Shown here: positions 1 through 50,617 of the stretch, piece by piece
Layout: the number at the start of each line of letters is the position of its first letter
How positions within the stretch are numbered: the stretch's first letter is position 1
Assembly: GCA_030653935.1 (NCBI GenBank)
Contig: JAURYL010000055.1
Span: forward strand, 1 to 50,617
Reading direction: 5' to 3'
Length of the DNA: 50,617 nucleotides
Origin: Pseudomonadota bacterium
Lineage (GTDB): Bacteria > Pseudomonadota > Gammaproteobacteria > Burkholderiales > Thiobacillaceae
Made by a program: the position numbers and the translations under genes
Notes under the pieces: model-generated
What the model was told of the DNA's origin: nothing
Seen by the model: only the letters and a program-made list of their open reading frames with translations
The model's database searches: none

Positions 1-139
1 GGGCTCTTCACCTTGGTTGGAGCCCATGCCAAAGCGAGCCAATCACGATGCTGAAACCACCAACTGGAGAGCCGTATGCGGGAGAACCGCACGTACGGTT
101 CGGAGGGAGGGGAGGGCGTTAGTCCTTCCCTACCCCTAT
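1..139 (+). mobile_element. Group II intron, 3' end (domains V and VI; partial)
   Basis: Positions 69-101 fold as a group II intron domain V. The outer helix GAGCCGTA/TACGGTTC starts with the AGC catalytic triad (70-72), there is a two-base CG bulge (92-93), and the inner helix is TGCGG/CCGCA around a GAGA-type loop. A purine-rich/pyrimidine-rich domain VI helix follows (about 102-139), with an unpaired A at 132 as the likely branch point. The intron would end in AT at 139, seven bases after that A. The rest of the intron, including any reverse transcriptase, lies outside the window. It is antisense to mnmA and forms that gene's last codons. The boundary is inferred from structure, not from an empty site. 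Confidence 0.75.
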
Positions 140-1222
140 CATTGGTTCCGCCGCCGCGATCACGCCGCCGCCGAGACAGACCTCGCCGTCATACAGCACC
201 ACCGATTGTCCCGGTGTCACCGCCCATTGCGCCTGCTCGAAGCGCAACACGAGTTCATCGGCGGTGATGGATTCCACCACGCAGGCGGCATCCTGCTGCC
301 GATAGCGGGTTTTGGCGCCGTAGCGGCGGCCGGCTTCCGGCGGCGCGCCGATCCAGGAGAGTTGATCGGCGCGCAGTGTCGCTGAGAGCAGCAGGGGGTG
401 GTCATGGCCTTGCACCACGATCAGTTCATTGCGTTCCAGGTTTTTGCCGGCGGCGAACCAGGGTTCGTCGCCTTCATTGTCTTTCACCCCGCCGATGCCC
501 AGGCCCTTGCGCTGGCCGAGGGTGTGATACATGAGGCCCTGATGCCGACCCATGACCTTGCCCTCGGGGGTAACCATGTTGCCCGGCTGGGTGGGCAGAT
601 AGCGTTGCAGAAATTCGCGGAATGGCCGCTCGCCGATAAAGCAGATGCCGGTGCTGTCCTTTTTCTCCGCCACCGGCAGGCCGGCTTGCCGGGCCAGTTC
701 GCGCACCCGCGGCTTGGGGAGGTCACCCAGGGGGAATAGCGCGGGGGCGATCTGCGCCTGGTTCAGGCGGTAGAGGAAATAGCTCTGGTCCTTGTTGCCA
801 TCCACCGCTTTCAACAAGCGGCGGTTCGGCGACTCACCTTCCAACCGCGCGTAATGGCCGGTGGCAAGATGCTCGGCGCCGAGGCTGATGGCGTGGTCGA
901 GAAAGGCCTTGAACTTGATCTCGGCATTGCACAGCACATCCGGGTTGGGCGTGCGGCCGGCCTGATATTCGGCCAGGAAATAGGCGAACACCCGCTCCTG
1001 GTATTCGCGGCTGAAGTTGACCTGCTCGATTTCGATGCCGAGCACCTCGCCGATGGCCAGCACATCACGGAAGTCCTGGGCGATGGGGCAGTCGTCCTCC
1101 AGATCGTCGGCTTCCCAGTTCTTCATGAATATGCCCACGACCTCGTGCCCCGCCTGCTTCAGCAGCCAGGCGGTGACGGCGGAATCGACTCCGCCGGAGA
1201 GGCCGACGACGATTTTACTCAT
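119..1222 (-). CDS. mnmA: tRNA-specific 2-thiouridylase MnmA
   Basis: Cytoplasmic enzyme that thiolates U34 of the Lys, Glu and Gln tRNAs, using ATP and sulfur relayed from the IscS/Tus system. The 367-aa protein has the PP-loop SGGVDS at residues 9-14 and the two catalytic cysteines, C98 (in NPDVLCN) and C194 (in STGICFIG). Length is normal for the family. The ATG overlaps the nudJ stop by 4 bases (ATGA), so the two are translationally coupled, the same nudJ-mnmA order as in E. coli. The C-terminus is odd: after the conserved GGGVI strand, the last six residues (IGVGKD) and the TAA stop read antisense into the group II intron, so the native end has probably been replaced. Confidence 0.97.
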
Positions 1223-1686
1223 GGCTCGTCAGGGTAATCGGTGATGAAGTCCAGTGGGTAGCGGCGGCCGCTCTGGTAATCGCGCAGGCAGTCCAGAATC
1301 AGCGGGCTGCGATGGCGATGCGCGAGGGCGGCGATGTCCTCGGCGCTCATCCACAGCGCGCGCAGGATGCCGTCGTCGAGCGTGGCGCTTGGGTCGAAGC
1401 CCGTGATCCGGCCGGTGAAGGCGAAACGCAGATAGGTGCGCTGCCGCTTCTGCGGATGCCGCCAGCGGTAGACGCCGAGCAGCGCCTCCGGCTCGAAGTG
1501 GTGCGCGGTTTCCTCGAACACTTCGCGCCGCACCGCGTCGAGCAACGACTCACCCTCTTCAAGATGGCCGGCGGGCTGGTTGAAGAGCATGCCGGAATCG
1601 GTCTCTTCCTCCACCAGCAGAAACTGGCCGTCACGTTCGATGACGGCGGCGACGACGACGTGGGGTTTCCAGATTTCTCGGGTCAT
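1219..1686 (-). CDS. nudJ: NUDIX hydrolase, NudJ-type phosphatase
   Basis: Nudix hydrolase of the NudJ group, which removes phosphate from thiamine pyrophosphate precursors and nucleoside diphosphates/triphosphates. The start at 1686 ([10 protein letters not shown]) gives 155 aa and matches NudJ; a longer reading would run into the upstream toxin gene. The Nudix box spans residues 40-62 ([10 protein letters not shown] then REVFEET). Its last conserved glycine is alanine (EETAHH), a change seen in some proteobacterial NudJ proteins. The C-terminal [16 protein letters not shown] region also fits NudJ. It overlaps mnmA by 4 bases and starts 4 bases after the toxin gene, so all four small genes here may share a transcript. 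Confidence 0.9.
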
Positions 1687-1690
1687 GGGG

Positions 1691-1999
1691 TCAATGTGTG
1701 TTCCGCAAGCGGTCTTTCCAGTAACCGGGGCGGCGGCTGTGATGGGCATAGGCCAAGATCCAAATCATGTCTTCGCGCACCTGGTAAACAAGGGTGTACG
1801 GGTGGTGTCGTATGACAAATTCCTTCAAGCCCCTATCAAGATTTTTCCAGGCGAGGGGAAATTGGGAGATCAGTTGCTTGGCTCGGCCAACTTCCTGGAA
1901 AAAGCCCCCCGCCACGTCGGGATGAATATCGCTGTAATACGCCAGGGCTTCATCCAGTTCCCAGGCCGCCGCGCCCGTCTCGCGGAGTGGGAGTGTCAT
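1691..1999 (-). CDS. RelE/ParE-family toxin
   Basis: A 102-aa basic protein with the ParE/RelE layout: an N-terminal helical hairpin (ELDEALAYYSDIHPDVAGGF), a middle FPLAWKNLDRGLKEFVIRHH segment, and the terminal strand TLVYQVREDMIWILAYAHHSRRP. Members of this superfamily cleave mRNA on ribosomes (RelE) or poison gyrase (ParE); which applies cannot be read from sequence. The preceding antitoxin overlaps it by 4 bases (ATGA), the usual antitoxin-first order. It sits directly upstream of nudJ-mnmA in the same direction, so read-through from the module could contribute to their expression. Confidence 0.88.
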   Translation of the reverse strand: MTLPLRETGAAAWELDEALAYYSDIHPDVAGGFFQEVGRAKQLISQFPLAWKNLDRGLKEFVIRHHPYTLVYQVREDMIWILAYAHHSRRPGYWKDRLRNTH

Positions 2000-2229
2000 T
2001 GCAGCCCGTATTTTTTGCGCAGCTTATTCATGACTTCGTCGGAATCGTAGGTTGCCATTTCGCCACGCTCACAGGCGGCGATGCGATTTTTACATTCGGC
2101 CGACCAGGCCGCCTCCCACTCCTGATTACGTGGACAAGCCAGTTCGAGGATGCGATCAGACAGGACGGCCTGCTCAGCGGCGCTCAGTTGCATGGCTTGC
2201 TTGACCAGCTCATCAATGGTTATGCCCAT
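1996..2229 (-). CDS. Addiction-module antitoxin (CHP02574-like)
   Basis: A 77-aa acidic, helical protein of the short 'addiction module component' family: N-terminal ITIDELVKQAMQLSAAEQAVLSDRILE, then a W-rich centre (EWEAAWSAECKNRI) typical of antitoxins paired with ParE-type toxins. The start at 2229 was chosen because GGAG lies 7 bases upstream; an in-frame ATG at 2250 lacks such a site. No separate DNA-binding domain is recognisable, so whether the module autorepresses is unknown. Function is inferred from family resemblance and the overlap with the toxin. Confidence 0.85.
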   Translation of the reverse strand: MGITIDELVKQAMQLSAAEQAVLSDRILELACPRNQEWEAAWSAECKNRIAACERGEMATYDSDEVMNKLRKKYGLQ

Positions 2230-2330
2230 GTCGTTCTCCAGATGGTCCATCCAAAAACGGCCTTCGCCCGGTTAGTCGTAGGCCGGCCCGGGTAACGCAT
2301 CCAAGCCCTCCGCGAGGATTTGAGCGTCAT

Positions 2331-3644
2331 TCAAACCGGCTTGCCCCACAAATCATAGTCGTCCGAGCGGGTGATTTTCACCTTCACGAAGTCGCCCGGC
2401 TGCAATCCCCGGCCCTGGGCAATGTGCACCACGCCGTCGATTTCCGGGGCATCGGCGTAACTGCGGGCGATGGCGCGACCGCCACCCACCTCATCCACCA
2501 GAACGGTCATTTCCTGGCCCAGGCGGGCTTTTAGCTTGGCGGCGCTGATGTCGGCCTGGATGTCCATGAAGCGGCCGAGGCGGTCTTGTTGCACATCTTC
2601 GTCGACGTGGTCGGCCAGTTCGTTGGCCTTGGCGCCGTCCACTGGCGAGTAGGCGAAGGCGCCGACGCGGTCGAGTTTCGCTTCTTCGAGGAAGTCGAGC
2701 AGGGTGTCGAATTCTGCCTCGGTTTCACCTGGAAAGCCGACGATGAAGGTGCTGCGGATAACCAGGTCCGGGCAGACTTCGCGCCATTTTTCGATGCGGC
2801 GCAGGGTGTTGTCGATGTCGCCGGGGCGCTTCATCGCCTTGAGGATTCTGGGGCTGGCGTGCTGGAACGGCACGTCGAGGTAGGGCAGGACTTTCCCCTC
2901 GGCCATGAGCGGGATGACATGGTCGACGCTGGGATAGGGGTAGACGTAATGCAGCCGCACCCAGATGCCCAGTTTGGCGAGTTCCTGGACCAGTTCCAGC
3001 ATCCGCGTCTTCACCGGGCGGCCGTTGTGGAAGCCGGGGCGGTATTTGACATCGACGCCGTAGGCGCTGGTGTCCTGGGAGATGATCAGCAATTCCTTCA
3101 CCCCGGCTTTCGCCAGCGCCTCCGCCTCGCCCAGCACGTCGCCGATCGGGCGCGACACCAGGTCGCCGCGCAGCGAGGGGATGATGCAGAAGGTGCAACG
3201 GTGGTTGCAGCCTTCGGAAATTTTCAGATAGGCGTAATGCCGAGGCGTCAGCTTCATGCCGCCGGGCGGAACCAGGTCGGCGAATGGGTCGTGCGGCTTC
3301 GCCAGGTGGGTGTGGATGTGGCCCATCACGGCTTCCGCCGCGTGCGGCCCGGTGATTGCCAGCACTTGCGGATGCGCGTCCATAACGACCGATTCGCGCG
3401 CGCCCAGGCAGCCGGTAACGATGACCTTGCCGTTCTCGCGCAGGGCCTCGCCGATGGCGTCCAGGCTTTCCTCGACCGCCGCGTCGATGAAGCCGCAGGT
3501 GTTGACCACCACCAGATCAGCATCCTGGTAGGTGGGGACGATGAGATAGCCCTCGGCGCGCAGTTGCGTGAGGATGCGCTCGGAATCGAAGGTGTTTTTC
3601 GGGCAACCGAGGGAGACGAAGCCGATTTTCGGAATTGGGTTCAT
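2331..3644 (-). CDS. rimO: Ribosomal protein S12 methylthiotransferase RimO
   Basis: Radical-SAM enzyme that adds a methylthio group to the conserved aspartate of ribosomal protein S12. The 437-aa protein has an N-terminal MTTase domain with the three cluster cysteines C14, C50 and C79, the radical-SAM cluster motif C146-x3-C150-x2-C153 (CNHRCTFC), and a C-terminal TRAM domain ending near DYDLWGKPV. Length matches RimO rather than the longer MiaB. The start at 3644 (MNPIPKIGF) fits family alignments, but no strong ribosome-binding site is visible, and an alternative ATG lies at 3656. A REP-type repeat and the end of the metallo-beta-lactamase-fold gene lie just upstream. Confidence 0.96.
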
Positions 3645-3678
3645 TGGGATATCCATGAAGCCGGCCCAGGGCCGGCCT

Positions 3679-3700
3679 GCCGGCTGGAAGCCGGCGCTAC
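3679..3700 (-). repeat. GTAG-headed REP palindrome (family A)
   Basis: Read on the minus strand this is GTAGCGCCGGCTTCCAGC followed by CGGC: a GTAG tetranucleotide followed by a palindrome. The same unit recurs at 25205-25262 (inverted pair), near 30020, and in altered form near 34050 and 37594-37728. Here the TAG inside the GTAG head is the stop codon of the upstream metallo-beta-lactamase-fold gene (3697-3699). Confidence 0.8.
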
Positions 3701-4479
3701 GCAGGCAGTTTGTAGTGATCCTGAGTGAACAGGTCGATGCCGCAGTTGAGGTTTTCGATCCAGTCGATGAAGGCGCCGATGGCTTCCTTGCCCTTGAACC
3801 AGCGGCCGTGTTGCGGCACCAGCATGTCGATGTCCATTTCACGCGCCATGTGCGCCCAGAAGCGGCAGGCCTTGTTCGAGACCATGTAGCGGCGGTGGAA
3901 GCCATCCATATGCGCCAGATGCGCCTGGAATTGTGCCTTGCTGGTGATGGGGTCGACGATGGCGTCGTGGTGCACCAGGGACGCACCCAAGTCACCGGAG
4001 AACAGGATCTTGGCCTTGCTGTCGTAGAACTGGAAATTGCCCTCGGCGTGCAGGAAGTGGGCCGGCACCGCGTAGAGGGAGGTGTCGCGCATGGGAATGA
4101 CAATGCCCGCATCGGGGATGCCGATGATGCGGCCTTCGGTGCGATTGGCGGTGCAGAAGTGCGGCAGAAAGCGTTCCCACAGGGCGGAGACATAGAGCGT
4201 GCATTCGGTGGCGGTGAGCCACTTGTTGAGCGAGGCGATGATGTCCGGGTCCTGGTGCGAGGCGAAGATGTATTTCAGTTGCCTGAACGGGAAATAGCGG
4301 TGCATGGCCATGATCAGGGCGTTGTAGGTCATGTTGCCGGCCGGATCGATCAGCGCGCCCTCGCCATCGGACACGATCATGAACTGGTTGGCCTGCACGG
4401 CATCGCTGCCGGTGTCGTCCACCAGGTCGTTGAACAGCAGGCAGACGTGTTTGCCGTCGTTGAAAAGCTCAATAGCCAT
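3697..4479 (-). CDS. Metallo-beta-lactamase-fold protein, oxygen-binding diiron (ODP) type
   Basis: A 260-aa protein resembling the diiron domain of flavodiiron (FprA/rubredoxin:oxygen oxidoreductase) proteins but lacking the flavodoxin half. Metal-ligand candidates are HQDPD at residues 75-79, H144 (in HFLHAEGN), D163 (in FSGDLGAS) and the late histidine in [10 protein letters not shown]. Flavodiiron proteins use HxExDH; here the glutamate position is aspartate, a divergence seen in stand-alone ODP proteins proposed as oxygen or NO sensors. The role is therefore inferred, not assigned. The stop codon lies inside a REP repeat, so the C-terminus may have been trimmed or extended when that repeat arrived. 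It lies between rimO and a ZIP transporter on the same strand. Confidence 0.8.
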
Positions 4480-4511
4480 TTGAATACTCCCGAAAAAACT
4501 GTTTTATTCCG

Positions 4512-5291
4512 CTATCCGTGCATCCACTCATGCGCGAGGGTGCCCGCCGCCCAGACCGTGAAGATGCCCAGGCCGATGAGCAGAGCCTGCTGTCCGGTGT
4601 GGATCAGTTCTGTTCTTTTGTGCAGGCCGGGGATGAGGTCGGCCACGGCGACGTAGATCATGCCGGAGGCGGCGATGGCCAGCATGTAGGGCAGAAGCCA
4701 TTGCAGCTCGGCCAGCAAAAAGTAACCCAGCAGCGCGCCCACCAGCATGGCCAGGCTGGACAGCAGATTGAGCAGCAGCGCCTGCGTCTTGCTGTAGCCG
4801 GAATGCAGCAGGATGAGGAAATCGCCCAGTTCCTGCGGCACCTCGTGGGCGGCGATGGCGAAGGCGGTGACCACGCCGAGTTTGAAATCGACCAGGAAAG
4901 CGGCGGCGATCATCACGCCATCGACAAAGTTGTGCACCGTGTCGCCGACCGTGATCATCAGGCCGGAGCGGCCGTGGTCGTGTTGTGGGATGTCCGCCCC
5001 GTGCGCCTCGCAATGCTCGGTATGGCAATGGCGCCAGAGCACCAGTTTTTCCAGGATGAAGAAACCGAGAATGCCGCCCAGAACCGTGCCGGTCAGAGCC
5101 TCCATGTTGCCGGCATGTTCCAGCGCGTGCGGCAGGATTTCCAGAAACGCCGCACCGAGCAGGGCGCCGATGGAATAGCTGACCATCACCGGTACCCACT
5201 CCGCTTTCAGGCGAAACGCCACCGTGGCCAGGAGCACGGAGAGCAAGCCACCGGCGGCGCTGGCGAGAAGAATGGCGGTGAGTAGGTGCAT
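4512..5291 (-). CDS. ZIP-family metal transporter
   Basis: A 259-aa inner-membrane protein of the ZIP family, which moves divalent metals such as zinc or iron into the cytoplasm. About eight membrane segments are visible. The family metal site is intact: HNFVDG (residues 120-125) in one helix and HEVPQELGD (149-157) in the next. Between helices 3 and 4 is a histidine/cysteine-rich loop (HCHTEHCEAHG, then HDHG) likely to bind metal. The start at 5291 (MHLLTAILL) begins directly with the first hydrophobic helix. It precedes the metallo-beta-lactamase-fold gene by 32 bases in the same direction, so co-transcription is plausible. Confidence 0.93.
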   Translation of the reverse strand: MHLLTAILLASAAGGLLSVLLATVAFRLKAEWVPVMVSYSIGALLGAAFLEILPHALEHAGNMEALTGTVLGGILGFFILEKLVLWRHCHTEHCEAHGADIPQHDHGRSGLMITVGDTVHNFVDGVMIAAAFLVDFKLGVVTAFAIAAHEVPQELGDFLILLHSGYSKTQALLLNLLSSLAMLVGALLGYFLLAELQWLLPYMLAIAASGMIYVAVADLIPGLHKRTELIHTGQQALLIGLGIFTVWAAGTLAHEWMHG

Positions 5292-5334
5292 GGCTGGGGG
5301 CGGGGCGAAAGGACGGCATTCTACCGCCGTCGGC

Positions 5335-6714
5335 TTATTCGCGCCGCCAGGTCGTGCCTTGTGGCCCGTCTTCGAGCGCGATGCCGGCGGCCTTGAGTTC
5401 GTCGCGGATGTTGTCGGAGCGTTTGAAGTCTTTGGCTTTGCGGGCGGCGAGGCGTTCGTCGATGAGACCCTGGATGCGCTCGGGGGTATAGCCGTCGTCG
5501 CCGGCGGGGCCGGCTTGGAGGTATTCCTCCGGGTCGCGTTGCAGCAGGCCGAGGATGCCACCCAATTTTTTCAGCAGGCCCGCCTCGGTGGCGTCGCGCG
5601 ACTTATTGAGGCCGGCGGCGATGTCGAACAGGGCGGCGAGGGCTTCCGGGGTGTTGAAGTCATCATCCATCGCTTCCTTGAAGCGGGTTGGCTGTGGGGT
5701 ATGCCAGTCGATTTCGACGCTGCTCGCGTTGACGCCGCGCAAAGCGGTGTAGAGCCGGTTCAGCGCGGCCTTGGCGTCGTCCAGGTGCTGGTCGGAGTAG
5801 TTGAGCGGGCTGCGGTAATGGGCGCGCAGGATGAAGAAGCGCACCACTTCGGCGTCGTACTTTTTCAGTACCTCGCGGATGGTGAAGAAATTGCCCAGAC
5901 TCTTCGACATCTTCTCGTCATCGACGCGGACGAAGCCGTTGTGCAGCCAGTAGTTGACGAATTTGCAGCCGTGCGCGCCCTCGCTCTGGGCGATTTCGTT
6001 TTCGTGGTGCGGGAATTGCAAGTCCTGGCCGCCACCGTGGATGTCGAAATGGGCGCCGAGCAGATCGCCACCCATCACCGAGCATTCAATATGCCAGCCG
6101 GGCCTGCCTTCCCCCCAGGGCGAGGGCCAGGAGGGTTCACCCGGCTTCGCCGCCTTCCACAATACGAAGTCCATCGGGTCGCGCTTGTACGGATCAATTT
6201 CGACCCGCTCACCGGCGCGCAGGTCTTCCAGCGTTTTTCCGGAAAGTTGGCCATACGTGGGGAAACTGCCGACCGCGTAATAGACATCGCCGTTGCTTGC
6301 GGCGTAGGCATGGTCGTTATCGATCAGGGTCTGAATCATGGTCAGCATCTTGCCGACGTATTCGGTGGCGCGCGGCTCATGGTCCGGCGGCAGCACGCCA
6401 AGGGCGGCGCCGTCTTCGTGCATGGCGTCGATGAAGCGCTGGGTAAGCGCGGTAAAGGCCTCGCCGTTGTCGAAGGCGCGCTTGATGATTTTGTCGTCGA
6501 TGTCGGTGACGTTGCGCACGTAATCCACGTCATAGCCCGATGCGCGCAGCCAGCGGGTGATCATGTCGAACACCACCAGCACGCGGGCGTGGCCCAGATG
6601 GCAGTAGTCGTACACGGTCATGCCGCAAACGTACATGCGCACCTGACCTGGGGTGATGGGGACGAAGACTTCTTTCTTGCGGCTGAGGGTGTTGTAGAGA
6701 GTCAGTGTGGTCAT
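5335..6714 (-). CDS. cysS: Cysteinyl-tRNA synthetase
   Basis: Class I aminoacyl-tRNA synthetase that charges tRNA-Cys. The 459-aa protein has zinc ligands C30, C211 and the FPHHENE histidine/glutamate region (234-240), the HIGH-type motif HLGH at 39-42 and KMSKS at 268-272, followed by the DALR and C-terminal tRNA-binding parts. The start at 6714 ([10 protein letters not shown]) agrees with the family. A RAYT cassette lies upstream between cysS and glnS. Confidence 0.98.
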
Positions 6715-6816
6715 GGGGATGAAATGGGTTGTCCCAGGTCCGCCCGGGTGCGGTCGCTGGCGAATATACACACCGCATTGCGCCCGGTCACGCGCGGGAG
6801 CCGGCACCGCGCATCT

Positions 6817-7633
6817 CGCTCCCACGCTCCAGCGTGGGAGCAGGTCTTGGACGCTCCAGCGTCCCGAAGGCCAAAACGGCGTTCCCACGCTGGAGCGTGG
6901 GAACGAGTCTGGCCCCCATACCCCAGCGTCCAGTACAGTCGCCGCAAACCAATACGAGAAAAATCATGGGACGCAGTCGCTACCAAATCCACGAACCCCA
7001 GGCCCCGCACTTCCTGACCTGCACGGTGCTGCAATGGCTACCCCTGTTCGCCCAGCCGGAAAACGCCCGCATCGTCCTCGACAGCCTGCGCCACCTCCAG
7101 GGCGAAGGCCGCATCGTGCTTTACGGCTATGTGCTGCTGGAAAACCACTGCCACCTGATCGCTGGCGGCGACGAACTGGGTAAGGCGATGGCCAGCTTCA
7201 AGTCTTACACCGCCGGTCGCATTGTCGAACGCCTGACCGCGATCCAATCCCCTGCCCTCGACCTCCTGGCCTTCCACAAGGCCCGGCACAAGACGGACCG
7301 GCGGCGCCAGGTCTGGCAGGAAGGCGCCCACCCGCAACTGATCCAGGGCGAAACCATGATGCGGCAGAAGCTGGACTACCTGCACAACAACCCGGTAGTG
7401 CGAGGCTATGTCGACGCCCCCATCCACTGGCGCTATTCCAGCGCCCGCAACTACGCCGGCCTGCCGGGATTGCTGGAGGTGGAGACGCGCTGGTGAGGTT
7501 ACGCTGGAGTGTGGAACCCGACCTCGTTCCCACGCTCCAGCGTGGGAATGCCGTTTCGACGCTCCAGCGTCGTGGTGGTCTTCTGGACGCTGGAGCGTCC
7601 AAGAGCTGCTCCCACGCTGGAGCGTGGGAGCGA
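6817..7633. mobile_element. RAYT cassette bounded by inverted palindromic repeats
   Basis: A transposase gene (6966-7496) is framed by two groups of palindromes built on ACGCTCCAGCGT or its reverse ACGCTGGAGCGT. The left group has copies at 6819-6840, 6849-6864 and 6881-6904; the right group at 7526-7548, near 7559, at 7585-7600 and 7609-7630. The outermost left pair and outermost right pair are near mirror images (CTCCCACGCTCCAGCG with a GGACGCTCC unit against its reverse complement), so the whole unit has long imperfect inverted ends. This is the classic arrangement of REP-associated tyrosine transposases. Confidence 0.8.
6966..7496 (+). CDS. REP-associated tyrosine transposase (RAYT, Y1/IS200-like)
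   Basis: A 176-aa single-strand HUH nuclease of the IS200/Y1 superfamily. The HUH motif is H61-C-H63 (LLENHCHLI), and the catalytic tyrosine is probably Y138 in KLDYLHNNPVVRG. Such proteins nick single-stranded DNA next to REP hairpins and are thought to spread REP sequences while staying single-copy themselves. The start at 6966 has a purine-rich stretch (GAGAAAAA) just upstream. It differs clearly from the second RAYT at 20809-21339, and each has its own palindrome family around it. Confidence 0.85.
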   Translation: MGRSRYQIHEPQAPHFLTCTVLQWLPLFAQPENARIVLDSLRHLQGEGRIVLYGYVLLENHCHLIAGGDELGKAMASFKSYTAGRIVERLTAIQSPALDLLAFHKARHKTDRRRQVWQEGAHPQLIQGETMMRQKLDYLHNNPVVRGYVDAPIHWRYSSARNYAGLPGLLEVETRW

Positions 7634-7647
7634 GGGGGCGGGTTGGG

Positions 7648-9309
7648 TTACTTGCTCCAGGAATCCTTCAGCGTCACGGTGCGGTTGAACGCCATTCGCT
7701 CGCCGGGTTGGTGGTCGTAGCGGTCGGCGCAGAAGTAGCCGAGACGCTCGAACTGGTAGCGGGTTTCCGGCGCGGCTTGGGCAACGCAGGCTTCGGCCCA
7801 GCCATTCACCACGGTCAGGGATTCGGGGTTGAGGAATTCCAGGAAGTCGCGGTCTTTGTGGCTGTCCGGTTCCGCGTCGAGGAACAGGCGGTCATACAGA
7901 CGCGCTTCGATGGGCAGGGCGTGGGCTTTGGATACCCAGTGGATGACGCCCTTGACCTTGCGCCCGACCGGGTTTTTCCCCAGGGTTTCGTGGTCGATAG
8001 AACAGCGTAGTTCGATCACGCGGCCCTCGGTGTCCTTCACCACTTCGTCACACTTGATGACGTAGGAGTAGCGCAGGCGCGCTTCGCCGCCGATGGTGAG
8101 CCGCTGCCAGCCGGCGGGCGGGTTCTCGGAGAAGTCGTCCTGTTCGATCCAGATTTCCCGGCTGATCGGCACGTCGCGTTCGCCGAATTCCGGATGATTG
8201 GGGTGGAAACCGGCGGCGCGCGATGCGGTCACGCCCTCCTGGTAATTGCTCAGTGTCACCTTGAGCGGGTTGAGCACGGCCATGACGCGCGGCACCTTGG
8301 TTTCCAGGTCTTCGCGGATGCAGCCTTCCAGCACGCCCATGTCGATCACGTTATCGCTCTTGGAGATGCCGATGCGGCGGGCGAATTCGCGAATGCCGGC
8401 GGGGGTGTAGCCGCGTCGGCGCATGCCGTGGATGGTGGGCATGCGCGGGTCGTCCCAGCCGGACACGAAGCCTTGGGTCACCAGTTGGTTGAGCTTCCTT
8501 TTGCTGGTGACGGTGTAGTGCAGTTCCAGGCGCGAGAACTCGATCTGGCGCGGGTGTGAGGGCACCGAGAGTTGATCCAGCACCCAGTCGTAGAGGGGGC
8601 GGTGATCCTCGAACTCCAGAGTGCACAGGGAATGGGTGATGTTTTCCAGGGCGTCCGAAATGCAGTGGGTGTAGTCGTACATCGGGTAGATGCACCACGT
8701 ATCGCCGGTGCGGATGTGGTGCGCGCGCTTGATTCGGTAGATCACCGGGTCGCGCAGGTTGATGTTTGGGCTGGCCATGTCGATCTTGGCGCGCAGGGTG
8801 CGCGAGCCGTCGGGGAACTCGCCGGCCTTCATGCGCCGGAACAGATCGAGGTTGTCCTCGGTGGTGCGAGCGCGATGGGGGCTGGCCCGGCCCGGCTGGG
8901 TCAGGGTGCCGCGATATTCGCGCATTTCCTCCGGGGTCAGGTCGTCGACGTAGGCCAGGCCTTTGCCGATCAGTTGTTCCGCGTAGTCGTAGAGGGCCGG
9001 GAAATAGTCCGAAGCCCAACGCACTTCGCCATGCCAGTTGAAACCCAGCCAACGCACGTCTTCCTGGATGGCGCTGGCATATTCCTCGGTCTCTTTTTCC
9101 GGGTTGGTGTCGTCGAAACGCAGGTTGCAGGCGCCTTGGTAGTCGACGGCAAGACCGAAATTCAGGCAGATCGACTTGGCATGGCCGATGTGCAGGTAGC
9201 CATTGGGCTCGGGTGGGAAACGGGTGGTGATCGCGGCATGTTTGCCGCTGGCTAGGTCGGCCTCGATGATGGAACGGATGAAATGCTGAACGGGTGCGGG
9301 ATCGCTCAT
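7648..9309 (-). CDS. glnS: Glutaminyl-tRNA synthetase
   Basis: Class I synthetase charging tRNA-Gln, 553 aa, the usual bacterial length. The HIGH motif appears in [15 protein letters not shown] near residue 40, and the KMSKS-equivalent is VTSKRKL. Glutamine-specific features (FDDTNPEKE and [13 protein letters not shown]) are present, and the two C-terminal beta-barrel anticodon-binding domains end at VTLKDSWSK. Its presence implies direct glutaminylation rather than sole reliance on a GatCAB transamidation route. Confidence 0.97.
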
Positions 9310-9447
9310 GGCTTGATCGGAAGGGGAGGGGTAAAAAAGCAGCGGGGCGGGAGGGTGAGTTTGGTAATGCGCCCTGCGGGGGCTAGAATTCTCGCGGTCT
9401 GGGGCATACTCCCAACAACCGCAAACACCGCAAAAAGCTTAGCACAC

Positions 9448-10473
9448 ATGGTCCTCTCACGTTTCTCCCGCGTCTTACCCGCAGCCCTCCTTCTTGCCTG
9501 GCTTCCCGCCGTGTCGCTCGCCGCCGCACCCAGTGTCCAGGACGTCAATCAGGCCTTCCGTCAGGGCAACAATGCCGCCGCGCTGGAAAAGGTGAACGCC
9601 TTCCTGGTGACCAGCCCGAAAGATGCGCAGGGGCGTTTCCTCAAGGGTTTGATCCTCACCGAACTGAATCGCCACGGCGATGCGATCAAGGTCTTTACCG
9701 ACCTGACCGAGGATTTCCCGGAATTGCCCGAGCCTTATAACAATCTGGCGGTGCTCTACGCCGCCCAGGCCCAGTACGAGCGCGCCAAGAACAGCTTGGA
9801 AATGGCCATCCGCACCCACCCCAGCTATGCCACCGCGCATGAAAATCTGGGCGACATCTATGCCAAGATGGCCTCGCAGTCCTACGACAAGGCGCTGCAA
9901 TTGGACAAGTCCAATACTTCGGCGCTGACCAAGCTGGCGATGATCCGCGACTTGTTCAGCCCCACGCGGATGCAGGATGTCGGCACCACGAAGACGGCCA
10001 CCAAGGCCGCTCCGGTCAAGACCGCGCAAGCCGCGCAGATCGCCAACCCGCCGCAGGAACCGGCGCGTCCCTCGCCCGCCACTGTCCAGGCCAAGGCCGA
10101 GGAGCCCGCCAAGGCGGCGGTCGAACCGGCTACCAGTCTCGATCCCGTGGCGGAAATCGAGCGCACCGTGCAATCCTGGGCCGAAGCCTGGAGCCAGCGC
10201 GACGCGGCGGCTTACCTCGCCTTCTACGGCAAGGACTTCAATGTACCCGGCGGCCGTGATCGCGGCGAATGGGAAACCGAGCGGAGCGAGCGCGTCACTC
10301 GTCCGGCGTTCATCAAGGTGGAGCTGGATCGAGTCAAGGTGCGTTTGCAAGGCGATAGCGCCAACGTCAGTTTCACGCAGAACTATGCTTCTAATACCTA
10401 CAGGGATCGCGGCCGGAAAGTCCTGACCCTGGCCAAGCAGGGTGATGCCTGGAAAATCGTAGAGGAGCGTTGA
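9448..10473 (+). CDS. Periplasmic TPR protein with Cds6-type C-terminal domain
   Basis: A 341-aa exported protein. An N-terminal signal sequence (LPAALLLAWLPAVSLAAA) is followed by tetratricopeptide repeats (about 30-165), then an Ala/Pro/Lys-rich linker (about 175-225), then an NTF2-like domain (about 232-341: VQSWAEAWSQRDAAAYLAFY to the end). The same terminal domain type closes the next gene, an L,D-transpeptidase, and its stop TGA overlaps that gene's ATG by one base. A shared role in peptidoglycan cross-linking or its regulation is inferred from this pairing. The start at 9448 was chosen because it begins the signal peptide. Confidence 0.85.
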   Translation: MVLSRFSRVLPAALLLAWLPAVSLAAAPSVQDVNQAFRQGNNAAALEKVNAFLVTSPKDAQGRFLKGLILTELNRHGDAIKVFTDLTEDFPELPEPYNNLAVLYAAQAQYERAKNSLEMAIRTHPSYATAHENLGDIYAKMASQSYDKALQLDKSNTSALTKLAMIRDLFSPTRMQDVGTTKTATKAAPVKTAQAAQIANPPQEPARPSPATVQAKAEEPAKAAVEPATSLDPVAEIERTVQSWAEAWSQRDAAAYLAFYGKDFNVPGGRDRGEWETERSERVTRPAFIKVELDRVKVRLQGDSANVSFTQNYASNTYRDRGRKVLTLAKQGDAWKIVEER

Positions 10474-11744
10474 TGCGTATGGGTATCGGCACCTGGATCG
10501 CACGTATTGGCCTGGCGCTGCTGGCCGCGTTGCCTGGTTTGGCGGCGGCCGGTGTCGGCGGCGAGGTGCCCATGCTGCTGGCCAGCGCCGATACCTCGCG
10601 CTTCCTGCTTTCGCCCGACACGCTGATCGCCAAGACGATTCAGGACATCCGCGGCAACCGTCTGGATGACGCACTGAAAGAAGTCAACCGGGTCATTTCC
10701 ATCCGTCCCGATTTCAAGCTTGCCCATCTGATCAAGGGTGACCTGTTGATGGCGCGTGCCCGGCCGCTCTCCGGCATCGGGCCCGTGGCCTCCGGTTCGG
10801 CGACTTCCGCGCAATCCCTGTCCGATCTGCGCGACGAGGCGCGGGTACGGCTGATGCGCTATATCGATCAGCCCGATCCGGCTTATCTGCCGCGCCAGAT
10901 TCTGCAACTCGCGCCCGACCAGAAGTACGCCCTGCTCGCCGATGCCTCGCGCGCCCGTCTCTATCTGTTCGAGAACGTCGATGGTGAACCGCGCCTGAAG
11001 GCCGATTTCTACATGACCATCGGCAAGAACGGCACCGACAAGCGCGTGGAAGGCGACAAGCGCACGCCGATGGGGGTCTACCAGATCACCAAGCAGTTGC
11101 CGAGCAAGGGCCTGGCCGATCTCTACGGGGCCGGCGCCTTTCCGCTTGATTATCCGAACGAATGGGATCGGCTCCAGGGGCGTGGCGGCCATGGCATCTG
11201 GCTGCATGGCGTGCCTTCCGATACCTACAGTCGGCCGCCCCGTTCCAGCGATGGTTGTGTGGTGGTGACCAATCCCGACCTCCAGGAAATCAGCCGTTGG
11301 GTGCGGCCGGGCAGCACGCCGGTGGTCCTGGCCGATCGCACCGACTGGATCGAGCGCGAGGTATGGGAACAAGCCAGGAATGACTTGCTGATGCGCCTCC
11401 AGACCTGGCGGGCCGCATGGCAGACGCGCGAGGCGGACCGATTCCTGAGTCATTACGAGCAGGAGTTTTTACGCGGCGCCGGGCGCGGCTGGGCGGATAG
11501 CAAGCGACGCAACATCGTCGATAAGGCCTGGATTACGCTGGAGCTGGAAGATGTCAGCCTGTTCCTCTACCCGGGAATCGAGGATGGCAAGACCATGGCT
11601 TACGCCGAATTCACCCAGCGTTACGGCAGTGATCGTTTCTCCAGCGTCAGCCGCAAGCGGCTCTATTGGCGCATGGATGACGGCCAGTGGCGCATCGCCA
11701 TGGAAAGAACCTCGGAATTACCCACTCATCTCGTACAACGCTGA
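10473..11744 (+). CDS. L,D-transpeptidase (YkuD catalytic domain)
   Basis: Exported cell-wall enzyme of 423 aa that forms L,D cross-links or attaches proteins to peptidoglycan. A signal peptide (GLALLAALPGLAAAG) is followed by a helical segment with TPR character (about 45-100) and a YkuD domain (about 150-295) with the catalytic histidine H245 (GIWLHGVPSD) and cysteine C262 (SSDGCVVV). The C-terminal NTF2-like domain (about 312-415) is related to that of the preceding gene. ATG at 10473 with AGGAG about 7 bases upstream is preferred over an in-frame TTG at 10470. It is coupled to the TPR gene by the TGATG overlap. Whether it is a YafK- or Cds6-like enzyme cannot be settled here. Confidence 0.92.
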   Translation: MRMGIGTWIARIGLALLAALPGLAAAGVGGEVPMLLASADTSRFLLSPDTLIAKTIQDIRGNRLDDALKEVNRVISIRPDFKLAHLIKGDLLMARARPLSGIGPVASGSATSAQSLSDLRDEARVRLMRYIDQPDPAYLPRQILQLAPDQKYALLADASRARLYLFENVDGEPRLKADFYMTIGKNGTDKRVEGDKRTPMGVYQITKQLPSKGLADLYGAGAFPLDYPNEWDRLQGRGGHGIWLHGVPSDTYSRPPRSSDGCVVVTNPDLQEISRWVRPGSTPVVLADRTDWIEREVWEQARNDLLMRLQTWRAAWQTREADRFLSHYEQEFLRGAGRGWADSKRRNIVDKAWITLELEDVSLFLYPGIEDGKTMAYAEFTQRYGSDRFSSVSRKRLYWRMDDGQWRIAMERTSELPTHLVQR

Positions 11745-11747
11745 CCC

Positions 11748-12356
11748 ATGTCCATACAAACCCTGACTCGCCTGCTCCTGGCTTTTTGCCTCCTCAGCTT
11801 TACCGCCGCGAGCATCGCGGCAACCCCTTCCGTCAAGAAACCCAACCGAGCCAAACCCATGATCAAACTGCAAACCAACTTCGGACCCATCACCCTGGAA
11901 CTGGACGCCAAGGCCGCGCCAGAGACCGTCGCGAACTTCATCCAGTATGTGCGTGACGGCCATTACAACGGCACCATCTTTCACCGCGTGATCGACGGCT
12001 TCATGGTCCAGGGCGGTGGTTTTACTCCCGACATGGAACAGAAAGCCACCCGCGCGCCGATCAAGAACGAAGCCGACAACGGCCTCAAGAACGTCGCCTA
12101 CAGCATCGCCATGGCGCGCACGCCGAATCCTGATTCCGCCAGCAGTCAGTTCTTCATCAATATTTCCAACAATGATTTTCTCAACTTCCGCGAGCCGTCC
12201 GCTCAAGGCTATGGCTATTGCGTGTTTGGCCGCGTCAGCGCGGGCCAGGACACCGTCGACCGCATTCGCAAGGTTCGCACCGGCATGCGCGCCGGTCACC
12301 AGGATGTGCCGGTCGAGAACGTCATGATCGAATCGGCTGAGGTTGTGGAAGGCTGA
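11748..12356 (+). CDS. Cyclophilin-type peptidyl-prolyl isomerase
   Basis: Cis-trans prolyl isomerase of 202 aa with the cyclophilin active-site segments FHRVIDGFMVQGG and SSQFFINISNNDFLN. A leader of about 37 residues (hydrophobic LLLAFCLLSFTAASIAA) looks like a signal peptide and points to the periplasm. The core begins at an internal ATG (11859, MIKLQTNFGPITLEL), exactly where cytoplasmic PpiB proteins start. Related genomes often carry a periplasmic and a cytoplasmic cyclophilin side by side before lpxH. Here there is one gene, perhaps a fusion of the two or a relic of one. It lies 3 bases after the L,D-transpeptidase gene. Confidence 0.93.
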   Translation: MSIQTLTRLLLAFCLLSFTAASIAATPSVKKPNRAKPMIKLQTNFGPITLELDAKAAPETVANFIQYVRDGHYNGTIFHRVIDGFMVQGGGFTPDMEQKATRAPIKNEADNGLKNVAYSIAMARTPNPDSASSQFFINISNNDFLNFREPSAQGYGYCVFGRVSAGQDTVDRIRKVRTGMRAGHQDVPVENVMIESAEVVEG

Positions 12357-12370
12357 GTCGGTTTCCGCGC

Positions 12371-13105
12371 GTGACCGCCACGCTGTTCATCGCCGATCTT
12401 CATCTCACCCCGGAACGCCCCGGTGCCGCCGCGTCGTTCCGGAGTTTCCTGGAGCAGCGCGCGGTCCATGCCGACGCGCTTTATCTCCTGGGTGATTTGT
12501 TCGAAGCCTGGGTGGGCGATGACGATCTCGCGTCGCCCTTCAACGCCGTCATCGCGGTCGCGCTGAAACAGGTTTCAGACGCCGGCGTCCCCGTTTATTT
12601 CCTTCCCGGCAACCGGGATTTCCTGGTCGGCCCGGGGCTGGCGCGCGCCGCCGGTTTCTCCCTGCTGCAAGATCCGACCTGTGTCGATCTGTACGGCACG
12701 CCGACGCTGCTTGCGCACGGCGACACCTGGTGCACCGATGATGCGCCGTACCAGGCATTTCGCGCCCAGGTGCGGGAGCCGGCCTGGCGCGCCACCTTTC
12801 TCGACAGGTCTCTGGCGGAACGTCACGCTATCGCGGCGGCGCTGCGCGAACGCAGCGAACAGGCCAAGGCCGACAAGCGCCCGGACATCATGGATGTGAA
12901 TCCCGTGGCGGTGGCCGAGGCGTTTCGTCACCATGGCGTCAGCCGCATCATCCATGGTCATACCCACCGCCCCGCCCGCCACGAGCATCTGATCGATGAT
13001 CGCTCCCGCGAGCGTTGGGTACTGCCGGACTGGTATGACACCAGCGCCGGCTACCTCGCTTGCGACGCCACGGGTTGTCGCGCCGAGGTCTGGTCTATCC
13101 TGTGA
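12371..13105 (+). CDS. lpxH: UDP-2,3-diacylglucosamine diphosphatase
   Basis: Metallophosphoesterase of lipid A synthesis that cleaves UDP-2,3-diacylglucosamine to lipid X and UMP at the inner face of the membrane. The 244-aa sequence shows the calcineurin-type motifs in order: FIADLHL, LLGDLFEAWVGDD, PGNRDFL, AHGDTWCTDD and IIHGHTHRPARH. The start is GTG (12371), 14 bases after the cyclophilin stop, so the gene ends a tight same-strand run from the TPR protein. Placement after cyclophilin genes is common in betaproteobacteria. Confidence 0.96.
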   Translation: MTATLFIADLHLTPERPGAAASFRSFLEQRAVHADALYLLGDLFEAWVGDDDLASPFNAVIAVALKQVSDAGVPVYFLPGNRDFLVGPGLARAAGFSLLQDPTCVDLYGTPTLLAHGDTWCTDDAPYQAFRAQVREPAWRATFLDRSLAERHAIAAALRERSEQAKADKRPDIMDVNPVAVAEAFRHHGVSRIIHGHTHRPARHEHLIDDRSRERWVLPDWYDTSAGYLACDATGCRAEVWSIL

Positions 13106-13258
13106 GGGGATGCCTTCGGCGCACACCGTTGCTCTTGAGCGGCATCAACCAAATGGGGAACCCCGGTAACCGATGCCGGTCAATTTATTGCACTATGCCG
13201 GATATCTCCGGTCGCGGTCGATATCGCGGCAGGTCACACACTTCTGAAGGACGGCCTA

Positions 13259-14218
13259 ATGAAAGCACTTCCGCAACTCCTGAGTAGCCTGCTCGTCGCT
13301 TCCGTCGCCTTAATGAACAGCGGCGCGGTCTTGAGCGGTACGCAAGCTAAAAAGGGCCAGGTCAAATCGTCGCTCAAGTCCACGGTGAAGAGAGCACCAC
13401 TGGCGGACGGCAGCGCGAAGCGTGTACTCAACGTGGCGGTGCAAGTGGCAACGGCGGCCGTCACTGGGGTGGGTGTGAACGAATCCACCCAAGCGGCGAC
13501 TACCGCGCCCCTTGCCCCGCCCGCCACTGTGGTGGCGGCACGCGTGGACGCTGGTATCGTTGCCGCACCGCTGGCCCTGGCCCCGTCGCTCTCGCTGGCA
13601 TCCAGTGTGCCCGTTGTCGCGGCCAAGGAGACCCCGCCGACCAGCCCGGTAGCGCCTGTTGTGGTCAAAGAGACGCCGCCCGCCAGCCCGGTAGCGCCCT
13701 CCGTGGCCAAGGCCGCGCCCGTGCCCGTCGCCGCCCCGACGCCGGCGGTCAGTGAAGCCTGGAAGCAGATCGCCAAGGGGCCGGCGCTGGTAACCGTGAC
13801 AGCCACCACGGTTGTCACTGCCGCCGCGCCCAGCAGCAATCCCTACCTTGCCTATCGCACGGCCACTTACAACCAAGCCGCGCCAACGGTGCCGCCGGTT
13901 GCGGCAGTCGCGCCGGCTACCCCGGCCACGTCGGTCGCGCCGGTCGTGCAATCTGGAGAACAGATAATCAACACACTAAGGGCGTTCTTGCCCGAACCGC
14001 ACCTGCCCTCTCCGGACATAGACATCCTTCCGAGCGTCACCAAGGTCTATCCGACGGGCGAGCGGCCGATGTACGTTCTGACTTTCAAGTGCCCCACTGA
14101 ACTGGTCGGCATCACGCCGCCACCGACCAAGGCTCTGCGCTGGCTGATCTCCAGCGGCATGGATGCCGTCAACAGCACCAATCTGCTTTCCTTCAGCATG
14201 CAGCAGGTCTGCCAGTAA
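13259..14218 (+). CDS. Exported Ala/Pro/Val-rich protein of unknown function
   Basis: A 319-aa protein not recognised as any family. It has a signal-like N-terminus (LPQLLSSLLVASVALMNSG), a long Ala/Pro/Val/Thr-rich low-complexity middle (about 60-240) with near-repeats such as VKETPPASPVAPS and AKETPPTSPVAP, and a more ordered C-terminus (about 240-319) with two cysteines (FKCPTELV and the final QQVCQ) that could form a disulfide. The layout suggests an envelope-anchored or exported protein with a flexible stalk. GAAGGA lies upstream of the ATG, and a strong hairpin follows the stop. The 13106-13258 leader contains GGGGAACCCCGGTAACCG, which may be structured but matches no riboswitch I can defend. 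Confidence 0.75.
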   Translation: MKALPQLLSSLLVASVALMNSGAVLSGTQAKKGQVKSSLKSTVKRAPLADGSAKRVLNVAVQVATAAVTGVGVNESTQAATTAPLAPPATVVAARVDAGIVAAPLALAPSLSLASSVPVVAAKETPPTSPVAPVVVKETPPASPVAPSVAKAAPVPVAAPTPAVSEAWKQIAKGPALVTVTATTVVTAAAPSSNPYLAYRTATYNQAAPTVPPVAAVAPATPATSVAPVVQSGEQIINTLRAFLPEPHLPSPDIDILPSVTKVYPTGERPMYVLTFKCPTELVGITPPPTKALRWLISSGMDAVNSTNLLSFSMQQVCQ

Positions 14219-14230
14219 GTTCACGCTAGT

Positions 14231-14270
14231 ACGGCGCGTGCTCGGGTAAAACGCCCCGAGCACGCGCCGT
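14231..14270 (+). terminator. Perfect 16-bp hairpin after the exported-protein gene
   Basis: ACGGCGCGTGCTCGGG (14231-14246) pairs perfectly with 14255-14270 across an 8-base loop. It begins 12 bases after the stop codon of the exported protein. There is no T-run, so it would stabilise mRNA ends or act with other factors rather than as a classic intrinsic terminator. Confidence 0.6.
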
Positions 14271-14318
14271 GTGGTCAGGTCTTGCCGGCAGTGCTCGGTG
14301 GATGATTTAGGCGCAAGT

Positions 14319-14374
14319 AAAAACGCCGCCCTGGCGACCGAGGAGTCAAATCCGCTGGTCCGCCAGAGGCGGCG
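14319..14374 (-). terminator. Intrinsic terminator for the sigma-E operon
   Basis: On the minus strand the arms CGCCGCC-A-CTGGCG (14374-14361) and CGCCAGGGCGGCG (14336-14324) form a long GC-rich stem with one bulge, followed directly by a T-run (A-run 14319-14323 on the plus strand). It lies about 100 bases past the mucD stop, in the right orientation to end the rpoE-rseABC-mucD transcript. Confidence 0.75.
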
Positions 14375-14475
14375 TGTGTGGGGATGCGCTTTGGCGCGGT
14401 TCATCGCGCCTCGGCGTACCCCGGGACTGCGTGCCGCGCGGCCGATGGCGAGCGGCGAGTTGCCCGGATCGGCGT

Positions 14476-15846
14476 TTACGGCTCCAGACGCAGCGAGACG
14501 TAGTGCGCGTTTTCCTGGCGTTTGACCAACAAGGCGGCGCTCTTGCGTTGCGGGTCGTTGAGGAGATTGGCCAGTTCCTCGTCGCTGTTCACTTCATGAT
14601 TGTTGACCGCGAGGATGATGTCGCCTTCCTCAATGCCGGCGCGGCTGGCGGGGCCGGTCGCGCTTTCCACCAGAACGCCGCTGTCGATCTTCAGAATCTT
14701 CTTTTGCGCGGCGGTGAGCGGGCTGACGCTCAGGCCGGCGCGATTGCTTTTCGCGCGTTTTTCGGGGGCCTTGGCGGCGGTCTGATCGTCCTTGATTTCC
14801 CCAACGATCACCTCGGTCTCATGCATCGCCTTCTTGCGCCAGATGCTCAGGGTGGCGCGGCTGCCCGGCTTGGTGGCGCCGACCATGCGCGGCAGGTCGA
14901 CGGAACCCGTGACCGGCCTGCCGTTGAATTTGAGAATGATGTCGGAAACCTTCACGCCGGCCTTGTCGGCGGGGCTGCCTGACTCGACGTCGGCCACCAG
15001 CGCGCCGCCCGAATGCTTCAGGCCGAAGGCGTCGGCCAGATCGGGCGTGACCTGCTGGATCACCACGCCGAGGCGGCCGCGACTGACGCTGCCGTTGGTC
15101 TTCAATTGTTCGGCGACATCGGTGGCGACGTCGATCGGGATCGCGAACGACAGGCCCATGTAGCCGCCGGAGCGGGAGATGATCTGCGAGTTCATACCGA
15201 CCACTTCCCCTTTCATGTTGAATAGCGGGCCGCCGGAGTTGCCGGGGTTCACCGCGACGTCAGTCTGAATGAAGGGCACGTAGTTTTCCTGAGGCAGGGA
15301 GCGGCCGATGGCGGAGACGATGCCGGCGGTCACCGAATTCTCGAAACCGAAGGGGGCGCCGATGGCGAGTACCCACTCACCCACCCGCAGCTTGTCCGGG
15401 TTGCCCAGTGTCACCTTGGGCAGGTTTTCGGCGTTGATCTTGATCAGGGCGACATCGGTGCGGCTGTCGGAACCCACCACCTTGGCGCGGAATTCGCGCT
15501 TGTCGGCCAGTTTCACCGTGACTTCATCGACCTTGTCGACGACATGGGCGTTGGTCAGGATGTAGCCATCGGCGGAAATGATGAAGCCCGAGCCCTGGCC
15601 ACGGCTGGGGGGCAGGAAGGCCTCGCCCTCGGGGGGCATGAATTTGCGGAAGAAATCCAGCATCTCGTCCGGCGCCGGCAGCCGTTTGCCGCCGCGTTTC
15701 AGGCGACGCGCTTCCTGCGTAGTGGTGATGTTGACGACGGTGGGAGATTGTGTTTCCACCATGTCCACGAAATCCGGTAGTTGCGCGGAGACGCCGCCGG
15801 ACAGGAAGCTTAATGACAGGCCGATCAAGGCAAACCAACTCTTCAT
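14476..15846 (-). CDS. mucD: Do-family periplasmic serine protease (MucD/DegP-like)
   Basis: Periplasmic quality-control protease of the HtrA family, 456 aa. A signal peptide (LIGLSLSFLSGGVSA) precedes the trypsin-like domain with the catalytic triad H101 (TNAHVVD), D131 (TDVALIKI) and S204 (GNSGGP); two PDZ domains follow (about 265-350 and 375-456). The start at 15846 opens the signal peptide. It is the last gene of the sigma-E cluster, as in Pseudomonas algU-mucABCD, where MucD degrades misfolded proteins and damps the stress signal. Confidence 0.95.
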   Translation of the reverse strand: MKSWFALIGLSLSFLSGGVSAQLPDFVDMVETQSPTVVNITTTQEARRLKRGGKRLPAPDEMLDFFRKFMPPEGEAFLPPSRGQGSGFIISADGYILTNAHVVDKVDEVTVKLADKREFRAKVVGSDSRTDVALIKINAENLPKVTLGNPDKLRVGEWVLAIGAPFGFENSVTAGIVSAIGRSLPQENYVPFIQTDVAVNPGNSGGPLFNMKGEVVGMNSQIISRSGGYMGLSFAIPIDVATDVAEQLKTNGSVSRGRLGVVIQQVTPDLADAFGLKHSGGALVADVESGSPADKAGVKVSDIILKFNGRPVTGSVDLPRMVGATKPGSRATLSIWRKKAMHETEVIVGEIKDDQTAAKAPEKRAKSNRAGLSVSPLTAAQKKILKIDSGVLVESATGPASRAGIEEGDIILAVNNHEVNSDEELANLLNDPQRKSAALLVKRQENAHYVSLRLEP

Positions 15847-15920
15847 GTCACACCTCGCAAATAACGCCGGCATGCCGCCGGCTGGATGATCGATACCGGC
15901 GCGAGCGCCGGCGTTTTGGC

Positions 15921-16349
15921 TTAGTGACTGGCGCAGCCGCTTCCACCGCGTCGCAGTACCACCGGCATGGTGGCCGGGGCGCTGCGGCGCTTCAGATTCA
16001 ACGCGGCCAGTACCAGGCCGCAAAGACCGCCTGTCACGGCGCCGAGTTCCCCGGCGAGTTGCTGGCCGAGCAAGGCGCCGCCGATCAGCAGCAATAGCGG
16101 CACCAAGTAGGCGGATATCGCGGCGCCGAGCAGGGCGCCTTCGGGCAGGCCGATGACCACGGACTCACCCACCGCCGCGCCGAGGCTGTTTTCAACCCGG
16201 TATTCCGGTTCGTCGGCATGCAGCACCCGGGCAAAGATCGAACTGCCGCAGCCCTTGCCGGCACAGGCGCCACAGGACGACGGGGCGGCGCCGACCACCC
16301 AGGCGCTGTCGCCATCGAGACGGGTGATCCGGGCGGGGGTTTCGATCAT
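15921..16349 (-). CDS. rseC: RseC/MucC-family regulator of sigma-E activity
   Basis: A 142-aa inner-membrane protein of the RseC family. A cysteine cluster near the N-terminus (C26, C29, C34 in SSCGACAGKGCG) could bind metal or a redox centre. Two membrane helices follow (LLGAAISAYLVPLLLLIGGAL and VTGGLCGLVLAALNL). In E. coli RseC modulates sigma-E positively and is linked to the Rsx/SoxR-reducing system. Its ATG abuts one arm of a 20-bp inverted repeat (16348-16469), and its probable ribosome-binding GAGG lies within that arm. Confidence 0.92.
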   Translation of the reverse strand: MIETPARITRLDGDSAWVVGAAPSSCGACAGKGCGSSIFARVLHADEPEYRVENSLGAAVGESVVIGLPEGALLGAAISAYLVPLLLLIGGALLGQQLAGELGAVTGGLCGLVLAALNLKRRSAPATMPVVLRRGGSGCASH

Positions 16350-16469
16350 CCTGGAAACCTCAGTTGAACGCGGGCGTCACCCAGCCGGTGAACGTCATCG
16401 GAGGCACTGAACGTGGCGTGCATGCGAGCTCTCAAGCGTTGAGGAGCGGTCAACTGAGGTTTCCAGGAT
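16348..16469. repeat. 122-bp element with perfect 20-bp inverted ends between rseB and rseC
   Basis: ATCCTGGAAACCTCAGTTGA at 16348-16367 is repeated as its exact reverse complement at 16450-16469. The element fills the whole gap between the rseB stop (16472-16474) and the rseC start (16349). It could be a MITE-like insertion or a regulatory hairpin. On the rseB-rseC mRNA the arm next to rseC contains the GAGG likely to be its ribosome-binding site, so pairing would hide it. No second copy is present in the window. Confidence 0.85.
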
Positions 16470-16471
16470 CA

Positions 16472-17413
16472 TCACCTCGGCTCCAGGCCCAGGGCGATGG
16501 TTTCCACCGCCGCCCAGGGCGCGTCACCCAACACGGTGGCCTGGAATTCACCCACCTGGCGCCGCATCAGATTGACCATGCCGTGCGTGCTTTGACCGCG
16601 GACGCTGTCCACCGGTTTGCCGCTGGGGGTCAGAAACAGGGAAATATGCGTGAGGCCGTCACTGAATACCCAGTGTTCCACCTCGCCCGTGGTGTTGGGC
16701 AGGCGGCGTTTGACCGCGGCGATGCGGACATAGCCGGGGGGCAGGGCGGTCGCCACAATCTGTTCGGTATCGAGGCGTCGCGCCGGTTCCGGCACCTCGG
16801 GCAGGCGCGCGGTCCGGGCCAGTGGCTTCATCGGGTTGCCCGATGAAGCCAGTTTCACTTCGGCGAAGGTGTATTGCATCAACGGCGCGTGCTCACCATC
16901 GATGATCACAGCCTTCAGCGGCAGTCCACTTTCCTTTTCCGCGCAAAGCACATAGCCCCAGCGGAAGGCGTCTCGCGGCAGAATTTCGACATTGCGGCAA
17001 TCCAGGCCCGCGACGCGCGCCGTGTCTCCCAGTCGTACCTCGTACAAGCCCACCAGGGCCTGCGTGTCGGCGGGCAGCAATTCCGGGAAATAGCGGCGGC
17101 TGAGGCGTTTTTCGATCTTGATCTGGTTGCCGTCCGCGATCACCGTCACCGCCCCGGTCTGGCTGCAACGCACTTCGCGGGGCGTGCCGTCCAGCGCCAT
17201 GAGACGACTTTCATTGCCCTGTCCGGCGGGACGGTTGCTGATTGACAGGGTCTGCATGCTGTCACCCTGGCGCGCCACGAAGACACCTTCGTAAGCCGTC
17301 CGGCGCGCGGCGTCCGCCATCTTCTGCAACCACGCGCCAGCCTCGGCCTGCGATAGCGGTGGCGCCGCTTGCGCGGTGGTCGCGGCCAACAGCAATAACC
17401 AGCCCGCCCTCAC
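16472..17413 (-). CDS. rseB: Periplasmic sigma-E regulator RseB/MucB
   Basis: A 313-aa periplasmic protein that binds the periplasmic part of RseA and shields it from DegS, and senses mislocalised lipopolysaccharide or lipoprotein. The GTG start at 17413 overlaps the rseA stop by 4 bases (GTGA) and begins a signal peptide (AGWLLLLAATTAQAA). The LolA-like N-terminal half (YEGVFVARQGDSMQTLSI) and a smaller C-terminal domain (about 215-313) match MucB/RseB. Translational coupling to rseA would keep the two near-stoichiometric. Confidence 0.94.
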   Translation of the reverse strand: MRAGWLLLLAATTAQAAPPLSQAEAGAWLQKMADAARRTAYEGVFVARQGDSMQTLSISNRPAGQGNESRLMALDGTPREVRCSQTGAVTVIADGNQIKIEKRLSRRYFPELLPADTQALVGLYEVRLGDTARVAGLDCRNVEILPRDAFRWGYVLCAEKESGLPLKAVIIDGEHAPLMQYTFAEVKLASSGNPMKPLARTARLPEVPEPARRLDTEQIVATALPPGYVRIAAVKRRLPNTTGEVEHWVFSDGLTHISLFLTPSGKPVDSVRGQSTHGMVNLMRRQVGEFQATVLGDAPWAAVETIALGLEPR

Positions 17414-17913
17414 CGCGCCTCTCCGCCCAGGGAAACCCGGGTGAAGCGCATTTCCGGCGCTGTCAGCACGGCCTGGGCGTAGTCCTGATGCGCCGCCAGA
17501 TAGGGCATGACGTCGGCTGGCGGGTGCGCCATCGTCGGCAGGGCGGCCAGCGGTAGCACGTTGTCCTGGCGCGGCGCGGCGTTCCACAGCCCCCAGGTGA
17601 TGGCGGCGCAGGTGGCGGCGGCGAGCCAGAGCAGAGGGCGCCGCTCCGGTGGTTTGCGCACGGGCGCGAGCAGTGTCGGTTCCTCCGCGAGCGCGGCCAT
17701 GACCTTGCGGGTCAGCCCGGGGAGGTCGTGGTGGTGGCCGCGCATGAGATCGCCTATGGCGCAATAATCGCTGAAACGCGCTTGGCGAACGGAGTCATTG
17801 ACCATCTGGCGGATTGCCAGTCGCGCGCCTTGGTCGGTCAACTCGCCGTCCAGCAGCGCTGAAAGGCTGTCGTCTTCGTGGTGATGTTCGTGGTGTTGTG
17901 TGACCGTGTTCAT
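17410..17913 (-). CDS. rseA: Anti-sigma-E factor RseA/MucA
   Basis: Single-pass inner-membrane anti-sigma factor of 167 aa. The cytoplasmic part has the RseA N-terminal fold (DDSLSALLDGELTDQGARL, DYCAIGDLMRG), a membrane helix (PLLWLAAATCAAITWGLW, about 93-110) and a short periplasmic tail ending near RVSLGGEAR. A His-rich stretch (QHHEHHHEDD) precedes the sigma-binding helices. The start at 17913 has AGGTGG upstream and lies 4 bases after the rpoE stop; an in-frame ATG at 17934 is less likely. Regulated proteolysis by DegS and RseP is known for the family. Confidence 0.93.
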   Translation of the reverse strand: MNTVTQHHEHHHEDDSLSALLDGELTDQGARLAIRQMVNDSVRQARFSDYCAIGDLMRGHHHDLPGLTRKVMAALAEEPTLLAPVRKPPERRPLLWLAAATCAAITWGLWNAAPRQDNVLPLAALPTMAHPPADVMPYLAAHQDYAQAVLTAPEMRFTRVSLGGEAR

Positions 17914-17917
17914 TTTG

Positions 17918-18517
17918 CTACCACCTTTTGTCATCCGGGGTGCCCAGGATCGGCCGCAACTTGGCGGCTATGGCCTCGCGCGCCCGGAATATCCGGGAGC
18001 GCACGGTACCGATAGGACAGGCCATGTATTCAGCAATTTCCTCGTAACTCATGCCTTCCATTTCCCGCAACGTGATGGCCTGACGGAGTTCCTCGGGCAG
18101 GCTATCAACCGCTTCGTTAACGGCTATGGCGACTTGTTTCGATAGAAGTTCCGTTTCAGGTGTGCTGATGTCGCGCGCCACCAGCCGTTCATCCGGCTCA
18201 TCCTCGTCGTTGAGCGCGTGATCGCTCACCGTACGCATCGCCTTGCCGCGCGACACCAGGTGGTTTTTCGCGGTATTGACGGCGATCCGATAGAGCCAGG
18301 TATAAAACGCGGCGTCACCGCGAAATTGAGGCAGCGCGCGGTAAGCCTTGATGAAGGTTTCCTGGGCGATATCCTCGAGGTCATCCGGATTGCGCACCAT
18401 GCGCGACAGCAAGCGAATGACCTTGCGGCGGTATTTCTCCACCAGCAGCCCGAACGCCTGTTTGTCACCTTCACGTACCCGCTCGACCAGTTGCAGGTCG
18501 ATTTCCCGATCACTCAT
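17918..18517 (-). CDS. rpoE: ECF sigma factor RpoE (sigma-E)
   Basis: Envelope-stress sigma factor of 199 aa. Region 2 (VEKYRRKVIRLLSRMVRN, DLEDIAQETFIKAYRAL, FYTWLYRIAVNTAKNHL) and region 4 (SLPEELRQAITLREMEG, MSYEEIAEYMACPIGTVRSR) are both complete. The start at 18517 (MSDREIDLQL) has GAGGA 7 bases upstream. It heads the operon rpoE-rseA-rseB-rseC-mucD and is divergent from nadB, as in E. coli. A TATACT hexamer lies upstream on the minus strand near 18570, but I could not identify a convincing sigma-E autoregulated promoter. Confidence 0.97.
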   Translation of the reverse strand: MSDREIDLQLVERVREGDKQAFGLLVEKYRRKVIRLLSRMVRNPDDLEDIAQETFIKAYRALPQFRGDAAFYTWLYRIAVNTAKNHLVSRGKAMRTVSDHALNDEDEPDERLVARDISTPETELLSKQVAIAVNEAVDSLPEELRQAITLREMEGMSYEEIAEYMACPIGTVRSRIFRAREAIAAKLRPILGTPDDKRW

Positions 18518-18654
18518 CCGCATCCTCGCGTGGCGCTGCTCGCCACTGTTTGCAATCCATGTTGGGTCGAGTATAACCGGCCGAACAGCGGCCACGCCCC
18601 GCGCGCAATACGGGTAAGGCGCCGGCCAGGTTCCCCTTGTTTCAGAGCTCGCCC

Positions 18655-20217
18655 ATGCAACGTTTCGACGTCCTCATCATCGGCTCCGGCATGTCCGCCG
18701 CCACCCTGGCTTTGTCCCTGCCCGAACATCTGCGCATCGCGGTGGTGACCAAGAAAGCCGACTCGGACAGTTCCAGCTATTGGGCGCAGGGCGGCATCGC
18801 CGCCGTCACCGGCCCGGACGACAGCTTCGACGACCATGTGCGCGACACCCTGGTGGCCGGTGCCGGCCTCTGCGACGAAGCCGTGGTGCGCCAGGTGGTG
18901 GAAGCGGCGCCGGCGGCGGTGCAATGGTTGGTCGAACAGGGCACGCCGTTCGATCATGAGGGCGCGGCCTATCACCTGACCCGTGAAGGCGGCCACTCGA
19001 AGCGCCGGGTACTGCACGCGGCGGACGCCACCGGCCGCGCGGTGCAGGACATCCTGCTGGCGCGCATGGCGGCGAAATCCAATGTGACTCTGTTCGCCCA
19101 CCATATCGCCATCGACCTGATCACCGACCGCGGCCTCGGGCGCGAGGGCGCGGCGGTGCGCGGCGCCTATGTGCTGGATACCGCCAGCGGCCAGGTGGAA
19201 ACCTATGCCGCCGGCTTCACCGCGCTGGCCACCGGTGGCGCCGGCAAGGCCTTTCTCTACACCACCAATCCGGACACGGCCACCGGCGACGGTATCGCGA
19301 TGGCTTGGCGCGCTGGTTGCCGGGTGGCCAATCTGGAGTTCATCCAGTTCCATCCGACCTGCCTGTATCACCCACACGCCAAATCCTTCCTGATTACCGA
19401 GGCGATGCGTGGCGAGGGCGCCTTGCTGCGACTGCCCGACGGCAGCCGCTTCATGCCGGAACACGACGAACGCGGCGAACTGGCGCCGCGCGACGTGGTG
19501 GCGCGCGCCATCGACTTCGAGATGAAGAAACGCGGCCTCGATTGCGTCTACCTGGACATCACCCACAAGCCGGCCAAATTCATCGTCAGCCACTTCCCCA
19601 ACATCCACGCGCGTTGCCTGGAGCTGGGCATCGACATCACCCGCGAATGGATACCGGTTGCGCCGGCCGCGCACTACACCTGCGGCGGCATCGTGGTGGA
19701 CAAGAACGGTCGGGCCGACGCGGACAATCTCTATGCCATCGGCGAAGCCAGTTGCACCGGCCTGCACGGGGCTAACCGGCTCGCCTCCAATTCCCTGCTG
19801 GAATGCCTGGTCTACGGCCGCGCGGCCGCCGCGCATATCGCCGAGGCAACGCCGGTCGCGCCGGTGGCATTGCCGGATTGGGACGAAAGTCGGGTCACCG
19901 ATGCCGACGAGGAAATCGTCATCGCCCACAACTGGCACGAATTGCGCCGCTTCATGTGGGATTACGTCGGCATTGTCCGTACCCGCAAACGCCTGGAACG
20001 TGCCGCCCACCGCATCAAGCTGCTGCGCGACGAGATCGACGAGTACTACAGCAACTTCCGGGTCAGCAACGACCTGATCGAACTACGCAACCTGGTACTC
20101 GCCGCCGACCTGATCGTGCGCTGCGCGACGCTACGCCACGAAAGCCGGGGCTTGCACGCCTCGCGGGATTACCCGGAATTGCTGGCGGAAGCGAGGGATA
20201 CGGTGCTGGAGCCTTGA
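18655..20217 (+). CDS. nadB: L-aspartate oxidase
   Basis: FAD enzyme that oxidises L-aspartate to iminoaspartate, the first step of de novo NAD synthesis. The 520-aa protein has the dinucleotide-binding [11 protein letters not shown] at the N-terminus and the family motifs [24 protein letters not shown] and [19 protein letters not shown]-terminal helical domain (about 425-520) is typical of the succinate dehydrogenase/fumarate reductase flavoprotein group. The start at 18655 ([10 protein letters not shown]) fits the family. The gene is divergent from rpoE, a conserved arrangement. Confidence 0.97.
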
Positions 20218-20260
20218 TGGGGTTGGCGGATCGCCCCGCGTTCGGAAGGGTGAAGAAAAC

Positions 20261-20797
20261 GTAGGGCGGAACGCGAAGCGGTTCCGCCATGGCTGGTGAT
20301 TGCGCGGCGACGCGGGTGATTCGGCGCCGGTGCCGGGTTGGCGGATCGCCCTGCGGGCATCCGCCCTACGTATCCATTTGTTACCGCGTAGGGCGGAACG
20401 CGAAGCGGTTCCGCCATGACTGGCGATTGCGCGGCGACGCGGGTGATTCGGTGTCGGTGTCGGGTTGGCGGATCGCCCTGCGGGCATCCGCCCTACGTAT
20501 CCATTTGTTGCCGCGTAGGGCGGAACGCGAAGCGGTTCCGCCATGGCTGGTGATCGCGCGGCGACGTGGGGTGATTCGGCGCCGTAGCCGGGTTGGCGGA
20601 TCGCCCTGCGGGCATCCGCCCTACGTATCCATTTGTTACCGCGTAGGGCGGAACGCGAAGCGGTTCCGCCATGACTGGTGATTGCGCGGCGACGCGGGTG
20701 ATTTGGCGCCGGTGCTGAGTTGGCGGATCGCCCTGCGGGCATCCGCCCTACGTATACATTTATTGCCGCGTAGGGCGGAACGCGAAGCGGTTCCGCC
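20261..20797. repeat. Tandem REP-doublet (REPIN) array, 127-bp period
   Basis: GTAGGGCGGAACGCGAAG plus CGGTTCCGCC starts at 20261, 20388, 20515, 20643 and 20770, i.e. spacings of 127, 127, 128 and 127 bases. Each unit also holds an oppositely oriented palindrome (GGCGGATCGCCCTGCGGG, ending CCGCCCTACG), so one unit is an inverted pair of GTAG-headed hairpins. Units differ by only a few bases, implying recent duplication or homogenisation. A degenerate start lies at 20221-20240. The array ends 12 bases before the stop of the RAYT gene. Confidence 0.92.
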
Positions 20798-20808
20798 AAT
20801 CTGCCCGT

Positions 20809-21339
20809 TCACCGCTCCCCCGCCGGTAAATCATCTTCTCCGCCGCCGGCCCAATCCGGTTGATACACCCCTGCTTCGACCCAGTGCTGAAAGGTGGAAT
20901 ACGGCCATTCCCGTACTGTCTTCGCCCAGCCGTGCTTGACCGGGTTGATGTGGACGTAATCCAGGTGCCTGGCATAGTCGTCTTCGTCGCGGATGGCGTG
21001 TTCCCAGAAACGGCGCTGCCAGATGCCGCGTTCGCCGTTCGCCGCTTGCACGGCTGATCGCGGTTCGTCATGCGGCAGGGCCTGGACGAAGCGAATCTTG
21101 ATCGCCTTCCAGCGATTGGAAAAATCGGCATCTCCCGTCGGCAGCGTCCAGATGCAATGCAGATGGTCGGGAAGCACGACCCAGGCATCGATGTGGAAAG
21201 GACGCCGCCTGCGCGTGGCCCGGACTGCCGCCCGCAAGGCGTCGATGTGCCGGGTGAGCAGATCACCCCGGCGGTCCAGCAAGGTGACCGTGAAAAAGTA
21301 GCTGCCGCCAGGGATCCGGTAGCGGCGATAGTCGGGCAT
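20809..21339 (-). CDS. REP-associated tyrosine transposase (RAYT)
   Basis: A 176-aa transposase of the REP-associated Y1 group, close to the classic RAYT pattern: RRYRIPGGSYFFTVTLLDRR at the N-terminus, the HUH motif H59-L-H61 in VVLPDHLHCIW, an IWQRRFWEH segment, and the catalytic tyrosine Y128 in LDYVHINPVKHGW. The REP array lies immediately downstream and a related REP pair just upstream (21362-21429), the expected partner sequences. The GTAG head of these repeats is what TnpA-REP recognises in E. coli. The gene looks intact. Confidence 0.93.
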   Translation of the reverse strand: MPDYRRYRIPGGSYFFTVTLLDRRGDLLTRHIDALRAAVRATRRRRPFHIDAWVVLPDHLHCIWTLPTGDADFSNRWKAIKIRFVQALPHDEPRSAVQAANGERGIWQRRFWEHAIRDEDDYARHLDYVHINPVKHGWAKTVREWPYSTFQHWVEAGVYQPDWAGGGEDDLPAGER

Positions 21340-21361
21340 GGATGACCGTGGAATGGTTGTC

Positions 21362-21429
21362 GGCGGATCGCCCCGCGGGCATCCGCCCTACGCCGCGGCG
21401 TAGAGCGGAACGCGCAGCGGTTCCGTCAT
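21362..21429. repeat. REP pair upstream of the RAYT gene
   Basis: A diverged inverted pair of the same family as the 20261-20797 array: GGCGGATCGCCCCGCGGG through CCGCCCTACG, then GTAGAGCGGAACGCGCAGC ending TTCCGTCATG. It lies between the RAYT start and the pepA stop, so the transposase is bracketed by its repeat family. Confidence 0.8.
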
Positions 21430-21443
21430 GAATCCGCCGCGAA

Positions 21444-22934
21444 TCAGCCTTCCGCCCGTTTCACCAGGAAGTGCACCAACAAGGGCACTGGGCGGCCGGT
21501 GCTGCCTTTTTCCTTGCCGGATTTCCAGGCGGTGCCGGCGATGTCGAGGTGCGCCCAGTCGTATTTCTTGGTGAACTTGCCGAGGAAGGCGGCGGCGGTG
21601 ATGGTGCCGCCGGCGCGGCCGCCGATGTTGGCCATGTCGGCGAAGTTGCTCTTCAACTGTTCTTCGTACTCGTCGAACAGCGGTAGTTGCCAGCAGCGGT
21701 CATTCGCCACTTCGCCGGCGTGCAACAGTTCCCGCGCCAGGCCGTCGTCGTTGGCGAGCAGGCCGGTGGTGTGGTGGCCCAAAGCGATCACGCAGGCGCC
21801 GGTGAGGGTGGCGATATCGACCACACAGGCCGGCTCGAAACGTTCCGCGTAGGTCAGCGCGTCGCACAGGATCAGGCGGCCCTCGGCGTCGGTGTTGAGG
21901 ATTTCGATGGTCTGCCCGGACATGCTGGTGACCACGTCGCCCGGCTTGTTGGCGCGGCCGTTGGGCATGTTTTCACAAGTGGGGATGAGGCCGATAACGT
22001 TGAGCGGTAATTTCAGTTCGCCCAGGGCGTGGAAGGTGCCGAGCACCGAGGCGGCGCCGCACATGTCGTATTTCATTTCATCCATGTCGGCGCCGGGTTT
22101 GAGCGAGATGCCGCCGGAATCGAAGGTGATGCCCTTGCCCACCAGGACGGTGGGTTTCTGATCGGCGGCGCCACCCTGGTGGCGCAGGATGATGAAGTGC
22201 GGGGGTTCGTCGCTGCCGCGGGCGACGGAAAGGAAGGAGCCCATGCCGAGTTTTTCGATGCCGGCCTGATCCAGCACTTCGACGGCGAATCCATGGGTTT
22301 TTGCCAGTTCCTCGGCCTGTTTCGCGAGATGGCTCGGGGTGCAGATGTTGCCGGGCAGGTTGCCGAGGTCCTTCGCCAGCTTCATGCCGGCGGCGATGGC
22401 CTGGCCACGTCGCGCGGCCGCCTCGCCGGTGGGCAGTTCGCCACGGCGCGATACCGCCAGGGTGAGCTTGCGCGGGGCGCGCTTGTTTTCTTCCGGCTTG
22501 CTCTTCATTTGGTCGAAGCGATACAGGGTTTCTTCCGCGACCAGTACCGCCTGTTCCACATTCCAGCCGAGGTCGCGCTTCTTCACCGGGATTTCGCTGA
22601 GATAGAGGGCGGCATCGCCGATGCCGGTGTCCGCCAGGGTCTTGATCGCGGCGCGCACGGCGTCGCGGTACTGCTTGTCGCGGAATTCACGCTCCTTGCC
22701 GAGGCCGACCAGCAGCACCCGGTCGCAGAGGAGCCCGGGCACGTTGTGCAGCAGCAGGGTGGTTCCCGCCTTGCCGTCCATGTCGCCACGCCGGAGAATG
22801 TCGGCCAGATAGCCCTGGGCGGCGTGATCGATGACTTCGCCGGCGAAACTGAGTTTGCGGTGCTCGAAAACGCCGACGACCACACAGGCGCCGCGCTGTT
22901 TTTCCGGGCTGCCACTTTTTATGCTGAATTCCAT
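21444..22934 (-). CDS. pepA: Leucyl aminopeptidase PepA (M17)
   Basis: Cytosolic dizinc/dimanganese aminopeptidase removing N-terminal residues; in E. coli it also binds DNA in site-specific recombination and carAB control. The 496-aa protein carries the M17 metal and catalytic motifs GKGITFDSGGISLKP, DMCGA, and NTDAEGRLIL near the expected places in the C-terminal domain. The start at 22934 (MEFSIKSGSP) is preferred over 22946. It is divergent from lptF, as in many proteobacteria, with about 115 bases between them. Confidence 0.97.
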   Translation of the reverse strand: MEFSIKSGSPEKQRGACVVVGVFEHRKLSFAGEVIDHAAQGYLADILRRGDMDGKAGTTLLLHNVPGLLCDRVLLVGLGKEREFRDKQYRDAVRAAIKTLADTGIGDAALYLSEIPVKKRDLGWNVEQAVLVAEETLYRFDQMKSKPEENKRAPRKLTLAVSRRGELPTGEAAARRGQAIAAGMKLAKDLGNLPGNICTPSHLAKQAEELAKTHGFAVEVLDQAGIEKLGMGSFLSVARGSDEPPHFIILRHQGGAADQKPTVLVGKGITFDSGGISLKPGADMDEMKYDMCGAASVLGTFHALGELKLPLNVIGLIPTCENMPNGRANKPGDVVTSMSGQTIEILNTDAEGRLILCDALTYAERFEPACVVDIATLTGACVIALGHHTTGLLANDDGLARELLHAGEVANDRCWQLPLFDEYEEQLKSNFADMANIGGRAGGTITAAAFLGKFTKKYDWAHLDIAGTAWKSGKEKGSTGRPVPLLVHFLVKRAEG

Positions 22935-23049
22935 TACCGTCTCCAAAAACCGATGATCCTGCCGGAAAAAAACAAATTCTTACCTGAACGGCCGGTTTCC
23001 GCGATTATCGGCAGTTGATCCTCGATTCGTCAAAACTCACCCCCGATCC

Positions 23050-24132
23050 ATGCCCCGATTCCCGCGCCTGTACGACCGTGCCCTGATCCGCGAGATGGCC
23101 GCCAGCAGCGCCATGGCCTTCACCGCGCTGGCGGCGATCTTCGCGGTCGTGCTGCTGGTGCGGGTGCTCGGGCGGGCGGCGCTGGGCGACCTCGCCAATG
23201 ACGCGGTTTTTCCGATGCTGGGGTTCGGCTTCGCGCGTTTTCTACCGATTCTGCTGTCCATGGCCCTGTTCATCGGCGTGTTCATGAGCCAGTCCCGCCT
23301 CTGGCGCGACAGCGAGGCCGTGATCTGGATGAACGGCGGCCTCGGGCCGTTCGACTGGATGCGTCCAGTCATCGCCTTCGCGTTGCCGGCGGCGATCATC
23401 ATCGCCTTCGTCAGCATGGTGTTGATACCCTGGTCGGTGAGCAAGCAGACCCAATACGAGGAAAACCTGGCCAGCCGCGATCATGTCTCCGCTTTGGCGC
23501 CCGGGGTTTTTTCCGAGGAACGGCAGGGTCGGCGGGTGTTCTTCGTGGAAACCGCCAGCGCCAATAGCGAGCGGGTCGGCAATGTCTTCGTGCAATCGAT
23601 GCAGCAGGGGCGGATGGGGGTGATCGTCGCGCGCCAGGGACATGTTCGGGTGGAGGAAAACGGCGACCGTTTCCTGGTCCTGGAGCAGGGCAATCGCTAC
23701 GAGGGCACGCCCGGTGTCGCGGATTTCAGGGTGGCCGGCTTCGCTAGCTATGCGGTGCGCATCGAGCCGCAGTCGGTCGACGAACAACCCGGCGGCCCGC
23801 GTACCCGCGACCTCGCCACCCTGTTCGGCAACCCGACCCCGGAAAACATGGCGGAATGGGTCTGGCGCATCAGTTATCCGGTCAGCACCCTGATTCTCTG
23901 TCTGCTGGCGGTGCCGCTGGGTTATGTGAATCCGCGCGCCGGCCGCTCGCTCAACGTGGTGTTCGCGATCCTGATCTATGCCGGCTACAGCAACCTTGTC
24001 GGCTTGTCCCAGGGTTGGGTGAGCCGTTCCCAGCTTTCCGCCAGTGAAGGCATCGCGCTGGTGCACGGCGCCATGCTGTTGTTCCTGATCCTGGCCTACT
24101 GGCGGCGGTTTCACGGGCCGGCCAAGTCATGA
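23050..24132 (+). CDS. lptF: LPS export ABC transporter permease LptF
   Basis: Inner-membrane subunit of the LptB2FGC complex that extracts lipopolysaccharide for transport to the outer membrane. The 360-aa protein has the family shape: an N-terminal cytoplasmic helix (RLYDRALIREMAASSAMAF), three membrane helices, a periplasmic beta-jellyroll domain (about 130-265), and three C-terminal helices. The NPTPENMAEWVWRISYP segment before the last helices is typical. It overlaps lptG by 4 bases (ATGA). lptB and lptC are not in the window. Confidence 0.95.
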   Translation: MPRFPRLYDRALIREMAASSAMAFTALAAIFAVVLLVRVLGRAALGDLANDAVFPMLGFGFARFLPILLSMALFIGVFMSQSRLWRDSEAVIWMNGGLGPFDWMRPVIAFALPAAIIIAFVSMVLIPWSVSKQTQYEENLASRDHVSALAPGVFSEERQGRRVFFVETASANSERVGNVFVQSMQQGRMGVIVARQGHVRVEENGDRFLVLEQGNRYEGTPGVADFRVAGFASYAVRIEPQSVDEQPGGPRTRDLATLFGNPTPENMAEWVWRISYPVSTLILCLLAVPLGYVNPRAGRSLNVVFAILIYAGYSNLVGLSQGWVSRSQLSASEGIALVHGAMLLFLILAYWRRFHGPAKS

Positions 24133-25199
24133 GCATCCTGTTTCGCTATCTCGCGCGGGAAATCCTGGTCGCCAGCGGTCTCGCGGCGCTGGCGTTGACC
24201 GGGATGTTCACCTTCTTCGATTTCATTCAGGAACTCTCGGAAAACCATGCGGATGGCTATACGCCGTTGCTGGCTACCTTGTTCGTCGCGCTGAACATTC
24301 CCGGGCGGCTGACCGAATTGCTACCGGTCGCGGTCCTGGTTGGGGGGCTGTTTGCCTGGAACCGCTTGGCGCTGAGCTCGGAATTCAGCGTGATGCGCAC
24401 CGGCGGGCTGTCCGCCGTTCGCCTCGTGGCCTGGATGCTGGGCCTGGGGCTGCTGATCGGCGGTTTTGCCCTGTTGTTGAGTGAATATGTCACCCCGCCC
24501 GCCGAGCGCGCCGCGCAACAACTCAAGCTGCGCGCCACCAGCGGCGTGGTGGCCAAGGAGTTCCAGACCGGGGTGTGGGCGAAGGACGGCACGACCTTCA
24601 TCAACATACGCGAGATCCGGCTGGATGCCGGCCTGGTGGACGTGCGCCTGTATGAATTCGATGAAAATTTTCAATTGCGTTCGCTGCTGCGCGCCGAAAC
24701 CGCCGAATGGCGCGACGGTGGCTGGCTGCTGCGGCAGGTGACACAAACCCGCCTCGCCGAGAACGCTACCCAAACCCTGCGCCTGGCGGATCAGCGTTGG
24801 GATTCCTCGGTCACACCGGATCTCCTGGCGGTGCTCATGGTTTCCCCACAGCGCATGTCGATGACCACGCTGCATTCCTACATCCGCCATCTGAATGAGA
24901 ACCGGCAGGACGCGCAACGCTACGTCATCGCGTTCTGGAGCAAGGTGAGTTACCCGCTGGCGGCGCCAGTGATGCTGCTGCTGGCGCTGGCTTTCGCCTA
25001 CCGGCCACCGCGCGTCGGGGGTGCCGGCGGGCGCCTGCTCCTCGGCGTGCTGCTCGGCCTTGGCTTCCATCTCGCCAACCGCCTCTCCGCTCAGCTCGCG
25101 CAGTTGCAGGATTGGCCGGCGCCGCTGGCGGCCTCGGCGCCGATTCTCGCGTTCGGGCTCGCGGCCGGTCTCGCCATCTGGTGGATGGAGCGGCGTTGA
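24129..25199 (+). CDS. lptG: LPS export ABC transporter permease LptG
   Basis: Partner of LptF in the lipopolysaccharide exporter, 356 aa. It opens with FRYLAREILVASGLAALAL and has the same plan: three helices, a periplasmic domain (about 125-270), then three more helices. The conserved coupling segment appears as LSSEFSVMRTGGLSAVRL, and the pre-helix region as RYVIAFWSKVSYPLAAPVMLLL. Four-base overlap with lptF indicates coupled translation. A perfect REP inverted pair lies 6 bases beyond the stop. Confidence 0.95.
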   Translation: MSILFRYLAREILVASGLAALALTGMFTFFDFIQELSENHADGYTPLLATLFVALNIPGRLTELLPVAVLVGGLFAWNRLALSSEFSVMRTGGLSAVRLVAWMLGLGLLIGGFALLLSEYVTPPAERAAQQLKLRATSGVVAKEFQTGVWAKDGTTFINIREIRLDAGLVDVRLYEFDENFQLRSLLRAETAEWRDGGWLLRQVTQTRLAENATQTLRLADQRWDSSVTPDLLAVLMVSPQRMSMTTLHSYIRHLNENRQDAQRYVIAFWSKVSYPLAAPVMLLLALAFAYRPPRVGGAGGRLLLGVLLGLGFHLANRLSAQLAQLQDWPAPLAASAPILAFGLAAGLAIWWMERR

Positions 25200-25204
25200 A
25201 CCAT

Positions 25205-25262
25205 GTAGCGCCGGCTTCCAGCCGGCATCTTTCAAAATACGCCGGCTGGAAGCCGGCGCTAC
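25205..25262. repeat. Perfect inverted pair of GTAG-headed REPs (family A)
   Basis: Two 22-base units beginning GTAGCGCCGGCTTCCAGC (25205-25226) face each other as exact reverse complements (25241-25262) with a 14-base spacer. This forms one long hairpin between the convergent lptG and RDD genes. It is the cleanest copy in the window of the family also seen at 3679-3700. Confidence 0.92.
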
Positions 25263-25314
25263 ACAAGTGGCCTGGGCTGATTGGGTACTAATTTCTAAGC
25301 CAAAATACCCCGAG

Positions 25315-25737
25315 TTATCTCAATCTCTTCCTCGGAACGTCGAGATCTGTGCCGACCAAACGGGTGCCTGCCAAACGGTCGTGCAGAAACTGGCGATCCG
25401 CCGCGAATACCGCCCAGCCCCAACTGACGGGGAACAACAGGCAGGCCAGCAGATAGCGCTTCACCGCCTGCCGGGTGGTGACCGGGCCACCGCCCGCCGA
25501 TTCCATGCGGATACGCCAGGTCTTCATCGCCAGGGTCTGGCCGCGTCGCCAGAACAGGGTGAAATAACCCCCGGCCACCAGCAGCCAGTAACCCCAGACC
25601 AGCGGCCGATACAGCTCCGGAGGCAGCGTCTGGGTCAGCGCCACAAAGGGCACGCCGGCGACGAACAGCACCGCCGCCAGCAACATCGCCTCATAGAAGA
25701 GACAGGCCAGGCGGCGGGGTAGGGAAGGCGTATCCAT
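25315..25737 (-). CDS. RDD-family membrane protein
   Basis: A 140-aa membrane protein with the RDD signature: PSLPRRLACLFYEAMLL in the first helix, GQTLAMKTWRIRMES after the second, and FLHDRLAGTRLV near the C-terminus. Three hydrophobic helices are visible. RDD proteins are poorly characterised; some have been linked to ion or osmolyte exchange. It is convergent with lptG and divergent from rplU, with about 110 bases to the rplU start. Confidence 0.9.
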   Translation of the reverse strand: MDTPSLPRRLACLFYEAMLLAAVLFVAGVPFVALTQTLPPELYRPLVWGYWLLVAGGYFTLFWRRGQTLAMKTWRIRMESAGGGPVTTRQAVKRYLLACLLFPVSWGWAVFAADRQFLHDRLAGTRLVGTDLDVPRKRLR

Positions 25738-25780
25738 GTTGCGTCAGGGTGTGAAGTTGGCTTCTAACTATAACCTTGCG

Positions 25781-25809
25781 TTGCATTCGAGGGTCGCTTC
25801 CCATAGAAT
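25781..25809 (+). promoter_or_regulatory. Sigma-70-type promoter for rplU-rpmA
   Basis: TTGCAT (25781-25786), a 17-base spacer and TAGAAT (25804-25809) lie about 40 bases upstream of the rplU start. Both hexamers are close to the -35 and -10 consensus and the spacing is ideal. Confidence 0.6.
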
Positions 25810-25849
25810 GCCGCGTTTTCCGGATTAGCCAAGATTTTTGGAGATAGGC

Positions 25850-26173
25850 ATGTACGCGGTGATCAAAACCGGTGGTAAACAATACAAGGTATCTACCGGC
25901 GGCAAGCTGAAGGTGGAGACCCTGCCCGTCGAAGTGGGCGGCGAAGTCGAAATCACGGACGTGCTCATGGTAGCCGATGGTGAGGACATCAAGGTCGGCG
26001 CGCCGATGATTGCTGGTGCTTCCGTCAAGGCGACCGTGCTGTCGCATGGTCGTGGTGTCAAGGTGATCATTTTCAAGATGCGTCGCCGCAAGCACTATCG
26101 CAAGACCCAGGGACATCGTCAGAACTACACGGAAATCCGCATCGACGGCATTGATGTGGCGTCTTCCCTCTGA
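25850..26173 (+). CDS. rplU: 50S ribosomal protein L21
   Basis: Large-subunit ribosomal protein of 107 aa. [15 protein letters not shown] at the N-terminus and the basic C-terminal part ([21 protein letters not shown]) are diagnostic. The start at 25850 has GGAG about 8 bases upstream. It is followed by rpmA after 18 bases, the usual pair. Confidence 0.98.
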
Positions 26174-26191
26174 TAGCAGGAGCAATTACAC

Positions 26192-26455
26192 ATGGCACAC
26201 AAAAAAGCAGGCGGCAGTTCACGTAACGGCCGCGATTCCAACCCGAAGATGCTCGGTGTGAAGCGTTACGGCGGCCAGTTCGTGCCCGCCGGCAACATTC
26301 TGGTGCGTCAGCGTGGTACCCAGTTCCATCCCGGCCTCAACGTCGGGGTCGGCAAGGACTACACCCTGTTCGCCAAGATCGATGGCGTGGTCGAATTCAC
26401 CGTGAAGGGTGAGCGTCAGCGTCGCATGGTCAACGTGGTGCCGGTCGCGGCGTAA
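26192..26455 (+). CDS. rpmA: 50S ribosomal protein L27
   Basis: Large-subunit protein of 87 aa whose N-terminal arm reaches the peptidyl-transferase centre. [20 protein letters not shown] and the [17 protein letters not shown] segment are characteristic. It begins directly AHKKAGG after Met, so no Firmicutes-type cleaved leader is present. An intrinsic terminator follows before obgE. Confidence 0.98.
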
Positions 26456-26477
26456 GCCTCAACCGCCATCCCGCAGG

Positions 26478-28693
<2,216 letters not shown>

Positions 28694-29059
28694 GCGCGTC
28701 GCCTCTCAGCTCATCAGCACGGAGGAGCGCGGCGGCAGACCGTGACGGCTTCGATGAATCAGCGAGGTTTTTTCGGGTGCATCACCAGCAGGTCGAACTC
28801 GGCGAAATAACTACCGTCACTGTTGATGATCAGGCTGCCAGCCGGCTCTTTGTCCGTCGCTACCCGGAAATTCCGATTGACATGGTTTCCCCCGCCCTCC
28901 AACAATCCCGCCATGTTTTCAATCAACCTGAACCCCGTCCTGAACCAGCAGCCCGCACTATTCGTGGGGCGGCTGCGTGCATGGCGAATGTTGGCGGGGT
29001 CCGGGCCTGGAGATTGATGCATAGATGAATTTAGTCGCTGAATAGGCGCAATATCCGCC
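28694..29059 (-). other. Intergenic stretch with a possible gene remnant
   Basis: No convincing intact gene is visible. On the minus strand, about 28759-28860 reads AGSLIINSDGSYFAEFDLLV then MHPKKPR and TGA; beyond the stop the same frame continues FIEAVTV. This looks like the decayed end of a protein with a Trp codon changed to stop. The upstream part (28860-29061) is open but unconvincing. I cannot name a family. Confidence 0.3.
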
Positions 29060-29120
29060 AAGGCCGCCGACCCACAAGGTTCGCGGCCTTTTTGTTTCTC
29101 AACCCCACAAGGGGGTTTTT
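29060..29120 (+). promoter_or_regulatory. Two tandem terminator-like hairpins before the DMT transporter gene
   Basis: AAGGCCGC (29060-29067) pairs with GCGGCCTT (29083-29090), followed by TTT. A second small stem, AACCCC (29101-29106) with GGGGTT (29112-29117) plus TTT, ends 3 bases before the ATG at 29124. The G-run is also the only ribosome-binding candidate. This could be the terminator of an upstream unit or an attenuator/translation switch in the transporter leader. Confidence 0.5.
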
Positions 29121-29123
29121 GCC

Positions 29124-30014
29124 ATGTCCATACCGGCTGCCTACATTGCCGTGATCCTGATCTGGTCCACCACCCCGCTGGCCATCCAGTGGAGCAGCCT
29201 GGGCGCGGGCTTCAGCTTCGCGGTGATGGCGCGTATGGCGATCGGTCTGGTGTTGGCGGGGGTGTTGCTGATGGTCTGGCGCGTCGGGCTGCCGCTGCAT
29301 CGCAAAGCACGGATGAGCTATCTGGCCGGTGGCCTGGGGCTGTTCGGCGCCATGCTGTGCACCTATTGGGGCGCGCAGTACATCTCCTCCGGCCTGGTTT
29401 CCGTGCTGTTCGGCCTGGCGCCGCTGGTGACCAGTTTACTGGCGGCGCTCTGGCTGGGGGAACGCGCGCTCGAACCATTCAAGGTGGCGGGCATGGTGCT
29501 CGGCTTGCTCGGCCTGCTGCTGGTATTCGCTACACAGGCCGCGGCCGGATCGGGGCACGAAGCGTATGGCGTGGTCGCGTTGCTGCTCGCGGTACTGGTC
29601 TACTCCTCCAGTCTGGTGTGGCTGAAGCGGATCGGCGACGACAGTCCGCCGCTGTCCACCACGGCCGGCACCCTGGCCGTGGCCATGCCGCTGTTCATCG
29701 CGGCCTGGTGGCTGGCGGATGGCCATGTGCCCACCGCCATGCCGCTGCGCACCAGCGCGGCCATCGTCTACTTGGGGGTATTCGGCTCGGTGCTGGGCTT
29801 CGCGCTCTACTACTACATCATCAAGCATGTGGAAGCGGGCAAGGTGGCGCTCATTACCCTGGTCACCCCGGTGCTGGCCCTGTTTCTGGGCGCCTGGCTG
29901 AATGGCGAGGTGGTGCCGCTTCGGGTATGGCTGGGGGCGGGATGCATCCTCCTGGGCCTCTCCGTGCACCAATGGAAAAACCTCTCCGGTGTTCTGGCAC
30001 CGGTGCGGACATGA
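29124..30014 (+). CDS. DMT-superfamily (EamA) transporter
   Basis: A 296-aa inner-membrane protein with ten predicted helices in two EamA repeats (about 1-135 and 150-290). Marks include IWSTTPLAIQWSS near the N-terminus, LLAALWLGERALEPFKVAG at the end of repeat one and LALFLGAWLNGEVVPLRVW at the end of repeat two. EamA proteins export or import small metabolites such as amino acids; the substrate cannot be inferred. It overlaps tag by 4 bases (ATGA). Two hairpins lie immediately upstream. Confidence 0.9.
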   Translation: MSIPAAYIAVILIWSTTPLAIQWSSLGAGFSFAVMARMAIGLVLAGVLLMVWRVGLPLHRKARMSYLAGGLGLFGAMLCTYWGAQYISSGLVSVLFGLAPLVTSLLAALWLGERALEPFKVAGMVLGLLGLLLVFATQAAAGSGHEAYGVVALLLAVLVYSSSLVWLKRIGDDSPPLSTTAGTLAVAMPLFIAAWWLADGHVPTAMPLRTSAAIVYLGVFGSVLGFALYYYIIKHVEAGKVALITLVTPVLALFLGAWLNGEVVPLRVWLGAGCILLGLSVHQWKNLSGVLAPVRT

Positions 30015-30628
30015 GCCCCCGTGTAGCGCCGGCATCCTTGCCGGTGGCTATTAACCCCACGCTTACGCGTTGTCGCTGGTGCGGCACGAATCCGCTTTAC
30101 GTGGCTTATCACGACCAGGAATGGGGCGTACCCCTGCACGATGAGCGTGCGTTGTTCGAGTTCCTCATTCTGGAAGGCGCCCAGGCCGGTTTGTCCTGGC
30201 TGACCATCCTGAACAAGCGCGAGGGTTACCGGCGTGCTTTCGACCACTTCGATGCGGAGCGCGTCGCGCGTTATGGCGAGGCTGACGTGGCGCGGCTGCT
30301 GGCCGATCCCGGCATCGTGCGCAACCGGCTGAAGATCGCCGCAGCTATCGGCAACGCCCGCGCCACCCTGAAAATCCGCGAAGCGTTTGGTGGGCTGGAT
30401 GCTTATTTTTGGCGCTTCGTGGAGGGGCGCCCCATCCAGAACACCTGGCCGGACCACGCCCATATCCCTGCCAGCACGCCGCTGTCCGACACGCTGAGCA
30501 AGGATCTGAAAACGCGCGGTTTCAAATTCGTCGGTTCCACCATCCTCTATGCCCACATGCAGGCCACCGGCATGGTCAACGATCACACGGTGGATTGCTT
30601 TCGCCATGCGGAGTTGAGCGGGCGATAA
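30011..30628 (+). CDS. tag: DNA-3-methyladenine glycosylase I
   Basis: Base-excision repair enzyme that removes 3-methyladenine. The 205-aa protein has the Tag signatures TRCRWCGTNPLYVAYHDQEW and GVPLHDERALFEFLILEGAQ, GLSWLTILNKR, and FKFVGSTILYAHMQATGMVN followed by DH; zinc ligands are likely C22 with the late His/Cys residues. The first codons (SPRVAPASLPVA) are written by a GTAG-headed REP-like sequence (30020-30045), so the start at 30011, fixed by overlap with the transporter stop, gives a non-conserved leader of about 18 residues before the usual start of homology. Confidence 0.95.
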   Translation: MSPRVAPASLPVAINPTLTRCRWCGTNPLYVAYHDQEWGVPLHDERALFEFLILEGAQAGLSWLTILNKREGYRRAFDHFDAERVARYGEADVARLLADPGIVRNRLKIAAAIGNARATLKIREAFGGLDAYFWRFVEGRPIQNTWPDHAHIPASTPLSDTLSKDLKTRGFKFVGSTILYAHMQATGMVNDHTVDCFRHAELSGR

Positions 30629-30630
30629 CA

Positions 30631-30733
30631 CCTCCCCCTTTATCAAAGGGGGAATGAGGGGGATTTGGCGGTCTTCACATGGTCAACCCTCGCGAAAATC
30701 CCCCCTGCCCCCCCTTTGGGAAAGGGGGGCCTC
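30631..30733. repeat. C-run/G-run palindromic element (family G), full copy
   Basis: CCTCCCCCTTTATCAAAGG through GGGGGATTT at one end and AAAATCCCCCCTG through AAAGGGGGGCCTC at the other; about 103 bases with each end a small palindrome and the two ends inverted relative to each other. Related copies are at 40285-40382, 43259-43353 and, in part, 35976-36000 and 43396-43460. It lies between tag and the convergent MFS gene. Confidence 0.88.
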
Positions 30734-30753
30734 TGCGTCACCAACTAACGCGG

Positions 30754-31979
30754 TCAGGTTTGTTCCGCAGCCGTCTTCCGTTTGAGACGCCAGCTATGCG
30801 CCAGGCCGACCACGATGGTCAGGGCGCCGCAGAGAAACAGGGTGGGCCGGATGCCGATGCCCTGCGCCAGGCTGCCGACGGCCAGGCTGCCCAGCGGAGC
30901 GATGCCCAGGAAGGACATGGAGAACACGGACATGACCCGGCCGCGCATGTCGTCGCGTACCCAGCTTTGCAACAGGATGTTGCTGCCGGCAGCGATGAGC
31001 GCCACGGAGAAACCCAGCACCATCAGGATCGGGTAGGCCAGCGCGTGGTGGCTATTGAGGGCGAACAGGGTTAGCGCCACGCCGCCCAATGTCGCCGCCA
31101 TCGAGACTCGGCGCGCCAGCCCCTCGACGGAAGCGCGCGAGGCGAGGAACAGACTGGCCATGAGGGAGCCGGCCCCGGCGCTGCTCACCAGCAGGCCCAG
31201 GGTGCGGGCGTCGCCGTCGAAGATGGTGCGGGCGTAGAGCGGCATCATCACCACATAGGGCGTAACCAGGAAACTGACGGCGGCCACCAGCATCAGGAAC
31301 AGGCGGATATCGGCATGGCCGAAGGTGTAGCGCAGCCCCGCCCGCAAGGCGTGCAGCGCGGACTTGGAGGTGTCGCCGCTGGGCGGCCGGGCGCGCAGGG
31401 CCAGCAAGGCCACCAGCACGGCCAGGTAAGAAGCGGCGTTGATCGCGAAACAGACCGCCTCGCCGGCCAGGGCGATGATGAAACCGGCCAGGGCCGGGCC
31501 AACGAAGCGGGTGGCGTTCATCAGCATGGAATTCAGCGCGATGGCGTTGGCCAGTTGCGTCCTGTCCTCCACCAGATGCACCACCAGGGATTGCCGCACC
31601 GGCATGTCCAGGGCGTTGATGCAGCCCATGAGAAGGCCATGGACAGCAGCAGGGTGGGGGTGATCCAGCCCTGCCAGGTCAGCAGCGCCAGGGTCAGCGC
31701 CTGGAGCAGGGCCAGGGTCTGGGTCGCCATCATCAGGCGGCGGCGGTCCATGCGATCCGACCAGACGCCACCCAGCGCGCTGAACAGGAGGACCGGCACC
31801 TGGCTGGCGAAGCCGAGCAGGCCCAGCACCAGGGCGGAGTCGGTCAGCTTGTAGATCAGCCAGCCCATGGCAATCTGCTGCATCCAGGTGCCGGCCATGG
31901 AAACCAGTTGTCCGGCGAAATAGATGCGGAAATCGCGGGAACGCAGGGCGCGCAGAGGGTGGCGAGTGGCTGTGGGCAT
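30754..31979 (-). pseudogene. MFS exporter (EntS/MFS_3-like) with one frameshift
   Basis: About 408 aa in two reading frames. The first part (start 31979, MPTATRHPLRALRSRDFRIY, with VSMAGTWMQQIAMGWLIYKL) resembles the MFS_3/enterobactin-exporter group. The second part (GCINALDMPVRQSLVVHLVE, then DRTQLANAIALNSMLMNATR, to the end at 30754) continues the same protein. The switch is at about 31639-31650, where GCCTTCTCATGG lacks one base relative to the expected GCC TTC nTC ATG G. Twelve helices would be present if repaired. Either a recent inactivation or a sequencing error; no other decay is visible. Confidence 0.85.
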
Positions 31980-32125
31980 GGGTTGGGTTTCTGGCGGGCC
32001 GGCGCTTCACCCAACGCGATGGCGGGACTGGAGGCGGGCGCAGATGGGAGCTACACCCATACTAAGCCTTCCCCCTGACGACAGGCATGGCACCTTGCTG
32101 CTACGCCAGTGCGGGAGGTCGTGGC

Positions 32126-32162
32126 CTAGCAGCCGACGGTCCAAAGTCCGACCGGCTGCTAG
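32126..32162 (-). terminator. Hairpin directly after the FadL-type gene
   Basis: CTAGCAGCCG (32126-32135) pairs with CGGCTGCTAG (32153-32162), with further GGTC/GACC pairing inside. It abuts the stop codon of the outer-membrane gene at 32164. There is no T-run on either side, so it is a candidate factor-dependent terminator or mRNA-end stabiliser. Confidence 0.5.
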
Positions 32163-32163
32163 A

Positions 32164-33516
32164 TCAGAAGCTGTAGTTGTAATTCACCCGCAGCGTGGTT
32201 TGGCTGTGACTTGAGATCAGGCCAGAGGAATTCGTTTGCTGGCTTTCCGGTGCGTAAGCGAGGGAGGCCGCAACGCTGCGCTCGGGATCGAGGCGGTAGC
32301 CGAAGCCCAGGGTGTAATGGGTTTCCACAATGGCGGGGAAAAGCGGGTTGAGGGTGCCGTCGGGCACTGGATTGGCGGCGTGGTTATAGCCGGCGCGCAG
32401 GGCCACGCTGGGACTGAGCTTGTATTGCACGCCCAGTGCCACGACCGTCTGATCCTTCCAGTTTTGCGGCATGGTCACGTCCAGGCCCATACCGGAAGCC
32501 GCATCGGTAAAGCGCATCCGGAAGTTGGCCATGGCATCGGACCAGCGGATGTGTTTGAGATCAGCCGCCCAGGACCAGGGGCCGGCATTTTCATAGGCCA
32601 CGCCCAGGCCGTAGGTTTCCGGCCACTGGAAGTCAACAACCCTGAGGCTGCCGTGCATGGCGCCACCGTTGATCATGATGGTGGCGTCATCAGTTTTCAT
32701 ATCGCCCATGCGGGTCTTGGCGTGGTAGGCGGCTCCCAACTTGAAATTGTCGTTGACGCGCCACACCGCTCCCAGCTTGTAGCCCCAGCCGTAGGACTTG
32801 GCCTTGCCGGTCATCGGGTTGCTGTCGCTGAAGTTGAAACGGGCGTAATTGATGGTGGCTGGCAGGGCCGCCAACAGACTGCCGCTGACCAGACCTTGAC
32901 CCATCATGCCGGCGAGACTCTGACCATCCATATCCATGCGTAGATCCATGCTGGCCCAGGCCAGGTCGATCTGGCCGGCCAGGGTTACGTGCTCGGTCGC
33001 ATTCCACGCAAGTGGGAACATGAGGCGGCCAAAGCCGACCTCGGAGCGGATGTCCTGACCGCTCATGGCAACCGGATTACATGAAAGCGGCGCGCTGGCG
33101 GAGTCACACCCACCAGCGAATATCTGTGAGCCAGCGCCGTATTCGGTACCCATGCCGCCTTGAGCCAGCATGGCCATACCAAAGCTCAAATCGTCTTTGC
33201 GGCGGATATACGACAGGGTGGGCATCCAGTAGGCGGTGCCGTCGGAATCACTGGAGCCCGCAGCGGGATGACTGGCATTTACATCCGGCATCAGGAGGGT
33301 CAGGCCCACACCCAGATCGGCTTTCTCGGTAGTCCGCAGGCCCAGGGTAGCGGGGTTGTTCATGACCGCCGAATTGCCTGTATCGAAAGCGTAAGCCGCA
33401 CCGCCCATTCCAGCGGATTTTGCTCCCCAGGCTTCCATGTTCATGCCGTTGGTGGCGTGAGCGTTCAGTGTCAGGCCGGTCAGCGCCAGCGCGCCCAATT
33501 GAATGAAATGCCTCAT
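32164..33516 (-). CDS. OmpP1/FadL/TodX-family outer-membrane transporter
   Basis: A 450-aa outer-membrane beta-barrel for hydrophobic compounds such as fatty acids or hydrocarbons. A signal peptide (IQLGALALTGLTLNAHA) is followed by the FadL hatch-like opening NGMNMEAWGAKSAGMGGAAY and DTGNSAVMNNPATLG, then alternating barrel strands, ending with the outer-membrane sorting residue F (RVNYNYSF). The mature N-terminus NGMN resembles the ligand-gating segment of FadL. The gene stands alone; an AT-rich stretch (about 33555-33665) upstream could hold its promoter. The substrate is unknown. Confidence 0.93.
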   Translation of the reverse strand: MRHFIQLGALALTGLTLNAHATNGMNMEAWGAKSAGMGGAAYAFDTGNSAVMNNPATLGLRTTEKADLGVGLTLLMPDVNASHPAAGSSDSDGTAYWMPTLSYIRRKDDLSFGMAMLAQGGMGTEYGAGSQIFAGGCDSASAPLSCNPVAMSGQDIRSEVGFGRLMFPLAWNATEHVTLAGQIDLAWASMDLRMDMDGQSLAGMMGQGLVSGSLLAALPATINYARFNFSDSNPMTGKAKSYGWGYKLGAVWRVNDNFKLGAAYHAKTRMGDMKTDDATIMINGGAMHGSLRVVDFQWPETYGLGVAYENAGPWSWAADLKHIRWSDAMANFRMRFTDAASGMGLDVTMPQNWKDQTVVALGVQYKLSPSVALRAGYNHAANPVPDGTLNPLFPAIVETHYTLGFGYRLDPERSVAASLAYAPESQQTNSSGLISSHSQTTLRVNYNYSF

Positions 33517-33659
33517 CTTTCCCCCTCAGGCTACCTGGCGCGGAAATGGCCGGGTAAAACGGCCAATATTAGAAACTCATAATTTAGTAATTGATAGTGA
33601 TATCTGGACTGTTGGTCGTCTTCAGTATTTCGAGTCGAATAACACCCGATTTAAATCAA

Positions 33660-33914
33660 TTTCGGGGCGTGAATCGCATGGGGGGCTATGAGGAACTGGA
33701 CGTGGCCACGGCCAATCGCAATGTCGTCCTGCTCAACAACCTCAATGCCTTCAGCCGCGAACGCGAGCGCGCTTGTGATTTCGGCGACAGCATCCTGGAA
33801 GTGCGGGTGCCGTTGCCCAAGGTGTTCTTCTTCCACGGTTTGTTGCCGGGGAAGCTGCGCGGCGAGGAGGAGTACGCGGTGATCGGCGGGGTGTACGAGA
33901 TGCGGGTTTTCCTG
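33660..33914 (+). pseudogene. Remnant of a DraT-like ADP-ribosyltransferase
   Basis: About 85 residues resembling the C-terminal catalytic part of NAD+-dinitrogen-reductase ADP-ribosyltransferase (DraT): FRGVNRMGGYEELDV (the RG of the ADP-ribosyltransferase fold), NRNVVLLNNLNAFSRERE, ACDFGDSILEVRVPLPKVFF and LRGEEEYAVIGGVYE. The N-terminal two-thirds expected for a DraT (about 270 aa) are missing, and no start with a ribosome-binding site is visible. After about 33914 the frame runs into repeat sequence. No nitrogenase genes or draG are in the window. The assignment rests on motif memory, without an alignment. Confidence 0.55.
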
Positions 33915-33939
33915 CGTGAATGTATCCGGGCGCCGCGTT

Positions 33940-34052
33940 TGATGCGGTTCGCTGCGCTCACCACATCCTACGGCGGTTATTTCATAGGGCGGGCTTCCAG
34001 CCTGCTCGTTGCCGCCCTGTCGATGTGACGCAGGCTGGAAGCCTGCGCTACA
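33940..34052. repeat. Two adjacent GTAG-type palindromes
   Basis: Read on the minus strand, 33942-33973 is GTAGGATGTGGTGAGCGC followed by the matching half-palindrome; this unit type is common near gene ends. At about 33985-34052, GGGCTTCCAGCCTGC and CAGGCTGGAAGCCTGCGC ending CTAC form an inverted pair similar to family A but with CAGGC arms. Both follow the draT-like remnant and may mark where it was cut. Confidence 0.65.
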
Positions 34053-35437
34053 TGGGGTAACCTGACCTGCCCGCGTCACAAGCACACGAGACAAGCGCCA
34101 AATGAAACGGGCTGTCTGGGTGGCAGTGGGCGCGAATCTTGCTGCAACAGCTTGGCATCCACCTTGGGACTGAACGTCATGAGTATCCGCGTCGCAATTC
34201 GCCACAAGACTCGCTACCAATACGACCGCCCGGTCAACATGGCGCCGCACATCCTGCGTCTGCGCCCGGCGCCGCATAGCCGCACGCCGATCCTCGGCTA
34301 TTCGCTGCGCATCCTGCCGGAGAAGCATTTCATCAACTGGCAACAGGACCCGTTCGGCAACTATCTGGCGCGTCTGGTGTTTCCGGAAAAGACCACGCAT
34401 TTCGACTTCGAGGTCGAAGTCATCGCCGACATGACGGTGATCAACCCCTTCGACTTTTTCCTGGAGGAATACGCCAAGGACTACCCGTTCGAATACGACG
34501 CACAGTTGACCAAGGAACTGGCGCCCTATTGCGAGCGGGTCGAATCCGGCCCACTTCTGCTGGCCTGGTTGAAGGAAGTGGACCACACGCCACGCTCCAC
34601 CCAGGACTTCCTGGTGGACATCAACCAGCAAGTCTGGAAAGCCCTGCAATACAACATCCGCATGGAACCCGGCGTGCAGACCTGCGAGGAAACGCTGGCC
34701 CTGGGCCGTGGCTCCTGCCGCGACAGCGCCTGGCTGCTGGTGCAGATCCTGCGCCACCTCGGGTTTGCCGCCCGCTTCGTCTCCGGCTATCTGGTGCAGC
34801 TGACCGCCGACCTGAAATCGCTCGACGGCCCCTCCGGCCCGGAGGCCGATTTCACCGACCTGCACGCCTGGGCCGAAGTCTATGTGCCGGGCGCCGGCTG
34901 GCTCGGCCTCGACCCCACTTCCGGCCTGTTCGCCGGGGAAAACCACATTCCGCTGGCGTGCACGCCGGACCCGGTCAGCGCGGCGCCGGTGACCGGCGCC
35001 ACGGAGGCGTGCGGGGTTACTTTCAGCTTCGACAACAGTGTCGTGCGCATCCACGAAGACCCGCGCGTGACCAAGCCCTATCGCGACGATCAATGGGCCG
35101 CCATCTACGCCCTCGGCCGCGCGGTGGATGCCAAGCTGCTGGAATACGACGTGCGCCTGACCATGGGCGGCGAACCCACCTTCGTTTCCATCGATGACAT
35201 GGAATCGGCGCAATGGAACACCGCCGCGTTCGGCGATCACAAGCTGGATCGTGCGCGGGCGTTGTGGAAACGCCTGGGCAAACACTTCGCGCCCAATGGC
35301 CTCAAGTTCTCCGGCCAGGGCAAGTGGTATCCCGGCGAACCTCTGCCGCGCTGGGCGCTGGGAATCTTCTGGCGCGGCGACGGCGTGCCGTTGTGGAAGA
35401 ACCCCGAACTGCTGGCCGATGAAGGCAAGCCTTACGG

Positions 35438-35470
35438 CCACACCAGCGCCACACCAGCGCCACACCAGCG
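35438..35470 (+). repeat. Triple 11-bp tandem repeat inside the DUF2126 gene
   Basis: CCACACCAGCG occurs three times in direct succession, followed by CCAC. With a single copy the protein reads YGHTSATAAAFMEAL in one frame, matching the family; the two extra copies add 22 bases and shift the frame. Gain or loss of one copy changes frame, so slippage could switch the gene. Confidence 0.95.
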
Positions 35471-35975
35471 CCACGGCGGCCGCCTTCATGGAAGCGCTCT
35501 GCGCCCGGCTCGGCCTGCATGCCGCCTATAGCCAGGCCGGCTACGAGGACGCGCTGTATTACCTGTTGAAAGAAGCGGAACACCCGGCCAACCTGGATCT
35601 GACCACAATCAATCTGAAAGACCCGGCGGAACGTCGCAGCCTGGCCGACAAGCTCTCGCGCGGCCTCGACGAAGCGGTCGGCTACGTCCTGCCCATCGCC
35701 TGGGATGACGGCAGGAATCTCTGGAAAAGCAGCGCCTGGAGTTTCCGCCGTGGCCGCCTCTACCTGATCCCCGGTGATTCACCGATGGGGCTGCGTCTAC
35801 CCCTGGACAGCCTGCCCTGGATCGCCGAAGCGGAACGCGAAACCCCGTGGCCGCTGGACCTGTTCGCGCCGCGTGGTGAACTTCCGGATGAGTATGGCGA
35901 AGTGGCCAGACGCTATTCCGAGTTTCAGCCGGCGCGGGAAGCGCATCCGGAAATCCAGGAACAAGGGATGGCCGA

Positions 35976-36000
35976 CTCCCCCCTTTCCCAAAGGGGGGAG
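35976..36000. repeat. 25-bp C-run/G-run palindrome inside the DUF2126 gene
   Basis: CTCCCCCCTTT, CCC, AAAGGGGGGAG: a perfect 11-bp stem with a 3-base loop, equivalent to one end of the family G elements (30631, 40285, 43259). It lies where family members continue with VIHTALCVEARGGVLHIF, so it seems to have inserted in, or been left behind in, a working gene. Confidence 0.9.
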
Positions 36001-37590
36001 CCACCGTCTAAGTCATCCACACCGCCCTCTGCGTGGAAGCGCGTGGCGGCGTGCTGCACATCTTCATGCCCCCCGTGAGCACCCTGGAGCAGTACCTCGC
36101 GCTCACCGCGGCCACCGAGCAGGTTGCGGCGCTGCTCGACACCCCGGTCATCCTGGAGGGCTATGAGCCACCGCGAGACTGGCGACTGCAACGCCTCATG
36201 GTCACGCCCGATCCCGGCGTGATCGAGGTCAACATCCACCCGGCAAGCTCCTGGGATGACTTCATCAGCAACACCCGCGTGCTCTACGAGGAAGCCCGCC
36301 TGGCACGGCTGACCACGGAAAAATTCATGCTCGACGGTCGCCACACCGGCACCGGCGGCGGCAACCACGTCACCCTGGGCGGCGCCACTCCGGCCGACAG
36401 CCCGATGTTGCGGCGGCCCGATCTGGTGATGAGCCTGGTCACCTACTGGCAGCATCACCCCGGCCTCTCCTACCTGTTTTCCGGCATGTTCATCGGCCCC
36501 ACCAGCCAGGCGCCGCGCGTCGACGAGGGGCGCGACGAGAAACTGTACGAACTGGAAATCGCCTTCCAGCAGATGCCGGCGGGCGAAACGAATCAGCTCT
36601 GGCTGGTGGACCGCCTGTTGCGCAACCTGCTGGTCGATCTCACCGGCAACACCCACCGCTCCGAGTTCTCCATCGACAAACTCTATTCGCCGGACAGCCC
36701 GACCGGACGTCTGGGCCTGGTGGAATTCCGTGGCTTCGAGATGCCGCCGCACTGGCAGATGAGCGCCACCCAGGCGCTGCTGCTGCGTATCCTGGTCGCG
36801 AGCTTCTGGGATAAGCCCTACCGCCACAAACTGGTGCGCTGGGGCACCGAACTGCACGACCGTTTCATGCTGCCGCATTACGTGCGCGCCGACCTGCTCG
36901 ACGTGGTACGCGACATCCAGGAATCCGGCACTCCGTTCCAGGCCGACTGGCTCGATCCCTTCATCGAATTCCGCTTCCCACGCATCGGCACGGTCAATAT
37001 CGACGACATCGAAATCGAACTGCGCTCCGCCATCGAACCCTGGCATGTTCTGGGTGAAGAAGTCAGCCATATCGGCACCGCGCGTTTTGTCGATTCCTCG
37101 GTGGAACGGGTGCAGATCATGGTCACCGGCCTGACCGACAACCGCTATGTGGTCGCCTGCAACGGCCGCCGGGTGCCACTCAAATCGACCGGCCGCCACG
37201 GCGAATATGTCGCCGGCATCCGCTACCGCGCCTGGCAACCGCCCTCCGCCCTGCACCCCACCATCGGTGTGCACAGCCCACTGGTGATCGACCTCATCGA
37301 CACCTGGACCGGCAAGGCCATCGGCGGCTGCGCCTACCATGTCAGCCACCCCGGCGGGCGTAGCTACGATGCCTTCCCGATCAACGCCTTTGAGGCCGAG
37401 TCGCGTCGCGTCAATCGCTACCAGGACTGGAACCACACCCCCGGCTCGGTTCCCGTCCCGCCCGACCTCGCCAGCCTGGCCAGGTTCATCCCCGAAGGCG
37501 GCGGCCTGCGTCCGATGGCGCCGCCCCCGGAAGAACCCACGCTGGAATACCCCTACACGCTGGATTTACGGAGAAAACCAGACTGACGCC

Positions 37591-37728
37591 CGTGTAGCGC
37601 CGGCGCACCCGCAAGGGGCAGGCCGTGGTTGTAATGCCGCCGAAACCCCGGCGGCATAACGACCACGCTCTCTCGCCGGCCTCGTGAATCTGATCAGAAG
37701 GACGAAGCCGGCGAGACGCCGGCGCTAC
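37591..37728. repeat. Diverged GTAG-headed inverted pair
   Basis: GTAGCGCCGGCG near 37593 and CGCCGGCGCTAC ending at about 37728 face each other across roughly 110 bases; the interior contains a second stem (GCCGCCGAAACCCCGGCGGC). It lies between the DUF2126 gene and the ATP-grasp gene, 30 bases before the latter's start. Confidence 0.7.
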
Positions 37729-37757
37729 AAAGCACCTCGCTTCGGTAGTATTCAGCC

Positions 37758-40259
37758 ATGTCTCAGCTTTCCCTGCTTACCCCGTCCTCCGACTACCACC
37801 CCCTTCCCCACGCCTGGGACGAAATGTGGGATACGCAAACCGGCGTGCGCCCGCACTGGGCGCATCTGGTCGAGGGCATGACCCGGCTGGGCGCGCGCGA
37901 GTGGGCGGCGCGCGGACAGCGCATTACCCGGCTGCTGCGCGAAAACGGGGTCACCTATCACGTCTACGGCGACCCGCGCGGCGGTAGTCGCACCTGGGAA
38001 CTCGACCCGATCCCTCTGGTGCTCGACGGCAACGAGTGGCTGTCAATCGCCGCCGGGCTGGATCAACGCGCACGCCTGCTCGACCTGCTGCTGCGCGATC
38101 TCTACGGCGCGCAGACCGTACTCAAGCGTGGCCTGCTGCCACCGGAACTGGTTTACGGCCATGCGGGCTATCTGCGCCCGATGCTCGGCGCGCTGCCCTC
38201 CGACAAAAGGCAACTGCTGCTCTACGCGGCGGACCTCGCGCGCGGGCCGGATGGCCAGGTCTGGGTGGTGGCGGATCGCACGCAAGCACCTTCCGGCGCC
38301 GGATATGCCCTGGAAAACCGCGCGGTGATGGCGCGCACCTTCCCGGAACTCCTGGAAGGCGCCGGCGTGGCCAAACTCACCCACTGGCTGAAAGCGGTGC
38401 AGGCGGCGCTGCTCAAACTGTCGCCGCGCGAACAGCCGCATGTGGTGCTGCTCAGCCCCGGTCCCGCCAACGAGACCTACTTCGAGCATGCCTACCTGGC
38501 AGCCCGCCTGGGCTACACCCTGGCCCAGGGCGACGACCTCACCGTGCGCGACGGGCGGGTCTGGCTGAAGGCGGTATCCGGCCTCAAGCCCGTCGATGTA
38601 ATCCTGCGCCGCCTCGACGAGGACTGGTGCGACCCGCTGGAACTGCGGCAAGACTCGCGCCTGGGTACCGCCGGGCTGATCGAGGCGCTGCGCCGCGGCA
38701 CGGTGGCGATGGCCAATCCACCCGGTTCCGGCCTGCTGGAAAACCCCGCGCTCCTGCCCTTCCTGCCCGGCCTGGCGCGGGCACTGCTGGGCGAGGACCT
38801 GGCCCTCCCCACCGCCGCCACCTGGTGGTGCGGGCAGGAGAAGGAATGCGAATACGTGCTGGCCAACCTGCCACATCTGGTGCTCAAACCCATCGCCCGC
38901 GGCCAGAGCAGCGAAACCGTACTGGGCGCGCACCTGGACCGCAGGCAACTGGCCACCTGGCGCGCGCGCATCCGCGCGCGGCCGCATCTCTACGTCGGCC
39001 AACAGCCGATGGCGCTGTCCAGTGTGCCGGCGCTACGCGACCACCGTCTGGCGCCGCAGCATATGAGCTTGCGCGCCTTCCTGGTCAGCCAGGGCGACGG
39101 CTATGTCGCCATGCCCGGCGGCCTCACCCGTTGCGGCGATGGCACCTTGTTGTCTGGTCAGAGTGGCGCCTTGTCGAAAGACACCTGGGTCACCCCGGCG
39201 CCGCCCAAGGCGATTCCCTCCAGCGTGCGACTCTGGACCGCACACCCGGAGGAAATGGAAATCCTCACCAGCCGCGCGGCGGACAACCTGTTCTGGGCGG
39301 GGCGCTACCTGGAACGCGCGGAGGGGGTGGCGCGCCTGCTGCGCGCGCTGCTCGACGGCCTCTGGGAAGAAGAAACCACGCCCGGCCAGGTGCCGGTCCT
39401 GACCGCCTTGATGCGCATGGTCGGCCACCAGCCCGTCAACCGCGGCCTGATGGCACAAGCCGACTTTCCCGCGACTTTGGCGGCCGAGGTGCACGACCTG
39501 ATCACCCACAAGGATCATCCCGGCAACCTCGCCCATACCGTGCGCGCCCTGCTTGGCTGCGCCTACAGCACGCGCGAGTACTGGTCGGTGGCGATCTGGC
39601 GCCTGCTCGACCGCATCGAACGCGACTGGAGCAAACGCCGCCGTAACCGTGGGCATGAACGCAGCGACCTCTGGCTCGGCCATTTGATCGACAGCCTGGC
39701 CGGTCTCGCCGGCCTCGCCTCGGAAACCTTGCCGCGCGCGGATGCCTTTCGTTTCTTCGACCTTGGCCGCCGCATCGAACGCGGTCTCATCGCCAGCAAC
39801 GTGCTCTCCCGCATCCTGGAATCACGGCTCAGCGATGAAGCACAACGCGAAAGCCTGTCTCTGGTACTGCAAAGCGCGGACAGCCTGGTCACCTTCCGCC
39901 GCCGCTACCGAGGCGAACCGTTCCTCGCCGGGGTGCTGCAACTGCTGCTGTGGGACACGGACAGCCCGCGCGCGCTGGTTTTTCAACTCAACACCGCGCG
40001 CCTGCACCTCGGCGAAATCGCCCGCCCACTACAACACTGCGAGGCGCGGCATTTGCTGCACGACGCGGAACAACGCCTGCTCGCCAGCGCCTCCAACATG
40101 ACCGACCCGGATGTGGGCAACGATCAACGCGCACTATTGCTACGCACTCTGAACGAGGTCACCAGCGCCCTCAGCGCCGCCTCCAGCGCCATCACCCAGA
40201 CCTGGTTCACCCATGTGCAGGAACTGCATTCCCTGAACGCGGGGGAGGTGCGGGCATGA
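37758..40259 (+). CDS. Circularly permuted ATP-grasp protein fused to an alpha-E domain
   Basis: An 833-aa cytoplasmic protein. Residues about 1-480 match the circularly permuted type 2 ATP-grasp family (GVTYHVYGDPRGGSRTWELD, PIPLVLDGNEW, VLLSPGPANETYFEHAYLA, VILRRLDEDWCDPLELRQDS, ANPPGSGLLENPALLPFLP, LVLKPIARGQSSETV). The remainder is a helical alpha-E domain (LTSRAADNLFWAGRYLERAE, FFDLGRRIERGLIASNVLSR). ATP-grasp enzymes join a carboxylate to an amine, so with the neighbouring transglutaminase-like proteases it is predicted to make or modify a peptide or protein tag; the product is unknown. The gene is intact and presumably once co-transcribed with its neighbours. Confidence 0.92.
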   Translation: MSQLSLLTPSSDYHPLPHAWDEMWDTQTGVRPHWAHLVEGMTRLGAREWAARGQRITRLLRENGVTYHVYGDPRGGSRTWELDPIPLVLDGNEWLSIAAGLDQRARLLDLLLRDLYGAQTVLKRGLLPPELVYGHAGYLRPMLGALPSDKRQLLLYAADLARGPDGQVWVVADRTQAPSGAGYALENRAVMARTFPELLEGAGVAKLTHWLKAVQAALLKLSPREQPHVVLLSPGPANETYFEHAYLAARLGYTLAQGDDLTVRDGRVWLKAVSGLKPVDVILRRLDEDWCDPLELRQDSRLGTAGLIEALRRGTVAMANPPGSGLLENPALLPFLPGLARALLGEDLALPTAATWWCGQEKECEYVLANLPHLVLKPIARGQSSETVLGAHLDRRQLATWRARIRARPHLYVGQQPMALSSVPALRDHRLAPQHMSLRAFLVSQGDGYVAMPGGLTRCGDGTLLSGQSGALSKDTWVTPAPPKAIPSSVRLWTAHPEEMEILTSRAADNLFWAGRYLERAEGVARLLRALLDGLWEEETTPGQVPVLTALMRMVGHQPVNRGLMAQADFPATLAAEVHDLITHKDHPGNLAHTVRALLGCAYSTREYWSVAIWRLLDRIERDWSKRRRNRGHERSDLWLGHLIDSLAGLAGLASETLPRADAFRFFDLGRRIERGLIASNVLSRILESRLSDEAQRESLSLVLQSADSLVTFRRRYRGEPFLAGVLQLLLWDTDSPRALVFQLNTARLHLGEIARPLQHCEARHLLHDAEQRLLASASNMTDPDVGNDQRALLLRTLNEVTSALSAASSAITQTWFTHVQELHSLNAGEVRA

Positions 40260-40284
40260 ATGCCCCCCTGGTGCGCTCGCTTTT

Positions 40285-40382
40285 CTCCCCCCTTTTTCAA
40301 AGGGGGGCCGGGGGGGGGGGCGGGCGCTCGCACGCGCACAACCCTTGGAGAAATCCCCCTCAATCCCCCTTTTGGAAAGGAA
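40285..40382. repeat. Family G element
   Basis: CTCCCCCCTTTTTCAAAGG at the left and AAATCCCCCTCAATCCCC ending TTTTGGAAAGG at the right, with a G-tract of about ten (40311-40320) in the middle. It separates the ATP-grasp gene from the downstream transglutaminase gene. Confidence 0.8.
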
Positions 40383-40383
40383 C

Positions 40384-40494
40384 GTAGGGTGCGCCGTGCG
40401 CACCGATTCACGCTTAATGGTGCGCACGGCGCAGCGGAGTCGTTGCGCTTCAGCGCTTACGAATCCGGCGTGCTCCTTGCGAGTGCACCCTACG
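40384..40494. repeat. GTAG-headed inverted pair, GTGCGC family
   Basis: GTAGGGTGCGCCGTGCGCACC at the left edge (split here as GTAGGGTGCGCC and GTGCGCACC) and GTGCACCCTAC at the right edge, enclosing another copy of the GTGCGCACGGCGC palindrome. A sequence-distinct REP-like doublet, abutting the family G element at 40285-40382. Confidence 0.75.
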
Positions 40495-40552
40495 ATTTCG
40501 TGGATAAATGGCTAATGGACTATCTCGGTTTAATAAAGGGGGAAGCCCGGCC

Positions 40553-41431
40553 ATGACCCGTTTCCACATCGAACACCTCACCCGCTATCGCTACGCCCAG
40601 AGTGTCGACCTCAACTACGGCGAAGCGCGGATGCTGCCCCGCGACACCCCCGGTCAGCGTGTCCTGGAAAGCCATCTGGAGTTGCATCCGAGCATCGACG
40701 ACAGCCAGGAGCGGCGCGATGCCTGGGGCAATCGGGTGGTCTGGTTCATGTCGCGGCAACCCCACCATGTATTGAGCGTGACGGGCCACAGTCTGGTCGA
40801 ACGCGAACATTCCCCAGCAGCGACAGACTCGCCCCCCTGGGAAGCAATCGCCAAGCGCCAGAACCCCCTCTCCGTCGAGGCCAGCGCCGCGCGTGAGTTC
40901 TGTCTGGAATCGCCCATGATCGCGCGGCACGCGGAAGCCACCGAGTACGCCCGCGCCAGCTTCCCGGCCGGACGCCCTCTGCTCGAAGCCGTGGCTGACC
41001 TCGCCGCGCGCATCCACGCCGAATTCCAGTACCGACCCAATGCCACCGATATCGACACCCCCCTGTCCGAAGTGCTCAAGGAACGCCACGGCGTCTGCCA
41101 GGACTTCGCCCACCTCGCTCTGGCCGGGCTGCGCGGTCTGGGGTTGGCCGCCCGCTACGTCAGCGGCTATCTGGAAACCACGCCGCCGCCAGGCCAGGCG
41201 CGTCAAGTGGGCGCGGATGCCACCCACGCCTGGATTGCTGTATGGCTACCCGACCTGGGTTGGTTCGATTTCGATCCCACCAATGGCGTGGCGACAGGTG
41301 TTGGTCATCTGACCCTCGCATGGGGGCGCGACTACAGTGACGTCCCACCGTTCAAGGGCGTGCTTCATGGCGGCGATACGCACACTTTGGAGGTCGGCGT
41401 GACCGTGACCCGACTTGAGGGCGAGGGCTGA
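40553..41431 (+). CDS. Transglutaminase-like cysteine protease
   Basis: A 292-aa protein of the bacterial transglutaminase-like family. The N-terminal beta domain (FHIEHLTRYRYAQSVDLNYG, about 1-85) is followed by the transglutaminase core with the triad C182 (HGVCQDFAHLAL), H225 (ATHAWIAVWLP) and D241 (WFDFDPTNG). It has no signal peptide, so it should act in the cytoplasm with the ATP-grasp/alpha-E protein, probably as an amidase/peptidase rather than a cross-linking enzyme. The start at 40553 matches the family; the preceding 290 bases are repeats, which may reduce co-transcription. Confidence 0.92.
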   Translation: MTRFHIEHLTRYRYAQSVDLNYGEARMLPRDTPGQRVLESHLELHPSIDDSQERRDAWGNRVVWFMSRQPHHVLSVTGHSLVEREHSPAATDSPPWEAIAKRQNPLSVEASAAREFCLESPMIARHAEATEYARASFPAGRPLLEAVADLAARIHAEFQYRPNATDIDTPLSEVLKERHGVCQDFAHLALAGLRGLGLAARYVSGYLETTPPPGQARQVGADATHAWIAVWLPDLGWFDFDPTNGVATGVGHLTLAWGRDYSDVPPFKGVLHGGDTHTLEVGVTVTRLEGEG

Positions 41432-41567
41432 GCTGGTGACGTGGTCGATGTTGTGTTTGCACCGTTCATCAATCGACTCCGGTAGCGTCAGAGCATTGCT
41501 CGATACGCACAACTTGATGTCCGGCGCCTTCTCCGTGAGTTCGCGGAAGGCGACAAATTCAACGCGC

Positions 41568-42950
41568 TTAGCCGAGCTTCTCGCGCAGTCTATTCAAGAC
41601 CGCCTGCTCGCCGCGCACGCGAAAGAACGCACCCGCATCATCAGCACGCTCCGCCAGCACCTCACAGCACGCGAAAACTTCCTTGCGCAGTTGCTGTGCC
41701 GACCAGGATAGAAAAAGCTCGGTCTCGACCTGGTCGCGCTGGAAATACCTGACGATCGCCTGGTGCAACATCGCGATGTCGTCAACGCGGCGCGCGCTCA
41801 TCACGATGCAATCGGGGTAGCTGGCGCGGAGTGCTGCTTCGTGTTCGGCTTGCGCCGCTGCATCGCCAACATGATCGATCTTGTTGAAGACGCGGATGCG
41901 CGGCACATCGTGCGCGCCGATCTCGTTCAGCACTTCGTTGGTGGTTTCGATCTGCCGTTCAAAGCCGGGATCGCTCGCATCGATGACGTGGAGCAGCAGC
42001 GACGCATCCAGCGCCTCTTCGAGCGTGGACTTGAACGACGCGACCAGCCCATGCGGCAGCTTCTTGATGAAACCGACCGTGTCGCTGACCAACACGCGCG
42101 GGATGCTCTCGGGGTAAAGACTGCGCACGGTCGTGTCGAGCGTCGCGAAGAGTTTGTCGGCGATCAGCACCTCGCTACCGGTGAGTGCGCGCATCAAGGT
42201 GGATTTGCCCGCGTTGGTGTAGCCGACCAGCGCCACGCTGGCGAGCCCCTCGTTCGCGAGCCGGCGCGCGCGCTGCGTCTTGCGCTCAAGCTCCATCGCG
42301 ACGATCTCCTTCTGTAGCTCGGAGATGCGGTCGCGATTCTTGCGTTTGTCCAGTTCGGTGTGCGACTCGCCGGCACCGCGCCCGCCCATGCCGCTGCGCT
42401 GCCGCCCTTGCGGCCCCGCGAGTTTCGCCGCCTCGCGCAGGCGCGGCGCCAGGTAGCCCAAACGCGCTATTTCCACCTGCGCGCGCGCAGCGGGTGAGCG
42501 CGCGTTGCGGTGGAAAATTTCGAGGATGACCATGGTGCGATCCATCACCTGACAGCCGACCTCTTTTTCGAGATTGCGCGCCTGTGACGGGGATATTTCG
42601 TGGTCCACGAAGAGGGCGTCGATCTGCTCGGTCGAGACCATGGCGCTACCGTCGTCCCCCATGGAGAGAGTGGGTGAGGGATTCGGCGACGCGAGGTCGG
42701 GCTCCATTTCGATGTCGGGTTCGTGGTTAACGAAGCGGCGTATCTCCTCCCGCTTTCCGACGCCCAGATACGCCACCTTGTCGAAGCCGCTACGTTTTTG
42801 CGTGAACGTGCGGATGACCGTGAATCCCAATGTTTTTGCGAGCTCACGCAGCTCGGTCAGCGACGCCCCGAATTCAACGTCGCTCACGCTCGGCCGCTGC
42901 ACCGCCGCCACGATGGCGTACTGGGGCTTATCTTTGTCATCGCTTTGCAT
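41568..42950 (-). CDS. hflX: HflX-type ribosome-associated GTPase
   Basis: A 460-aa GTPase that splits stalled or stressed 70S ribosomes. The HflX N-terminal domain (about 10-175, with DALFVDHEISPSQARNLEKE and RTMVILEIFHRNARSPAAR), a linker (GQ-RSGMGGRGAGESHTELD style, 176-235) and the G domain (G1 GYTNAGKST at 243-251, FATLDTT, DTVGFI, NKIDHV) are all present. A low-complexity insert of about 28 residues (76-104) interrupts the N-terminal domain; its DNA (CCCTCACCCACTCTCTCC) resembles dispersed C-rich repeats, so it may be a tolerated repeat insertion. No hfq is adjacent. A minus-strand terminator lies just upstream. Confidence 0.93.
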   Translation of the reverse strand: MQSDDKDKPQYAIVAAVQRPSVSDVEFGASLTELRELAKTLGFTVIRTFTQKRSGFDKVAYLGVGKREEIRRFVNHEPDIEMEPDLASPNPSPTLSMGDDGSAMVSTEQIDALFVDHEISPSQARNLEKEVGCQVMDRTMVILEIFHRNARSPAARAQVEIARLGYLAPRLREAAKLAGPQGRQRSGMGGRGAGESHTELDKRKNRDRISELQKEIVAMELERKTQRARRLANEGLASVALVGYTNAGKSTLMRALTGSEVLIADKLFATLDTTVRSLYPESIPRVLVSDTVGFIKKLPHGLVASFKSTLEEALDASLLLHVIDASDPGFERQIETTNEVLNEIGAHDVPRIRVFNKIDHVGDAAAQAEHEAALRASYPDCIVMSARRVDDIAMLHQAIVRYFQRDQVETELFLSWSAQQLRKEVFACCEVLAERADDAGAFFRVRGEQAVLNRLREKLG

Positions 42951-43033
42951 TCTGCGTTTGCTTCTGTTGAGTGGGCGGGGTGCGGATAGTACCCGCCAAA
43001 ATAATCGTCTCCGCTATCCCGATCGGTTATCCA

Positions 43034-43066
43034 TAAAAAAGCCAGCCCTCCGTGCGGAGAGCGGGC
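43034..43066 (-). terminator. Intrinsic terminator upstream of hflX
   Basis: On the minus strand GCCCGCTCTCCG, loop CAC, GGAGGGCTGGC, then TTTTTT (A-run 43035-43040 on the plus strand). It points toward hflX but no minus-strand gene ends here now, so it may be the leftover end of a gene replaced by the repeat/IS region. Confidence 0.65.
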
Positions 43067-43095
43067 AAAACACCTGTTCCTGGACAGTTCCGCGC

Positions 43096-43193
43096 GTAGC
43101 TTGGGTTAGCCGACGTCTTCATGTCGGCGTAACCCAACATGGCAGCGTTGCAGTCGGGTGACGGCGCTAAAAGACGCGCCTAACCCGACCTAC
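43096..43193. repeat. GTAG-headed inverted pair, GGGTTAG family
   Basis: GTAGCTTGGGTTAGCCGAC at the left and its diverged partner ending TAACCCGACCTAC at the right; each half is itself a hairpin (GGGTTAGCCGAC/GTCGGCGTAACCC). Another REP-like doublet with the same GTAG head as other families here. Confidence 0.8.
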
Positions 43194-43258
43194 GGGACTC
43201 GGCCAGAAGAAACGAAGCCACCAGAGCAGTCGCCACGCACGCGCAAGCGGAGCCTGCG

Positions 43259-43353
43259 CCCCCTTTTTTAAAGGGGGAATGAGGGGGATTTAGCGACGTT
43301 TGCCTGAGTGGCTGCCTCAGAAATCCCCCCTATCCCCCCTTTGATAAAGGGGG
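43259..43353. repeat. Family G element, full copy
   Basis: CCCCCTTTTTTAAAGGGGG, AATGAGGGGGATTT at one end and AAATCCCCCCTATCCCCC with TTTGATAAAGGGGG at the other, around a variable centre of about 30 bases. The ends match the copy at 30631-30733 nearly base for base while the centre differs, which suggests a mobile or converting end sequence. Confidence 0.88.
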
Positions 43354-43395
43354 AACCACTGCGCCAACCGCATCACCAGTTAACGAGAAAAGAGC

Positions 43396-43460
43396 CTTTC
43401 CAAAGGGGGGCTGGGGGGGATTTGCACTCGGCGTAGTCAAGTAAAAGACTCCCCCCTTGG
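43396..43460. repeat. Family G element, partial copy
   Basis: CCTTTCCAAAGGGGGGCTGG with GGGGGATTT, then after about 25 bases ACTCCCCCCTTGG. It lies 40 bases after the full copy. The rest of the 42951-43697 gap holds no gene that I can support. Confidence 0.65.
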
Positions 43461-43697
43461 CCAGAAGGAACGAAGCCGGCAAGCCCTAAAGGCTACCGGC
43501 TCCGTGGACCATAACGCCGACGCCACAACCGGAACGCCTCCACAGCCTCGACCCAAGGAAGCGCTCATGTACCCCGTCATGCCCGCGAAGGTGGGCATCC
43601 ATTGTGTTGATTCCACCGGGTTCCCGCCGCAGCCTGACCTCGAACGGGGTCATCGTGGACGAGAACGACGAGCCAGGGGTTTATCTAAGTGCCCACT

Positions 43698-45012
43698 ACT
43701 GTCCGGTTAAAAGAATGGATGAACCGCTGAAAGCCAAGACTGACGCGGGTTCCCGAGCGAAAGAGGGTGGTGTCGATTTGAATGGAGAGGCCCGATTCCG
43801 GCAGCCTCCCGGGCTTTGGCCGGGAGATCGCCATGAATGTCGGCAAGACACTGTTTGCCCAACTGATGGACTTTCTGCCGTGGACGGCATTTGCCCGGTA
43901 CGTGGCTCGCTACGATGGCGACAAAGGGGTGCGCACGCTGTATTGCGCGGAGCAGTTCCGGGTCATGGCTTTTGCCCAATTGACCTACCGGGAGAGCCTG
44001 CGCGACATCGAAACCTGTCTGTCGGCCCAGTCCGCCAAGCTCTACCACATGGGATTTCGCGAGCCGGTGCGACGCTCGACCCTGGCCGATGCCAACGAAT
44101 CGCGCGATTGGCGCATCTGGGCCGACTTCGCACAGCGCCTGATCATCCAGGCGCGGGCGCTCTATGCCAGCGAAAACTTGGGGCTGGAATTGACGAATAC
44201 GGTGTACGCCCTGGATTCGACGACCATCGACCTGTGCCTGTCGCTGTTTCCCTGGGCGCACTTCCGCTCGACCAAGGCTGCCGTGAAGATGCACACACTG
44301 CTCGACCTGAAGGGCAACATTCCGAGCTTCATCCATGTTTCCGATGGCAAGCTGCACGATGTGCATGCGCTCGATTTGCTGCCCCTGGAAGCCCGGCGCC
44401 ATCTACGTGATGGATCGCGGTTACGTCGATTTCGGGCGGCTGCATGTCCTGCATCTGGCAGGCGCCTTCTTCGTCACGCGAGCCAAGTCGAACATGAACT
44501 TCCATCGGGTCTATTCGGCCAAGACGGACCGCAGCACTGGCCTCATTTGCGACCAGACCATCGCCTTGGATGGCCACTACACCAAGAAGGGCTACCCCGA
44601 CCACCTGCGTCACGTCCGCTTCAAAGACCCCGAGTCCGGCAAGACGTTCGTCTTCCTCACCAACCAGATGACCTTGCCGGCTGCGAGCATCTGCGCCCTC
44701 TACAAGAGTCGCTGGCAGGTGGAACTCTTCTTTAAGTGGATCAAGCAGCATCTTCGGATCAAACGGTTTTTTGGTACGTCGGAGAATGCGGTCAAGACGC
44801 AAATCTGGATCGCGGTGTCAGTCTATGTCCTGGTTGCCATCATCAAGAAGCGGCTCAACCTGGATGCCTCGCTCTACACTTTGCTACAGATTTTGTCGGT
44901 CACCCTTTTCGAGAGAATGCCCATCCAGCAAGCCTTCCCAGGCGATGCCAACAGAACCAATCAGGGTGACGCGTGCAACCAATTGAATTTGTTCATTATT
45001 TAACCGGACAGT
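43698..45012 (+). mobile_element. IS4-family insertion sequence (DUF4372-type)
   Basis: Terminal inverted repeats ACTGTCCGGTTAA (43698-43710) and TTAACCGGACAGT (45000-45012) match perfectly and extend to CTACTGTCCGGTTAAA if flanking bases are included. Length is about 1.3 kb with one transposase gene. No clear target-site duplication flanks it. The transposase carries a frameshift, so the copy is probably inactive. It separates the hflX/repeat region from the defence-like gene set. Confidence 0.9.
43833..45003 (+). pseudogene. IS4-family transposase with one frameshift
   Basis: DDE transposase of the IS4 group with an N-terminal DUF4372 segment (MNVGKTLFAQLMDFLPW, FRVMAFAQLTYRESLRDIE). Catalytic parts are TVYALDSTTIDLCLSLFPW (first D), IYVMDRGYVDFGRL (second D) and the YREK-like region SRWQVELFFKWIKQHLRI (E). 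An extra base at about 44391 shifts the frame: GAAGCCC is found where GAACCC would give LEPGAIYVMDRGY. The stop codon (45001-45003) lies in the right terminal repeat. GGGAGA lies before the start at 43833. Confidence 0.9.
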
Positions 45013-45023
45013 AGCGTACTGAA

Positions 45024-47423
45024 CTATTCGTTCTTGGGGGCAATGAGCAAATCTGCGGCCCCCCGCGCCTGTTCGCCAATTCTGTAGCCCATCGCTCGAT
45101 ACCCGCGCTCGCGCTTGTCCCACATCCGCAGCAGCGCGGGGTGGCCGGTGTCCACGAAATCGATAATCCGCACATCTGTCTTGGTCGCATGCTCTCGGTG
45201 CAATCGGCCGGCGTATTGCTGCAAGGTGCCCTTCCAAGAGATGGGCATGGCCAGAATCAAGGTATCGAGGGGTGGGTGGTCGAATCCCTCGCCCACGAGT
45301 TTGCCGGTGGCTAGCAGGACGCGCGGCGCGTCTGGCGGCAAGGCATTGAGGCCCACAATCATGGAGGCGCGCTGCTTTTTCGACATTCTGCCGTGCAGCA
45401 CGAAAAACGTAGCCACCTGCTGGGCAATGGCGGCATGGATGGCGTCCAGATGTTCAGTGCGCTCGGTAAGGACCAGCACCTTACGTCCTTGCCCATAAGC
45501 GCTGACGATGTCGACGGCGATGGCCGCCGTGCGCTCCGGATCGTTCGCGAGGTGACGAAACACATCCTGAATGCCGGCCCCTTCCGGCAAATCAATTCGC
45601 TTGTGCAACGGGCGCGGCATCACTTCCAGGTCATGAGGAGCGGTATCCGGCTTCGTCGCCGTGTACCGGATCGGCCCGCATTGCATGAATATGATCGGTT
45701 GCTGGCCATCCCGGCGGATCGGGGTGGCGGTCAGGCCGAGCACGTATTGCGCCTTGGCGCGTTTCAGGATGTTGTCGAAGGACACGGCGACGACGTGATG
45801 ACACTCATCTACGATGACGTGGCCGTAGTTCTCGACCAGCGGGTTGACCTTGCCTTGCCTTGAGAGCGACTGCATCACGGCAATGTCGATTTTGCCGGTG
45901 GGCTTGGCTTTGCCGCCGCCGATGCTGCCGACCACGCCCTTGCCGACATCCAGGAAGGCATGGAGCCGTTCCTGCCATTGTTTCAGTAGTTCGGTGCGAT
46001 GAACCAGTACCAGCGTGTTCACGCCCCGCCGGGCAATCATGGCGGCGGCGGTGACGGTCTTGCCAAAAGCGGTGGGGGCGCATAGCACGCCGGCGTCGTG
46101 GTGCAGCATCGCCGACACCGCCATTTCTTGGTCAAACCGTAGTTCGCCAGCGAAATGCACATCGAGAGGTTCCCCGGCGTACCGTTCATCCCGGAGATCG
46201 CAGCGGATGCCGGCATCGCGTAGCAAGGCCTGCGCGGGTTCCAGGCAACCGCGTGGCAAAGCGATGTGTTGCGGATAATTTTCCGCGCAGCCGATCACAC
46301 GGGGGGTGTCCCATACCGACATCCGCATCGCCTGCGCCTTGTAAAACTCCGGGTTCTGGAAGGCGGCAAGGCGGATCAAGCGGTTGGCCAATGGTTGCGG
46401 TAACTGCGCTTTCTCGAAGTAGATCAGGTTGGCCAGCGTCACGGTCAGGGCCTCCGGCAGCGGCCCGGATAACTTTCTGGTTGCAGGCGCAGGCCTTTTC
46501 CACGGCGTCGCCAGGTCTTCCTCGTCGATAAAGGTCACATCCAGCGGATGCACGCCACCCGTGGCCCGGAGAATGGTCGGCTCGATATCGTGCGCCGCCA
46601 TTGGCTGGATGGATGCCAGAAAAGCCCACTGGTCGGCATACGGGTGCAGGCCCGCATCGACGAACACGCTGTGGCCCTGTTCGCGCGGCGCTTTCTGCAA
46701 GGGCAGTGCGATCAGGTTGCCGAAACCACCCTTGGGCATCGTGTCCTGATTCGGGAACAGGCGGTCGTAGGATTCCAGTTTCAGTTGCCGGGTGCGTGAA
46801 CAAGTGTGACTGATGATGGCGGTGCCAAGGCGCCTGGCGTCACGGGCAAAAACCTTGCCGGCGAAGAAAATCCAGGCATGGGCGCCGTTGCCCGATCGCG
46901 AAATTTCGAGGGCGGCGGGCACACCCAACTCCCGACAGGATTGGACAAAGGCTTGCGCATCCTCGCGCCATTCGGCTTCATCGAAATCCACCGCCAGAAA
47001 ATGACAGGTTTCATCGGGCAGAAGCGGGTAAACGCCGATGGTGCGCTTGCCGGCAAGATGCTCATAGATGACCGAATCCGTCAGCGGCAAGAACACCCGA
47101 TTACCGCAGTCCGCGCATTTCATGCGAGGTTTGCCGCAAACCCCAGCCACCCACTCGTTGGCGCAGGCCGGCGCGTACCCGGTTTTCCCCGATGTCTTGC
47201 CTTCCCACCGCACCGGGTAGACATCTGTCCGTCCACGAAACAAACGCCGGAAGAGCGTCACTTTCTCGGCAGTGGTGAGTTTGGATGGCTCGGGCTCAGG
47301 GGGCGGTGGTGCAGGTTCGGGTGGCAAGCGCCATTCGATGCCATGCGCTTCCAGCAGAGCGATCAGGCGGGCATTCTCGACCCGAAGCGTCGCCAGCATG
47401 TTCTGTTCAGAACGCTCCGGCAT
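45024..47423 (-). CDS. Primase (AEP)-superfamily II helicase fusion, TOTE-type conflict protein
   Basis: A 799-aa two-part protein. After a coiled, proline-rich start comes an archaeo-eukaryotic-primase-like domain (about 45-310) with a zinc knuckle (CGKPRMKCADC, 96-106), the catalytic VDFD (D146, D148) and SGNGAHAW (H182). A superfamily II helicase follows (about 425-799): Walker A APTAFGKT (449-456), DECH (539-542), GLTATP, and motif VI QYAGRLHR. Databases use the label TOTE conflict system for this primase family, linked with mobile elements and predicted anti-invader roles. No adjacent nuclease domain is fused. It follows the YgjP-type gene by 6 bases. The start is uncertain; 47399 is an alternative. 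Confidence 0.88.
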   Translation of the reverse strand: MPERSEQNMLATLRVENARLIALLEAHGIEWRLPPEPAPPPPEPEPSKLTTAEKVTLFRRLFRGRTDVYPVRWEGKTSGKTGYAPACANEWVAGVCGKPRMKCADCGNRVFLPLTDSVIYEHLAGKRTIGVYPLLPDETCHFLAVDFDEAEWREDAQAFVQSCRELGVPAALEISRSGNGAHAWIFFAGKVFARDARRLGTAIISHTCSRTRQLKLESYDRLFPNQDTMPKGGFGNLIALPLQKAPREQGHSVFVDAGLHPYADQWAFLASIQPMAAHDIEPTILRATGGVHPLDVTFIDEEDLATPWKRPAPATRKLSGPLPEALTVTLANLIYFEKAQLPQPLANRLIRLAAFQNPEFYKAQAMRMSVWDTPRVIGCAENYPQHIALPRGCLEPAQALLRDAGIRCDLRDERYAGEPLDVHFAGELRFDQEMAVSAMLHHDAGVLCAPTAFGKTVTAAAMIARRGVNTLVLVHRTELLKQWQERLHAFLDVGKGVVGSIGGGKAKPTGKIDIAVMQSLSRQGKVNPLVENYGHVIVDECHHVVAVSFDNILKRAKAQYVLGLTATPIRRDGQQPIIFMQCGPIRYTATKPDTAPHDLEVMPRPLHKRIDLPEGAGIQDVFRHLANDPERTAAIAVDIVSAYGQGRKVLVLTERTEHLDAIHAAIAQQVATFFVLHGRMSKKQRASMIVGLNALPPDAPRVLLATGKLVGEGFDHPPLDTLILAMPISWKGTLQQYAGRLHREHATKTDVRIIDFVDTGHPALLRMWDKRERGYRAMGYRIGEQARGAADLLIAPKNE

Positions 47424-47429
47424 TGCGTA

Positions 47430-48209
47430 TCACAGCAGGAAATCCGTTCCACTTTGCGCCCAAAGTGGTACCGCCTTCCAGGCATCACGCATTCGACCGT
47501 GCAGAGAATCCGAGGAAGGCTCGAAATGGCGCAAGTGCATCCAAAACCGTTCTGAGTGATTTGCCTCCAACAGATGACAGATCTCGTGCAGCAATACGTA
47601 GCGCACCAATTCGCGCGGCAGGAACAGCAGCTTGCAGTTGAGGCTTATGCGTCCATGCGCTGAGCAACTGCCCCAGCGAGTACGCTGGTTTTTTATCGCC
47701 AGATCAACGAAGCGCAGGCCGGTTTGTTCGGCCAGATTCGTCAGCCACGGCGACAGTGCACTCGTGGCATGACGCGCCAGCCAACGCCGCAGCGCAGCAT
47801 GGCATGCCTCAACATCGTCCACGGCACCCGCCACGACGATACGTCCCGGCTGGTCGACACGCGCCCCAACGGTACGGCTGCGTGTAGCCTTGTATTCCAC
47901 GCGCCAGGATTCGGCCAGTGCCGGCAGGTCAAATGCCTGTGGACGAGCAACAGGTTGCGTACCGATCAGATGGCGCACCGCGTCGAATTCCGCCATGCGC
48001 CCAGCAATCCACTCGGCCTTTCCGGCCACCAACGCCAACAACCGCTGTCGGTCTAATCCCAATGGCGCGGTGACTACCAGCCCCTCTCGTGCGCTGAGTT
48101 TCAGGCGCAGCGAACGTGTCCTGGTCGAGGCGCGTATTTCGAACTCCAAATTCCTGCCATCAGGCAGAGCCAACTTGTCGCGGGCCACGACGTCAATCAT
48201 TGCTGACAT
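47430..48209 (-). CDS. YgjP-type (M48/SprT-like) zinc metallopeptidase
   Basis: A 259-aa protein of the YgjP/DUF45 family. The zinc-protease motif HEICHLLEANHSERFW gives H208, E209, H212 and H218, preceded by the family segment NQRTRWGSCSAHGRISLNCK (about 174-193). Such genes often accompany type I restriction enzymes and other DNA-defence loci; the substrate is unknown. The start at 48209 overlaps the upstream frame by 17 bases; an in-frame ATG at 48200 is also possible. It is transcribed directly before the primase-helicase and looks intact. Confidence 0.88.
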   Translation of the reverse strand: MSAMIDVVARDKLALPDGRNLEFEIRASTRTRSLRLKLSAREGLVVTAPLGLDRQRLLALVAGKAEWIAGRMAEFDAVRHLIGTQPVARPQAFDLPALAESWRVEYKATRSRTVGARVDQPGRIVVAGAVDDVEACHAALRRWLARHATSALSPWLTNLAEQTGLRFVDLAIKNQRTRWGSCSAHGRISLNCKLLFLPRELVRYVLLHEICHLLEANHSERFWMHLRHFEPSSDSLHGRMRDAWKAVPLWAQSGTDFLL

Positions 48210-48552
48210 CCACGTGGGTCCCCACCCCCGGTTTGTAATGTCGGCGCTTGAGCACCTGGACCAGGCCGCCGATAAAACCCATCGCGTCGTCGGCAAGCAG
48301 CCCTGCCGACGGGAACTGGTTGGCGACCATGAACAACAGACTGCGCGACAAATCAGGATCGAGCGCATCGGTGCCCCACCAACCAGGGAAGCAGTGCTTG
48401 TCAGCCTCGGCCAGCGTGGCGGCGGCGATCTCGGTAGCGAGCACATTGGTGATCGCTGCGTTGCGACAGCCACGTGCCGTGCCCGCCGGGTTGGTCGACT
48501 GGTCCGGCGTGCCCCGATGGCAACTGGATGGGGCCAAAGCCGATCCGGCCAT
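48193..48552 (-). pseudogene. Unidentified fragment, possible C-terminus of a lost gene
   Basis: About 119 residues open to the stop at 48193, ending LKRRHYKPGVGTHVDVSND. The segment ATEIAAATLAEADKHCFPGW with DALDPDLSRSLLFMVANQFP looks like real protein. Upstream of about 48450 a second frame (YGRIGFGPIQLPSGHAGP) looks more protein-like, so a frameshift is likely. I do not recognise the family. The 3' end overlaps the metallopeptidase start, suggesting former translational coupling. Confidence 0.4.
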
Positions 48553-48636
48553 AGGAAAGCCTTGACACAGCCAGACCCTGGAGGGCACCCTTGACCGGAG
48601 TTCACTGCCTATCGGCTTTGAACCTATCGAGGTTTC

Positions 48637-48673
48637 GGCCGCTGAACCCGCGTAGCGAATCAGCGGCCTTTTT
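48637..48673 (+). terminator. Intrinsic terminator on the plus strand inside the minus-strand island
   Basis: GGCCGCTGA (48637-48645) pairs with TCAGCGGCC (48660-48668), followed by TTTTT. It points right, against the direction of all neighbouring genes. No plus-strand gene ends here, so it may be a relic of an earlier arrangement or a junction. Confidence 0.7.
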
Positions 48674-48689
48674 CTTTTCTGGCCCCCGC

Positions 48690-49161
48690 TCATGGGCCCA
48701 CTCCCAGCAGCCGCAAGCAGTCCGCTCTGGACCACATGGGCGAAGCCCTGATCTTGCCAATGCTGTTGTCGGCCTGATAGCAGGTCACGAAATTGGCTTT
48801 CAGCGAGCCATCCCGCTTCAGTCCCATCGCCACCACGACCACAAAATCCTCGTAGACCACGGCAACACGGCGGGTCGAGTCGTATGCGCGTGCGACCTTG
48901 TCCCATCCCTCGTAAACGGCTGCCTGGGGATGTTCGAGCGTGGACTTGATCCAGTCGATGCGCTTGGCGCGCACCGGCGAAAAAGCATCTTTGCGGCCAT
49001 CCCGCGCCGTGCTCTCGTAGAACATGTGGCCGAACTTGCCGGCCGCGAAATACACCCGTATGCCATCGAAGGTTTGGATATTTGCCGCGGCAGTAAACCC
49101 GTTCGTAATGGGTATGGTATTCAGCCACGGTGGCGTAGCGGACGAGAGGCGGCAATGCCAT
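48690..49161 (-). pseudogene. Small protein next to DUF3800, possible nuclease-like; one frameshift
   Basis: About 156 aa if repaired. The start at 49161 (MALPPLVRYATVAEYHTHYE) overlaps the native DUF3800 stop by one base. The body, in the other frame, contains FDGIRVYFAAGKFGHMFYES, RDGRKDAFSPVRAKRIDWIK, EGWDKVARAYDSTRRVAVVY and NSIGKIRASPMW. One extra T at about 49078 (GGCAAATATCC for GGCAAAATCC) splits it. The layout (Tyr/His/Ser-rich beta core, W-D-K motif) recalls the phage Barnase/EndoU/RelE-like nuclease group, but I hold this loosely. Confidence 0.5.
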
Positions 49162-49860
49162 CACCAGCCCCCCTGCAGGCGGATTTTGAAAATGTTGAAC
49201 TTCTCTTCGTTCTTGTGGGGGGGGCGCCAGCGGCCGGCCGATTGCAGACTCCAGCCGCCGTACCACGGTCGCCTTGGCGCTGCCGTCTCGTAGCGTGGCG
49301 TTGATGCGGCTGTTAGCCGCCCCCAAGAGTAGATCGCAAAGCTGAATCAGCACGACCTCGTTGGAATGGAGTGACTGGGTGCTCTCGATTCCCGACGACA
49401 GGTTGGCTCGCGCTAGACAGCGGGCCAGAACGGGCAGGCGCTTGGGGTCACGATTGCTCTTGGCATCACAGAAGATCCGGTAATCGTTGAAGTCCAGAAT
49501 CCAGTGGTGCAGTAACTGGTAATAGAACTTGTAAAAACCGAGCTCACCATCGTTTTCATGAAGCGCCAGATTCAACTGCGTGTGATCTACCGCGATGCAT
49601 CGGAAACGTAGGTTGTCGCCATAACTGACAAACAGATCGATCAGTTCTACGTAAAAGTCCAGGCGGTTCGGAGAGACTTTGCTCCACTTGATTTCACCCC
49701 AGGACTGGTGGCGCTCGCGCAGTGCGAAGACGCGCGCTTTGATTTCGCCGCGTAGCGCAGCAGGCAACCACAGACTGCCGATCATCAGGTGACGCGCGCG
49801 AGGATGGTCTGAAGTCAAAACATCAGGGTTGGCCTCGTCGCAGTAAACCTCGAACTTCAT
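49161..49860 (-). pseudogene. DUF3800-family protein with a frameshift in a C8 tract
   Basis: About 232 aa if repaired. MKFEVYCDEANPDVLTSDHP, GEIKWSKVSPNRLDFYVELI and DFNDYRIFCDAKSNRDPKRL are typical of DUF3800, whose D/E-rich core suggests an RNase H-like fold; these proteins occur in phage and defence settings. At about 49217-49224 a run of eight C (minus strand) breaks the frame. With seven, the protein continues HKNEEKFNIFKIRLQGGW and stops at 49161-49163. The ATG overlaps the upstream regulator stop by 4 bases. A homopolymer length change may be biological or a sequencing artefact. Confidence 0.82.
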
Positions 49861-50201
49861 GCCTGATCTCCCTTGGGCGCGTTCAACATGATGAGGAACT
49901 CGGTCGCCAACGCGACTGGCTCGATCTCTCGCACGTTCTTCTTCAATTTCACAAGGCCGTAGCCCTCCATCATCCGCAGCGTGCGCGACAGGTTCGACAC
50001 CTGACGACCCGTGAGCGCGGCCAACTCAGTCAGCGACCTGGGCCGCTTGTCATGAATGAGCCGTAACATGGCCTGATTATCCTCGGATAGGACCGCTGCC
50101 ATTGTGGCCATCGAGGGAAACCAAACAGCCGGGGTGTCTTTGCCGGATGGCAGCGGCTCCATCTCTCCGGGGCGACGAATACCGACAACGCAGTGCTTCA
50201 T
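49857..50201 (-). CDS. Winged-helix transcriptional regulator (MarR/HVO_A0114-like)
   Basis: A 114-aa protein with a C-terminal winged helix: DNQAMLRLIHDKRPRSLTEL, AALTGRQVSNLSRTLRMMEG, YGLVKLKKNVREIEP. The short N-terminus (MKHCVVGIRRPGEMEP) is not recognisable. The start at 50201 was chosen because the family begins near here. It overlaps the DUF3800 gene by 4 bases and is first in the minus-strand set, so it probably regulates the island's transcription; an antitoxin-like role is possible but not shown. Confidence 0.75.
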   Translation of the reverse strand: MKHCVVGIRRPGEMEPLPSGKDTPAVWFPSMATMAAVLSEDNQAMLRLIHDKRPRSLTELAALTGRQVSNLSRTLRMMEGYGLVKLKKNVREIEPVALATEFLIMLNAPKGDQA

Positions 50202-50590
50202 CTCGGATGTCCCGGGTGGCATGGATGAATTTGCGAGTTTATCAATGTGGCACAACCACAGCCAGATCATGATGAACAAGCTTGGCTTCCTGATCCCACA
50301 GCGTGTTCATGAGGGTGTCGTCAACCACCTCGGAACCCACGATGAACGCCAAGCAAACAGCCCTCGACGACAGCCTCGCCCGCACCGCCTCCATCCGCGC
50401 CAAGCCAGAACGGCCGCGACAACGCACCTACCCCACGTTTAACAACCTCCCCCTCAATTCCCCTCAATTCCCATTGAATTCCGCCCGTAACCCGTTGATT
50501 ATTCGTTTTTCTCACCCATAAACCCCCGTGTAGTGCCTTATTATTTCTTATGGCACCCCACAAACCCCTTGCCAGGCGCTATCCTTTCGG
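50202..50590. other. Intergenic stretch at the right edge
   Basis: The region presumably contains the promoter of the minus-strand island (AT-rich 50220-50290). A short plus-strand frame from 50342 (MNAKQTALDDSLARTASIRA) continues to 50521 but has no convincing ribosome-binding site or family. The direct repeat CCCCTCAATTCCCCTCAATT lies near 50452. I see no RNA gene. Confidence 0.4.
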
Positions 50591-50617
50591 CATGTTCATC
50601 CGCCGCACCCCCACCCG
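50591..50617 (+). CDS. Possible start of an IS1634-type transposase (cut by the window edge)
   Basis: Only nine codons are visible: MFIRRTPTR. This resembles the first residues of IS1634-family transposases (MFIRK/R-T-x-T-R). An A/T-rich stretch with TTATTATTTCTTATGGCAC lies 45 bases upstream and could hold an IS end. The evidence is thin. Confidence 0.35.

Follow-up and report, generated by a model that had tools for sequence, protein, structure and literature searches.

A mobile type I restriction-modification island putatively eroded by deletion, with a DUF3800–PBECR gene pair and a conserved structured RNA

Gene content of the locus

We analysed a 50,617-nucleotide stretch of a Thiobacillaceae contig (hereafter the window), focusing on a gene set close to its right end. 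All protein-family matches between positions 45024 and 50279 are to minus-strand genes that overlap or stand only a few bases apart, in agreement with the original prediction for this DNA. Read along that strand, the set begins with a winged-helix regulator of the HVO_A0114 family (49857..50279, start codon uncertain; HVO_A0114-like HTH profile match, E = 1.5e-17), a DUF3800 gene (49164..49860; E = 8.1e-07) and a gene for a PBECR-like nuclease (48690..49167). Beyond these lie a conserved structured RNA with two or three hairpins (48598..48670), a stretch homologous to the sequence upstream of hsdM on contig C146 of the genome G018 (48466..48597) and the last 90 codons of an hsdR gene (48193..48465), whose stop codon overlaps the start of a gene for a YgjP-like zinc metallopeptidase (47430..48200; E = 6.4e-44). 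The set ends with an open, full-length gene (45024..47423) encoding a 799-amino-acid fusion of an AEP primase (Pfam AEP-TOTE, E = 8.9e-102) and an SF2 helicase (ResIII, E = 1.6e-23; Helicase_C, E = 6.8e-08), which is 96% identical in locus L031.

To the left, as originally recognised, is a plus-strand IS4-family insertion sequence (DUF4372 and DDE domains) with its transposase in two overlapping frames and inverted ends at about 43698 and 45012, the right end lying about 10 bp past the primase-helicase stop. To the right, the 5′ part of a small divergent plus-strand ORF (MNAKQTALDD..., 50342..50427), which recurs near several primase-helicase loci, is followed by the start of a repeated IS-like element (50428..50617, plus strand). 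The element is cut by the contig end, which is also the end of the window, as expected at a repeat. Whole or partial copies occur at four more places in the same genome, one of which continues as a protein starting MFIRRTPTRRN that we take to be a transposase, in keeping with the probable transposase start first noted here.

Deletion within a type I restriction-modification island

Relatives of the locus carry, in order, the HTH regulator, DUF3800, the PBECR-like nuclease, the small RNA, hsdM, hsdS, hsdR, YgjP and the AEP primase-helicase, and we infer that this was also the ancestral order. Locus L039 holds the same genes in the same order as the window set; homology between the two ends at window position 48598 and restarts at 48465, skipping 6.3 kb of L039 that encodes HsdM, HsdS and most of HsdR. 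Complete hsdM, hsdS and hsdR are absent from the window, where the 3′ end of hsdR alone remains. This loss had been overlooked. The fragment first listed as unidentified encodes the C-terminus of HsdR and shares 80% identity with HsdR residues 927-1007 of L039. Judged by these sequence comparisons, the window locus is what a deletion has left of a mobile type I restriction-modification (R-M) island, the two ends of which were joined at about 48461-48465 by the loss of some 6.3 kb. We hold this reading of the anatomy, that of an eroded island, with high confidence.

In G018, which belongs to the same genus, one contig carries the HTH gene, intact DUF3800 and PBECR genes, the RNA and part of hsdM, while a second carries hsdR, YgjP and the primase-helicase. 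The shared gene order in L039 and across the two G018 contigs indicates that the gene set is not due to chance. The assemblies of G018 and G000 are drafts, and L039, in which hsdM is split, was taken from a record with the title UNVERIFIED_CONTAM. Damage to the island is seen in G018, L035 and L039 as well as in the window, which suggests that its erosion is common. By similarity, hsdM, hsdS and hsdR are all present in the relatives L125, L143, L146 and L148, with partial hsdR matches in L144 (at a contig end) and L149. L125 lies on a Phyllobacterium zundukense plasmid.

The regulator, YgjP and primase-helicase genes of the window are open, as originally called, and YgjP has a dN/dS of 0.08 against both L031 and L039. 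The call of a single 555-amino-acid ORF spanning 48193-49860 did not hold: comparison with three relatives places a loss of frame near 49.22 kb in DUF3800 and another near 49.08 kb in PBECR, each a single-base length difference within a run of one base. For the window DUF3800 and PBECR segments dN/dS is 0.028-0.129 where computable (dS was saturated in two DUF3800 comparisons), so the breaks would be either very recent or sequence errors. Unless they are errors, both nuclease-like proteins are probably dead or dying in this strain. That both are errors, with the HTH, DUF3800, PBECR and RNA all working and only the R-M core lost, is a serious if minority possibility. It would account for the confinement of the breaks to single-base runs, for segment dN/dS values about as low as those between intact copies, for the retention of the four DUF3800 residues checked (D8, E9, D132 and D176) and for the intactness of both genes in G018. 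However the two breaks fall in adjoining genes beside a deletion, in an island that is damaged elsewhere too.

A conserved structured RNA downstream of PBECR

The original prediction missed a structured RNA of about 72 nt at window positions 48598-48670 on the minus strand. Using a model of this RNA (R1, which matches the window at 48592-48684) we located it at or just past the PBECR stop in all 24 examined Pseudomonadota-type loci with both genes; 10 of these 24 had no part in building the model (L124, L150, L178-L184 and L225; E = 1.4e-12 to 9.3e-08). There is a single match in the window's own genome. As controls, 78 of 80 primase-helicase loci gave no R1 match below E 0.1, the RNA being found in just two of the 80, L039 and L035, and all nine RNA-bearing genomes among 369 of the class have the DUF3800-PBECR pair or its remnants adjoining.

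Copies of the RNA are 86-90% identical, against 61-66% for the neighbouring PBECR DNA and 27-38% for the DNA beyond, and conservation extends to unpaired positions. Compensatory change was evident as 21 cells altered on both sides compared to 4.6 in shuffles, and a plain MAFFT alignment including opposite-strand homologues gave 24 such cells compared to 5.9. No Rfam 15 model matched the window RNA at E ≤ 1 or its copies in L194, L125, L149 and L144 at E ≤ 5, in scans run in E-value and gathering modes that covered all but six of the RNA-bearing loci. The element can also be read as a coding peptide (PLIRxAGSA...), the frame being open in most copies; we rejected this by inspection rather than a formal test, since L144 has the frame shifted, L201 has a stop in it and the changes are compensatory.

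Seven AT-rich prophage-like loci carry a homologue of the RNA past PBECR, encoded on the opposite strand. This points to an independent RNA gene, a conclusion we regard as likely. R1 scores these homologues weakly (best E = 0.0013, several without a match), and their alignment was made on one strand only. The RNA is also kept in five loci in which the protein genes are truncated (L035, L199, L201, L209 and L222, those of L199 and L222 resting on remnants of 13-33 residues with E = 0.006-0.009), as would be expected of an antitoxin that outlives its toxin.

The DUF3800-PBECR pair

DUF3800 and PBECR together are listed in PADLOC as the candidate system PDC-M04, and the window proteins match its models PDC-M04A (DUF3800, E = 6.8e-63) and PDC-M04B (PBECR, E = 1.5e-49), the latter matching all 15 PBECR relatives. 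PBECR lies directly downstream of DUF3800 in 22 of 23 DUF3800 loci, and 9 of these 23 stretches contain hsd genes. The pair is located between hsdS and hsdR in six of them (L125, L143, L144, L146, L148 and L149) and before hsdM in L039, while L145 ends after the pair. Among nine pairs from genomes of the phylum, clear hsd genes were found only in L184 and a methyltransferase gene in L180, which argues that a role in guarding R-M is not general. Viral loci found via DUF3800 contained PBECR in 18 of 19 cases; a PBECR query of viral contigs gave no confirmed relative. The pair occurs with type I R-M and also without it, and by its gene neighbourhoods it is, together with the RNA, a separate and transferable three-part module.

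A structural model of the DUF3800 protein of the relative L039 (pLDDT 90.9) matched RNase HII in a Foldseek search (1eke, E = 2.2e-06), predicting an RNase HII-like fold. Residues D8, E9, D132 and D176 are present in 21 of 21 DUF3800 sequences, a DEDD set that we take to correspond to the RNase HII residues, matched by order and not by residue alignment. Our literature search found no report of DUF3800 with type I restriction or of RNase HII with DUF3800. The window PBECR scored 15.1 bits against Pfam PBECR2 (PF18810), under the curated cut-off of 27.1; of 15 members, five matched PBECR2 at E ≤ 0.05, the lowest value being 8.2e-04, and L039 gave no match. A fold search with the PBECR model gave no match at E ≤ 0.001 in the PDB or in a viral library; in the PDB a RelE chain (3bpq_B) matched at E = 0.27, and the best viral matches, including a polyvalent-protein domain, had E = 0.0027-0.0033, with MuF domains at E = 0.2. 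We consider PBECR a probable RNase; its BECR assignment is weak.

Primase-helicase, metallopeptidase and regulator

The primase-helicase was considered as the core of a fixed operon and rejected, as its neighbours vary over 80 loci (RhuM, AbiEii, HsdR, YgjP, Fic, YhcG). It ends many unrelated defence operons, and we infer that it and YgjP are accessory genes common to other defence loci. YgjP is found past the hsdR remnant of the window and past hsdR in L039, and in L125 an SprT-family gene follows hsdR. A joint action of RNase HII and primase on RNA primers was considered and then abandoned: neither the 23 DUF3800 loci nor 12 loci of a further set, which has three in common with the first, gave a primase-helicase match within flanks of some 8-10 kb. 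The HTH protein as a dedicated R-M regulator was rejected as well, since 17 further HTH loci had no hsd genes by similarity search; they include L201, with a DUF3800 remnant and a primase-helicase, and L209, with a PBECR remnant. Against this rejection, the HTH gene of L093 adjoins an HsdM-cluster gene. Control by RptR was also set aside, no TAGCTA-type site being found in four promoter regions and the regulator being HVO_A0114-like.

Relationship to known systems

Among the closest known arrangements is the RRDM island of E. coli E2348/69, which experiments show to be active and which reads RptR - HsdM - HsdS - DarTG2 - HsdR - M48 peptidase (PMC12255303). Each island type has a small regulator, genes for type I R-M, a pair of genes embedded among them, flanking insertion sequences and a zinc metallopeptidase after hsdR (YgjP here, M48 there). 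They differ in the regulator (HVO_A0114-like here, RptR there) and in the cargo (DUF3800-PBECR and the RNA here, DarTG2 there), in the presence of a primase-helicase farther on in the window, L039 and L031, and in the deletion of the R-M core from the window. DUF3800-PBECR would be a further cargo for the R-M embedding site described in RRDM.

Both proteins match PDC-M04. The library models are of proteins; our analysis contributes the RNA partner and the placement within type I R-M. Rfam holds RNA motifs named for DUF3800 (DUF3800-I, DUF3800-IX and others) that are likewise structured RNAs beside a DUF3800 gene, but none matches this RNA at the thresholds used. To our knowledge DUF3800 proteins are common, their role is unclear and the nearby RNA motifs have been catalogued without a mechanism; a 2017 paper reportedly described RNA motifs near DUF3800. 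Type III antitoxin RNAs are typically tandem repeats upstream of the toxin, whereas the RNA here is by inspection a single non-repeated unit located downstream. Type III systems and AbiF-RCd22, the latter in a prophage, also combine a toxic protein with a structured RNA (PMC12373285), but their protein families are unrelated, and here there are two protein genes and a single RNA unit, which lies 3′ of the genes and is encoded on the other strand in certain loci. The anticodon nuclease PrrC is an RNase-type guard tied to type I R-M (PMC2610378); its protein family differs and the likeness is one of role. The AEP-TOTE domain is shared with TOTE conflict systems (PMC12458937), yet no TPR, OB or TBP match was found among the seven window proteins scanned. 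The TOTE label of the original prediction fits the domain, but the locus is not a TOTE system as published work defines one.

Proposed function

The explanation that we favour overall, by a modest degree, is an eroded R-M island with an RNA-controlled nuclease pair acting as a guard of R-M. The folded RNA would hold in check DUF3800, through its RNase HII-like DEDD set a putative nuclease, and PBECR, the probable RNase. If infection upset either the RNA or the R-M complex, the nucleases would be freed and would stop translation or phage growth, so that the pair would guard against R-M failure in a role analogous to that of PrrC, or of DarTG2 in RRDM, while the HTH protein would repress the operon. 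That the RNA is an inhibitor of the pair we put a little short of even. More tentative still is the wider proposal that DUF3800, PBECR and the ~72-nt RNA may form an RNA-controlled immune module, silenced or armed by its RNA, that has spread from Pseudomonadota into prophages rich in AT and has been built into R-M operons again and again as a guard firing when restriction is defeated. If true, the three parts would represent a new class of toxin-antitoxin or defence system under RNA control.

The RNA could instead be an active cofactor of DUF3800, a guide or activator, with the three parts forming an RNA-protein immune complex. DUF3800 proteins are described as having an RNase H fold and as occurring with certain Cas12 and type VI loci (PMC10910872, PMC12669027), and the presence of the four DEDD residues in all 21 sequences and the conservation of unpaired RNA positions would suit such a role. 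We nevertheless think it unlikely, as no spacer-like variable segment was seen in the RNA by inspection and its survival of protein loss fits an antitoxin better. The RNA keeps its place beside the two nuclease-like genes both in Pseudomonadota and in prophage-like contigs of another type; this, together with the eroded loci in which the RNA outlives its proteins, makes the choice between antitoxin and cofactor directly testable. Less probable again is a DNA-level or cis feature, such as a terminator, attenuator or recombination site, with no separate RNA gene. Its location between PBECR and the next operon, and the deletions ending near it in several loci, are what such a feature might show; however a scan of 48400-50500 gave no terminator-like site on the minus strand, the changes are compensatory, the strand-reversed homologue of the AT-rich prophage-like loci is still 3′ of PBECR and R1 matches only once in the genome.

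An intact, unnamed six-gene conflict operon, the system first proposed, is suggested by the tight one-strand spacing and the open HTH, YgjP and primase-helicase genes but is very improbable, given that the locus lacks hsdM, hsdS and the greater part of hsdR, that two genes are broken and that the set consists of two island ends joined by a deletion, whose modules are found apart elsewhere. The same six genes intact without hsdMSR were not seen in the loci examined. The predicted defence or mobile nature of the locus is upheld by the PDC-M04 pair, by the type I R-M islands of complete relatives and by a sporadic distribution, which supports both a defence or conflict nature and mobility. Any primase-helicase match was present in 26 of 117 family genomes, of which seven, the window's own genome included, had a near-full-length copy with 78-100% identity, one with an internal stop.

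Gene content and deletion of the restriction-modification core

Protein-family matches at 45024-50279 all lie on the minus strand, in agreement with the one-directional gene set of the original prediction. In transcription order they are an HVO_A0114-like winged-helix regulator (HTH; Pfam), DUF3800 (Pfam; PADLOC PDC-M04 A, a candidate system), a small nuclease (weak PBECR2 match below the Pfam cut-off; PADLOC PDC-M04 B; hereafter PBECR), then, after PBECR in Pfam order, YgjP (Pfam) and lastly a fusion of an AEP-TOTE primase with an SF2 helicase (Pfam). The most complete relative, L039, has the order HTH, DUF3800, PBECR, HsdM (two ORFs), HsdS, HsdR, YgjP and primase-helicase. By blastn, window 50404-48598 corresponds to L039 821-2615 and window 48465-45076 to L039 8954-12335, therefore approximately 6.3 kb are absent from the window. 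The 132 bp separating the two blocks belong, in the same-genus draft assembly G018, to the stretch preceding hsdM and are not foreign. What had been listed as an unidentified fragment is the end of HsdR (80 % identical to HsdR residues 927-1007). In place of an unnamed six-gene combination the gene set is a deletion remnant of a restriction-modification (R-M) island, a scar left by a known type of island whose parts are interchangeable.

RRDM is an island of the same plan; five phages plate less efficiently on E. coli DH5alpha that carries it, and its authors regard the gap between hsdS and hsdR as a potential recombination hotspot (PMC12255303). In this comparison the 'M48' peptidase of RRDM and YgjP correspond by their place in the island.

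An IS4-family element does end at the left as predicted, approximately 10 bp past the primase-helicase stop; its transposase (43782-45003) is split over two overlapping frames and this copy may therefore be inactive. At the right edge the proposed transposase start is borne out as the beginning of an element recurring in the genome, with the contig terminating there. Eight of ten proteins scanned further left match Pfam families (tRNA synthetase, LptF/G, GTPase and others) and look chromosomal. Five HSDR_N matches lie elsewhere in the same genome, on contigs C77, C120, C84, C70 and C85, so it may retain further type I R-M systems.

Erosion of the island

Loss of parts is also evident in relatives. 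G018 has HTH and intact DUF3800 and PBECR, and then, near a contig end, hsdM residues 5-336 pass into hsdR residues 222-322, a joint that is provisional because the assembly is a draft; a second contig (L031) carries hsdR (5′ cut), YgjP and primase-helicase. In L035 DUF3800 is cut down to its first 29 codons and PBECR to its end, with the RNA described below and the primase-helicase still present. L201 has HTH, a DUF3800 remnant and the RNA, followed by two long ORFs that we take to be Mod and Res of a type III system, by a gene resembling a ~181-aa family and by the primase-helicase.

The reading frames of DUF3800 and PBECR are broken in the window. Their dN/dS, where computable, is 0.028-0.129, close to that found when intact copies are compared (0.031-0.094); the breaks are therefore either recent or sequence errors. 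Relative to L031, dN/dS is 0.08 for YgjP and 0.19 for the primase-helicase. Identity to L031 along 45017-48465 forms a mosaic: the hsdR end has 73.5 %, most of YgjP 91-97 % and the central part of the primase-helicase up to 100 %, which suggests recombination.

The DUF3800-PBECR pair

Among 23 surveyed loci (L122-L125, L143-L161, of which L151-L161 are contigs of a viral collection) DUF3800 was present in all and an adjoining PBECR in 22, L160 having a partial DUF3800 without PBECR. In 21 loci the two genes overlap by up to 8 bases or are separated by up to 47. The pair lies between hsdS and hsdR in L125, L143, L144, L146, L148 and L149, and after YgjP in L150; in L124 a Methylase_S gene directly precedes it with hsdR 3.6 kb downstream, and L145 breaks off just beyond the pair. 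The pair is present in each of nine additional genome loci, with clear hsd genes only in L184 and a methyltransferase gene in L180. Among 43 neighbour genes picked, mostly out of 146 listed jointly for both kinds of locus, integrase, endolysin-type and terminase families were matched; these matches belong to the pooled genes and are not assignable to single ones. In L178, L181 and L183 a 334-345 aa protein (74-85 % identical among the three) lies upstream of DUF3800, that of L178 matching PADLOC PDC-S64 (E 3.3e-48).

The predicted DUF3800 structure (pLDDT 90.9) matches the fold of RNase HII, and residues D8, E9, D132 and D176 are present in 21 of 21 sequences; DUF3800 in rare Cas12 loci has been described as having an RNase H fold (PMC10910872). 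The PBECR model (pLDDT 91.3) gave no fold match at E ≤ 0.001 in the PDB and a viral library.

A structured RNA accompanies the pair

The interesting content of the finding is a third, RNA part of this module, a structured element of ~72 nt (48598-48670, minus strand) located at the PBECR stop or just past it. The window RNA is 86-90 % identical to those of L125, L149, L177 and L144; in these comparisons identity is 61-66 % over the final 200 nt of PBECR and 27-38 % in the DNA past the RNA. RNAalifold on 19 sequences gave 21 pairs; a three-hairpin version scores similarly, and the middle hairpin is weakest (84-85 % paired). The covariance model (R1) matches 24 of 24 Pseudomonadota-type loci holding both genes, a type that for viral-collection contigs is a label given in this analysis (L039, L122-L125, L143-L150, L176-L184, L194, L225), ten of which (L124, L150, L178-L184, L225) were not used in building it. 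Across 29 sequences, whose rows had been fitted to the model, 96.8 % of cells pair versus 92.5 % in shuffles and 21 cells are changed on both sides versus 4.6; the number of further pair types was not exceptional (85/500 shuffles as high). A plain MAFFT alignment including opposite-strand homologues gave 93.1 % versus 85.9 % and 24 versus 5.9 respectively, with further pair types not above shuffles (262/500). Rfam includes RNA motifs near DUF3800 (PMC11701678, PMC7657543), none of which matched in the loci scanned.

In the AT-rich loci of the viral collection that were examined (L151-L156, L159, L161) a sequence homologous to the RNA is located 31-88 nt past the PBECR stop and on the opposite strand, seven of these loci having been aligned in one orientation. 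R1 matches such loci weakly (L151, E 0.0013; L152, 0.0029; L155, 0.0037; L153, 0.076), with no match at E ≤ 1 in L154, L156-L159 and L161. True copies themselves give antisense echoes with E as low as 0.037 (L123); the opposite-strand homology therefore rests mainly on aligned sequence. Since its place 3′ of PBECR was kept while the strand changed, the RNA is quite probably a gene of its own.

The RNA is present in 9 of 369 class genomes, together with both genes in five (G197, G350, G363, G819 and, as broken copies, the window's own genome) and with protein remnants only in four (G222, G252, G266, G378), those of G266 and G378 being matches of 13-33 residues (E 0.006-0.009). It is thus complete where the proteins are incomplete at five loci, the four remnant-only genomes and L035. 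These five loci were retrieved through HTH (L199, L201, L209), the primase-helicase (L035) or the RNA itself (L222).

The primase-helicase and its neighbours

We take the window primase-helicase to be a member of the E. coli Z1568-like primase family. That family is listed in PMC5862659. The TOTE type proposed for the window protein holds for the AEP-TOTE domain (Pfam), a name derived from TPR-OB-TBP-effector systems (PMC12458937), but the partners that define those systems are absent here. Across 80 loci (L031-L110) the protein is 72-82 % identical (96 % in L031), and very different defence operons end with it. Families among 87 upstream genes scanned, drawn from 99 listed in 57 of 79 loci, were RhuM (12), AbiEii (6), type I HsdR domain 3 (5), YgjP (4) and Fic (3). 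The ~181-aa family occurs in 15 of the 80 loci, many members overlapping the primase-helicase start (just upstream in L036, L040, L048, L050, L051, L055, L077, L087 and others), and may be its usual partner. The longest member has no Pfam match; DUF6155 matches 2 of the 87 upstream genes, perhaps members of this family. A small ORF (MNTKQTALDAYLARTAAIHAKL... in L049) recurs whole or in part near primase-helicase loci, upstream or downstream (window 50342-50427; L039 821-904; L042 14217-14330; also L048, L049, L090 and L031), and may mark the same mobile elements.
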